Source: Lachnospiraceae bacterium
Lineage (GTDB): Bacteria; Bacillota; Clostridia; Lachnospirales; Lachnospiraceae
NCBI GenBank assembly: GCA_017538995.1
Contig: JAFYHV010000027.1
Span: 1-46,797 of the forward strand
DNA: 46,797 nt
Direction: 5' to 3'
Below the pieces are notes generated by a model that was not told the origin of the DNA, made no database searches, and was given only the letters and a program-made list of their open reading frames with translations. A program made the translations under genes and the position numbers. Shown here one piece after another: positions 1-46,797 of the stretch (the first letter of the stretch is position 1; each line of letters starts with the position of its first letter).

Positions 1-504
1 AATCATGCGTCTTTTCTTTTCCGCTTTAATCATTTTTAAAATGCAGCAGATAAGAAGCGGAATGCCCATAACGATGTTTCCGTAAATGCTGTGTACCGGA
101 AGCATTGCAAAAAGAATCGCAGTCAGAAAAGCCGCAAAATTATTTTTGGTAATATGCTTTATACAGTAATACATTCCGAAGAATGCAGTCATTATAACGA
201 TAATATGCTGGATTAAAAATGCTGTGTAAACATTGAAGAGTTTGTAGAGAATTACAAAGCCCGGAGCGAAGGGCATGATGCTGACCGAAGGAATTCCGCA
301 CATCATCTGTTCGTATACGTCTGCGCCAAAATATCTGGCCGCAAACACGTAGTTAATGATGGTTTCATCGAGCTGGTCATGCACTACGAAAATGGCGCTT
401 CCGACGCCATAACGGAAAGTAAGAAATAAGACCGGTGAGAGGATTAGTATTATCGCCGGTATGCCTAAGTATTCAAATTCAAATTTCTTTAATTTCTCGC
501 TCAT
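1..504 (-). CDS. DUF6044-like polytopic membrane protein (partial)
   Basis: Minus-strand frame open from an ATG at 502-504 to the left edge of the window, 168 codons without a stop, so the C-terminus lies outside. After a short charged N-terminus comes a hydrophobic segment, then an extracytoplasmic-looking loop with the motif HDQLDE, then several more hydrophobic stretches. The HDQLD loop and layout recall the YkoS/DUF6044 family of membrane proteins, whose role is not established; a GT-C-like glycosyltransferase fold is possible because such proteins have an acidic motif in the first outer loop. No strong Shine-Dalgarno precedes the ATG, so the start is moderately sure. It is divergent from the Memo/LigB gene. 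Confidence 0.6.
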   Translation of the reverse strand, partial: MSEKLKKFEFEYLGIPAIILILSPVLFLTFRYGVGSAIFVVHDQLDETIINYVFAARYFGADVYEQMMCGIPSVSIMPFAPGFVILYKLFNVYTAFLIQHIIVIMTAFFGMYYCIKHITKNNFAAFLTAILFAMLPVHSIYGNIVMGIPLLICCILKMIKAEKKRRMI

Positions 505-533
505 AAAAAATATTTTATCAAAAGTATAAATTC

Positions 534-562
534 TTGGAAAGAATAGAATTTGGAATTATAAT
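534..562 (+). promoter_or_regulatory. Sigma-A-type promoter for the Memo/AMMECR1 pair
   Basis: TTGGAA at 534-539 and TATAAT at 557-562 with a 17-nt spacer, about 45 bases ahead of the Memo/LigB start. The match is seen directly; activity is inferred. Confidence 0.55.
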
Positions 563-610
563 TAAAGGGATATAAGTTGTTTCTTTTATGATAATTAAGA
601 GAGGGTTATT

Positions 611-1411
611 ATGTCGGTTCTGGCAGCTTTTATGGTACCGCATCCTCCGCTTATCGTGCCTGATATCGGCCAGGGGAGCGAGCGAAAGGTACAAAAAACC
701 ATAGACAGTTATGAAAGAGTGGCGCGTGAAATCGCAGAGCTTAAGCCTGATACAATCGTGATTTCAAGCCCGCATGCAGTGATGTACTATGATTATTTGC
801 AGATCTCTTCGGGGACGAGTGCTACGGGCGATTTTTCAAGATTCGGCGCACCGCAGGTTTCTTTTTCGGAAGAATATGATTATGAACTCGTAAAAGAAAT
901 AGAAAAAATATGCGTAAGCGAAGATTTTCCCGCAGGCACAAAGGGTGGAGGACATTCTGAGCTTGATCACGGAACAATGGTGCCTTTGTATTTTATCAGG
1001 AATGAATATAAGGGCGGAAAGATAGTTCGTATCGGTCTGTCAGCGCTTCCGTATGAAAAGCATTACAGATTAGGTGAAATAGTTCGGAGTGCAGCAGATT
1101 ATTTAAACCGCAGAATAGTGTTTGTGGCAAGCGGCGATTTGTCACATAAACTGCAGGAATACGGACCTTACGGCTTTGCCAAGGAAGGCCCGGAATACGA
1201 TAAAAGACTAATGGATGTATGTTCGCGTGCGGATTTCAAAGAACTCTTTAATTTCGATGAAGATTTCTGTGAGCGTGCCGCAGAGTGCGGACATCGTTCG
1301 TTCTTAATTATGGCAGGTGCTTTAGACGGTATGACTGTCTGGCCGACTGTGTATTCGCACGAGGATGTTACGGGCGTCGGATACGGAATCTGCAGTTTTT
1401 ATCCGGAGTAA
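611..1411 (+). CDS. Memo/LigB-type protein (AmmeMemoRadiSam family, extradiol dioxygenase fold)
   Basis: A 266-residue protein of the class III extradiol dioxygenase/Memo superfamily. Visible family motifs are PHPP (H11), SPH (H55), GGGHSELDHG (H115, D119, H120) and GDLSH (H179), the positions that form the metal or active-site pocket. In many Clostridia this domain is fused to AMMECR1 in one polypeptide of about 460 residues and accompanied by a radical SAM protein (AmmeMemoRadiSam system). Here it is a separate gene, 12 bases upstream of the AMMECR1 gene, and no radical SAM partner is nearby. The biochemical role of the system is not settled. The start ATG is preceded by GAGAGGG. Confidence 0.85.
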   Translation: MSVLAAFMVPHPPLIVPDIGQGSERKVQKTIDSYERVAREIAELKPDTIVISSPHAVMYYDYLQISSGTSATGDFSRFGAPQVSFSEEYDYELVKEIEKICVSEDFPAGTKGGGHSELDHGTMVPLYFIRNEYKGGKIVRIGLSALPYEKHYRLGEIVRSAADYLNRRIVFVASGDLSHKLQEYGPYGFAKEGPEYDKRLMDVCSRADFKELFNFDEDFCERAAECGHRSFLIMAGALDGMTVWPTVYSHEDVTGVGYGICSFYPE

Positions 1412-1423
1412 GGAGGGTAAAAA

Positions 1424-1933
1424 ATGGATGAGTATGTAAGTCTTGCGAAAAAGACGATTGAATCATATATAAAAGACGGAGTCACAATTCCGCTTCCCAA
1501 AGATTTGCCTTCGGAAATGACTGAAAAAAGAGCAGGAGCTTTCGTTTCCCTTCATAAAGACGGAGAACTTCGCGGCTGTATCGGAACAATCCTTGCAACT
1601 ACGGACTGCGTTGGTGAAGAAATCATTCAGAATGCAATCAGCGCATCAACCCGCGACCCGAGATTTTATCCCGTACGCGAGGACGAACTGCCTCTTTTGG
1701 ATATTTCCGTAGATGTGCTCGGTGAGCCCGAGGACATTTCATCCCCTGACGAACTGGATGTAAAAAGATACGGAGTCATCGTAACCAATGGTTACAGGAG
1801 AGGGCTTCTTTTACCCGATCTTGACGGAGTGGACACCGTCGAAGACCAGATTTATATAGCCAAAAGAAAAGCCGGTATTATGCCGGACGAAGAAGTTAAA
1901 CTTCAGAGATTTGAAGTCATAAGACACCACTAA
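1424..1933 (+). CDS. AMMECR1-domain protein (AmmeMemoRadiSam system protein A)
   Basis: A 169-residue protein made only of the AMMECR1 domain. The diagnostic LRGCIG motif is at residues 49-54 (C52), followed by the conserved region with STRDPRFYPV. An excellent ribosome site (AAGGAGGG) lies 8 bases before the ATG, and the gene follows the Memo/LigB gene by 12 bases, so the two are an operon. The function is unknown; the partner domains suggest a redox or radical-chemistry-linked modification. A hairpin terminator follows at once. Confidence 0.88.
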   Translation: MDEYVSLAKKTIESYIKDGVTIPLPKDLPSEMTEKRAGAFVSLHKDGELRGCIGTILATTDCVGEEIIQNAISASTRDPRFYPVREDELPLLDISVDVLGEPEDISSPDELDVKRYGVIVTNGYRRGLLLPDLDGVDTVEDQIYIAKRKAGIMPDEEVKLQRFEVIRHH

Positions 1934-1971
1934 AAAATCGCCTGCAAAAAACTGCAGGCGATAATTTTTTT
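1934..1971. terminator. Bidirectional intrinsic terminator
   Basis: A 9-bp stem (1938-1946 with 1953-1961, loop AAAAAC), followed by a T-run at 1965-1971 and preceded by an A-run, so it can end both the AMMECR1 operon and the convergent rubredoxin gene. Confidence 0.85.
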
Positions 1972-1973
1972 AA

Positions 1974-2129
1974 TTATTCTTTCTCAAAAGCATCTTTGCC
2001 GATACCGCAGATGGGGCAAACCCAGTCATCAGGAATATCTTCAAAAGCTGTTCCGGGAGCGATACCTGAATCGGGATCTCCGATTTCGGGATCATAAACA
2101 TAGCCACAGGGGCATGCGTACTTATCCAT
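1974..2129 (-). CDS. Rubredoxin with C-x-C N-terminal knuckle
   Basis: A 51-residue rubredoxin: small one-electron iron carrier, Fe bound by four cysteines. The family core GYVYDP, DPD-GI-PGT and DDWVCPICG is clear. The first metal knuckle reads Y-A-C6-P-C8-G, one residue shorter than the usual C-x-x-C-G, while the second (C38, C41) is normal. It is preceded by a perfect AAGGAG ribosome site and is divergent from the flavodiiron gene, whose own C-terminal rubredoxin domain has two normal knuckles. It probably feeds electrons to oxygen/NO detoxification enzymes (inference). The gene is too short for routine ORF cut-offs. Confidence 0.93.
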
Positions 2130-2177
2130 AGTGTAATCTCCTTTCCAATACAATATAAATATTATACTATATCTTAC

Positions 2178-2206
2178 TTAACAAAGGAAGTGAAATAAAG
2201 TATAAT
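2178..2206 (+). promoter_or_regulatory. Sigma-A-type promoter of the flavodiiron operon
   Basis: TTAACA at 2178-2183, a 17-nt spacer, TATAAT at 2201-2206. A TATAAT on the opposite strand (2161-2166) could serve the rubredoxin gene, giving back-to-back promoters. Confidence 0.65.
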
Positions 2207-2250
2207 TAAATGGTCTGTAAACAAATAAAAAATCAAGGCGGGAGGGTAAT

Positions 2251-4047
2251 ATGACAGTAACAAACGATATTAAATATGTTGGCGTGAATGACCACGCAAT
2301 AGACCTTTTTGAAGGACAGTACGACGTTCCAAACGGCATGGCTTACAATTCATATGTAATCATGGATGAGAAGATCGCCGTTATGGATACAGTAGATAAA
2401 AATTTTACACACGAATGGCTTGATAATCTGGCAAATGCATTAAACGGCAGAAAGCCCGATTACCTTGTGGTTCAGCATATGGAGCCCGACCATTCCGCAA
2501 ATATAGTTAATTTTACGAAGACTTATCCCGAAGCAACCATCGTTTCTTCCGCTAAGGCTTTTACGATGATGAAGAATTTCTTCGGAAAAGATTTTGAAGA
2601 CAACAGAATCGTTGTGGCAGAAGGCGATACACTTTCACTTGGAAAGCATACTCTTAACTTCGTGGCTGCACCCATGGTTCACTGGCCTGAAGTTATCATG
2701 ACTTACGATTCCTGTGACAAGGTTCTTTTCTCCGCTGACGGCTTCGGCAAATTCGGCGCACTTGACGTTGAAGAAGACTGGGCCTGCGAAGCAAGACGTT
2801 ACTATTTCGGTATCGTCGGAAAATACGGCGCACAGGTTCAGGCAGTGCTTAAAAAGGCAGCAGGACTTGATATTCAGATTATCTGCCCTCTTCACGGTCC
2901 CGTATTAAGCGAAAACTTAGGTTATTATCTTAACCTTTACAATATCTGGTCATCCTACGGTGTTGAAAGCGACGGTATCGTTATTGCTTACACATCTGTT
3001 TACGGTCATACCAAGAAAGCTGTTGAACTTCTTGCAGACAAGTTGAAAGCCAACGGCTGTCCGAAGGTTGCTGTTACAGACCTTGCAAGAGACGATATGG
3101 CAGAGGCTGTTGAAGATGCGTTCAGATACGGCAAAATCGTTCTCGCTACAACCACATACAATGCTGAGATCTTCCCTTTTATGAGAGAGTTTATCAACCA
3201 TCTTGTTGAAAGAGGATTCAAGAATAAAACAGTCGGACTTATCGAAAACGGTTCATGGGCACCTCTTGCTGCAAAGACCATGAAGGGAATGTTGGAAGGC
3301 TGCAAGAATCTTACATTTACCGATACTACCGTTAAGATTCTCTCCGCATTAAACGATGAGAGCAAGGCACAGATTGAGGCACTCGCTGACGAACTTTGCA
3401 TGGATTACAAGGCACAGAAGAGCGAGACTGCCAACAAGAACGATCTGACAGCACTCTTTAAGATCGGTTACGGCCTTTATGTTGTCACATCAAACGACGG
3501 CAAGAAGGATAACGGACTTATAGTTAATACAATTTCACAGGTTACCAGCTCACCCAACCGTGTGGCTGTATGCATCAACAAAGACAATTATTCACATCAT
3601 GTCATCAAGCAGACAGGCATTATGAACGTTAACTGTCTTTCGGTTGAGGCACCTTTCTCGGTATTCGAATGCTTCGGCTTCAGAAGCGGCAGAACCGTGG
3701 ATAAATTCGAAAACGAAAAAGACAATCTTCTTCGTTCCGACAACGGACTGGTATTCCTTTCAAAATACATCAACGCATTTATGTCGCTTAAGGTTGAACA
3801 GTATGTTGACCTCGACACTCACGGTATGTTTATCTGTACCGTAACCGAGGCCAGAGTTCTTTCCGACAAGGAAACCATGACATATACATATTATCAGGCA
3901 AACGTAAAACCCAAGCCCGAGACAGAAGGCAAGAAGGGTTATGTATGTAAGGTCTGCGGATATGTTTACGAAGGCGACGAACTTCCCGAAGATTTTGTAT
4001 GTCCTCTCTGCAAACACGGAGCGGCTGATTTTGAACCCATCGCATGA
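2251..4047 (+). CDS. Flavodiiron protein fused to flavin reductase and rubredoxin domains
   Basis: A 598-residue, cytoplasmic multidomain enzyme that reduces O2 (to water) and/or NO in anaerobes. Order: metallo-beta-lactamase-like diiron domain (about 1-240) with H76-x-E78-x-D80-H81, H144, D163 and H215 as diiron ligands; flavodoxin domain (about 243-385, FMN loop YTSVYGHT); flavin-reductase-like domain (about 400-545); C-terminal rubredoxin (C566, C569, C584, C587). The fusion makes it largely self-sufficient for electron delivery from NAD(P)H through flavin and rubredoxin (inference from the domains). GGGAGGG precedes the ATG. Its TGA overlaps the ATG of the next gene (ATGA), so it is coupled to the sugar-sensing operon downstream. 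Confidence 0.93.
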   Translation: MTVTNDIKYVGVNDHAIDLFEGQYDVPNGMAYNSYVIMDEKIAVMDTVDKNFTHEWLDNLANALNGRKPDYLVVQHMEPDHSANIVNFTKTYPEATIVSSAKAFTMMKNFFGKDFEDNRIVVAEGDTLSLGKHTLNFVAAPMVHWPEVIMTYDSCDKVLFSADGFGKFGALDVEEDWACEARRYYFGIVGKYGAQVQAVLKKAAGLDIQIICPLHGPVLSENLGYYLNLYNIWSSYGVESDGIVIAYTSVYGHTKKAVELLADKLKANGCPKVAVTDLARDDMAEAVEDAFRYGKIVLATTTYNAEIFPFMREFINHLVERGFKNKTVGLIENGSWAPLAAKTMKGMLEGCKNLTFTDTTVKILSALNDESKAQIEALADELCMDYKAQKSETANKNDLTALFKIGYGLYVVTSNDGKKDNGLIVNTISQVTSSPNRVAVCINKDNYSHHVIKQTGIMNVNCLSVEAPFSVFECFGFRSGRTVDKFENEKDNLLRSDNGLVFLSKYINAFMSLKVEQYVDLDTHGMFICTVTEARVLSDKETMTYTYYQANVKPKPETEGKKGYVCKVCGYVYEGDELPEDFVCPLCKHGAADFEPIA

Positions 4048-5324
4048 AAAAAGCCATAATTAAAAACCTGATAATTCTTTTATTGATGCCAATAGCAGGA
4101 TTAATACTCCTGCTTTTGGTTCATTTGCTTCCGACTTCAAAAATCACGGCAAATGTCAATTCATCAGCAGAATCAATCAAGGACGAGTGTACGGACGAAC
4201 TTATAATTGACGATTATCATGCGACATTAATCGGTAATTTCACCGATTGTCTCATGCTTCAGCTTTCAATTTACGACGGAGAGCATTCGGCTTTTGATCA
4301 GGCGCTTAATTTATACAGAAACGAAGTGGGCAACGAAGAAGAGTGGTGTCCCGGATTGTCTCTTACGGACTATTTAAACGGTGCAACGACAAATCTCGAA
4401 GTTCCTTATCCGAGATACTGGCACGGCTATCTGGTTTTTTTAAAACCGCTTCTTTTAGTTACCTCGCTTAATTCGGTAAGACTTTTAAATGCAGGTCTGC
4501 AAATGATTCTTTTAGCAGCTTCTTTAATTCTTTTTTCTAAAAAAGGTCAGTCGAAGCTTGCGTTTTCTTTTGCGGTATCTCTCCCTTTTATGTTTTTCTT
4601 TTCATCCTTCGCATCCCTTTCTTTAAGCATCTGTATGTACATCATGCTTATTGAAATGCTTCTGATAGCGTTCTTTAACGAAAAACTGACAGAGAACGAA
4701 GGATATATGACATTCTTTTTAGTTGCAGGCTGTGCGACCGCGTATTTTGATTTCCTGACATATCCGCTTGTAACTCTTGCATTTCCGCTTATCGCAGTGC
4801 TTGCACTTACGGAAGAAGAAACAAAGAAAGCATATTTATCAGTTTTAAAATATACGTTAACCTGGGGCATCGGATATGTATTTATGTGGGCATCAAAATG
4901 GATTATCGCCCTCATATTTACCGGTCAGAATACTTTATCAGATGCATTTAAAACCATCTCTGCAAGAACTTCGTCCGCAACGGATGGTGGCAGAATCGCA
5001 GGATATATAAAAGTAATTAAATACAATATTTCTCCTTTTATGAACAGAGCTTTTGCATTGCTGATGCTTCTTATAATCGTTACGGTAATTGTTCTGATCA
5101 TAAAAAAAGGACTCAAAAAACACTTTGACGGATTCGCACAGAGAATTCCCGTTATTATAATCGGTTTAATACCTTTTGTATGGTGGTTTGTGGCTGCAAA
5201 TCACTCGTACGAACATTCTGCTTTTACCTGCAGAAATTTTGCAATCTTTGTATTCGCAATTGTTTTTGCATTCATAAAAGATGCAGCCCTCACAGATAAA
5301 AAGGAAGGCGACAGCACTAAGTAA
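4044..5324 (+). CDS. Polytopic membrane protein of unknown function
   Basis: A 426-residue integral membrane protein: N-terminal hydrophobic helix (about 9-29), an outer loop of about 100 residues with the motif PYPRYWHGYLVFLKPLL at its end, then about eight further hydrophobic segments, one containing YFDFLTYPLVTL. The layout resembles GT-C-type membrane glycosyltransferases or polymerases, but no catalytic motif is certain, so no function is assigned. It overlaps the flavodiiron gene by ATGA and shares TAATG with the following sensor gene, so it is translationally coupled on both sides. Confidence 0.7.
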   Translation: MKKAIIKNLIILLLMPIAGLILLLLVHLLPTSKITANVNSSAESIKDECTDELIIDDYHATLIGNFTDCLMLQLSIYDGEHSAFDQALNLYRNEVGNEEEWCPGLSLTDYLNGATTNLEVPYPRYWHGYLVFLKPLLLVTSLNSVRLLNAGLQMILLAASLILFSKKGQSKLAFSFAVSLPFMFFFSSFASLSLSICMYIMLIEMLLIAFFNEKLTENEGYMTFFLVAGCATAYFDFLTYPLVTLAFPLIAVLALTEEETKKAYLSVLKYTLTWGIGYVFMWASKWIIALIFTGQNTLSDAFKTISARTSSATDGGRIAGYIKVIKYNISPFMNRAFALLMLLIIVTVIVLIIKKGLKKHFDGFAQRIPVIIIGLIPFVWWFVAANHSYEHSAFTCRNFAIFVFAIVFAFIKDAALTDKKEGDSTK

Positions 5325-6418
5325 TGAAGAAGAAAAGAATTTCAACCAGAAATTTAGTTCTCGTTTATTCGGTCATGATTCTTATAGTGGCCGTCATTTT
5401 TGTTGCCGTTGCTTTTTACTTTTCACGTACCATAAGAGCCGCCAGACATGCGGGCGACACCTACAGTGCCGTAAGCAGTTCGGATGTTAATTTCAGCAAA
5501 TACTATGTAATGATTTCGTCCGACAGAGAGCTTGATTTCTGGAAATCGGTTTACAAGGGCGCATACGAGGAAGGCATCAAAAAAGGCGTATGTGTAGAAA
5601 TGATGGGTGAGAATCTGTCGGAGGATTACAGTAATACGGAACTCATGGAAATTGCAATCGCATCTAAAGTGGACGGTATAATCGTCCATGCTGATGAGAG
5701 CATAGAAATGAGAGATCTGATAAATGAAGCGGTTTATGAAGGCATTCCCGTCGTTACCGTTTACGGCGACAGCGCAAATTCGCTTCGATGCTGTTATGTC
5801 GGTGTCGGAAGTTATAATCTCGGACGTGAGTACGGCAAGCAGATTGTAAAAATCGCGAGAGAGTACGAACTTTCCAAAACCACAGCTTCAACTCATATGA
5901 ATGACACCTTAAAGGTTGTCGCACTCGTTAACTCTTATTCGGACAACAACAACCAGTCCCTTGTATGGTCCGGTATTCAGAATGTTGTTTCCACCGAAAA
6001 CAATTCCGAGATTCAGATTGAATTATCCCAGGCTTATGTGGATAACAGAAATACATTTACCACCGAAGAATCCATTCGTGATATTTTCAGATCGCAGGAA
6101 ACTCCCGACGTTATTGTCTGCCTTAACGAAACAGATACCAACTGCGTATACCAGTCGCTCGTAGACTACAACAAGGTAGGTAAATCGGCCATTTTAGGAT
6201 ATTACGATTCCGAGTCGATTTTAAAAGGTATTTCCAGAAGCGTCATTTACTCGACTATTTCGGTTGATACTTATCAGATGGGTGTTTACTGTGTAGACGC
6301 CATAAAAGAATATGAAGAATACGGCTACACCAGCCAGTACATGCTTACGGACGTAACTCTTATCGACAAGAGCAACGTATCGGATTACTTAAGCGAAAAC
6401 GAGGAGGTGACTGAATGA
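5324..6418 (+). CDS. Membrane-anchored sugar-binding sensor protein (XylFII-like)
   Basis: A 364-residue protein with one N-terminal transmembrane anchor (about 10-34, no lipobox cysteine) and an extracytoplasmic periplasmic-binding-protein type 1 domain (Peripla_BP_4-like) with KVDGIIVHAD and the effector-fold segments. It does not look like a freely released binding protein; the anchor and its position directly before a LytS-type kinase (4-bp ATGA overlap) and a YesN regulator match the XylFII-LytS-YesN system described in Clostridium beijerinckii, where XylFII presents sugar to the kinase. The ligand here is inferred to be a pentose or other monosaccharide, not shown by sequence. It shares TAATG with the preceding membrane protein gene. 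Confidence 0.82.
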   Translation: MKKKRISTRNLVLVYSVMILIVAVIFVAVAFYFSRTIRAARHAGDTYSAVSSSDVNFSKYYVMISSDRELDFWKSVYKGAYEEGIKKGVCVEMMGENLSEDYSNTELMEIAIASKVDGIIVHADESIEMRDLINEAVYEGIPVVTVYGDSANSLRCCYVGVGSYNLGREYGKQIVKIAREYELSKTTASTHMNDTLKVVALVNSYSDNNNQSLVWSGIQNVVSTENNSEIQIELSQAYVDNRNTFTTEESIRDIFRSQETPDVIVCLNETDTNCVYQSLVDYNKVGKSAILGYYDSESILKGISRSVIYSTISVDTYQMGVYCVDAIKEYEEYGYTSQYMLTDVTLIDKSNVSDYLSENEEVTE

Positions 6419-7914
6419 GAGAAAAGTCTACCAAACCCGCCAATTCGCTGCAGCTTAAGTTAAGTATTATCTTCATTATGGCGAGTATCCTTATCTTTAT
6501 CGTTAACACCATGCTTATATTCGGTATCAATACGATGACCAGGGAAATGGACTCGGTTTACCGTGACAACTTAAAGCTGAACGAACTCGCCGAAGCACTT
6601 GCTTCTGTCCAGAGCAATATGACCGATTATCTTAATACAAAGACCTCGGATTCGCTTGAAAGATACTATAAGAGTGAGCAGGATTATTACAAACTTGTAT
6701 ATGAATTAAACAATTCTGTTACCGGCGATACATATGACCTGATGGAAAAGAACATCAGAAATATGTCGAACGAATATATTCAGACCACGGGTTATGCCAT
6801 CGAGGCAAAGCGAGGCAGAAACGTAGAAAGATACTCTGCCGAATTTGACAAAGCGAGCAGACTTTACAATTATATAAATACCTACATCAACAGTCTTAAC
6901 AACGAAAGATTTAAGAGTAACTCTTCGAACTACTCCGAACTGCTTTCCGCCTTCAGAATTTTCGAAACCATTTCGATTATTATGATGGTTGCGGCACTGC
7001 TCGGAAGTTCGGTTTTCGTTATCGGTTTTACGAGTTCTATTATCGATCCTATCAGAAAGCTTGCAAAATCTGCGGATGAAGTGGCTAAAGGTAATTTTGA
7101 AATTGAAACTCTCGAAATCAGAACAAACGATGAAATCGGTGTCGTTACCAAAGCCTTCAACAAGATGGTTGCAAGTATCAAAGATTATATCGAGCAGATA
7201 AAAGAGAATATGGAACATGAGCGAAAGATGCAGGAGAAGGAGTTAAGGATTGAATCCACCCTAAAAGAAGCACAGCTTAAATACCTGCAGACACAGATTA
7301 ACCCTCATTTCCTTTTCAATACTCTTAATGCCGGCGCGCAGCTTGCGATGATGGAAGAAGCGGAAAAGACTTACGATTATATTCAGAACACCGCGGAATT
7401 CTTCAGATACAATGTACGTGAAGGAAATACCACGGTTAAATTAGCCGATGAAATAAGCCTTATCGACCATTACATTTATATTTTAAATGTACGTTTCTCA
7501 GGAGATATCAAATATGAAAAAGATATCGACGAAAGCCTGACAGATATCCTTATGCCCAGCATGATTCTTCAGCCTATAGTTGAAAACTCCGTCAACCACG
7601 GCATAAAAGAAATGGAAGGCAAAGGCAAAATCGCTCTTCGCGTTTATGGTGAAGACGATAATGTCTTTATAAGCGTTAAAGACAACGGTATCGGTATGAC
7701 ACAGGAAATGATAGACAAGGTTTTAAGCGGAGAACTTACCGAAGAAGAAAAGGCAGCACCCGTCGGAGCTCACGGTATCGGAATGGATAACGTCATCAAG
7801 AGACTCAGACTTTTTACCGACAGGGAAGACAGCGTATCCATCCAAAGTGAAGGCGAAGGCAAGGGTACGGAAGTTATTATAAAACTGACCAACGGAGGCA
7901 GTGAGAATGTATAA
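6415..7914 (+). CDS. LytS/YesM-type sensor histidine kinase
   Basis: A 499-residue membrane kinase. TM1 about 17-38, an outer sensor region of about 145 residues, TM2 about 184-209, a HAMP linker (about 208-262), the His_kinase (PF06580) motif QINPHFLFNTLN with phospho-acceptor H298, and a GHKL ATPase domain with N-box ENSVNHGIKE and G-box DNGIGM. It should phosphorylate the adjacent YesN regulator in response to ligand held by the anchored sugar-binding protein. It overlaps the sensor gene by 4 bp, and the response regulator start lies inside its last codons. Confidence 0.92.
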   Translation: MREKSTKPANSLQLKLSIIFIMASILIFIVNTMLIFGINTMTREMDSVYRDNLKLNELAEALASVQSNMTDYLNTKTSDSLERYYKSEQDYYKLVYELNNSVTGDTYDLMEKNIRNMSNEYIQTTGYAIEAKRGRNVERYSAEFDKASRLYNYINTYINSLNNERFKSNSSNYSELLSAFRIFETISIIMMVAALLGSSVFVIGFTSSIIDPIRKLAKSADEVAKGNFEIETLEIRTNDEIGVVTKAFNKMVASIKDYIEQIKENMEHERKMQEKELRIESTLKEAQLKYLQTQINPHFLFNTLNAGAQLAMMEEAEKTYDYIQNTAEFFRYNVREGNTTVKLADEISLIDHYIYILNVRFSGDIKYEKDIDESLTDILMPSMILQPIVENSVNHGIKEMEGKGKIALRVYGEDDNVFISVKDNGIGMTQEMIDKVLSGELTEEEKAAPVGAHGIGMDNVIKRLRLFTDREDSVSIQSEGEGKGTEVIIKLTNGGSENV

Positions 7915-9499
7915 GATAATGATAGCCGATGACGAAGGCATTGTAATCGATTCCTTAAAATTCGTGCTTGAAAAAGAATTCGGCAAAGAATGTACGATAG
8001 AATTCGCCAAAACCGGACGAAGCGTGATTGAGCTGGCCGAAAATTTCAGACCTGATATCTCCATCATGGATATTCAGATGCCGGGAATTAACGGTATCGA
8101 TGCAATGAAGGAAATCCGCGAAAAGAACAAGGACGTGATTTTTATCGTAATGAGTGCGTATGATAAATTTGACTACGCTACCGAGGCAATCAAGCTCGGT
8201 GTACTCGATTACATCACCAAGCCCATGGAAAAGAACAGAATCATCTCCGTTGTTAAACGTGCCATGGCCATAATAGATAAGGAAAGAGCCAGAAGAAGCA
8301 ACGACCTTATGATAATGGAAAAGATGGAGATGGTTATTCCGATGCTTGAGAGCGGACTCATCTACAGTATTTTCCTTCAAAACAAGTTCTCCGAAGATGC
8401 GATTAATTACAAAAACATCCTCGGCATAAAAGAAGAGTACGGATACATGTTAACGGTTGTGTGCGGTGAAAGAGACGAGGATTCTAATCTTACCAACGCC
8501 GTCGGCAGCAGTGTAAGACTACAGAATCACTATCCCGAGCTTCGCTCATACATAAAAGATTTCTGCGGCGGTATCGTCGGAAACGTAATGTCCAATAAAA
8601 TCGCAGTGCTTGTACCTTACGACAAGCCCGAGATGGATTATTCGGAAAGAAACGCTTTAATCGAAAAGACAAGAGAGTTTACTAGAACGCTTCAGAGAAA
8701 GCTCTCCGGTGATTTTAAGATCGGTATCGGCGGCGTAAAAGAATTCGCCAAGATGAATGAATCCTACGACGAAGCATTACAGGCTCTTTTAAACGCAAAC
8801 GGACGTGTTGCTCATGCGGATGACCTTGATATCCGCTGCGATTACGAAGAGAACTATCCTGTCGAAACAGAGAAGAGACTCTTTGAACTGGTTGAAAAGG
8901 GCGATTATGTCGGCGCAGGCAATGCGGCTGGTCAGTACTTTGACTGGATGAGCGACAATTTCGCCGACAGTATCATGGATATCAGACTTAAATCCCTTGA
9001 GTTCGTACTCTATGCAGAGAGACTTCTTTATATAAAGGGTGGTAACAGATACGAATTCAAGAGCCGTACGGATTATCTTCCCGTGGTAATGGGCACGGAC
9101 GATTTAGGCGAATTAAAGACATGGTTTTTAAATAAGATAATAGAAGTAACGCAGAAGGTTGAGAACAACCGAAGCGAGAAATCCGAAAGCCTTATCGAAA
9201 AAGCGGAGTCCTTCATTAATAAGAATTACATGAAAGATATTTCGCTCGACGATATTTCGAGATACTGCAATATCAGTTCTTACTATTTCAGCAAACTGTT
9301 CAAGCAGGAGACCGGCGAAAACTACGTTGAGTATTTAAGCAGGGTAAGAATTGAAAACGCGAAGAAGATGCTCTCCGATTCGGAAGCATCCATAAAAGAG
9401 ATAAGCTATTCGGTAGGATTTTCCGATCCGAACTATTTCTCGAGAGCATTTAAGAAATACGAAGGCGTATCTCCGACGGAGTACAAGGACGCATTGTAA
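7907..9499 (+). CDS. YesN-type response regulator (REC + AraC DNA-binding domain)
   Basis: A 530-residue regulator: receiver domain (about 1-120) with acidic pocket D8-D9, phospho-acceptor D55 and K105; a long middle region; a C-terminal AraC-type double helix-turn-helix (about 425-530). A GTG at 7901 is in frame, but GGAGG (7894-7898) sits 2 bases from it and 8 bases from the ATG at 7907, so I choose 7907. It overlaps the kinase gene by 8 bases. Expected to activate the XylF-like/ChvE-Ggu importer genes just downstream when phosphorylated (inference from context and the known XylFII-LytS-YesN logic). Confidence 0.93.
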   Translation: MYKIMIADDEGIVIDSLKFVLEKEFGKECTIEFAKTGRSVIELAENFRPDISIMDIQMPGINGIDAMKEIREKNKDVIFIVMSAYDKFDYATEAIKLGVLDYITKPMEKNRIISVVKRAMAIIDKERARRSNDLMIMEKMEMVIPMLESGLIYSIFLQNKFSEDAINYKNILGIKEEYGYMLTVVCGERDEDSNLTNAVGSSVRLQNHYPELRSYIKDFCGGIVGNVMSNKIAVLVPYDKPEMDYSERNALIEKTREFTRTLQRKLSGDFKIGIGGVKEFAKMNESYDEALQALLNANGRVAHADDLDIRCDYEENYPVETEKRLFELVEKGDYVGAGNAAGQYFDWMSDNFADSIMDIRLKSLEFVLYAERLLYIKGGNRYEFKSRTDYLPVVMGTDDLGELKTWFLNKIIEVTQKVENNRSEKSESLIEKAESFINKNYMKDISLDDISRYCNISSYYFSKLFKQETGENYVEYLSRVRIENAKKMLSDSEASIKEISYSVGFSDPNYFSRAFKKYEGVSPTEYKDAL

Positions 9500-9534
9500 T
9501 ATAACGGGTTAACATTTATTTTAGGAACAATTTT

Positions 9535-10596
9535 ATGAAAAAATCTTTTATGAGGACGGCAAAGTTAATAAGCGCACTTCTGACACTGGTAATGATTTTA
9601 ACGCCGGTTTCAGCGTGTACACCGAATGAAGGCGAAACCGGAGAGAATACCGAAAATGTTCAGGACGGCATTAATATAGGAATGTCTTTTGACTCCTTCG
9701 TTATCGAAAGATGGCAGAGAGACAGGGACGTATTTGTTTCCACAGCCAAGGAAATGGGCGCGGAAGTTAACGTGCAGAACGCCAACGGTAATATCGAAGA
9801 GCAGAAAAGACAGATTCTTTATTTTATTGAGCAGAACGTTGATGTTATCGTGATTATCTGTATCGACGCCGACACTCTTTCCGAAGAAGTTAAGAAGGCA
9901 AAGAACGCAGGCATCAAAGTTATTGCATACGACCGTATCATAAGAGACGCGGATATCGATCTTTATGTTTCTTTTGATAATGCCACAGTAGGAAAGATGA
10001 TGGGCGAGACTCTTGTCGATTCAGGCATTGGCGAAGGCAGCAACATTGTTATGATTGGCGGATCTCCCGCAGACTACAACGTTCCCGCGCTTGAAGACGG
10101 TTTTATCGGAGTAATGGAAGAAAACAAGGTAAATATCGTCGACAGAACTCACTGCGAAGCATGGAGAGCAGAAATTGCTTACGATTATGTATATGAAAAT
10201 ATGGAAACAATTTCGAATGCCGATGCAATAATGTGCGGTAACGACAATATTGCAAGTAAAGTCGTTTCAGCCTTATCCGAGCAGCGACTTGCAGGACGCA
10301 TTCCCGTAACAGGCCAGGACGCGGACCTTGAAGCCTGCCAGAGAATTGTTGAAGGCACACAGCTTATGACGGTTTACAAGCCCGTGGACAATCTTGCAAA
10401 GCAGGCAGCAGAGTGTGCTATAAAGCTGGCTAATCACGAAGACCTGGGAACCGATCAGACCATGAACAACGGAACATATGATGTTCCCTGCATTCTGTTA
10501 GAGCCTATTCCCGTTACAAAGGATAATATCGATGACGTGATTGTAAACAGCGGGTTCCATACAAAAGAAGACGTTTATTTAAACGTAACCGAGTAA
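9535..10596 (+). CDS. XylF-like sugar-binding lipoprotein
   Basis: A 353-residue ABC-type sugar-binding protein. Signal peptide with lipobox SAC (lipid-modified C28), then a Peripla_BP_4 domain. The segment ERWQRDRDVF and the stretches NANGNIEEQ and ADIDLYVSFDN strongly resemble E. coli XylF, the D-xylose-binding protein, so xylose or a related pentose is the likely ligand. It starts 35 bases after the YesN regulator with a weak AGGA site. No permease follows directly: a strong terminator at 10621-10660 separates it from the ChvE gene, so it may share the Ggu permease or act in sensing with the upstream kinase. Confidence 0.85.
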   Translation: MKKSFMRTAKLISALLTLVMILTPVSACTPNEGETGENTENVQDGINIGMSFDSFVIERWQRDRDVFVSTAKEMGAEVNVQNANGNIEEQKRQILYFIEQNVDVIVIICIDADTLSEEVKKAKNAGIKVIAYDRIIRDADIDLYVSFDNATVGKMMGETLVDSGIGEGSNIVMIGGSPADYNVPALEDGFIGVMEENKVNIVDRTHCEAWRAEIAYDYVYENMETISNADAIMCGNDNIASKVVSALSEQRLAGRIPVTGQDADLEACQRIVEGTQLMTVYKPVDNLAKQAAECAIKLANHEDLGTDQTMNNGTYDVPCILLEPIPVTKDNIDDVIVNSGFHTKEDVYLNVTE

Positions 10597-10620
10597 TATA
10601 GCATTTTTTTGTCAAAGATA

Positions 10621-10660
10621 AGTGTATGCTGACAATTTTTTGATAGCATACACTTTTTTT
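10621..10660 (+). terminator. Intrinsic terminator after the xylF-like gene
   Basis: A perfect 10-bp stem (10621-10630 with 10645-10654) followed at once by a T-run. It isolates the sensing operon from the importer operon. Confidence 0.88.
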
Positions 10661-10794
10661 GATTTTTAAAGTTATCAAAAAATTGAAGAATGTAACAAAT
10701 TATTTTGCAAAAAGGTGTGTTAATGTGTATTTGTATTCATGAGACCAACATCATGAGAAAAAACATTTCACACTATTTAATGGGAGGTAAAGAA

Positions 10795-11856
10795 ATGAAA
10801 AAAAGATTACTCAGTGTTCTTCTTGCATCAGGTATGGTAGCAACTACACTCGTTGGTTGTTCAATAGGTGGTTCAGGAAATAAGAAAGTCGGCGTTGCAA
10901 TGCCTACAAAGGATCTTCAGAGATGGAACCAGGACGGTGCCAACATGGAGAAACTTCTTAAGGAAGCAGGATATGATGTAGACCTTCAGTATGCATCAAA
11001 CGACATCAACACACAGGTTACACAGATTGAAAACATGATCTCATCAGGTTGCGACGTTCTCGTTATCGCTTCTATCGATGGTGATTCACTCGGAACAGTT
11101 CTTGAGCAGGCTAAGCAGAAAAAGATTCCTGTAATCGCTTATGACCGTCTTATCATGAACTCTGACGCTGTTACATACTATGCAACATTCGATAACTACA
11201 TGGTAGGTACAAAGCAGGGCCAGTACATTGAAGAGCAGTTAGGCCTTAAGGAAGGCAAGGGCGGCTACAACATGGAAATCTTCACAGGTGACCCCGGTGA
11301 CAACAACGCAAGATTCTTCTATGGCGGCGCTATGGACGTTCTTAATCCTTACATCGAAGCAGGTCAGATCACAGTTCCTTCAGGACAGATCGATTTCGAT
11401 ACAGTTGCTACAGCTAACTGGGCATCAGATGCAGCACAGGCTAGAATGGAAGCTATCATTTCTTCCAACTACGCTGACGGAACAAAGCTTGACGCAGTTC
11501 TCTGCTCAAACGACTCTACAGCATTCGGTGTTACAAACGCACTCGTAGCTAACAACATCAGCCCTTATCCTATCATCACAGGTCAGGACTGTGACATCGC
11601 TAACGTTAAGAACATGCTTGACGGAAAGCAGTCAATGTCAATCTTCAAAGATACACGTACACTTGCTCAGAAGACAGTTGAAATGGTAGACGCTATCCTT
11701 AAGGGCGGCACAGCTCCTACAAACGATACTTCTACATACAACAACGGCGTGAAGACAGTTCCTTCATACCTTTGCGAGCCGGTATTTGCTGACGTTAACA
11801 ACTACAAGGAACTCTTAATCGATTCCGGTTACTACACAGCAGATCAGTTACAGTAA
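10795..11856 (+). CDS. chvE: ChvE-type multiple-monosaccharide-binding lipoprotein
   Basis: A 353-residue sugar-binding lipoprotein (lipobox LVGC, C22) of the ChvE family, which binds several aldoses for import. Family segments include MPTKDLQRWNQDG, YDRLIMN and VPSYLCEPV. The frame is open upstream from 10705, but GGGAGG lies 8 bases ahead of the ATG at 10795 and the signal peptide MKKRLLSVLLA begins there. Codon use is strongly biased (threonine almost always ACA), like the ribosomal protein genes in this window, pointing to very high expression. It is the first gene of chvE-gguA-gguB, with a hairpin between it and gguA. Confidence 0.93.
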   Translation: MKKRLLSVLLASGMVATTLVGCSIGGSGNKKVGVAMPTKDLQRWNQDGANMEKLLKEAGYDVDLQYASNDINTQVTQIENMISSGCDVLVIASIDGDSLGTVLEQAKQKKIPVIAYDRLIMNSDAVTYYATFDNYMVGTKQGQYIEEQLGLKEGKGGYNMEIFTGDPGDNNARFFYGGAMDVLNPYIEAGQITVPSGQIDFDTVATANWASDAAQARMEAIISSNYADGTKLDAVLCSNDSTAFGVTNALVANNISPYPIITGQDCDIANVKNMLDGKQSMSIFKDTRTLAQKTVEMVDAILKGGTAPTNDTSTYNNGVKTVPSYLCEPVFADVNNYKELLIDSGYYTADQLQ

Positions 11857-11901
11857 TTCCCCTATGAGTAGATCGTTAAAAATGATTTAACTCATTCCCT
11901 A

Positions 11902-11944
11902 CATAAAGTTAAGTCCCCTTCGAATAAAAGGGGACTTAACTATG
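11902..11944 (+). promoter_or_regulatory. Strong hairpin without T-tract between chvE and gguA
   Basis: A 14-bp near-perfect stem (11907-11920 with 11928-11941), extendable by CATA/TATG, but followed by TATGTAAAAAC and not by a T-run. It is better read as a 3'-end stabilising or processing hairpin that gives more binding protein than transporter than as a full terminator (inference). Confidence 0.7.
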
Positions 11945-12009
11945 TAAAAACAAAATTGTGACACAAGTAAAGACAAATAATTTTAGTAATCTGAACAGGA
12001 GGGATAAAA

Positions 12010-13542
12010 TTGGCCAAAATATTACTTGAAATGCAAAATATTACCAAGATATTCCCGGGCGTTAAGGCACTTGACAATGTCAACCTTCAGGTAGAAGAAG
12101 GTGAAATCCATGCTCTTGTTGGTGAAAACGGAGCAGGTAAATCGACATTGATGAACGTATTAAGCGGTATTTATCCTTACGGTACTTACGAAGGAAAAAT
12201 TATATACGACGGTCAAGAATGTAAATTCACTAATATAAAGGACAGTGAAGCACTGGGAATCGTCATTATCCATCAGGAGCTTGCACTTATTCCTTATATG
12301 ACAATCGGAGAGAACATGTTCCTGGGTAATGAACAGGGAAAGTCCTGGAAGATTGATTGGGCTGAAACTTACGGTAAGAGCGATGAGTATTTAAGAACGG
12401 TCGGATTAAAAGAATCATCGCGTACCTTGATTAAAGATATAGGCGTTGGTAAGCAGCAGCTGGTTGAAATCGCAAAAGCGCTTGCTAAGAATGCCAAACT
12501 TCTTATCCTTGATGAGCCGACATCATCACTTAACGAAAATGAATCAAAAGACCTTTTGGATTTGCTTCTTAAATTCAAACAGGAAGGTCTTACATCAATT
12601 ATCATTTCTCATAAGTTAAACGAGATTTCATATGTTGCAGACAAGATTACGGTTATCCGTGACGGTTCAACAATCGAAACTCTTGATAAGCAGACAGATG
12701 ATATTTCCGAAGCAAGAATCATAAAAGGAATGGTTGGACGTGAAATTTCCGACAGATTCCCGAAGAGAGAAAAGAACATCGGAGAGATTAACTTCGAAGT
12801 TAAAGACTGGAATGCATATCATCCTATCTACAGTGAGAAAAAGATTATCGATCATGTAAGTATTTATGCAAGAAAGGGAGAAATCCTCGGCATCTGCGGT
12901 CTTCAGGGTGCAGGCCGTACCGAATTTGCTATGAGTGTATTCGGTAAGAGCTACGGCGAGAAGATTAAAGGAACAATTATTAAGGACGGTAAGGAAATCC
13001 ACCTTAATAATGCCAACGAAGCCATCAAAAACAAACTTGCATACGTTACCGAAGACAGAAAGGGTAACGGACTTATCTTAAGCAACTCGATTAAGTTTAA
13101 TACCACACTTGCAAACCTTGACGGAGTCAGCAAGAATTCGGTAATCAACAAAGATAAAGAATATGCAGTAGCGGTAGAGTATAAAGAAAAACTCAAAACA
13201 AAATGCCCTACAGTAGAGCAGAATGTAGGAAACCTTAGTGGTGGTAACCAGCAGAAGGTTCTCCTTGCAAAATGGATGTTCGCGGATCCGGATATTCTGA
13301 TCCTTGACGAGCCTACCCGTGGTATCGACGTAGGTGCGAAGTACGAGATTTACTGTATCATGAACCAACTTGCTACAGAAGGCAAGACAGTTATCATGAT
13401 TTCATCGGAAATGCCCGAACTTCTCGGAATGTGCGACAGACTTTACATCATGAACGAAGGCAGAATAGTCGGAGAAATGCAGGCCGAAGAAGCTACACAG
13501 GAATCAATTATGGCACGCATTATTCAGAGTGAAAGCGAATAA
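12010..13542 (+). CDS. gguA: Monosaccharide ABC importer ATPase (two nucleotide-binding domains)
   Basis: A 510-residue duplicated ABC ATPase. Domain 1: Walker [10 protein letters not shown] (38-46), Walker [12 protein letters not shown]. Domain 2: LQGAGRTE in place of a canonical Walker A, signature LSGGNQQ and Walker [13 protein letters not shown], the usual pattern of RbsA/MglA/GguA sugar ATPases. It energises uptake through GguB. The start is a TTG at 12010, supported by AGGAGGG 6-8 bases upstream and the family-typical N-terminus; no ATG is close. It follows the chvE hairpin and precedes the permease by 29 bases. Confidence 0.93.
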
Positions 13543-13571
13543 AAATAATTTTTAGGAAAAGGAGAAATGTG

Positions 13572-14789
13572 ATGGAAAAAAAGAATGACAGCGCAAAAGT
13601 CATTGAATTTATCAAAAAATATGCAATGGTTATCGTGCTCGCATTAGTTTTGATATTTTTCACAGTTACAACTCAGGGTAAAATCCTTTTACCCAACAAT
13701 ATAAGTAACATTATTTCACAGAACGCATACGTGTTCGTTCTGGCAACCGGTATGCTTCTTTGTATCTTAACCGGTGGTAACATCGATCTTTCGGTCGGCT
13801 CGGTAGTATGTTTCGTAGGTGCGGTAGGTGCCACACTTATGGCTTCCTTCGGAGTTCCCTGGCCCATAGCAGTAATCGTTATGTTTACGGTAGGTATCGT
13901 TATCGGTGCTACACAGGCTTTCTGGATTGCATACGTAAGAATTCCGCCGTTCATCGTAACACTTGCCGGAATGCTTATCTTCAGAGGTTTAAGTAACGTA
14001 GTACTTAACGGTCTTACAGTTACAATTAACGACAAAGTCGGCTTCCTTAAATTATTCGGCGGCGGTGCTGACTGCTTTATCCCCGACTTTATCGGAAAAC
14101 TCTTCGGAGATATCTTTACAATCAACATTACATGTCTTGTAGTAGGATTTATAGCAGTAATCTTATTCATCGGTCTTGAAATCTACGGAAGATTAAAGAG
14201 ACTTAAAAAAGGTTATGAAGTAGATAAGATTGTTCCCTGGATTATCAAGCTTGTACTTATCTCTGCAGTAGTTGTTGCAGTAACAATCCTTCTTTCAATG
14301 TTCAAGGGTATTCCTTCAGTTCTTATTATTGTAAGTATTGTAGTTCTTATTTACTCATACATTACTTCCAATACAACAACAGGACGTTACTTCTACGCAG
14401 TAGGTGGTAACGAGAAAGCAACAAGACTTTCCGGTATTAACACAAACAAGACATACTTCCTTGCATACATGAACATGGGCTTCCTTGCAGCTTTGGCAGG
14501 TATGATTACAATCGCACGTATGACATCCGCACAGCCTACATACGGCCAGAACTACGAAATGGATGCTATCGCTTCCTGTTTCATCGGTGGTGCTTCCGCA
14601 TACGGCGGAATCGGTACGGTTCCCGGCGCTATCATCGGTGCAACCCTTATGGGTGTTATCAACCTGGGCATGCTTATCATGGGTGTAGACCAGAACATGC
14701 AGAAGGTTGTTAAAGGTCTGGTTCTTCTTGCAGCCGTTATCTTCGACGTAGTATCAAAGAGAGGCTTCAAGCTTATCGCAAAGAACTAA
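13572..14789 (+). CDS. gguB: Monosaccharide ABC importer permease
   Basis: A 405-residue polytopic permease of the BPD_transp_2 (RbsC/XylH/GguB) family, with LTGGNIDLSVGS and FIGGASAYGGIGTVPGAIIGA, both conserved in the family. A large central loop/extension between helices (about 190-240) is typical for the GguB/XylH branch. GTG at 13569 and ATG at 13572 are adjacent in frame; GGAG at 13561-13564 is 7 bases from the ATG, so the ATG is preferred. It works with ChvE and GguA. A terminator follows. Confidence 0.93.
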   Translation: MEKKNDSAKVIEFIKKYAMVIVLALVLIFFTVTTQGKILLPNNISNIISQNAYVFVLATGMLLCILTGGNIDLSVGSVVCFVGAVGATLMASFGVPWPIAVIVMFTVGIVIGATQAFWIAYVRIPPFIVTLAGMLIFRGLSNVVLNGLTVTINDKVGFLKLFGGGADCFIPDFIGKLFGDIFTINITCLVVGFIAVILFIGLEIYGRLKRLKKGYEVDKIVPWIIKLVLISAVVVAVTILLSMFKGIPSVLIIVSIVVLIYSYITSNTTTGRYFYAVGGNEKATRLSGINTNKTYFLAYMNMGFLAALAGMITIARMTSAQPTYGQNYEMDAIASCFIGGASAYGGIGTVPGAIIGATLMGVINLGMLIMGVDQNMQKVVKGLVLLAAVIFDVVSKRGFKLIAKN

Positions 14790-14828
14790 TCATAAAAAGT
14801 GTAAATAGGTGTAATAACATAAAAGAAA

Positions 14829-14861
14829 ATGCCACTCCGGTCGCTCGGAGTGGTGTTTTTT
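14829..14861 (+). terminator. Intrinsic terminator of chvE-gguAB
   Basis: An 8-bp GC-rich stem CCACTCCG/CGGAGTGG (14832-14839 with 14846-14853) followed by a T-run (14855-14861). Confidence 0.88.
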
Positions 14862-14973
14862 ACGCATAAAAATAGAATTTATAAGGTAGAATATGAAGTT
14901 TATATGTGATACAATCATTTAGTGTTGTTTCCTGCGTATTTTACGAGGAAAGATTTTAGAAACGGAGACAAAG

Positions 14974-16497
14974 ATGAAATATACAGCAGACCTGAAAAAA
15001 ACCGTTGCATTTAACAATAAAACCACTCACTGTGTGGGTACCGGCAGAATGGATTTGGCCCTTCACAAAGAGTACCTCGACCAGCTCAAACTGACACAGG
15101 ACGAGATTGGTTTTTCATACATCAGAGGTCATGGCCTTTTCTCAAAATACATGGGTATTTACAGAGAGTTCAGACACATGGAAGGTAAGGCGGAATACTG
15201 CTTTACTTATCTTGATATGGTTATGGATTCTTATCTTGAAATGAATATCCGCCCTATCTTGGAGCTCGGTTTTATGCCCGACGATCTTGCTTCAGGCACC
15301 GAGACCACATTCTTCTGGAAGGGAAAAATTTCTCCTCCGAAGGATTATAAGAAATGGACCGACCTTGTTCAGGCCACACTTCGTCATTTAATCGAAAGAT
15401 ATGGCATTGACGAAATCAGAAACTGGCCCGTTGAAGTATGGAATGAGCCCAATCTTCCTTCGTTCTGGAAAGATGCTGATATGGACGAGTATTTCAAACT
15501 TTATGAACTCACATCCAGGGCCGTAAAAGAAGTGGATGCACAAATCAGAGTCGGCGGTCCCGCTATCTGCGGTGTAGACGATGAGAGATGGCTTAAGGCT
15601 TTCCTTGATTTCGTAAAAGAAAAAAATCTCCCGATGGATTTTGTTTCAAGACATCATTACACAAGCTATATGCCCAGACTCGACGGACATTATGCATATA
15701 TCGATCTTCACGAGCCCGAGAATGCTTTCAAGTGGCTTGAGAGATCCAGAGATATCGTTGATTCATACGATGAGTTTAAGGGAATGGAAATATTCATCAC
15801 CGAATTTAACACATCCTATGTTCCCAACGCGCCTATCCATGATACCGTGCTTAACGCAACATATGTAGCACACATGCTTTCACGCCTTGGTGACAAGCAT
15901 GAGTCATATTCATACTGGACATTCGGCGATTTATTCGAGGAATTCGGTGTTCCGTTTACACCTTTCCACGGCGGATTCGGTCTCGTTGCGGACGGTCTTA
16001 TCAAGAAGCCGACATTCTACACATTCGCTTTTTATAAAAAACTTCAGGGCGACTGTCTTTTAAGAGGTGAAGACGCCATTGTTGTAAAAGCAGAGAACGG
16101 CGATATCAGAGGCCTTGTATGGAATGCGGATCTTTATAACGAAGACAAAAATAAAGAAATCGAAATAGATATCGAGAGTCTTGAAGACGGCGAATATTTT
16201 ATGATTGAAAAGTTTGTTGATGAAAATCATGCAAATCCTTTAAAAATGTGGCATGAAATGGGCGAGCCCGCATCCATGAACAATGAGCAGAAGAATCTTT
16301 TAAGAGCGGCAGCAGAACCCGGAATCGAGTCTTCAAATAAGATCGTAAAAGACGGAAAGTTAAGCCTTGCATTTAATCTTAATCCGAACGAATTAAGATA
16401 TTTTGAAATAAAGAAAATTAAGAGAACGTCTGATACCGGCTACGATTACGAAGCAGTAATCGCACAGAAATGCGTGCCGGATGAAAATCAGGCATAA
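14974..16497 (+). CDS. GH39 family beta-xylosidase-like glycosidase
   Basis: A 507-residue glycoside hydrolase of family 39, (alpha/beta)8 barrel plus C-terminal beta region. The general acid/base is E158 in VEVWNEPNL and the nucleophile E277 in FITEFNTSY, both in family-typical context. There is no signal peptide, so it acts in the cytoplasm on imported xylo-oligosaccharides (substrate inferred from GH39 family and neighbours). The start has GGAGA 7 bases upstream. It is the first gene of a GH39-foldase-GH43 cluster. A weak TACAAT -10 lies at 14910-14915. Confidence 0.9.
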   Translation: MKYTADLKKTVAFNNKTTHCVGTGRMDLALHKEYLDQLKLTQDEIGFSYIRGHGLFSKYMGIYREFRHMEGKAEYCFTYLDMVMDSYLEMNIRPILELGFMPDDLASGTETTFFWKGKISPPKDYKKWTDLVQATLRHLIERYGIDEIRNWPVEVWNEPNLPSFWKDADMDEYFKLYELTSRAVKEVDAQIRVGGPAICGVDDERWLKAFLDFVKEKNLPMDFVSRHHYTSYMPRLDGHYAYIDLHEPENAFKWLERSRDIVDSYDEFKGMEIFITEFNTSYVPNAPIHDTVLNATYVAHMLSRLGDKHESYSYWTFGDLFEEFGVPFTPFHGGFGLVADGLIKKPTFYTFAFYKKLQGDCLLRGEDAIVVKAENGDIRGLVWNADLYNEDKNKEIEIDIESLEDGEYFMIEKFVDENHANPLKMWHEMGEPASMNNEQKNLLRAAAEPGIESSNKIVKDGKLSLAFNLNPNELRYFEIKKIKRTSDTGYDYEAVIAQKCVPDENQA

Positions 16498-16509
16498 TCG
16501 GAGGATTTT

Positions 16510-17694
16510 ATGAGCCAGAAAAAAAGAATGCTTGAGAGAAAAAGAAGAGAAGAAGCATTAAAAAAAGCTGAGCGAAACCAGGCAATCGGAAGAGTGATCG
16601 GAGTAGTTTTTATAGTACTCGTAATCGCAATTATAGCCGGAGCACTTATATTTGATGCTTCGAAGAAAGCCGAAAAGGAACTTAATTATTCCATCGGACT
16701 TAATGAGGAAGGAAAGATAAAAGGAGTAAAGGCTGAAAAATATGTTGAGTTTGCGGACTTTAACGCACTTAACATGAACAATAGCGATTACTATCCTACC
16801 GAAGCGGAAGAGCAGACTTACATTAACGCAGTCGTTGAATCCTATCCCGACCTTTCTGACAAGAAGGGTGTGGAAGTTAAAGAAAGAGATACCGTAAACG
16901 TTGATTATGTAGGCCGCATCGACGGTAAGGAATACGAAGGCGGAAACACCAACGGAATGGGTATCAGAGTTACACTTGGTTTAGGTACTTATCCCACAGA
17001 GTTTGAAAGCGGAATCATCGGTCACAAGACAGGCGAGACATTTGACGTATCCGTTCCTTTCAGAACAGATTTTGAAAACGAAGAACTCGCAGGAAAGATT
17101 GTTGTTTACACAATTACTTTAAACGGTGTATATGAAGCTGCGGAATTTAACGATGAATTCGTGCAGAAGAATTTTGGCTACAGTGTTGAAAGTGCCGAGG
17201 ACTTCTTAAACAAATACAGAATGAACGCTGCACAGACAAAATTCGACCAGTATGTTCAGGATTATGCAATAAGCGAATCCAGGGTTAAATCCTATCCTGT
17301 TTCATATCTTTCAAAAATGAAGACTTTCATGAAGGCGAAAGATTACAAGCAGATGGAGACCACCAATTCCACATATCAGAACCTTTACCAGACAGATGCT
17401 TACAAAGACGTTCTTGATATGAGAAAGATGACCAAGAAAGAATATAAAGAGGAAATCAAAAAATCTGCCAAAGAGCAGGCTGAAAAGAACCTTATTTATC
17501 AGGCACTTTTCGAAAAGTTTGGTTTATCTGTATCAAAAGAAGATCTTGATGCGCTGATTATAACGCTCGGTTTCAGCGAGGGTGAATACGACCAGGCGGT
17601 TGAGAGATTCGGTGAGCCGTATCTTTACCAGCAGGCTATGATTACAAACGTAAACAATTACCTTGCGGAAAATTATAATCTGATTGATAACTAA
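16510..17694 (+). CDS. Membrane-anchored FKBP/trigger-factor-like peptidyl-prolyl isomerase
   Basis: A 394-residue protein: basic cytoplasmic N-terminus, one transmembrane helix (about 28-48), an FKBP-type isomerase domain (about 104-200, with DTVNVDYVGRIDGKEYEGG and LGLGTYPTEFESGIIGHKTGE), then a trigger-factor-C-like helical region to the end. It resembles trigger factor without the ribosome-binding domain and moved to the membrane, so it probably helps fold exported proteins outside the cell (inference). It lies 12 bases after the GH39 gene and 52 before GH43, an odd place for a foldase because those enzymes have no export signal. Confidence 0.85.
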   Translation: MSQKKRMLERKRREEALKKAERNQAIGRVIGVVFIVLVIAIIAGALIFDASKKAEKELNYSIGLNEEGKIKGVKAEKYVEFADFNALNMNNSDYYPTEAEEQTYINAVVESYPDLSDKKGVEVKERDTVNVDYVGRIDGKEYEGGNTNGMGIRVTLGLGTYPTEFESGIIGHKTGETFDVSVPFRTDFENEELAGKIVVYTITLNGVYEAAEFNDEFVQKNFGYSVESAEDFLNKYRMNAAQTKFDQYVQDYAISESRVKSYPVSYLSKMKTFMKAKDYKQMETTNSTYQNLYQTDAYKDVLDMRKMTKKEYKEEIKKSAKEQAEKNLIYQALFEKFGLSVSKEDLDALIITLGFSEGEYDQAVERFGEPYLYQQAMITNVNNYLAENYNLIDN

Positions 17695-17746
17695 GCGGGT
17701 TTTGTAATATATTATTATATATAGTTCCTGAAAGGAGATTCTAAAA

Positions 17747-18721
17747 ATGGCAAAACAAAATGAACCTTTGGTAACACATATTTATACAGCGGATCCTTCC
17801 GCTCACGTTTTTAACGGAAAAATATATGTTTATCCTTCACACGACCTTGAACATGAGGGCGAGGATAACGACGAAGGCGATGAATATCAGATGGAGGACT
17901 ACCACATTCTTTCAATGGATAATGTGGATGCTCCCTGTATAGATAACGGCGAAGCTTTAAATATGAGAGACGTTCCCTGGGTAAGCAAGCAGATGTGGGC
18001 ACCCGACTGTGCAGAAAAGGACGGAAAATACTATCTCTATTTCCCTGCACGTGACAAGGATTTAAGATTCCATATCGGTGTAGCTGTATCTGATAACCCT
18101 GCAGGACCTTTCAAGCCCGAACCCGATTACATCAAGGGCAGCTTCAGTATCGATCCCGCAGTTCTTGTGGATGATGACGGAGCAGCTTACATTTATTTCG
18201 GCGGACTCTGGGGCGGCCAGCTTGAAAAATGGCAGACCGGCGAATTCGTTGAAAATCCCGCAGAGATTCCTGCAGATGCAAAGGCACTCGGACCTCAGGT
18301 TGCAAAGCTTACAGACGACATGCTTCAGTTTGCAGAGGCTCCCGAAGAAATCACAATTCTTGACGAGAACGGCGAGCCCTTAAAGGCAGGCGACGAAGAC
18401 AGAAGATATTTCGAAGGCCCCTGGATGCATAAATACAACGGTAAGTATTACCTTTCATACTCAACAGGTACAACACATTACCTTGTTTATGCAATCGGCG
18501 ATTCACCCAAAGGACCTTTCACATACGCAGGCAGAATCCTTGAGCCCGTAATCGGCTGGACCACACATCACTCAATCGTTGAAATCGACGGCAAGTGGTA
18601 TCTTTTCTATCATGATTCTTCACTTTCGGGCGGAGTTAATCACAGAAGATGTGTTAAATTCAGAGAACTTAAATATGATGAGAACGGCAAGATCATCACA
18701 ATGAAACCTTACGAAGACTAA
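17747..18721 (+). CDS. GH43 family beta-xylosidase/arabinofuranosidase-like glycosidase
   Basis: A 324-residue, single-domain GH43 five-bladed beta-propeller enzyme. Likely catalytic residues: general base D16 (YTADPSAH), pKa-modulating D136 (SIDPAV) and general acid E223 (YFEGPWMHK), each in the expected family context. No signal peptide, so intracellular. GH43 acts on xylo- and arabino-oligosaccharides; which one cannot be told from sequence. AAAGGAG lies 11 bases before the ATG. The gene is immediately followed by a repeat element that also makes a terminator. Confidence 0.9.
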   Translation: MAKQNEPLVTHIYTADPSAHVFNGKIYVYPSHDLEHEGEDNDEGDEYQMEDYHILSMDNVDAPCIDNGEALNMRDVPWVSKQMWAPDCAEKDGKYYLYFPARDKDLRFHIGVAVSDNPAGPFKPEPDYIKGSFSIDPAVLVDDDGAAYIYFGGLWGGQLEKWQTGEFVENPAEIPADAKALGPQVAKLTDDMLQFAEAPEEITILDENGEPLKAGDEDRRYFEGPWMHKYNGKYYLSYSTGTTHYLVYAIGDSPKGPFTYAGRILEPVIGWTTHHSIVEIDGKWYLFYHDSSLSGGVNHRRCVKFRELKYDENGKIITMKPYED

Positions 18722-18722
18722 T

Positions 18723-18828
18723 GAGCCAAACGGGGACGGTTCTAAAATGGTAAAAAAGGCCAAAATAGAACCGTCCCCAAGTGGTAAAAAAAGCCAAAAC
18801 AGAACCGTCCCCGGATGGCTCTTTTTTT
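18723..18828. repeat. GGGGACGGTTCT repeat element acting as terminator
   Basis: Directly after the GH43 stop: GAGCCA (18723-18728) and GGGGACGGTTCT (18732-18743) pair with AGAACCGTCCCC (18801-18812) and TGGCTC (18816-18821), followed by seven Ts. Inside are two tandem 31-base copies (18748-18778 and 18782-18812) differing at two positions, so the left arm can pair with either copy. It resembles short REP-like elements associated with Y1-type transposases in Firmicutes (from general knowledge, not searched). It can terminate the GH43 operon and sits against the end of the convergent AraC gene. Confidence 0.8.
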
Positions 18829-19795
18829 AATTGCTTTCTTCAGGTTTTAAGTGGTATACGTCTCCGATGCTGTCGAGAACGATGCCTTCTTCTTTTGAAA
18901 TCATGTTTTTATACTGCGTGGGCGAGCAGCCCGAGTATTTCTTAAAGCAGCGGCAGAAGGTGGTTAGGTTGTTAAAGCCCACCTGGAACGCAACATCCGT
19001 TACGGGAGTGTTGGTTAAAAGAAGCTTTTTCGCTTCCAGGATACGCTTGCTGCAAAGGTAATCATAAAAGGTTGAATCAGTGTACTGCTTAAAAAGTCTC
19101 GAAAAATGATATTTCGAAAAGCCCGCGGTCTTTGCGACGGTTTCAAGGTCTAAATCTTCCGAATAGTTGGTTTCGATATAAGTTAAGACTCTGACGAATT
19201 TATTGTAGATTTCTGAATGCGTAATTATCTTTTCATCTTCTTCATCTGTGGCTTCCGTAGAGTGTGTCATAAGACTTACGATTTTTAAAAGCTCCGAATA
19301 AATTTCCACTTCATTTAATTCGCTGAACGCAAAGTAGAGCTGAATGATTCTGTTTAGGGAAGAATAAATTAACGGATAAAGATGCGTCGTAGAGTTGATT
19401 CCGATAACCTTTGTCGTGGAAAAGAAATTTAAGATTTCTTTTTTTGATTTGAAATAGTCAAAGAATTTCGAATCAAAGAGCATGATAAAACGCTCGCCGG
19501 TTTCGGGCGCCGTAATGGAATGAACCGACATCGGCGGAACGAAAAGAATATCTCCTTCATGCAGCTTGTAGACTTCATTTTCTACGGTAACAGAATAAGT
19601 ATTCTGTGTGCAGAGAATGATTTCGAAAGCCTTGTGCTTATGGTCTCCGAAGTTGGCCGGCTGGTCGTTGTGCCAGATACGGTAGCGATACCCCGGAAGG
19701 TAATCTATGGTCTCTTCGTCATGCTCGATTTTTCTTGAGACGAATTTTCCGAAAGGCTGGGAAAAATCCGCCTGGGTATTTTTGGATGAGGGCAT
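18827..19795 (-). CDS. AraC-family transcriptional regulator (cupin + HTH)
   Basis: A 322-residue regulator with an N-terminal cupin-type sugar-sensing domain (about 35-105, HKHKAFEIILC, LHEGDILFVPPMSVHSI) and a C-terminal AraC double helix-turn-helix (about 200-300; FSKYHFSRLFKQYT, VGFNNLTTFCRCFKKY), then a 20-residue tail. The frame extends 12 codons upstream, but a perfect GGAGG lies 5 bases before the ATG at 19795, so I start there. It is divergent from the GH3 gene; direct repeats in the shared intergenic space suggest that it controls GH3, itself and the importer at 24192. Confidence 0.92.
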   Translation of the reverse strand: MPSSKNTQADFSQPFGKFVSRKIEHDEETIDYLPGYRYRIWHNDQPANFGDHKHKAFEIILCTQNTYSVTVENEVYKLHEGDILFVPPMSVHSITAPETGERFIMLFDSKFFDYFKSKKEILNFFSTTKVIGINSTTHLYPLIYSSLNRIIQLYFAFSELNEVEIYSELLKIVSLMTHSTEATDEEDEKIITHSEIYNKFVRVLTYIETNYSEDLDLETVAKTAGFSKYHFSRLFKQYTDSTFYDYLCSKRILEAKKLLLTNTPVTDVAFQVGFNNLTTFCRCFKKYSGCSPTQYKNMISKEEGIVLDSIGDVYHLKPEESN

Positions 19796-19860
19796 ATTTT
19801 CCTCCGAAATTTGTTTTAAAACTACGTACATTTATATTATATAACAGAGGACGGCTTTGT

Positions 19861-19895
19861 AGCAATATCTGTCAAAAAAGCAATATTTGTAAAAT
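19861..19895. promoter_or_regulatory. Candidate AraC operator (two direct repeats)
   Basis: Two head-to-tail copies of AGCAATATTTGTAAAA-like sequence at 19861-19877 and 19879-19895 (period 18), between the divergent AraC and GH3 genes and about 30 bases upstream of the GH3 -35 box. The same motif occurs twice upstream of the importer at 24192. The assignment to the AraC protein is inference. Confidence 0.5.
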
Positions 19896-19926
19896 AGAAA
19901 ATCAATGTGAAAAATGCGTGTTTTAA

Positions 19927-19955
19927 TTGAGTTAATCGCAAAAACATAGTAAAAT
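19927..19955 (+). promoter_or_regulatory. Promoter of the GH3 gene
   Basis: TTGAGT at 19927-19932, 17-nt spacer, TAAAAT at 19950-19955. Both boxes are imperfect, fitting an activator-dependent promoter. Confidence 0.55.
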
Positions 19956-20035
19956 ATTAAATGCGATTCTTTTATGAGGGTTGTAAAAAAACTATTAATG
20001 AGGATGTGCGGAAACGTACAAAAGGAGAGGGATTA

Positions 20036-22153
20036 ATGAATAGAGAAGAAGCAAGAAAAAGAGCAACCGAACTCGTGGAGAAAATGACCATAGAGGAAAT
20101 TGCTTCACAGTTAAGATTTGATGCACCTGCCATCGACAGACTCGGTATTCCCGAATACAACTGGTGGAATGAGGGCCTTCACGGCGTTGCAAGAGCGGGC
20201 GTGGCAACCATGTTCCCTCAGGCAATCGGACTCGGTGCAACTTTTGACGAAGAACTCCTAAAAGAAACCGGCGACGTTATTTCGACGGAAGCCAGAGCAA
20301 AATACAATTTCCAGTCTGCCGACGGTGACAGGGATATTTACAAGGGAATCACATTGTGGTCTCCCAACGTGAATCTTTTCAGAGATCCGAGATGGGGCAG
20401 AGGACATGAAACCTACGGCGAGGATCCTTATCTTATAAGCCGCCTCGGCGTTAATTTTATCGAAGGCTTACAGGGCGACGGCGAATATTTAAAGACCGCT
20501 GCATGCGCAAAGCATTTTGCGGTACATTCCGGACCCGAAGCTTTAAGACACCATTTTAATGCGGTTGCAAACATGAAGGATATGTGGGAAACATACCTTC
20601 CCCAGTTTGAAGCATGTGTAATCGAAGGCAAGGTTGAATCCGTAATGGGCGCTTACAACAGAACCAACGGTGAAGTCTGCTGCGCACATTCATATCTTAT
20701 GGAAGAAGTCCTTCGCGGAAAATGGGGCTTTGAAGGCCACTATGTTTCGGACTGCTGGGCAGTAAGAGATTTCCATGAGAATCACAAGGTTACATCAAGT
20801 CCCGAAGAAAGCGTTAAACTTGCTTTGGAAAAAGGCTGCGACGTAAACTGCGGATGTACATATCAGAAAATAATGGATGCTTACGACGAAGGCCTTATCA
20901 ATGATGAGCTTTTAAAGAGAGCAGCCGTTCGTCTTTTCACGACGAGATATTTACTCGGAATGTTTGATAAGACCGAGTTTGATTCAATTCCTTTTGACGT
21001 AATCGAATGCAAGGAGCATCTGGCAGTTGCTTCACGTGCGACAAAGGAAAGCCTTGTTCTTCTTAAAAACGACGGAATACTTCCGCTTGATAAAAACAAA
21101 ATCAAAAAGATCGGCGTTATCGGACCTAACGCAAACAGCAGAGCATCCCTTATCGGTAACTATCACGGAACATCTTCGAGATATATTACAGTTCTTGAAG
21201 GTATTCAGGATTATGTGGGCGACGATGTGAGAGTATTCTACTCCGAAGGCTGCCATCTCTTCGCGCCCAAGATTGAATTTTTAGGCAAGGATTACGGCAG
21301 ACTTACCGAAGCGAAAACGGTTGCCGCAAATTCTGATGTTGTAGTACTCTGCCTCGGCCTTGACGAAACACTCGAAGGAGAAGAGGGAGATACAGGTAAC
21401 GCATACAGCTCGGGCGATAAGAACGACTTAAAGTTCCCGCCTTCACAGCTTAAACTTCTCGAAACAATTATTGAGATGAAGGTTCCGTTCATTGTTGTAA
21501 CAATGGCGGGAAGTGCCTTAGACTATTCACTTGCGGATGCAAATGCCAACGCGATTGTACAGGCGTGGTATCCCGGCGCAAGAGGCGGTAAGGAAGTTGC
21601 AGAACTTCTTTTCGGTGAATATTCACCTTCGGGCAAGCTTCCCGTAACCTTCTACAGAGACGAAGATCTTAAATGTATGCCTGATTTCGAAGATTATTCG
21701 ATGAAGGGCAGAACCTACAGATATATTGAAAAAGCACCGCTTTATCCTTTCGGATACGGACTTTCTTATGCGGATGTCAAAATTACGGATGTATCTTTTA
21801 AGGATGCAAAGAGTTTTGATGCGGCTTCCAAGGAAGGCATTACAATCTGCGTAAAGGCATCAAACGCAAGCGCAATCGAAACAGAAGACGTACTTCAGGT
21901 TTATGTGCATGTTAACGGCACAAAGGATGAGGTTTTAAATACCAAACTTGCTGCTTTTATGAGAGTAAAATTTGGCGCAAACGAAGAAAAGGAATTTGAA
22001 ATCACCGTTCCTGCATACGCATTTACGACCGTCGACGACAGAGGCACACGAAGCGTTACCGGAAATGGCGCTGACATTTATGTAGGCTTTAACGGCGCTG
22101 ATAAGAGAACCGAAGAACTTACAGGTACTAAGGCAGCAGTGCTTAGTATTTAA
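20036..22153 (+). CDS. GH3 family beta-xylosidase-type glycosidase
   Basis: A 705-residue glycoside hydrolase family 3 enzyme: (alpha/beta)8 domain, alpha/beta sandwich and C-terminal fibronectin-III-like domain (about 600-700). Landmarks are NEGLHGVARAG, FRDPRWGRGHETYGEDP, CAKHFAVHSG and the nucleophile D239 in GHYVSDCWAV. The plant/fungal beta-xylosidase-like sequence and xylan-related neighbours favour xylosidase over glucosidase, but this is inferred. The frame is open from 19961; AAAGGAGAGGG 5 bases before the ATG at 20036 decides the start. No signal peptide, so cytoplasmic. Confidence 0.9.
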   Translation: MNREEARKRATELVEKMTIEEIASQLRFDAPAIDRLGIPEYNWWNEGLHGVARAGVATMFPQAIGLGATFDEELLKETGDVISTEARAKYNFQSADGDRDIYKGITLWSPNVNLFRDPRWGRGHETYGEDPYLISRLGVNFIEGLQGDGEYLKTAACAKHFAVHSGPEALRHHFNAVANMKDMWETYLPQFEACVIEGKVESVMGAYNRTNGEVCCAHSYLMEEVLRGKWGFEGHYVSDCWAVRDFHENHKVTSSPEESVKLALEKGCDVNCGCTYQKIMDAYDEGLINDELLKRAAVRLFTTRYLLGMFDKTEFDSIPFDVIECKEHLAVASRATKESLVLLKNDGILPLDKNKIKKIGVIGPNANSRASLIGNYHGTSSRYITVLEGIQDYVGDDVRVFYSEGCHLFAPKIEFLGKDYGRLTEAKTVAANSDVVVLCLGLDETLEGEEGDTGNAYSSGDKNDLKFPPSQLKLLETIIEMKVPFIVVTMAGSALDYSLADANANAIVQAWYPGARGGKEVAELLFGEYSPSGKLPVTFYRDEDLKCMPDFEDYSMKGRTYRYIEKAPLYPFGYGLSYADVKITDVSFKDAKSFDAASKEGITICVKASNASAIETEDVLQVYVHVNGTKDEVLNTKLAAFMRVKFGANEEKEFEITVPAYAFTTVDDRGTRSVTGNGADIYVGFNGADKRTEELTGTKAAVLSI

Positions 22154-22224
22154 TATAAAAGAAACAAAGGAAGATTATAACGGATACCGTTTGACAGACA
22201 GCATCTGTTATGCGTAAGTAACAA

Positions 22225-23118
22225 ATGGGCAAAAAGAAAAAGAGCGAAAACGAACCGAATATTGAAGAGAAAATAATCCCTGAAGTAAAAGAGCAGGATA
22301 AAAAAGAAGAACCTGTAGCAGAAGAGAAGACTGAAAAAGAAGAACTCCCGAAAGAAGAGTTCGATGAATTCGAAGGCTTAACCGACGCAGAAAAGCTTCT
22401 TTTAGCAAAAGAAGAGCGTTTCCTTGACAAAGAAGAGGAAGAAGAAGTCGAGGAAGAATTGGACGATTCGGCCTGGGGCAATTTTAAAAGGAAGATAGGA
22501 TTCTTTTTGGACTATTACAAATGGTTTGTAATTATTCCCGCAATCATCATCGTAATCACTGTAATTATGATTACTTCTTATTTAAATGAAAGCAGGGAAA
22601 GAGCGCTCGAATTAACCATTACAAATGCTCAGTATGAAATTCCTGACCTGATGTACGCCGTAGAAAATGATTTTATCGCGTATACCGGCGAAAACATTAC
22701 GGGCGATGATATAAGAATAGTGTATGATATTCGTTATCCCGATACCTCAACGGGAGCGGAAAACTTCACTCAGGCAGATAATGTTTCAATGCAGAAATTC
22801 AATGCCAGCGTTATTTCGGGCAGAGTTGATATCGCGCTTACGGAGTCCTGGGTTGTAAACGATTATTCCGTGACGGACTCCACACTGGATTTGAGGGAAA
22901 TATTCGATGAAGATTTCTTAAAAGACCATGAAGACAAGGTTTATTACGCCAGAGATTCATCGGGAGAGAAGATTCCCGTGGCATTTTATATTGATGCTAA
23001 GGTCGTAAAAGATGTATATCCCGAAGATGCAGAACCCCTTGCGGTTTCCTTTGATACTTCCAAACATAAAGAAGAAGCCAGACGTTTTATGGAGTGGCTT
23101 CTTTCTGAGAGCGAATAA
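22225..23118 (+). CDS. Single-pass membrane protein with charged cytoplasmic tail, unknown
   Basis: A 297-residue protein I do not recognise. Residues 1-90 are very rich in Glu and Lys (disordered or coiled-coil-like), a single transmembrane helix lies at about 97-118, and the rest is an extracytoplasmic domain of about 175 residues with alternating beta/alpha character resembling a truncated substrate-binding domain (ends in EARRFMEWLLSESE, as in many sugar-binding proteins). It starts 71 bases after GH3 with no strong ribosome site, and is convergent with YesL. A link to sugar sensing or uptake is possible only by context. Confidence 0.65.
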   Translation: MGKKKKSENEPNIEEKIIPEVKEQDKKEEPVAEEKTEKEELPKEEFDEFEGLTDAEKLLLAKEERFLDKEEEEEVEEELDDSAWGNFKRKIGFFLDYYKWFVIIPAIIIVITVIMITSYLNESRERALELTITNAQYEIPDLMYAVENDFIAYTGENITGDDIRIVYDIRYPDTSTGAENFTQADNVSMQKFNASVISGRVDIALTESWVVNDYSVTDSTLDLREIFDEDFLKDHEDKVYYARDSSGEKIPVAFYIDAKVVKDVYPEDAEPLAVSFDTSKHKEEARRFMEWLLSESE

Positions 23119-23137
23119 TTATATCTTTTATGAGTAA

Positions 23138-23848
23138 TTAAATAATAGGAAGATCGTCATCAGGATCTTTTTCTCCGTCGAGAAGTTCACCATTCTCGGC
23201 GGATTCTTTTTCTTCGGGAAATTCGCTGCCCATGACTTTAATGAATATTCTTCTGTAAAAGATGCAGAAGAACCATGCCAAAGCTGCAATGCCGAAGAAT
23301 AATAATACTGAAACGACTATAGCTTCGGCTTTGGCGGATAAGTCAGCTATTAAAAATAAGAAGATGTGGATAACGAACACCATTCCTATAACAGGAAAGT
23401 TAATAAAACTCAGAATAGCAGAGTTTTTGATTATCTGGCGTGTGGGCGAGTTAAAAAGCGCCATCTGCGGGAAAACAAGCACTGTCACCCATAAAATAAT
23501 GAAAAGCGCGATAGAAACCGGATACTGTAAAAATCTGTAAGCCTCCGGCAGAATGTTATGCGAAATATAAACATCGGCTGCAAGGAAAGCTACTATTAAA
23601 AAGAAAGGAATCCAGAAAAGTGTTGCCTGCTTGAAATTGGATTTGAATTCCGCAAAGTAAGTTTTACCTATTTTAACGTCCTTGCCTCGGATTCTTTTGA
23701 AGAGAACAGCATAAAGAGCAGTGGCTGAGGCGCCGATCGTAAAAATCGGAATGCTGCATATAAGGAAAAGGATATTTAGATACATAAGGTCGCATAAAAG
23801 AGTGAGCGCCTTAATTAATAAACTGTCCGGTGAAAATATATTTCTCAT
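23138..23848 (-). CDS. YesL family protein (DUF624)
   Basis: A 236-residue membrane protein of the YesL/DUF624 family: the N-terminal pattern with Asp/Leu-rich first helix, PIFTIGASATALYAVL, then five or so transmembrane helices and an acidic C-terminal tail. YesL proteins accompany YesM/YesN regulators and oligosaccharide ABC importers; their precise role is unknown. TAGGAG lies 8 bases before the ATG. It is divergent from the importer at 24192. Confidence 0.85.
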   Translation of the reverse strand: MRNIFSPDSLLIKALTLLCDLMYLNILFLICSIPIFTIGASATALYAVLFKRIRGKDVKIGKTYFAEFKSNFKQATLFWIPFFLIVAFLAADVYISHNILPEAYRFLQYPVSIALFIILWVTVLVFPQMALFNSPTRQIIKNSAILSFINFPVIGMVFVIHIFLFLIADLSAKAEAIVVSVLLFFGIAALAWFFCIFYRRIFIKVMGSEFPEEKESAENGELLDGEKDPDDDLPII

Positions 23849-24191
23849 ATATATACTCCTAAAAGAATATTTATTATACTTATTTATATAGTAAGAAAAC
23901 TGATTTTTTCCGACTCAAATTACGTACGAGTATATCATAATTTAGAGGACAAAACATGCTTTTGTGCGAATTTTATCTTATTTAGTGAAAAAAATATGCA
24001 AAATGAAATGCATATAGCAATATTTGTAAAAAACGAAGCAAGATATGTAAAGTAATAACCTTTCATAACGATTATAATTGGGTTGTTATTACAAAAGTCG
24101 ACATTTTTATTGTTCGAATTGTACATTTTACATACAAATTGAACAAAGAGAACAATGAGATGTCAAAAACCTATTTAAGGAGGAAAAAGTA
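23849..24191. other. Regulatory intergenic region between yesL and the importer
   Basis: 343 bases without a supportable gene (a 63-codon minus-strand frame here has no ribosome site or family resemblance). It holds the paired AGCAATATTTGTAAAA repeats at 24016-24052, a possible promoter TTGTTC (24110-24115)-17 nt-TACAAA (24133-24138), and an imperfect inverted repeat TAATAACC...GGTTGTTATTA around 24053-24091. Confidence 0.6.
24016..24052. promoter_or_regulatory. Candidate AraC operator upstream of the second importer
   Basis: AGCAATATTTGTAAAA at 24016-24031 and AGCAAGATATGTAAAG at 24037-24052 (3 mismatches), period 21, i.e. two helical turns, as AraC-type proteins like. The first copy is identical over 15 bases to the second repeat in the AraC/GH3 intergenic region. 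Confidence 0.5.
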
Positions 24192-25673
24192 ATGAAAAAA
24201 TTTATGGCTTGTGCTTTAAGTACATGCATGGTTGCTGCAACAATCGTTGCTTGTGAACCTACCACAACTACTACAACTACAGATCCGGCTCCTTCAACAG
24301 ATCCCGCTCCTGCAGTTACCTCAACAGATCCCGCTCAGACATTTGAGCCTATCGCTGCTCCTACAGACGGTACATACGGTGATTGGGCTATCACAGAGTC
24401 TCCCATCGGTTTCTTCTGGGGTGGTACATGGGTAGTTTCCAGCCAGGCAGCTGTTGATGCTGGCAAGGCTGATGGCGTTAAGGCTATCATGGAATACATC
24501 ACACTTGATGATTCTGAATCAGGCCTTCAGTACGCTTGGGCTAACGGTACATTCAACGTATCAGACGATGTTGACCTTGAGAACATCAAACCCGCTAACG
24601 GTGGTAGCAAGGGTACAATCGAACTCTGGAACTTCACAAACGAAATTCCTAAGATGATTTATCAGTACGTTCAGGATCATCCTGATTTTGATTACAACGT
24701 ACATGTAACAATCAAAGGTACTGGCGACGGATACCAGGATGCTCTTGACCAGGCTCTTATGAACGGTCAGGTTGACGTTTATGGTTGTGAATCAGCTTTC
24801 GTTCTTAAGTATACACAGGGCGATATGGCTAAGTTCGCTGCTCCTTACGAATCACTTGGTATCGACGCTGCAGCAGCTACAAAGGCAGCTGACATCGCTG
24901 GCTACACAATTGATATCGGAACAAGACCTTCTGATGGCAAGTTAGTTGGTTTAGGCTATCAGGCTACAGGTGGTGTATTTATTTACAGACGTTCAATCGC
25001 TAAGGACGTTTGGGGTTCAGATGATCCCGCAGTAGTTAAAGAGAAAATCGGTGGCGGTACAGGTTCATGGGATACATACTGGGCTGCAGCTGAAGAACTT
25101 AAGGCTCATGGCTACGGCATCTGCTCAGGTGATGGTGATATGTGGCACGCTATCGAGAACAGCTCTGACAAGGGTTGGATCGTAGACGACAAGCTTTACA
25201 TCGATCCTAAGAGAGAAGAGTTCTTCGATATCTCCAAGAAGCTCAAAGACAACGGATATCACAATGATACTCAGGACTGGGGCGATGCTTGGTTCGCAGA
25301 TATGAAGGGTCAGGGCGAGAAGCAGGTTCTTGGTTTCTTCGGTCCCGCTTGGTTAATCAACTACACAATGCTTGATAACTGTGGTAATAAGCCCGAAGGT
25401 TTAGGCTCCGCTGGTGACTGCGTTGCTTCCGGTACAGTTATGGCTAAGTCAAAATCTGCACCTGAATTCTTAGGTGGACAGAACATGTTTGACGTATTCG
25501 TTCCCGCTAACGCTTTTGCAAACGGTAAGAACCTCACTCAGTACGATGAGAAGATCAACAACATCTTCCGTGATAAGGTTCGTGAATACACAGCTGGTAA
25601 CCTTTCTAAGGAAGAAGCTATCGAAGCATTCAAGACTGACGTTAACGAGCAGTTAGGTATTGCTATCGACTAA
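24192..25673 (+). CDS. Oligosaccharide-binding lipoprotein with rearranged segment order
   Basis: A 493-residue extracellular solute-binding lipoprotein (lipobox IVAC, C21; then a low-complexity Thr/Pro/Asp linker to about 58). Residues 141-408 run as an ordinary binding protein of this type from its first strand (GTIELWNF) to GPAWLINY (385-392). The segment GDWAITESPIGFFWGGTW with the following helix (about 61-125), which in related proteins comes after GPAW, is instead at the N-terminus, and residue 409 jumps to the late C-terminal part DCVASGTVMAK. Codon use is highly biased, suggesting abundant product. It presents sugar to the two permeases downstream. Confidence 0.85.
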   Translation: MKKFMACALSTCMVAATIVACEPTTTTTTTDPAPSTDPAPAVTSTDPAQTFEPIAAPTDGTYGDWAITESPIGFFWGGTWVVSSQAAVDAGKADGVKAIMEYITLDDSESGLQYAWANGTFNVSDDVDLENIKPANGGSKGTIELWNFTNEIPKMIYQYVQDHPDFDYNVHVTIKGTGDGYQDALDQALMNGQVDVYGCESAFVLKYTQGDMAKFAAPYESLGIDAAAATKAADIAGYTIDIGTRPSDGKLVGLGYQATGGVFIYRRSIAKDVWGSDDPAVVKEKIGGGTGSWDTYWAAAEELKAHGYGICSGDGDMWHAIENSSDKGWIVDDKLYIDPKREEFFDISKKLKDNGYHNDTQDWGDAWFADMKGQGEKQVLGFFGPAWLINYTMLDNCGNKPEGLGSAGDCVASGTVMAKSKSAPEFLGGQNMFDVFVPANAFANGKNLTQYDEKINNIFRDKVREYTAGNLSKEEAIEAFKTDVNEQLGIAID

Positions 25674-25707
25674 TTACGACTCTTACGTAGTTAAGTTAAA
25701 CTGAAAT

Positions 25708-25746
25708 AAGAGCAGGGCGGACTTTTCGTCCGACCTGCTCTTTTCA
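25708..25746 (+). terminator. Hairpin with short T-run after the binding-protein gene
   Basis: GAGCAGG (25710-25716) pairs with CCTGCTC (25734-25740), with an inner CGGAC/GTCCG stem and one mismatch, then TTTTC. Likely a partial terminator that gives excess binding protein over permeases. Confidence 0.65.
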
Positions 25747-25837
25747 AGAGTTTTATTTACCACACTTGATTAGATTCGGCATACGAGGTATTTTACGGGT
25801 GTGTAGCACATTAAATTAAATCGAGGAGGTTGGGCGT

Positions 25838-26815
25838 ATGAAAAGAAAAAAGAGTTATGATTATGCAAGATTTGGCTACATATTCAGTATTCCCTTTGTT
25901 CTTGCCTGGTTAGTTTTTCAGTTATACCCTATTCTTTATACACTCCTTTTAGGTTTTACTGACCTTAAGGGTGCCGGCAACACTGATTTTAATATCATGT
26001 GGAGCGAACCTTTTAAGAACTTTATCACCGTTCTTAAAAACAAATCATTCAAAATTGCATTCGGTAATACCCTTATTATCTGGGGCTTGAACTTCGTTCC
26101 TCAGATTCTGCTCGCTTTATTAATCGCTGCTTGGTTTACCAACAGAAGATCTACAATTAAGGCTCAGGGTATTTTCAAAGTATTATTCTATCTTCCCAAT
26201 ATTATTACACAGGCAACTGTAGCTATGTTATTCTTCCAGTTGTCACTGTATCCTAAGGGAGTTCTTAACGATTTACTTTTGATGTTAAAGATAATTAAGC
26301 AACCTGTTGATATGCAACGTATTGCTAATGTCGCAAAAGGATTCGTTATCTTTATTCAGACATGGATGTGGTATGGATATACAGCTATCGTTCTTATATC
26401 CGGCGTCCTTGGTATTTCACCTGAATTGTTTGAAGCTGCCGAAGTTGACGGTGCAAACCAGTGGCAGACATTCTTCAGAGTTACAATTCCCAGTATCAAG
26501 ACAATGTTGCTCTTTACATTGGTTACATCACTTATCGGTGGTTTGAATATGTTCGATATTCCTAAACTGTTCTTAAACGGTGGACCTAACAACGCAACAC
26601 TTACCACTTCATTATATATTTACAACAAAGCTTTCCAGGGTGGTTATCTCTACGGCGAAGCTTCCGCAGCGAGTATGATTATGTTCTTTATTATCGTATT
26701 CCTGTCATGTATCGTATTCTACCTGTTACGTGATAAAGACGAAGTTGAATTAAGACGTCTTGTAAGAAAGCAGGAAAAAGAATACAAGAGAAAATTGAAA
26801 ATGAGTAAAATGTAG
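25838..26815 (+). CDS. Oligosaccharide ABC importer permease (UgpA/LplB type)
   Basis: A 325-residue inner membrane permease with six main transmembrane helices. The EAA loop that docks on the ATPase is visible as EAAEVDGANQWQTFFRVTIP (about 203-222). CGAGGAGG stands 8 bases before the ATG. It pairs with the next permease; no ATPase gene is present, so a shared MsmK/UgpC-type ATPase elsewhere is presumed. Substrate inferred as xylo- or related oligosaccharides from the neighbours. Confidence 0.92.
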   Translation: MKRKKSYDYARFGYIFSIPFVLAWLVFQLYPILYTLLLGFTDLKGAGNTDFNIMWSEPFKNFITVLKNKSFKIAFGNTLIIWGLNFVPQILLALLIAAWFTNRRSTIKAQGIFKVLFYLPNIITQATVAMLFFQLSLYPKGVLNDLLLMLKIIKQPVDMQRIANVAKGFVIFIQTWMWYGYTAIVLISGVLGISPELFEAAEVDGANQWQTFFRVTIPSIKTMLLFTLVTSLIGGLNMFDIPKLFLNGGPNNATLTTSLYIYNKAFQGGYLYGEASAASMIMFFIIVFLSCIVFYLLRDKDEVELRRLVRKQEKEYKRKLKMSKM

Positions 26816-26832
26816 GAAAGGAGGAGAAACAT

Positions 26833-27717
26833 ATGTCTAATAATTCTAATTTACAATTAACTGTAGAAGGAAGAGAAAAAGGCAAAGGCGGAGTAGTTCA
26901 GAAAATTATTATTTACATTGTAAGTATTACACTTTCAATTTTAAGTATACTTCCCTTCTGGTTGATGTTTGTTAATGCTACCAGATCAACTCCTCAGATT
27001 CAGTCGACAGCGATTTCATTCCTTCCTTCGACACATTTGTTTGACAATATTAAGATTCTTTCATCCAAGAATATGTTCAAGCCTTTGAAAGGTTTCCTGA
27101 ACTCCTTCATTTGTGCAGGCGGTTCAACTATTCTTGCTGTATACTTCTCGTCATTAACAGCATATGCACAGGTTGTATATGAGTGGAAATTGAGAAATGC
27201 ATTCTTCTCATTCATTATGGCGATTATGATGCTGCCCGGACAGTTAACATTGATTGGTTTCCTTCAGATGTGCTACAAGCTTCATCTTACAGATAACCTC
27301 TTAATGCTTATCATTCCTGCAATCGCAGCACCTTCAATGGTATTCTTCATGAAGCAGTACCTGCATCCGGCACTACCGATTGAAATTGTTCACTCGGCGC
27401 GTATCGACGGTGCAAGAGAGTTTTACATCTTTAACAAGATTGTACTTCCCATCATGAAACCCGCTATTGCTACACAGGCTATTTTCGCTTTCGTAGGTAG
27501 CTGGAACAACCTCTTCACTCCTATGGTTCTTATCAACAGTACCAAGAAGTATACAATGCCCATGATGGTAAGTTTGCTTAGAGCTGATATCTACAAAACA
27601 GAGTACGGCTCAATTTACGCAGGTCTTACACTTACGATTTTACCTTTGATTTTAGTTTACATCTTCTTATCAAAGTACATCGTAGCAGGTGTTGCTCTCG
27701 GTTCAGTAAAAGGTTAA
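26833..27717 (+). CDS. Oligosaccharide ABC importer permease (UgpE type)
   Basis: A 294-residue permease with six transmembrane helices; the EAA-like loop is VHSARIDGAREFYIFNKIVLP. AAAGGAGG lies 8 bases before the ATG, 17 bases after the first permease gene. It is the second half of the heterodimeric channel for the binding protein at 24192. A bidirectional terminator follows. Confidence 0.92.
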   Translation: MSNNSNLQLTVEGREKGKGGVVQKIIIYIVSITLSILSILPFWLMFVNATRSTPQIQSTAISFLPSTHLFDNIKILSSKNMFKPLKGFLNSFICAGGSTILAVYFSSLTAYAQVVYEWKLRNAFFSFIMAIMMLPGQLTLIGFLQMCYKLHLTDNLLMLIIPAIAAPSMVFFMKQYLHPALPIEIVHSARIDGAREFYIFNKIVLPIMKPAIATQAIFAFVGSWNNLFTPMVLINSTKKYTMPMMVSLLRADIYKTEYGSIYAGLTLTILPLILVYIFLSKYIVAGVALGSVKG

Positions 27718-27734
27718 TAAAATTATTAATCATA

Positions 27735-27770
27735 CAAAAAATACCACATACGAAAGTATGTGGTATTTTT
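27735..27770. terminator. Bidirectional intrinsic terminator
   Basis: A perfect 11-bp stem (27741-27751 with 27756-27766, GAAA tetraloop), A-run before and T-run after; ends the importer operon and the convergent MATE gene. Confidence 0.9.
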
Positions 27771-27787
27771 ATGTTCAATTAAATAAA

Positions 27788-29140
27788 TTAATGCTCTCTG
27801 TCGTATTTTCTTTTAACTATGATGTAACACACCACATGTACCGAGAACGTTAAAATCCATGATATAGGATATGAATAATAAATTGTCTGAACTGTATGCC
27901 ACTGATCAAACTGGAATACTGTAGCGAGCCAAATAAGTCTGAAAACACAGGCACCGAGTAAAGATACTATGGCAGGCATTGTTGAATAGCCAAGGCCACG
28001 CAGGGCGCCGACTATTACGTCCATAATTCCGCAAAGAAAATAAATTGAACAGATAATACGGATTCTTATAAGACCTGCTTCGATAATTGCGGGATTTCTA
28101 GAATAAATGGATAAAAGCTCACGTCCGAAGTAGTTTGCCAGAGAACCGAGTAAAAGGCCCGTTGAGCTTACCAGGAGAAGACCGATAACCGTAATTTTGT
28201 TGATTCTCTCTTTCTTTCCTGCGCCGATATTCTGGCTTACAAAGGAAATGACTGCCTGGTGGAAAGCGTTCATTGCCACATAGACAAAGCCCTCTATGTT
28301 AATCGCAGACGAATTACCGGTGATTGTAATGTCTCCGAAAGAGTTTACGCTCGACTGGATAAAAACATTCGAAAGCGAAAACAGTGTTCCCTGAAAGCCT
28401 GCAGGAAGGCCGATTTTAAGGATTTTTACGAGGATATTTTTATTAATGTAAAGATGTTTTACGTCAAAATGAATATTTCCTTTTTCGAGGATAAGACAGA
28501 GTATTACAAGCAGAGCTGAAATAGTCTGTGATATAACTGTAGCAATTGCAACTCCTGCAACATTCATGTCAAATACGATTACGAAAAGCAGGTTTAAACC
28601 GACATTTACGATACCTGACAGAATCATAAAAAGAAGAGGTCGTCTGGTATCTCCGACCGCACGAAGCACGGCACTTCCGAAGTTATAAACCATTACCGCG
28701 GGCATTCCGAGGAAGTAGATGCGAAGGTAAACGCTTGCCAGAGCAAGGATTTCTCCTTCAAGCTTCATCCATCGTAAAAAAATCGGAGTGCAGAAAAATC
28801 CGAATACAGCCACAACTACTCCGAGCACACAGCTTAATGTTACGGCAGTCTGAACCGTATCATGCAGATTGTCTTTCTGTCCGGAGCCGTAATATCTGGC
28901 TACCAGAACGTTTACACCTACGGAAAGACCGATAAAAAGGTTCGTTAACAGATTTATGAGCGAGCCGGTTGAGCCTACGGCACCGAGCGAATTGTCACCC
29001 GCAAAGTTTCCAACAACAACGATATCGGCCGCATTAAAAAGAAGCTGAAGCATGCTTGAAAGCATCAGCGGAATAGTAAATAAAAGCATTTTGCCGAATA
29101 TGGATCCTGAACACATATCCATTTCATTCTTGCTTTTCAT
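27788..29140 (-). CDS. MATE family efflux transporter
   Basis: A 450-residue, 12-helix membrane protein of the MATE (MatE) family, which exports drugs or metabolites using Na+ or H+. The N-terminal half contains PLMLSSMLQLLFNAADIVVVGNFAG and VLVARYYGSG, both characteristic, and the second half repeats the pattern. AAAGGAGG lies 6 bases before the ATG. The substrate cannot be told. It is divergent from the XRE regulator, which might control it. Confidence 0.92.
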   Translation of the reverse strand: MKSKNEMDMCSGSIFGKMLLFTIPLMLSSMLQLLFNAADIVVVGNFAGDNSLGAVGSTGSLINLLTNLFIGLSVGVNVLVARYYGSGQKDNLHDTVQTAVTLSCVLGVVVAVFGFFCTPIFLRWMKLEGEILALASVYLRIYFLGMPAVMVYNFGSAVLRAVGDTRRPLLFMILSGIVNVGLNLLFVIVFDMNVAGVAIATVISQTISALLVILCLILEKGNIHFDVKHLYINKNILVKILKIGLPAGFQGTLFSLSNVFIQSSVNSFGDITITGNSSAINIEGFVYVAMNAFHQAVISFVSQNIGAGKKERINKITVIGLLLVSSTGLLLGSLANYFGRELLSIYSRNPAIIEAGLIRIRIICSIYFLCGIMDVIVGALRGLGYSTMPAIVSLLGACVFRLIWLATVFQFDQWHTVQTIYYSYPISWILTFSVHVVCYIIVKRKYDREH

Positions 29141-29235
29141 ACGGACCTCCTTTCGTGTTGTTTCTTATTTTAAGAGAAATTAGTGAATATCATATATCAA
29201 AACCAATATATATTCAATAGATGTAGGACAGATAC

Positions 29236-29281
29236 TTCACAAAAGTGCCTATTTATCATATAATCAATATGTGCGTTAACG
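29236..29281 (+). promoter_or_regulatory. Promoter with palindrome upstream of the XRE gene
   Basis: TTCACA at 29236-29241, 17-nt spacer, TATAAT at 29259-29264. Palindrome CGTTAACG at 29274-29281 lies about at the expected transcript start and could be an autoregulatory operator (inference). Confidence 0.5.
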
Positions 29282-29304
29282 TATTATTTTAAAAGGGGTT
29301 AGAA

Positions 29305-29787
29305 ATGGGCAAAAAATCTATTAAAGAAAACAAAAACATTTACCAGGTTTCCAGAGAAGAAGCGGGTTTAACACGTTCTCAGGCAAGTGAAGCTCTTGTT
29401 TTCATGAGCGATTCACGAATCGAAAAAATCGAGAGTGAAAAGTGCGAACCTCATCCCGATGAAATTCTTGCGATGGCAAAGGCTTATAAGAAACCGTTTT
29501 TATGCAATTATTACTGCTCTAACGAGTGTCCTATCGGAAAGGTTTCCGTTCCCGAATTAAAGGAAAAAGATCTCGCTCAGATTACTCTGGAGATGCTTTC
29601 GACCATAAATATTTTATCCAAGCAGAAAGACCGTCTTGTCGAAATTACTGTTGACGGAAAGATTACCAAGGATGAAATGAATGATTTCCTTTTAATCAAA
29701 TCCGAACTCGACAAAATGACCGTTTCCATCGAGTCTCTCAAGCTCTGGATTGATCAGATGGTTGCCGACGGCAAATGGGTTGAATAA
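29305..29787 (+). CDS. XRE-type helix-turn-helix regulator with coiled C-terminus
   Basis: A 160-residue protein with an HTH_XRE-like domain (about 12-65: YQVSREEAGLTRSQASEAL, SRIEKIESEKCEPHPDEILAMAKAY) and a helical C-terminal half without recognised domain. A Cys cluster (C69, C73, C77) follows the HTH and might bind metal or sense redox. AAAAGGGG precedes the ATG. Target unknown; the divergent MATE gene is a candidate. Its 3' end overlaps the convergent AraC gene by 34 bases. Confidence 0.75.
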   Translation: MGKKSIKENKNIYQVSREEAGLTRSQASEALVFMSDSRIEKIESEKCEPHPDEILAMAKAYKKPFLCNYYCSNECPIGKVSVPELKEKDLAQITLEMLSTINILSKQKDRLVEITVDGKITKDEMNDFLLIKSELDKMTVSIESLKLWIDQMVADGKWVE

Positions 29788-30497
29788 TATTTGCCCGGAG
29801 TGATTCCTTCGTACTTTTTGAATACTTTTACAAAATAACTCTGGCTGCCGAAAGCCAGTATATTCGCTATCTGCGACAAAGAATAACCGGAATAGTCTAT
29901 CATGTTACGGGCTGTTTCGGTTTTTTTGCGCATTACATACTCGTTAAAGGTCATTCCGGTTTCCTTCTTAAAAAGCCTCGAAAGATGGCCCTCGCTGATG
30001 CCGGTTTCTTCAGCCGCATCGGTTATCGTTATTTTTTCATGCAGATGATCGTAAATATAGTTGATGCACAAAACGACATGTTTTGAATAAACCTTGTCGG
30101 TTTTAAGATTTATCATACGTTTCAGATAGTCTTTTACCATTTTTTTATGAAGGGCGGAGAGCTCTTTTTTTGATGTGCAGATATCGGCTTTGTTAATGTA
30201 AAGATCGCTTAAATGGTAAGCCTGTTCGTGCTCCATTCCGCCGTCTATGCAGTATCTCGAGAGCATCGCCGCGGTAATCACAAAGTGATATTTAAAGCTC
30301 TGAAGAGAGTTAAGCGAAAGCTCGCCGAGACCCTTTTTATCGCAGAAATCTTCCTCGAGAGTCTTCTCAACAGCCTCTTTGTTTCCGTCCCTTACAGCCT
30401 CATAAAATTCCACTTCCGGATTATACGGCGCGTGAAAGGAATAATCCTCACGCATGACATATTCTTTATAGCCTAATTCCTGTGAAATAATATCCAT
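29754..30497 (-). CDS. AraC-family transcriptional regulator
   Basis: A 247-residue regulator: an N-terminal helical region (about 1-135) of the type seen in stand-alone YesN-like regulators without a receiver domain, and a C-terminal AraC double helix-turn-helix (about 145-240; GISEGHLSRLFKKETG, AFGSQSYFVKVFKKYEGITP). AAGGAG lies 9 bases before the ATG. It is divergent from the GH16-GH5 pair 150 bases away, so it most likely regulates beta-glucan use. Confidence 0.88.
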   Translation of the reverse strand: MDIISQELGYKEYVMREDYSFHAPYNPEVEFYEAVRDGNKEAVEKTLEEDFCDKKGLGELSLNSLQSFKYHFVITAAMLSRYCIDGGMEHEQAYHLSDLYINKADICTSKKELSALHKKMVKDYLKRMINLKTDKVYSKHVVLCINYIYDHLHEKITITDAAEETGISEGHLSRLFKKETGMTFNEYVMRKKTETARNMIDYSGYSLSQIANILAFGSQSYFVKVFKKYEGITPGKYYSTHLPSATI

Positions 30498-30594
30498 GGA
30501 AAACTCCTTTTTTTAAAGCTTTTACGAACATATTATATCATTATATTGCTAAAAAAATCACAATTTTAATATAAATCATAAAAGAATTGTTTTA

Positions 30595-30624
30595 TTGTTA
30601 AGTTAATGTAGCAAAAACTATGTA
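30595..30624 (+). promoter_or_regulatory. Possible promoter of the GH16-GH5 operon
   Basis: TTGTTA at 30595-30600, 18-nt spacer, TATGTA at 30619-30624; imperfect, consistent with activator dependence. Confidence 0.35.
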
Positions 30625-30648
30625 TTTTATGTTTTAGGAGTGAAGATT

Positions 30649-32088
30649 ATGAAGAATTTTAAAAGAGTTATTTCAGTAGTTTCGGTAATGACACTTTTGA
30701 CATCTGTGGCAGCATTTGCAGGCTGCAACAACGGTTCATACCAGCCCGACATCGATCTTGTGCCGAACCCCGATGTGGAAGAAGTTGCAGAAGCCACACC
30801 CGCGCCCGAACTTGAAGGCTACAACCTTCTCTGGCACGACGAATTTGACGGCACAGAGCTTGATTTTAACACATGGAGCTACGATCCCCATGCTCCCGGC
30901 TGGACCAACAATGAACTTCAGGAATACACACAGTCTACCGACAACGTGTTCGTAAAAGACGGAAACCTTGTATTAAAAGCTATTAAGAAGACTATCGACG
31001 GAAGAAATTACTATACTTCAGGTAAGGTAAAAACCAAGGATAAAGAGGACTTTATGTACGGCAAAGTTATTGCCAGAGCAAAGGTTCCCGAAGGTCAGGG
31101 ACTCTGGCCCGCAATCTGGATGATGCCTACCGAAGAAATGAAGTACGGACAGTGGCCTAAATGCGGCGAAATTGATATAATGGAAGTACTTGGAAGCGAT
31201 GTAAAAACTGCTTACGGAACCGTTCATTACGGCGAGCCTCATGCTGAGCAGCAGGGCGTTGTAACACTTGAATCAGGTTCATTTGCCGACTCATTCCACG
31301 AGTACTCTGTTGAATGGGAACCCGGAGAAATGAGATGGTACATCGACGACAATTTGTATCTTACCGTTAATGACTGGTTTACCGGAGAAACAGGACAGGA
31401 CGAGAAGCCTTATCCCGCACCTTTCAATCAGACATTTTATGTTCAGTTAAACCTTGCAGTCGGCGGAACATGGCCCGGAAATCCCGATGAAACCACTAAT
31501 TTTGATAATGCAGAATTCTTAATTGACTACGTTCGTGTTTATCAGAAAGACGAGTATGATACAAATGTAAAGAAACCCGAAAAGGTATTCCTTGAAGCTG
31601 ACGAAACAGGCAACTTCATCAGAAACTGTGATTTCTCTGTAGCAGAAAATCTCGATGATGACGAAGACTGGAAATTCCTTCTTTTCGAAGGCGGCGAAGG
31701 CAGCGCAGAAATCAAAGACAACACAATGATTATCTACACAGATGCAATGGGTACGGTTGATTATTCCGTTCAGCTCGTACAGCCCGACCTTCCGATGATT
31801 AAAGGAAAGAGCTACCGCATCACATTCGACTGCTGGGCAGAAGAAGACAGAAACTTAATTGTATGTATTTCCGCACCCAATGCAGGCTGGATCAGATATT
31901 TCCCGGATACACTTTTCGATGTAACCACCGAGCCTCAGACCTTTGTATACGAATTCACAATGACCGAAAAGAACGACAACAACGGCCGTCTTGAATTCAA
32001 CATGGGCAATAAGGGATCGGACGCAACCATTTACATTCAGAATGTGCGCGTTGAGGAAATCGAGGAACTCACACCCGTGGAGGAATAA
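30649..32088 (+). CDS. GH16 beta-glucanase lipoprotein with C-terminal carbohydrate-binding-like domain
   Basis: A 479-residue extracellular lipoprotein: signal peptide with lipobox FAGC (C26), GH16 jelly-roll domain (about 58-315) with the catalytic signature GEIDIMEVLG (nucleophile E174, D176, acid/base E179), then a beta-sandwich of about 150 residues (320-470) resembling CBM4/CBM22-type binding modules. Likely cuts mixed-linkage or beta-1,3-glucan (laminarin/lichenan) at the cell surface. GTG at 30640 is in frame, but AGGAG at 30636-30640 sets the ATG at 30649 as start. GH5 follows 2 bases later. Confidence 0.92.
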   Translation: MKNFKRVISVVSVMTLLTSVAAFAGCNNGSYQPDIDLVPNPDVEEVAEATPAPELEGYNLLWHDEFDGTELDFNTWSYDPHAPGWTNNELQEYTQSTDNVFVKDGNLVLKAIKKTIDGRNYYTSGKVKTKDKEDFMYGKVIARAKVPEGQGLWPAIWMMPTEEMKYGQWPKCGEIDIMEVLGSDVKTAYGTVHYGEPHAEQQGVVTLESGSFADSFHEYSVEWEPGEMRWYIDDNLYLTVNDWFTGETGQDEKPYPAPFNQTFYVQLNLAVGGTWPGNPDETTNFDNAEFLIDYVRVYQKDEYDTNVKKPEKVFLEADETGNFIRNCDFSVAENLDDDEDWKFLLFEGGEGSAEIKDNTMIIYTDAMGTVDYSVQLVQPDLPMIKGKSYRITFDCWAEEDRNLIVCISAPNAGWIRYFPDTLFDVTTEPQTFVYEFTMTEKNDNNGRLEFNMGNKGSDATIYIQNVRVEEIEELTPVEE

Positions 32089-32090
32089 TT

Positions 32091-33086
32091 ATGAAAAAAT
32101 TTGAAGGTTACGAACATGGCGTAGACTTAGGCGGATGGCTCTCGCAGTGCGACCATACGAAAGAACGCTACGATACATTTATCACCGAAGCCGATTTTGA
32201 AAAGGTTTCAAAAAAATTTGACCATGTCAGAATTCCCGTTGACTACGACCTTATTTTGAACGATGACTATTCTTTTAATGAAGAGGGATTTTCATATATA
32301 GATTTTGCCATCGCAATGTGCAAAAAGTACGGCCTTAATATGATACTTGACCTTCATCGTACTCCCGGATATTCATTCGATCCCGCACACGGCGAAATGG
32401 GCTTTTTTGACAGCGAAGAGTACCAGAATATCTTTTATAAAATCTGGAAAGAATTTGCAAGAAGATACGGCAAAGAAAAAGATATTCTTACCTTCGAACT
32501 TTTAAACGAAGTTACCGACAAAGCGTTCTGCGACAAGTGGAACGAGATATCGGTTAACTGCATAAAAATGATTCGTGAAACAGCAGCGGATATAAGAATC
32601 ATCGTCGGCGGCTATTACAACAACAGCCTTGAGGCCGTAAAAGACCTCGCAATGCCTTACGATGACAATATCGTATACACATTCCACTGCTACGAGCCGC
32701 TTCTTTTCACACATCAGGGCGCACACTGGATTCCCACAATGGATGTGTATTTCAGATGTGATTATAAAATGCCTTACTGGAAATATGATGAATTAAGCAA
32801 GATTCATACGAAAGACGCATACAGAGCATTTCCTCCTTTCGACAAGGACGACTGCCCCGATGAAAGATATTTCGAAGACCTCCTAAAAGAAGCAATCGAA
32901 GTTGCCAAAGAAAGAAACGTTGCCCTCTACTGCGGCGAGTACGGCGTAATAGACAGAGCAAATAAAAAAGAAGCCGAAAAATGGTTTCACGACTTCCATG
33001 CAGTAATGGATAAATACAATATTGGCAGATGTGTATGGACTTACAAAGAGATGGATTTTGAAATAAGCGAGGATTTTAAAAACTGA
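32091..33086 (+). CDS. GH5 family endoglucanase/glucosidase-like enzyme, cytoplasmic
   Basis: A 331-residue single-domain GH5 (alpha/beta)8 barrel. Acid/base E140 in TFELLNEV and nucleophile E283 in LYCGEYGVID; other family landmarks are DHVRIPVDY and DLHRTPG. No signal peptide, so it works inside the cell, probably on beta-gluco-oligosaccharides released by the GH16 lipoprotein and then imported (inference). The ribosome site is GGAGG at the end of the GH16 gene. Its stop codon abuts the stop of the convergent NlpC/P60 gene with no base between. Confidence 0.9.
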   Translation: MKKFEGYEHGVDLGGWLSQCDHTKERYDTFITEADFEKVSKKFDHVRIPVDYDLILNDDYSFNEEGFSYIDFAIAMCKKYGLNMILDLHRTPGYSFDPAHGEMGFFDSEEYQNIFYKIWKEFARRYGKEKDILTFELLNEVTDKAFCDKWNEISVNCIKMIRETAADIRIIVGGYYNNSLEAVKDLAMPYDDNIVYTFHCYEPLLFTHQGAHWIPTMDVYFRCDYKMPYWKYDELSKIHTKDAYRAFPPFDKDDCPDERYFEDLLKEAIEVAKERNVALYCGEYGVIDRANKKEAEKWFHDFHAVMDKYNIGRCVWTYKEMDFEISEDFKN

Positions 33087-33836
33087 TTATTCGCTTCCGC
33101 TGTTAACGTAGCGTGAATAATCGACACCCTTTATTTCAAACCAGTTAGTCCAGGTTTCATATTCGACCGAATCATATCCGATACCGGAGTTTTCGGTTCT
33201 TGCATCAATAACCATTCCGTCCCCGACATATATACCAACGTGGCCGAAGGTATAAACACCTAAGCCCGGTATGTCGGGGATTGTTTCTATAGGTCCGCTT
33301 AAAGGCGATTCCGCCAGCAGTTCTTCTGTGCCCCTCGCACATATTTTTACTTTGGATTTTATGAGTCCGGAACAGTCCACATGACCTTCCTCGCAGCCGC
33401 CGTAAACGTATTCCCAGCTTTCGTAATAAGCTCTGAAAGCCCATTTTACGAGGTCGTCCGCAGAGGTGGTTAATGTGTCATCGGATGAATACAGTTCATC
33501 GACGTTTACAAGGATTTCCTGACCGTCAATCATTATAGCCACCATTCCTTCCGGAATTCCTGTGGCATTTATTTCTATTTCTTCAGGTTCGCTTTGGATG
33601 TTGGATGAGCGCGTCAAAATAACGGTCTCACTTACGTAAGACTCGCTTTCTTCTTCCTCTTCTTCGATTATTACAGGCACTTCGGGTTCGTCCTGTAACT
33701 CGGCGATATCAACCCAGTCGACTTCGTTTTTCTTTGCAATAATACCAGGCAGAACTGCAACGCCTAAATTGAAAGAAAGGAAGACTAAAAGAGAAGAAAT
33801 TCCGACAACCCTCGATGTCTTCAACCTGAAACTCAT
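33087..33836 (-). CDS. NlpC/P60 family peptidoglycan hydrolase
   Basis: A 249-residue secreted or membrane-anchored protein: N-terminal transmembrane/signal segment (about 9-32), a Glu-rich acidic linker (45-90), and a C-terminal NlpC/P60 domain with catalytic C155 (GHVDCSGLI) and H199 (FGHVGIYVGDG). Such enzymes cut peptide stems of peptidoglycan (gamma-D-Glu-diamino acid bonds) during wall turnover. No SH3 or repeat wall-binding domains are visible. No strong Shine-Dalgarno was noticed before the ATG. Confidence 0.87.
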   Translation of the reverse strand: MSFRLKTSRVVGISSLLVFLSFNLGVAVLPGIIAKKNEVDWVDIAELQDEPEVPVIIEEEEEESESYVSETVILTRSSNIQSEPEEIEINATGIPEGMVAIMIDGQEILVNVDELYSSDDTLTTSADDLVKWAFRAYYESWEYVYGGCEEGHVDCSGLIKSKVKICARGTEELLAESPLSGPIETIPDIPGLGVYTFGHVGIYVGDGMVIDARTENSGIGYDSVEYETWTNWFEIKGVDYSRYVNSGSE

Positions 33837-33929
33837 ACATATATTTTACTCTAAATCCGATATTTTTCCAATAAAACTGTTTTGCGGATTTTAGTTTATT
33901 ACCTAATGTTTGTCACACGTCTAACTTTG

Positions 33930-33958
33930 TTGATTTTAAAGGTGGCCTCAGATATAAT
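33930..33958 (+). promoter_or_regulatory. Sigma-A-type promoter of the TraX-GGDEF gene
   Basis: TTGATT at 33930-33935, 17-nt spacer, TATAAT at 33953-33958; about 30 bases before the start codon. Confidence 0.65.
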
Positions 33959-33988
33959 ATTTTTATACGTTTACGAGGCATAAAAAAG

Positions 33989-36208
33989 ATGTCAAACACT
34001 AAGAATTTTAAGGGCTTAAACCTTTTTACTTTAAAGTTCATAGCGATTTTTGCAATGACCATAGATCATGTTGCGTGGGCCTGCATTCCTTTTGATTCCG
34101 TGCTCGGTCAGATAATGCATGTGGTCGGAAGATTTACGATTCCGATTATGTGTTTTGCGATCGTGGAGGGCTATATTCACACGGGCAATATCGTAAAATA
34201 TGCCCTGCGCCTTCTTATCTTCGGAATCATCTCCGCAACACCTTTTTACATGTTTTTCGGGTCTATGTACGGCTACAGGCAGAACATCATCATAGACCTT
34301 CTTATAGCGCTTCTTACAATCATGATTGCGGCGAGCGAAAACAATTCGCTTTCTGCAAAAATCATAGCAATCATATGCCTCGGAATCATCTCGGCGACTC
34401 TCGGCGGATGGCCTATTCTTCCGATGGTTTATGTTCTGATTTTCTATTTCTTCAGAAACAAATTCGGCAAGATTTGCCTTTTCTTCTCCATAGCGACGGT
34501 TATCATGGTCGTTGTCGTCACGGTTTTTTCCATCATAAACGGCAATGTTCATATGCTTGACGTTGACTGGAAATGGTATGACAAGCTGTATCTTTTAGGA
34601 TTTATCCTGCCGCTTGCCCTTATTTATTTCTACAACGGAGAAAAGGGCGGAAACCGTTTTTCGTCTTCATTCTTTTATGTTTATTATCCCGCGCACCTTT
34701 TGGTTTTATCGATTGCATTCTCAACCATGACGGATATAAGAAGCATCTTTATCATAGTGCAGGGAACATCGATTCTGCTGATTGCGGTTCTTATCGCAAT
34801 GGCTGCGGTTCAGAGCAAAAAATCGTCAAACGCATCAATTATCGCGACACTGATTTTCGGACTTTTGTTCATGGTCGGATTCTTCGGCGAAATCATAAAT
34901 CCCACGTATGAGACCATAAAAGAAGTAGTCAAAATTGAGTATGTTGCGGACTGCGGATTCTTAATCTGTTTCACATGGTTTGTAGCGGATTTCCTTAGAA
35001 TGAAAGTTCCCGTTACGGTTTATATAATTGAGGGCTGCGTGAGTGCGCTGACCGTGTTCGGCGTATACACAATGGACAGCAATACGCTTTTCTACAAGAG
35101 CTTTGAAGTCGGCGGAGACCTGGCTTATCCTGTAGCGATAATTGAGCCCGGTATCCTTTATATCATCTTTTATATCTGCATTGTACTCGTGTTTGCGGGC
35201 TTCCTTGTGGCCAACTATATTTCCAGCCGCGAGACTTCGTATATTGAGCATCAGAGAAGAATGATAATCAACTACGCGGTATTTGCACTCTGGTTCTTCA
35301 TAGCGCTTAAGGTAGTCGGAATTTCACCCTACGATCTGATTGCATTCGGCGTTATCGCTGCCATCTGCATAGTCTCGTACGGAACGCTCAAATACGGCTT
35401 TAACAACAATACGAAGGTAATTGCGGCGAGTGCGTTAAACCACACTTCTGAGAGCGTCGTCGTTATTGATATGACCGGTGAAGTATTGATGATGAACGAA
35501 AACGGAAAGGCACTTTTCCCTTACGTACAGACCGGTAAAAATGTTAAAAGATACAGAGTATTAAAAGATATTCTCGATGATAAAAGAAACACAATGGAAA
35601 AAGATGACCATGTTTACGGCTTCAGAAAAGAGCCATTAAACGAAAACGGTGTCATTCAGGGTTACATGGTCTGGGCTTCGGATATTACCAACCAGGTTGA
35701 AGTTTTCAACGAAATAAAGAACTTAGCCGAAACAGACGGACTCACAGGTCTTTACAACAGAGTATATCTTGAAAAACTGGTTGATGCGGAAATTGCTGCA
35801 GGAAATATCGGTACACTCTTTATGACCGACCTTGATAATTTTAAGAGCGTAAATGACCTCTACGGACATGCGACAGGTGATGCTGTTCTCATTGCATACG
35901 GCGAACATCTTGTTAACTGTTTTAAAGACACGGACGCAATTGTATGCCGTCTCGGCGGTGATGAATTTACAATCTATGTTAAGAATGATACCGACAGGGT
36001 AACCATGGCAGAATACGCAGGCAAAATCATTTCCGGACTTTCCGACAAAATGGCGCGTTCGAGCCTGCCTCCGATTGTCGGCTCGTCCATCGGTATCAGC
36101 GTAAACGACGGCCAGATATCAAGCTTTGATGAAATGTACGAGAAGACCGACAAAGCACTTTATTACTCGAAGGAACACGGAAAGAACAGATACAGATTCA
36201 GTGAGTAG
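33989..36208 (+). CDS. TraX-like membrane acyltransferase fused to PAS-like and GGDEF domains
   Basis: A 739-residue protein. Residues about 8-245 resemble the TraX family (LNLFTLKFIAIFAMTIDHVAW, GRFTIPIMCFAIVEGY, multiple helices), known for N-acetylation of F-pilin in E. coli and widespread with unknown role in Clostridia. A second multi-helix block follows (about 255-470), then a PAS-like region (about 480-570) and a GGDEF domain (about 580-739) with an intact RLGGDEF (GGDEF at 656-660), so it should make cyclic di-GMP. The RxxD inhibitory site is not present at the usual place (DTDA). It may couple an outer-face or membrane signal to c-di-GMP. Start has GAGG about 11 bases upstream. Confidence 0.82.
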   Translation: MSNTKNFKGLNLFTLKFIAIFAMTIDHVAWACIPFDSVLGQIMHVVGRFTIPIMCFAIVEGYIHTGNIVKYALRLLIFGIISATPFYMFFGSMYGYRQNIIIDLLIALLTIMIAASENNSLSAKIIAIICLGIISATLGGWPILPMVYVLIFYFFRNKFGKICLFFSIATVIMVVVVTVFSIINGNVHMLDVDWKWYDKLYLLGFILPLALIYFYNGEKGGNRFSSSFFYVYYPAHLLVLSIAFSTMTDIRSIFIIVQGTSILLIAVLIAMAAVQSKKSSNASIIATLIFGLLFMVGFFGEIINPTYETIKEVVKIEYVADCGFLICFTWFVADFLRMKVPVTVYIIEGCVSALTVFGVYTMDSNTLFYKSFEVGGDLAYPVAIIEPGILYIIFYICIVLVFAGFLVANYISSRETSYIEHQRRMIINYAVFALWFFIALKVVGISPYDLIAFGVIAAICIVSYGTLKYGFNNNTKVIAASALNHTSESVVVIDMTGEVLMMNENGKALFPYVQTGKNVKRYRVLKDILDDKRNTMEKDDHVYGFRKEPLNENGVIQGYMVWASDITNQVEVFNEIKNLAETDGLTGLYNRVYLEKLVDAEIAAGNIGTLFMTDLDNFKSVNDLYGHATGDAVLIAYGEHLVNCFKDTDAIVCRLGGDEFTIYVKNDTDRVTMAEYAGKIISGLSDKMARSSLPPIVGSSIGISVNDGQISSFDEMYEKTDKALYYSKEHGKNRYRFSE

Positions 36209-36215
36209 GTGACTT

Positions 36216-36467
36216 ATGGGATTATTTAAAAACCAGTACGAAAAAGCAATGGATGAATGTCTAAAACATATCGATGCCAACATGAGCAACAACTACAAAG
36301 ACGCCGCACAGGCCAACTTCCGCGAGTTCGAAGAGCTTTATAACAAGCTCTGTGAGCAGGGCGTGCTCAAAGAAAAAGTTAAGGCAGCCTACGGCGATAA
36401 GCTCGAAGAATACAGGACCAAAATGCAGGGCTTCACCCACAAGGACCAGAAGCCTTACTGGACTTGA
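36216..36467 (+). CDS. Small helical hypothetical protein
   Basis: An 83-residue, charged, helical soluble protein that I do not recognise. Starts 7 bases after the GGDEF gene with a TAGGTGA ribosome site, so it is likely co-transcribed. No signal peptide, no membrane segment, one Cys pair spaced widely (C15, C47). Role unknown. Confidence 0.6.
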   Translation: MGLFKNQYEKAMDECLKHIDANMSNNYKDAAQANFREFEELYNKLCEQGVLKEKVKAAYGDKLEEYRTKMQGFTHKDQKPYWT

Positions 36468-36575
36468 GCCAATTGTGAGCCAATTGGGGACGTATGCGGA
36501 GCACTTGGCGAGGTTTTTTCGAGCCTAGTGCGTGCCATGGGATTCCACTTGGTGAGGTTCTTTCGAACCTAGTGG
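36466..36575 (+). repeat. GAGCCAATTG tandem plus two related 31-nt hairpins
   Basis: From the stop codon of the small gene: two copies of GAGCCAATTG (36466-36475, 36477-36486), the second running into GGGGACG; then two similar 31-base hairpins, 36501-36531 and 36545-36575 (period 44). Both have 5-bp outer stems (GCACT/AGTGC; CCACT/AGTGG) and an inner AGGTT(T/C)-TTTC-GA(G/A)CCT stem; the outermost pair is G-C in one and C-G in the other. GAGCCAA-xx-GGGGACG also opens the element at 18723. Confidence 0.75.
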
Positions 36576-36614
36576 AAGACCAGTTCTATTAAATAATTAA
36601 ATGGAGAAAAAACA

Positions 36615-37820
36615 ATGGGTTTAAATGATACTCCGGGATCGGAGAGAAAACATATAGCTTTCTTTGGTTGCAGAAATGCAGGTAAAAGCAGTCTTTTAAA
36701 TGCGGTTACAGGACAGAAATTCGCAATTGTATCGAATGTGCCGGGAACAACGACTGACCCTGTGTACAAATCAATGGAGCTTCTTCCTGCAGGACCGGTT
36801 GTAGTTATAGATACGCCGGGTCTTGATGATGTGGGAGAGCTTGGCGAGCTTAGAATTGAAAAGGCCAAAGGAGTCTTAAGAAAGACAGATCTTGCGGTTC
36901 TTGTAATTGATACCGAAAAAGGATTTGCGCCCGAGGACGCGGAGATCCTTGCACTCATTGAAGAGAGAAAAGTTCCCGTAATCAAGGTGTACAACAAATC
37001 GGACATAGCATCTACGAAAGACATTCCTAAAAAAGACGATGACTCCGAATTATCCGCCACACTTTCCGTAAGTGCGGTAACAGGAGAGGGCATTTTTGAA
37101 CTAAAGGAAACAATTGCTAAACTCCTTAACGATACAAAGGACGATAAGGTACTTGTAGGCGATTTAATCAAGCCTAACGACCTCGTAATATTGGTGGTTC
37201 CGATTGATAAGGCTGCACCTAAAGGAAGACTTATATTACCGCAGCAGCAGACCATAAGAGACCTGCTTGACCACGGCGCAGTTCCTATCGTCTGCCGTGA
37301 CAGCGAACTTGCGGATGTTATTGAAAGATACGGAAAAGACGCAAAGCTTGTCATCACCGACAGCCAGGCATTTAAGAAGGTAGCGGCAATCGTGCCTGAA
37401 GAAATTCCGCTTACATCTTTCTCAATTCTTTTTGCAAGATACAAGGGAGAACTTGATTATCAACTTAATGGAATCAAAGCGGTTGAGAGCCTTAAGGACG
37501 GTGACTATGTGCTTATAGCTGAAGGCTGTACGCATCACAGACAGTGCGGAGATATCGGCACAGAAAAGATTCCCGCCATGCTTCGTAAAAAAGCCAATGT
37601 GCAGATTGATTTTACGCAGGGAACAGAATATCCCGACGACCTCGATAAATACAAAGTCATCATTCACTGCGGTGGCTGTATGTTAAACGAGAAAGAAATG
37701 AAAGCGCGTATCGAAGCAGCTAAGAAGCACAACATCGCAATAACAAATTACGGCATGACGATAGCATACCTTACGGGCGTGCTTGAAAGAAGTATGAAAC
37801 CTTTATGTACAACGGATTAA
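36615..37820 (+). CDS. hydF: [FeFe]-hydrogenase H-cluster maturation GTPase HydF
   Basis: A 401-residue HydF: N-terminal GTPase domain (P-loop GCRNAGKSS 18-26, DTPGLDD, NKSD), a dimerisation region, and a C-terminal [4Fe-4S] domain with C305-x-H307 (EGCTHHRQCGD) and H351-C352-x-x-C355 (HCGGC). HydF is the scaffold on which HydE and HydG build the 2Fe subcluster before transfer to hydrogenase. GGAGA lies 6-8 bases before the ATG. Neither hydE, hydG nor hydrogenase is in the window. Its end overlaps truB by 16 bases. Confidence 0.96.
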   Translation: MGLNDTPGSERKHIAFFGCRNAGKSSLLNAVTGQKFAIVSNVPGTTTDPVYKSMELLPAGPVVVIDTPGLDDVGELGELRIEKAKGVLRKTDLAVLVIDTEKGFAPEDAEILALIEERKVPVIKVYNKSDIASTKDIPKKDDDSELSATLSVSAVTGEGIFELKETIAKLLNDTKDDKVLVGDLIKPNDLVILVVPIDKAAPKGRLILPQQQTIRDLLDHGAVPIVCRDSELADVIERYGKDAKLVITDSQAFKKVAAIVPEEIPLTSFSILFARYKGELDYQLNGIKAVESLKDGDYVLIAEGCTHHRQCGDIGTEKIPAMLRKKANVQIDFTQGTEYPDDLDKYKVIIHCGGCMLNEKEMKARIEAAKKHNIAITNYGMTIAYLTGVLERSMKPLCTTD

Positions 37821-38707
37821 TAAATGTCTACAAAGAACCCGGCTTCACATCGCTTGATGCGGTAGCGGTTCTTCGCGGAATCTTAAAACAAAAGAAAATA
37901 GGCCATACGGGAACGCTAGATCCCGCTGCGGAAGGCGTGCTGATGGTGTGCCTCGGCAATGCGACCAAACTCTGTTCTTTTCTTGAAGATAAAGACAAGG
38001 AATACGAGTGCAAAATGCTCCTCGGCACCACGACCGACACCGAAGACACCACGGGCAAAGTTTTAAGCGAAAAAAGCGTAGACTGCACTGACGAAGAAAT
38101 CATAAAAGCAATAAATTCCTTCGTCGGAGACATCAAGCAGGTTCCGCCCATGTACTCGGCGCTTAAAAAAGACGGAAAGAAACTTTACGAACTTGCGAGA
38201 GCCGGAATCGAAATCGAGCGTGAAGCAAGAGATATAAAAATCTATGCCATTGAGATAAAAGAGATCGCAGTTCCCTATGTAACTTTTACCGTAAAATGTT
38301 CAAAAGGAACATATATCAGATCGCTTTGCAGGGATATCGGAGAAAAGCTTGGCTGTGGCGGATGCATGGAACATCTTAAAAGAACCGCAGTATCATTTTT
38401 CGAGGAAAAAGATTCGCTCAGATTATCTCGGATAGAAGAGCTGGCGAAGGCCGGAAAGATTGATGATTTTATCTTAAAGACAGAGGAAGTATTTAAAGAC
38501 CTTGATTCGCTTTACGTACTTCCCGAATCTAAAAGAATCATCGATAACGGAAACCCTCTGCTGATCGATAATGTAAAAGAATTAGCCGCAGAACTCACAG
38601 ACGGAAAGAAGTATAAAGTCTATAATGCTGAAGGTGATTTCTGCGCGGTGTATGCGTTCGATAAAGAAAAAAAATTCTTCAAGCCTTATAAAATGTTTAT
38701 GGTTTAA
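37805..38707 (+). CDS. truB: tRNA pseudouridine(55) synthase TruB
   Basis: A 300-residue TruB that converts U55 to pseudouridine in the T-loop of tRNAs. The catalytic D39 is in HTGTLDPAAEGVL, with later motifs VPPMYSALKKDGKKLYELAR and SKGTYIRSLCRDIGEKLG. In most Firmicutes truB sits with rbfA and ribF; here it overlaps the 3' end of hydF by 16 bases in a different frame, so the two are translationally coupled. A palindromic terminator follows. Confidence 0.95.
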   Translation: MYNGLINVYKEPGFTSLDAVAVLRGILKQKKIGHTGTLDPAAEGVLMVCLGNATKLCSFLEDKDKEYECKMLLGTTTDTEDTTGKVLSEKSVDCTDEEIIKAINSFVGDIKQVPPMYSALKKDGKKLYELARAGIEIEREARDIKIYAIEIKEIAVPYVTFTVKCSKGTYIRSLCRDIGEKLGCGGCMEHLKRTAVSFFEEKDSLRLSRIEELAKAGKIDDFILKTEEVFKDLDSLYVLPESKRIIDNGNPLLIDNVKELAAELTDGKKYKVYNAEGDFCAVYAFDKEKKFFKPYKMFMV

Positions 38708-38740
38708 AAAAAGTGCAGGCCGGCCTGCACTTTTTGTTTT
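38706..38740. terminator. Bidirectional terminator, 28-bp perfect palindrome
   Basis: 38708-38735 is a perfect palindrome (core GTGCAGGCCGGCCTGCAC) flanked by A-run and T-run, serving truB and the convergent glycosylase gene. Confidence 0.88.
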
Positions 38741-39539
38741 ATCTTTTTGCATTTCTGTACGCATAAAAGATATACTGCTGAATTACTCCGTTGTAAGGAG
38801 CGTATGCCTCGAAATCAAAACCTGTCGGGAAATGCTCTGCAAGTGCACGGTTAATCCAGACATCCTTAGGGAAGAAATCCAAACGGTGGAAACCGAACAA
38901 AGCTATGCATGAAGCAACTTTGTCTCCTACGCCCTGCATCTTTTTTAACTCTTCCAACAACTCTTCGTCGGAGAGTCCATCCAACCGCTCAATTATATCA
39001 GGCTCGGAATAAAAGGCTTCGGCGGCCAGGCTTATGTACGGCAGTCTGTAACCGAGACCGCACTCGGCGAGTTTATCCAAAGGCGCGCCGAGTATCTGTA
39101 CGGGAGTCGGGAAAGCATAAGTATCGCCTTCAATCAGCGTACCGCATGTCTTGCAGAGTCTTTCAATCGAAGTCTTGATTGCGGGAATGCTTTTTCTCTG
39201 CGAGATGATAAAAGAAACAGTCATTTCCCACTTATCCTGATTTAAAATTCGCATGCCCACGGAGCGAGCCGCACAGTCGCATAAAAACTCATCATCTTTT
39301 ACGGATTCGCGAATGGAAGAATAGTTTGTATCAAGATCAAAATAGTTTTTCCATATCTTTTTAAAATCGTCAGCACTGCAGTCAAAATCAAAGGAGTTCC
39401 CGCCTGATTCTTTTATGGTCAGAACCTTTCCGAATGCAACAATCCTGTAAGTATTATCATCTATTCTGTTGAATCTGAAGCACTGGCCGCTCTCGGCTAT
39501 TACGCTTAGATTAAAGTCGTCGTTAAATGTTTTTTTCAT
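38739..39539 (-). CDS. 8-oxoguanine DNA glycosylase/AP lyase-like (HhH-GPD)
   Basis: A 266-residue OGG-type base-excision repair enzyme. It has an N-terminal OGG_N-like beta domain, then the HhH-GPD fold with MQGVGDKVASCIALFGF (catalytic Lys in GDKVA) and the essential Asp in FFPKDVWI. Removes 8-oxoguanine from DNA. A TTG at 39554 is in frame, but the ATG at 39539 has GAGG 9 bases upstream and starts MKKTFNDDF, so I choose it. The protein lacks obvious extra domains. Confidence 0.9.
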   Translation of the reverse strand: MKKTFNDDFNLSVIAESGQCFRFNRIDDNTYRIVAFGKVLTIKESGGNSFDFDCSADDFKKIWKNYFDLDTNYSSIRESVKDDEFLCDCAARSVGMRILNQDKWEMTVSFIISQRKSIPAIKTSIERLCKTCGTLIEGDTYAFPTPVQILGAPLDKLAECGLGYRLPYISLAAEAFYSEPDIIERLDGLSDEELLEELKKMQGVGDKVASCIALFGFHRLDFFPKDVWINRALAEHFPTGFDFEAYAPYNGVIQQYIFYAYRNAKR

Positions 39540-39624
39540 GCCTTTTTTCCTCAATCACATATCAAAATTTTAGATGAGTATCTTTCTTTTTTCAAGAGCA
39601 AGAATTATATATTTTCGTGGCCGG

Positions 39625-39661
39625 CTATGGTATAATTAATCGTGTGCGGACCGCGGGTCCG
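39625..39661 (+). promoter_or_regulatory. Extended -10 promoter and leader hairpin of yhaO-like gene
   Basis: TGGTATAAT (TATAAT at 39631-39636, extended -10 TGn) without a good -35. The small GC-rich hairpin CGGACC-GCG-GGTCCG at 39647-39661 lies in the first bases of the transcript. Confidence 0.5.
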
Positions 39662-39683
39662 AATGATATAAATGGAGAGCAAA

Positions 39684-40805
39684 ATGAAGATTATCCACAC
39701 GGCGGATTTACATCTTGATTCGTCGATGAAAACACATCTTGAAGGCGAAAAAGCAGCGAAGCGTAAAGACGAACTTACGCTTAATTTCACGCGCCTTTGC
39801 GAGTCTGCCGCAGACCTTGGCGTAAAAGCGATTATTATCGCCGGCGACCTTTTCGATACGAAGAGCGTTGCCAAAAAAGTTGCAAGCATCGTCCTTACCC
39901 AGATTAACAAATACAAAGATATAGATTTCTATTACCTACGCGGAAACCATGACAGGGAAAGTTTTATAAGCTTCATAAAAGGCACGGGAGACGTTCCTGC
40001 GAACTTCCACATGTTTGAAGACACCTGGACTTCGTACGTTTTAAATCCTGATTCAACCGGCAAAAAGATAAAACTCTACGGCGCGGAATTTAACGAAAAT
40101 GTTTCCTCACTCATGAAACTTTTTACCGCGGATTTTGATGATATAAACATCGTTACGCTTCACGGTCAGGAGAATGAGTACAAAGGTAAGGACAAGACCG
40201 AAACTGTTCCTGTATCGGAGCTTCGTGGCAGAGGTATAGATTACCTTGCGCTCGGACATGTGCACGAGTACAAACTTAAAACCCTCGATTCCAGAGGCGT
40301 ATACTGCTATCCCGGCTGTCTTGAAGGCAGGGGATTTGATGAGTGCGGAGACCACGGCTTCGTGCTTCTTGACGTGGATGAAGAGAAGGGCGACATCATT
40401 CCGCAGTTCGTGGATTTCGCATACAGAAAACTTCATACACTCGATGTGGATATTTCCGGTCTCGACAATTCGGGCGAGATCATAGAAAAAGTTAAAAGCG
40501 AACTTTTCTCAAAACGTTACAGCGAGCGCGACATGATTAAAATCCGCCTTATCGGAAATGTCGATGAGAATGCGGAGGTAAACGAGAATTTAATCGCTGC
40601 ATCCGTCATGGATGATTACTTCTTCGTAAAAGCCAAAAACGAAAGCCGCGTGAGCGTTGATTACAGAAAGTATGCGCTTGACGAATCGTTAAAGGGCTGG
40701 TTTATCCGTCTTGTTGAAGAGTCCGACGAGATTGACGAAGAGACCAAGGGACAGATAGTACGCATGGGACTCAGAGCACTTTCCGGAGAGGAGATTATAC
40801 AATGA
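39684..40805 (+). CDS. DNA repair metallophosphoesterase (SbcD/YhaO-like)
   Basis: A 373-residue calcineurin-like phosphoesterase of the SbcD/Mre11/YhaO family: metal-binding motifs HTADLHLD, AGDLFD, LRGNHDRE, TLHGQE and LGHVHEY. It should form a nuclease complex with the ATPase encoded next (ATGA overlap). The frame is open from 39672, but GGAG at 39675-39678 places the start at the ATG of 39684 (MKIIHTADLH). Like YhaO of Bacillus, it has a C-terminal capping region and no transmembrane helix. Confidence 0.9.
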   Translation: MKIIHTADLHLDSSMKTHLEGEKAAKRKDELTLNFTRLCESAADLGVKAIIIAGDLFDTKSVAKKVASIVLTQINKYKDIDFYYLRGNHDRESFISFIKGTGDVPANFHMFEDTWTSYVLNPDSTGKKIKLYGAEFNENVSSLMKLFTADFDDINIVTLHGQENEYKGKDKTETVPVSELRGRGIDYLALGHVHEYKLKTLDSRGVYCYPGCLEGRGFDECGDHGFVLLDVDEEKGDIIPQFVDFAYRKLHTLDVDISGLDNSGEIIEKVKSELFSKRYSERDMIKIRLIGNVDENAEVNENLIAASVMDDYFFVKAKNESRVSVDYRKYALDESLKGWFIRLVEESDEIDEETKGQIVRMGLRALSGEEIIQ

Positions 40806-43252
40806 AACTGATTTCCTGTTACATATCCGGATTCGGAAAAATCCATGATGAAAAGTTTGATTTTAATGACGGGCTTAATGTGTTCTGCGAAGACAACGGC
40901 TTCGGAAAGAGCACTTTAGCATCGTTTATTAAAGTTATGCTCTACGGCTTTGAGGATGAAAACAAAAAGAGTTTAAAAGATAAAGAGAGAGAAAAATTCC
41001 GCCCCTGGAACAACGGTATCTACGGCGGAAGCATCACTTTCGAATATGCGGGCAAAGAATACGAAGTATCGAGAACCTTCGGCAAAAACGACAATTCCGA
41101 TTCGTTCGAAGTCAGAGAACTTCCTTCAAATGCGGTCAGCAACGCATTTGAAAAGAAGACCTTGGGCAATACGATTTTCGGAATAGACAAGGATTCTTTT
41201 TTCAGAACCGCTTACATCGCCTCGCCCGATTTGCAGAAAAACGACGATTCCGTAACCGATTCAATCAGAGCGAAGCTCGGCAATCTTACCGATGCGACCG
41301 ACGATATCAACAATTTCGATACCGCATGCGCTAGATTTGAAAAGAAATTAAACGAGTATTCTCCCGACAGAAAGCCCGGGAAAATTAAGTGTCTTCAGAT
41401 TGAATTATCCGAAGAAAACAACCGCTTCAGAAATCTTGAGGATACCGAAAAAGCAACCGATATTCTTGAAGGCCAGATAATGGCACAGACTGAGAGAATC
41501 GACAATGACCGCCGCAAGATAAAAGATCTTAAAAGAAAAGAATCCGAAGTAATGAAGGCGGATTCCATAAAAGCCAAGAAAAAAATGTACGATTCGCTAA
41601 AAGGCGAGTACGAAGAGAGCCGCAAAAAGACCGATGAGATATTTGATTTCTTTGCAGGCCATGTTCCGTCGTTAAGCGACATCAATGCAGTCCGCGACAA
41701 GGGTATTAAGATGAAACATCTCGAAGAAGAGATGAAAGAAAATGCCATCGTAAAAGACGAAAACTGGATGGCTCTTGAAGACAAGTTTAAGAACGGAACC
41801 TGCAGTGAAGAAGAGGTTAAGAAATACATCTCTCTCTGGAACGAAACCCAGACTAAAAAGCAGGATATCTTAGGCAAGGAAAACGATTTAAAGACCGAAG
41901 CCGAAGAGTATATTGAACAGCAGAAAGAAGAACAGAGAGAAAAATACGAGAAAGGCCTTGAGGCTTTTCGTGTAAGCGAGAAAAAGAGAAAGACAAAACT
42001 CATTATCTTTTTAATTCTTGCGCTTCTTTTCTTCGGAACGGCAATTGCATTTACCGTGCTCGGAATGAAGGGCATGCGCGACAGCTTCATACTTATTCCG
42101 GAAGTGGCTGCGTTTGTTTTAGGAGTAATATTCGTAATTCTTATTTTAGTCATGAGACTCTTTAAGAAGGGCGAGTTCAACCTAAAGCGTGATACGGATA
42201 TCACAAGGGATGAGGCAATCTCGAAAGTCGATTCTTCACATTTTACGAGAAATGTAATCAAGTCCGGCAAAGACGATATTCTTTTTACGAACAACCAGGT
42301 TAAGAACTTCCTTGATAAGTATAAAGTGCCTTTCAACGAAAGCACCGTGACCGACGACCTCGTAAAACTTTTGGAAGACGTAAAGGTTTATACCGAAGGA
42401 AAAAAGAAGCTCGAAATATTCGAAAAATGCAAAGCTGATTTTATAAAGAACGGCGACGAAGTAAACGAATTTTATGCCCGCATAGGAAAGAGCGGAAGTG
42501 CTGCTGACGATGCACAGTTAGACGAGTATCAGAAGAAGTCCGTAAGGTTCGTTTCTTCGATGGAAGAAAGCGAAAGAAAAAAGAATATTTTAGTGCAATT
42601 TGAGTCGGAAAATGATATAACAGAAATATGTAAGGAACTGCCTGAAGATTTGCCCGATATCGACGACTTAAGAGACGAAGTTTCGGAGCTTGAAGAAGAG
42701 ATTGAAAAAGAATCCGAAGTTCTTATTAATTTCAGAAAACGTCTCGAAGAACGTCAGGAAGAAAGAGATTCTCTTTTAGGATTGGGCGTAAAAATCGACG
42801 AGGATAAAGAAAGATTAGCGGAGTACGAAAAAGATTATGCTCTGATGCAGAAAACTTTAGAGTTTCTTACGAAGGCAAAGAACGAACTTTCACTTAAATA
42901 CACCGGACCGACCATGGAAGGTTTCAAAAAGTATTCGGAGTATTTTGAAGAGGAAGATACAGACTCTTTCAGAATAGATACCGATTTAAACCTGACAAAG
43001 ACCGAAGAGGGAATGCAGCGCCGAATAAGCGATTTAAGTCTCGGTCTGCAGGAGGTAACGGATTTCTGCTTAAGACTTGCGCTTATTGATGCAATGTATC
43101 AGAAAGAAAAACCTTTTGTGATTTTGGACGATCCGTTCGTCAACTACGACGAGAGCAATCTTTCGGGAGCCATGAAGGTGCTCGATAAGATTTCCGAAGA
43201 TTACCAGATTATATATTTCACCTGCCATGAAAGCAGAACAAACGGGGGTTAA
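40802..43252 (+). CDS. SbcC/YhaN-like AAA ATPase with internal membrane segments
   Basis: An 816-residue SMC-like ATPase: N-terminal half-site with Walker A DNGFGKST (31-38), coiled coil (about 180-395), two transmembrane helices in the middle (about 399-419 and 432-455), second coiled coil, and the C-terminal half with signature LSLGLQEV and Walker B KPFVILDDPF. The membrane hairpin where SbcC has its zinc hook marks it as the YhaN type. Partner of the phosphoesterase gene, with which it overlaps 4 bp. Likely a membrane-tied DNA end-processing complex (inference from the family). Confidence 0.9.
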   Translation: MKLISCYISGFGKIHDEKFDFNDGLNVFCEDNGFGKSTLASFIKVMLYGFEDENKKSLKDKEREKFRPWNNGIYGGSITFEYAGKEYEVSRTFGKNDNSDSFEVRELPSNAVSNAFEKKTLGNTIFGIDKDSFFRTAYIASPDLQKNDDSVTDSIRAKLGNLTDATDDINNFDTACARFEKKLNEYSPDRKPGKIKCLQIELSEENNRFRNLEDTEKATDILEGQIMAQTERIDNDRRKIKDLKRKESEVMKADSIKAKKKMYDSLKGEYEESRKKTDEIFDFFAGHVPSLSDINAVRDKGIKMKHLEEEMKENAIVKDENWMALEDKFKNGTCSEEEVKKYISLWNETQTKKQDILGKENDLKTEAEEYIEQQKEEQREKYEKGLEAFRVSEKKRKTKLIIFLILALLFFGTAIAFTVLGMKGMRDSFILIPEVAAFVLGVIFVILILVMRLFKKGEFNLKRDTDITRDEAISKVDSSHFTRNVIKSGKDDILFTNNQVKNFLDKYKVPFNESTVTDDLVKLLEDVKVYTEGKKKLEIFEKCKADFIKNGDEVNEFYARIGKSGSAADDAQLDEYQKKSVRFVSSMEESERKKNILVQFESENDITEICKELPEDLPDIDDLRDEVSELEEEIEKESEVLINFRKRLEERQEERDSLLGLGVKIDEDKERLAEYEKDYALMQKTLEFLTKAKNELSLKYTGPTMEGFKKYSEYFEEEDTDSFRIDTDLNLTKTEEGMQRRISDLSLGLQEVTDFCLRLALIDAMYQKEKPFVILDDPFVNYDESNLSGAMKVLDKISEDYQIIYFTCHESRTNGG

Positions 43253-43255
43253 GTT

Positions 43256-43687
43256 ATGGAAGAAAAAGATCAAAAAAGACTTAAAAGCATTTTTATCGGT
43301 CAGATAATCGACAGGGTAATTCTTATACTTGTATTTTTCCTGCTTATCGGAAACCTTTGCGGAACGATTTATCTCGGAGTTCAGATAAGGAATTTTGCAA
43401 ATATGCTTGAGCCTGCGCTCGAGGTTTTAAACGATATAGACGTCGAGGGATTAAACAAGACCATAACTACGTTAAACAATGCGGTGGACGTATTTAAGAT
43501 TAATGAAACACTTGATGCCATCGGCAAGCTGGATTTCGACGGATTCAGCAAGGTTCTTAACGGAATAGATGTCGACAAGCTAAACTCTACGCTTGAGAAA
43601 ATAGATGATGCAACTCAGTTTATGAAGCGTGTGGGCGACGGAATGAATAATTTCCTGAATCAGTTCGGCATAAATTTGGGCAAATAA
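43256..43687 (+). CDS. Small single-pass membrane protein, unknown
   Basis: A 143-residue protein: basic N-terminus, one transmembrane helix (about 21-41), then an extracytoplasmic amphipathic region with heptad-like LNxxIxxLN repeats (GLNKTITTLNN, LDAIGKLDFDGFSKVLNGIDVDKLNSTLEKID), resembling a short coiled coil or DUF948-type protein. It begins 3 bases after yhaN-like, so it belongs to that operon. Function unknown. Confidence 0.7.
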   Translation: MEEKDQKRLKSIFIGQIIDRVILILVFFLLIGNLCGTIYLGVQIRNFANMLEPALEVLNDIDVEGLNKTITTLNNAVDVFKINETLDAIGKLDFDGFSKVLNGIDVDKLNSTLEKIDDATQFMKRVGDGMNNFLNQFGINLGK

Positions 43688-43716
43688 TTTTCAACTTAAA
43701 TCAAGGAGGAAAGATT

Positions 43717-44193
43717 ATGAAACTTTTAAAAGAATTTAAGGAATTTGCACTCAAGGGTAATGTAATGGATATGGCTATCGGTGTTATCATCGGCGGCGCA
43801 TTCTCATCAATCGTTACAGCACTTACAACCTGCTTTATCAATCCGTTGATTAACAGTGTCGGCGGCGCAGAGGTTGCAGGCGCAATCAAACTTCCCTGGG
43901 TGGATTACACAGGTCTTGATTCCGAAGCAGCACTTGCTTTATCCATCAACTATGGCGGATTTATTACAGCAGTAATTAACTTCCTTATCCTGGCTGTTAT
44001 TCTTTTCATCATGCTCAAAGCTATCAACGGCGCTACAAAGGCAGCAGAAGCAGCAGCAGCTAAACTTAAAAAAGACAAAGAAGCAGAAGAGGAAGCAGCT
44101 CCTACCACAAAGATTTGTCCTTTCTGTAAGAGCGAAATCGACATTGAAGCTACAAAATGTCCTCACTGTACATCCGATCAGCCTGCTGAATAA
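43717..44193 (+). CDS. mscL: Large-conductance mechanosensitive channel MscL with zinc ribbon
   Basis: A 158-residue MscL: N-terminal helix, TM1 with GNVMDMAIGVIIGGAFSSIV (pore-lining, typical), outer loop, TM2 (about 85-104), then a cytoplasmic Ala/Lys/Glu helix and a C-terminal zinc ribbon C134-x-x-C137 ... C148-x-x-C151. It releases solutes under hypo-osmotic shock. The zinc ribbon is an addition to the basic channel of about 130 residues. AAGGAGG lies 6 bases before the ATG. A terminator follows. Confidence 0.95.
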   Translation: MKLLKEFKEFALKGNVMDMAIGVIIGGAFSSIVTALTTCFINPLINSVGGAEVAGAIKLPWVDYTGLDSEAALALSINYGGFITAVINFLILAVILFIMLKAINGATKAAEAAAAKLKKDKEAEEEAAPTTKICPFCKSEIDIEATKCPHCTSDQPAE

Positions 44194-44228
44194 TACAGTC
44201 TGAAATTGTAACTCATAAAAGATAAAAT

Positions 44229-44258
44229 CCTCCGGGGAAAGTTCTCCGGAGGTTTTTT
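44229..44258 (+). terminator. Intrinsic terminator after mscL
   Basis: An 11-bp stem with one wobble (44229-44239 with 44242-44252; the tight loop implies opening of one or two inner pairs) and T-run at 44253-44258. Confidence 0.85.
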
Positions 44259-44279
44259 CCCGTAAAAATCACTTTTTTG

Positions 44280-44308
44280 TTGACACTATAGTACTCTTTT
44301 TGTATAAT
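44280..44308 (+). promoter_or_regulatory. Consensus promoter of rplM-rpsI
   Basis: TTGACA at 44280-44285, 17-nt spacer, TATAAT at 44303-44308: a perfect sigma-A match, fitting a ribosomal protein operon. Confidence 0.9.
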
Positions 44309-44314
44309 GTTTCG

Positions 44315-44460
44315 TGCGAGTCTTTCATTATTTGCCCTAATAATAGAAAGAACAGAATGAAAAGTTGACCGGCGGCCCGGACATCCGACGGTTTGACAAT
44401 AAATGTAAAAACCCATAAACGGTGGATGGAGACCGTTTCGGGGTCAGACTAATGGAGGAA
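44315..44460 (+). promoter_or_regulatory. Structured leader of rplM (probable L13 autoregulatory leader)
   Basis: About 150 bases of leader. One hairpin at about 44321-44353 (TCTTTC...GAAAGA arms around an AT stem). A second near the start: ACCC (44411-44414) with GGGT (44441-44444) and AAACGGT (44417-44423) with ACCGTTT (44432-44438), loop GGATGGAG. Firmicutes rplM genes carry the L13 leader motif by which L13 represses its own operon; identity here is inferred from position and fold, not searched. Confidence 0.5.
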
Positions 44461-44466
44461 AACAAA

Positions 44467-44895
44467 ATGAAATCTTATATGGCAAGCCCTGCTACCATTG
44501 AAAGAAAATGGTACGTAGTAGATGCTGAAGGCCAGACACTCGGCCGTTTAGCTAGCGAGGTTGCTAAGGTGTTAAGAGGAAAGAACAAACCCACCTTTAC
44601 TCCTCACATCGATACAGGCGATTATGTAATCGTTATCAACGCAGAGAAAATTCAGGTTACAGGTAAGAAGATGGAGCAGAAGACATACTTCAGCCATTCC
44701 GATTACGTAGGCGGTGACAAGCTTGTAGTTCTCAAAGAGAAACTTGCAAAGCATCCCGAAGAAGTAATCGAGCATGCAGTAATCGGTATGCTTCCCAAAG
44801 GACCTTTAGGAAGAGAAATGTACAAGAAGTTATTCGTATATGCCGGACCTGATCACAAGCATCAGGCTCAGAAGCCCGAAGTTTTAACATTTTAA
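44467..44895 (+). CDS. rplM: 50S ribosomal protein L13
   Basis: A 142-residue L13, with [25 protein letters not shown] at the start and [35 protein letters not shown] near the end, both highly conserved. The frame is open from 44422, but GGAGGA at 44453-44458 places the start at the ATG of 44467 (MKSYMAS). It assembles early in the large subunit. Operon with rpsI, 30 bases downstream. Confidence 0.98.
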
Positions 44896-44925
44896 ACCTG
44901 AAGTTTAAATAGGAGGATATTGATA

Positions 44926-45327
44926 ATGGCTAAGAAAGCTGCAGAAAAGTTCTACGGAACAGGTAGAAGAAAAAAATCAATTGCCAGAGTGTATATCATG
45001 CCCGGCAAAGGAAATATAACTGTTAACAAGAGAGATATCGAAGAGTACTTCGGTATGGAAACCTTAAAGGTTGTTGTACGTCAGCCCCTCGTAGCTTTAA
45101 ATGCTACAGATAAGTTCGACGTAATCGTTACCGTAAAGGGTGGCGGAACAACAGGCCAGGCCGGTGCCATCAGACACGGTCTTGCACGTGCACTTGTTAA
45201 AGCAGATGAAGACAACAGACAGATTCTTAAGAAAGAGGGTTATCTCACAAGAGATCCTCGTATGAAAGAAAGAAAGAAATACGGTCTCAAAGCAGCGAGA
45301 CGTGCACCTCAGTTCAGCAAGCGTTAA
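44926..45327 (+). CDS. rpsI: 30S ribosomal protein S9
   Basis: A 133-residue S9: [19 protein letters not shown] at the N-terminus and the invariant C-terminal tail [17 protein letters not shown] that reaches the P-site tRNA. A TTG at 44920 is in frame; AGGAGG at 44911-44916 is 9 bases from the ATG at 44926, which I take as start. The 3' end of rpsI is a known integration target of some conjugative elements, which fits what follows. Confidence 0.98.
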
Positions 45328-45337
45328 TATGGCTTAC

Positions 45338-45373
45338 AAACCCCGAAAAATCAATACTTTTCGGGGTTTTTTA
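45338..45373 (+). terminator. Intrinsic terminator of rplM-rpsI
   Basis: AAACCCCGAAAA (45338-45349) pairs with TTTTCGGGGTTT across a short loop and is followed by Ts. Confidence 0.88.
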
Positions 45374-45667
45374 TTTTGTGAGTATTTGTATGATTTTGAC
45401 CTGATTTATTCCATTTTTTAGGGGTTAAACAGGGGTTAAATTCAAAAATGGGTTAAATTATGGGTTTAAGATAGGGAACAAAGTAGTTCGAAAAATCCGT
45501 ATTTTTAATCCCCTCGTTCAAAAGGTATATTATTACCGTCTTCAGACACTTCACTTTTGAAGTTGTTTGTCATAATTTGTCTTAATCTGACGAAACGAAA
45601 CATAGTTTATATCGACACTCAGTACCGGTTTTGTGCTGAGTGTTTTTTCGTTTAGGAGGATTATGAC
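45374..45667 (+). other. Intergenic region with GGGTTAAA repeats and leader of the ParB gene
   Basis: Together with the terminator, 340 bases between rpsI and the ParB gene hold no gene. Four GGGTTAAA-like copies lie at 45422-45429, 45433-45440, 45450-45457 and 45462-45469 (last GGGTTTAA). They could be integrase arm sites, iterons or att remnants (inference). An attenuator-like hairpin sits just before the ParB gene. Confidence 0.5.
45616..45648 (+). terminator. Attenuator-like hairpin immediately upstream of the ParB gene
   Basis: A 10-bp stem CACTCAGTAC/GTGCTGAGTG (45616-45625 with 45633-45642, one G-T pair) followed by TTTTTT at 45643-45648, only 20 bases before the ATG and ahead of the AGGAGG site. 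It looks like an intrinsic terminator inside the leader, so read-through may be regulated. Confidence 0.75.
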
Positions 45668-46516
45668 ATGTCTAAGAAGTCAGAATTAATTAATCACATC
45701 GAATTAAAGAAAATATTACCTTTTAAGGATCATCCTTTTCAAGTGAGAGAGGATGAAGAAATGAATATGCTGGCGGAGAGCATAGGAATGGTTGGTGTTC
45801 TTGTTCCGATAATAGTTCGTACGATTCAAGAAGATAAATACGAACTGATATCTGGTCACAGAAGAAAACATGCCTGTGAAATGCTTGGATATTCTTCTAT
45901 TCCGGCGATTATTCGTGATATCGACAGGGATGAAGCTATTGTAATGATGGTGGACAGCAATTATCAGCGTGAAGAAATATTACCAAGTGAAAGAGCCAAA
46001 GCGTATAAAATGAAATTAGAGGCTATTAAAAGACAGGGAGCCAGGAATGATTTAACTTCTGTCCAAGTTGGACAGAAGTTGTCAAAAAAGACTTCGAGGG
46101 ATTTGATTGCAGAAAATAGTCCGGATAGTTCATCTCAAATACAACGCTACCTTCGTTTGAATGAACTGATTCCTGAACTGCTTCAAATGGTAGATGAGAA
46201 GAGAATAGCACTCACTCCGGCTTCAGAGCTATCCTTTTTATCCAAGGAAGAACAGAAAATGCTTTTAGAAGAGATTGAATGTATCCAGGCTACGCCATCG
46301 CTTTCTCAGGCACAACGAATGAAATCTTTATCGAAGAAAGGTTTATTAGATGCTGACATGATTACTGACATTCTATTGGAACAAAAGAAGCCTGAATGTT
46401 GGAATATGGTTATTCCCATGAATAAAATCACGAAATATTTTCCTAAATCATATACGCCGAAAGATATGGAGGAGATAATAATCGATTTACTTGGAAAATG
46501 GGCAAGGGATTTGTGA
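45668..46516 (+). CDS. ParB/Srx-domain partition-like protein
   Basis: A 282-residue ParB-family protein: N-terminal ParB/Srx CTPase-type domain (about 8-95; LISGHRRKHACEMLGY, with the GHRR box), central helix-turn-helix region (about 135-190; SSSQIQRYLRLNELIPELL), and a C-terminal part without recognised domain. It is of the type carried by conjugative transposons and plasmids and not the chromosomal Spo0J next to soj. AGGAGG lies 8 bases before the ATG. No ParA is visible in the window. A 13-bp perfect inverted repeat lies inside the gene. Confidence 0.85.
   Translation: MSKKSELINHIELKKILPFKDHPFQVREDEEMNMLAESIGMVGVLVPIIVRTIQEDKYELISGHRRKHACEMLGYSSIPAIIRDIDRDEAIVMMVDSNYQREEILPSERAKAYKMKLEAIKRQGARNDLTSVQVGQKLSKKTSRDLIAENSPDSSSQIQRYLRLNELIPELLQMVDEKRIALTPASELSFLSKEEQKMLLEEIECIQATPSLSQAQRMKSLSKKGLLDADMITDILLEQKKPECWNMVIPMNKITKYFPKSYTPKDMEEIIIDLLGKWARDL
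46054..46080. repeat. Perfect 13-bp inverted repeat inside the ParB gene
   Basis: AACTTCTGTCCAA at 46054-46066 and TTGGACAGAAGTT at 46068-46080, separated by one base. A one-base spacer disfavours an RNA hairpin and favours a binding site for a dimeric protein; the role is unproven. Confidence 0.7.
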
Positions 46517-46601
46517 TTTAATCATTTTGCCTAGAGAGAATCCATTGATTTCGGTAATGATTATGTTAGAATTAAATCAATGTAATATACAAGAAATTAA
46601 T

Positions 46602-46631
46602 TATTTAGAAATATCGCAATATTTCTAAATA
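46602..46631. repeat. AT-rich 13-bp perfect hairpin after the ParB gene
   Basis: TATTTAGAAATAT (46602-46614), loop CGCA, ATATTTCTAAATA (46619-46631). No T-run follows, so a terminator is doubtful; an operator or a recombination-related site is possible. Confidence 0.55.
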
Positions 46632-46705
46632 GATTAACTTTAAATATATATGGGTATGACAAATCGGAGTTTATCGGTGGAGAGAATGGAGACTTTTGAA
46701 AATAG

Positions 46706-46797
46706 ATGATAAAACTTGAAACAGAACGATTATGCCTGCGTGACTATGTAGAAGCGGACTTTGAGGCATATTATAAATTAAAAACAGATGATCGGAC
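46706..46797 (+). CDS. GNAT family N-acetyltransferase (partial, N-terminus)
   Basis: ATG at 46706 opens a frame that runs off the right edge (30 codons). It reads MIKLETERLCLRDYVEADFE, the hallmark start of RimJ/RimL-type GNAT acetyltransferases (ETERLxLR-xxxxD). Substrate unknown. No strong ribosome site is visible. It would belong to the element downstream of rpsI, or mark the resumption of the host chromosome. Confidence 0.7.
   Translation, partial: MIKLETERLCLRDYVEADFEAYYKLKTDDR

Follow-up and report, generated by a model that had tools for sequence, protein, structure and literature searches.

Does the sugar-binding protein gene in this stretch of DNA carry one of its internal segments in a place where most of its relatives do not, and, if so, did the segment move in the genome or only in the assembly? 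We addressed this in the window, by which we mean the whole 46,797-nucleotide stretch analysed (contig JAFYHV010000027.1 of GCA_017538995.1, from a Lachnospiraceae bacterium). Positions 24192–25673 on the forward strand translate as a single open frame of 493 amino acids, whose product is a putative sugar-binding protein (SBP) of an ABC importer that would bind its ligand and deliver it to the adjoining permeases. We divided the protein into the segments A to D (Table 1). Unpermuted relatives begin at B, directly after the signal and linker, and hold C between B and D, as does the known SBP CebE, whereas in the window protein C stands ahead of B; the canonical B-C-D order is thus absent, and the order is C-B-D. 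From the letters of the DNA, the first-pass annotation had proposed that the piece missing on the C-terminal side is the one found on the N-terminal side, and this was borne out: within the one frame, C precedes B and GSAGD continues directly into C410-VASGTVM. The residue numbers given there were correct to within a few positions, except that GPAW lies at residues 384–387 and not at 404. The first residue of GTYGDW is 60, that of FFWGGTW 74 and that of QYAWA 113; TIELW, the start of the core, lies at about 142.

Table 1. Features of the SBP gene and of its neighbours in the window.
Feature	Residues	Position (strand)	Basis or remark
GH3 glycosidase, xylosidase-like, syntenic		19961..22153 (+)	PF00933/PF01915; best NCBIfam matches are xylosidases, below curated cut-off
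DUF624 membrane protein, syntenic		23138..23848 (-)	PF04854; adjoins permuted and unpermuted genes alike
Segment A: signal peptide and Thr/Pro-rich linker	1–59	24192..24368 (+)	Translation
Lipobox-like ...IVAC in segment A	Cys21		Putative lipoprotein, by eye
Segment C, relocated: GTYGDW...FFWGGTW...LQYAWANGTF	60–121 (about)	24369..24554 (+)	Order in relatives, invariant residues, pLDDT
GGTGATTG, left end of relocated C, codes for Gly-Asp-Trp		24378..24385 (+)	
New linker NVSDDVDLENIKPANGGSKG, from C to first core strand	122–141	24555..24614 (+)	
Segment B, core, ends GPAW...GSAGD	142–409	24615..25418 (+)	Segment scan
GGTGACTG, scar at former site of C		25413..25420 (+)	
Segment D, C-terminal part CVASGTVMAK...GGQN... 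and stop	410–493	25419..25673 (+)	
ABC permease 1 (BPD_transp_1)		25838..26815 (+)	PF00528; NCBIfam MalF/UgpA-like matches below cut-off
ABC permease 2 (BPD_transp_1)		26833..27717 (+)	PF00528; NCBIfam UgpE/GlcU-like matches below cut-off

We scanned all frames of 112 loci for segments B, C and D. These loci came from the window's own genome, from a search of 195 genomes (29 loci; matches in 87 genomes, with loci taken for the best only) and from the best 80 of 225 relatives, the two lists overlapping in genomes. Among these best-match loci, 110 of the 112 held segment-bearing frames, 111 in all: 90 had the order B-C-D, 18 C-B-D, two C-B (both ending at a contig end) and one B-C without a detected D. 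When identical copies, the two C-B frames and the B-C frame were left out of the count, 84 non-identical genes with B-C-D faced 10 with C-B-D, and relatives with a different, non-rotated segment order are therefore present. The first-pass annotation had called the change an in-frame segment transposition and not a simple circular permutation, and these counts, along with the gene neighbourhoods common to both forms, agree with it. A simple circular permutation, with rotated termini, was rejected, since the signal and linker and D stay at both ends and only C has moved. Homologues with the same order as the window protein were found, yet these too are without C at its old place, which supports the transposition reading.

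Within the genus, a match spanning C, the linker and B occurred in 11 of 31 genomes, among them a far paralogue (G010:C79) and a copy cut by a contig end (G014), and a B-C-D gene appeared as two separate strong matches in five of the 31, G010 included. In a family sample, 90 of 397 genomes matched, and identity was high through C and B only in the window's own genome; weak matches crossed the junction in G342 (28% identity, query 1–102) and G440 (29%, query 37–110, with three stops). The nearest unpermuted genes, L083 and L042, show 74–81% core identity to the window protein and occupy the same locus, and the permuted gene of G029 (L012/L041) is 61% identical to it.

The window gene adjoins two binding-protein-dependent permeases (PF00528 twice, 25838–27717). 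The gene order AraC-GH3-unknown-DUF624-SBP-permease-permease-MATE was found at permuted (L033–L036, L038, L040 and L041) and unpermuted (L042 and L083) loci, and the loci L037, L039 and L109, which are shorter, show this order over the part they cover, with the AraC gene undetected in L039. That the same gene order surrounds both forms shows that the permutation took place in situ. Genes of families GH39, GH43, GH3, GH16 and GH5 (Pfam) lie around the importer, and these, together with the xylosidase-like character of the GH3 product, suggest that it probably takes up oligosaccharides derived from xylan or beta-glucan. The WGGTW and GPAW stretches are conserved in the window protein, a putative sugar binder. 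Neither Pfam nor NCBIfam gave an SBP family model for the window protein or for the unpermuted proteins L083 and L109, nor did Pfam for L047; the Pfam matches on these proteins were few, below threshold and unrelated. Also within the window, positions 22225–23118 encode a protein of 297 aa whose N-terminal part is acidic and which has, by eye, a likely membrane helix. It matched no Pfam family at E ≤ 1e-5, and its position beside the importer is kept at permuted and unpermuted loci.

In the unpermuted gene L083, GGTGACTG stands exact on either side of C, and the stretch from NC to GD is equally long in both forms (NCGNKPEGLGSA-GD in the permuted form, NCGGSAVGEGTF-GD in L083). In the six other unpermuted genes for which both flanks were compared, the repeat is shorter than 8 bp (GACTG in L042 and L016) or there is none. 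The moved copy retains (E)GTY before GDW, as unpermuted genes do; it therefore holds residues from the left of the repeat, which fits copying followed by deletion better than cut-and-paste. Clean excision of C as a circle and its reinsertion was judged less likely for the same reason. We infer that C was first copied into the N-terminal linker, giving A-C-B-C-D, and that the old C would then have been lost by deletion between short direct repeats like GGTGACTG. A deletion between repeats of the L083 type would leave just what permuted genes show, an NC-to-GD stretch of unchanged length followed directly by CVASGTVM. The A-C-B-C-D intermediate, in which C is duplicated, was seen in 0 of the 111 frames. 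GGTGA(T/C)TG had been reported at both breakpoints at first pass and is indeed present there (Table 1). The window holds four copies where 1.66 would be expected, and four occurrences were reached in 10 of 100 shuffles, so that little can be concluded from its presence alone; the word codes for the conserved Gly-Asp of GDW and of GDC.

It is also conceivable, though rather unlikely, that the whole gene and not C alone was copied, in tandem, and that three deletions then reduced A1-[B1]-C1-[D1...A2]-B2-[C2]-D2 to the present order. Tandem copies do occur in this SBP family, as the family member G114 has two adjacent B-C-D SBP genes (L027), 54% and 48–49% alike to the window core. Two forms once lying side by side may also explain why permuted and unpermuted genes interleave on the trees described below, and why G010 has an unpermuted gene along with a permuted paralogue. 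This route, however, requires that three deletions all be in frame, and no remnant of D1/A2 is shown in the linker, where there is only a weak 25-nt repeat of 72% (24591–24615 against 25503–25527). We favour the copying of C by itself, followed by deletion of the old copy.

A tree of six neighbouring genes from 17 chosen loci branched in the order L041 (permuted), L083 (unpermuted), L038 (permuted), L042 (unpermuted) and the rest (permuted), and on it a single permuted clade was rejected (p-AU 4e-5). Support was strong for the forks around L083 and L038 (100/99) and weaker for those separating L042 (87/87 and 83/90). In a tree of the SBP genes themselves (10 permuted genes and 22 of the 84 unpermuted ones), the main permuted genes grouped with L014 and the pair L013/L083, and the permuted L012 fell outside; a single permuted clade had a p-AU of 0.065 with L014 and of 0.032 without it. 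L013 and L042 hold one and the same gene, and so do L012 and L041; the branches of L012 and L014 on this tree are long. For the L012 gene (L041:5001–6473, in G029), the SBP tree gives a branch length of about 0.95 changes per site, far above the 0.21 of its locus on the neighbour-gene tree.

These p-values speak for the permuted order having arisen more than once, which we nevertheless consider improbable, as the distant permuted genes share details of junction and scar that are absent from the unpermuted genes compared: in L041, in L014 and in the main permuted genes, PANGG or PENGG stands ahead of GTI, and CGNxPE ahead of the scar. The PANGG-KGTI linker is common to the window protein and the distant L041, and is less close in L014. 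From a single origin one would expect the carriers to make up one clade; as the two forms interleave, such an origin rests on the common junction and scar, and it would require that one form later replaced the other, that the order reverted or that paralogues were lost. Most likely, the order had one origin, after which the two forms coexisted or were exchanged by gene conversion or by replacement through homologous recombination; their interleaving on the locus tree is not fully explained. G010 fits coexistence of both forms: its operon holds an unpermuted gene (C84, the contig from which L083 comes), and a permuted paralogue, now decayed, lies at another site (C79). Tentatively, we suggest that canonical and permuted forms have been swapped or recombined in one operon slot within one genus, by way of a two-copy intermediate and with possible changes in hinge opening and uptake.

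We also asked what the move would mean for the protein. Forty unpermuted relatives, selected out of 70, share 132 invariant residues; the window protein keeps 130 of them, including 19 of 19 within C, and in the other two cysteine replaces alanine (199) and histidine replaces lysine (306). AlphaFold2, given an alignment of permuted genes together with 29 unpermuted genes split into three segments, returned a model of mean pLDDT 85.4 and pTM 0.82 (75.4–85.4 in pLDDT over five models), with block means of 85–98 for residues 61–120 and of 92 and 94 for the linker, and with pLDDT below 50 for residues 1–47; the unpermuted L083 reached a pLDDT of 91.0 and a pTM of 0.88. These confidence values carry the caveat that AlphaFold2 may recall the SBP fold. 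Mapped residue by residue, the secondary structure of the permuted and L083 models agreed over 95% of B (268 residues), 95% of C (63) and 97% of D (86), so that, on the structure prediction which the first-pass annotation had proposed as a check, C takes the same secondary structure as in an unpermuted relative, with high confidence. An alignment that mixed whole unpermuted proteins with C fragments gave low identities, which points to mis-seated fragments, and was left unused.

The AlphaFold2 model and Foldseek together predict a two-lobed SBP fold for the window protein. At E ≤ 0.001, Foldseek returned 53 PDB matches for the permuted model and 745 for the unpermuted one, with oligosaccharide-binding SBPs found by both; for 5IXP, the permuted model gave a TM score of 0.70 (rmsd 5.4) and the unpermuted model 0.82 (rmsd 3.5). 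We take Foldseek comparison to be bound to sequence order. Weaker scores should be expected of a permuted chain, and a poorer model would lower them too. The case is a warning that order-bound comparison loses score on permuted proteins.

With a profile of the 40 unpermuted relatives, CebE (8BFY) was the sole PDB chain at E ≤ 1 (6e-13), and it was also the best Foldseek match by E-value for the L083 model. The window sequence alone had no SBP match (best E 0.29), and a comparison of the unpermuted profile with E. coli MalE by hhalign gave no significant match (probability 0.3%). CebE, from Streptomyces scabiei, has in common with the window protein the predicted fold, the three-hinge two-domain plan and the PAW/PPW and WGG stretches; 5IXP, GltA and 6H0H are other oligosaccharide-binding SBPs that were likened alongside it. 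In its passages on the domains, PMC10714786 gives domain 1 of CebE as residues 62–176 and 330–386, domain 2 as 177–329 and 387–454, and the hinges as 176/177, 329/330 and 386/387, and the authors assign the protein there to cluster B-type. A passage of PMC13084667 describes the same discontinuous domain plan for TdCIBP, of cluster D-I.

Aligned to CebE, hinge 1 falls in the window protein on the two glycines of QATGG (residues 260–261) and hinge 2 on the FF of FFWGG (74–75); hinge 3, just past VMAKSK at about 422–423, was carried over by eye, with a 6-residue alignment gap there. Three elements make up C on this mapping: the final strand of domain 2 (GDWAITESP), hinge 2, and the larger part of domain 1's second half. 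The chain would therefore run from the domain-2 strand through hinge 2 and the second half of domain 1 to the linker, then through the first half of domain 1, hinge 1 and domain 2 to the old site, hinge 3 and the end of domain 2. Attached through the new 20-residue linker, the moved C would fill its former place in space, so that the usual two-lobed shape is still predicted to form. The move brings the two main halves of domain 1 next to each other in the chain by way of the linker and puts a domain-2 strand at the start of the folded chain; residues 410–422 have stayed where they were, ahead of hinge 3. The changed lobe connectivity that had been suggested at first pass follows from this mapping. 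The idea that lobe crossovers had been cut from three to one was rejected, because C takes a domain-2 strand and hinge 2 along and leaves 410–422 behind; depending on where 410–422 are counted, the crossovers number two to four.

For seven permuted pairs chosen among the eight main permuted genes (with L041 and L014 left out), dN/dS was 0–0.15 in C, 0.02–0.11 in B and 0.13–0.28 in D, and these C-B-D pairs are under purifying selection. Synonymous divergence together with low dN/dS means that the order is old enough for synonymous change and has been kept by selection. A recent pseudogene or broken gene was rejected in view of the full open frame and the low dN/dS. We then weighed whether C at the N-terminus could be a separate extra domain or a linker, with its old place in the fold empty and the function changed or lost. 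The far paralogue L014 has lost binding motifs (FFWGGTW to FYTGGSL, GPAW to GDSR), but in the window protein C keeps all of its invariant residues, purifying selection acts on C, and its predicted secondary structure matches that of the unpermuted form in a model of high pTM, which makes such a reading very improbable. The possibility of an assembly or binning artefact, raised at first pass, in which a usual gene was misassembled into an unreal order, is negligible: G000 is a draft of 173 contigs and many relatives are metagenome assemblies, but the same junction is present in the 11 genus genomes, which come from different projects and one of which matches a record that does not bear the label of a MAG (Lachnospiraceae bacterium G41, L033), the distant G029 gene has the same order, dS among permuted genes reaches 0.57, and dN/dS is far below 1 in all seven pairs. 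The window gene is very probably a natural non-circular permutation, in which C was relocated within the genus while, as modelled, the usual two-lobed fold was kept and its lobes were rewired.

Natural within-domain permutations are mostly known between distant relatives, with the path of change lost. Here, unpermuted genes of such high identity at the same locus leave the junctions legible, and folding, hinge motion and transport could be compared in a matched pair. This rewiring inside one genus, close to unrewired relatives, is what makes the permuted SBP notable, and if the reading of two interchanging topologies is true, the rewired lobes may affect hinge opening and uptake. The domain dislocation between type I and type II SBPs resembles it in that there, too, the order of a segment has changed with respect to the fold; that dislocation is ancient and inferred from folds, whereas the window permutation lies within one genus. 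DNA methyltransferases are an example of non-circular permutation, their order being altered without rotation and the places in three dimensions kept, in a fold that differs from that of the window SBP. Non-circular permutations are reported, in a passage of PMC10085705, to be rarer than circular ones, and among the matches listed in the open-access literature on permuted or dislocated proteins we found no report of one in an SBP. A natural change of topology in an ABC substrate-binding protein is on record for TpMglB-2 (Tp0684), a circularly permuted glucose-binding SBP that, according to the relevant parts of PMC4990184, keeps fold and binding, has four lobe crossovers and is 13% identical in its permuted part to the E. 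coli MglB counterpart. The termini of TpMglB-2 are rotated, whereas in the window protein, the fold of which is predicted, an inner segment has moved between fixed ends and same-locus relatives are 74–81% identical in the core.

SBP segments also turned up in longer proteins. In G010, of the same genus, L141:8656–10959 encodes a protein of 767 aa that has a zinc ribbon, weak TPR-like matches and, by eye, a membrane helix, and its C-terminal side is a C-B-D SBP with decayed binding motifs; it may be a sensor that evolved from the permuted SBP. In another genus, L172:777–3728 (G103) and L173:811–3150 (G481) are lipoprotein-like frames in which a B-C-D SBP is fused behind another domain.
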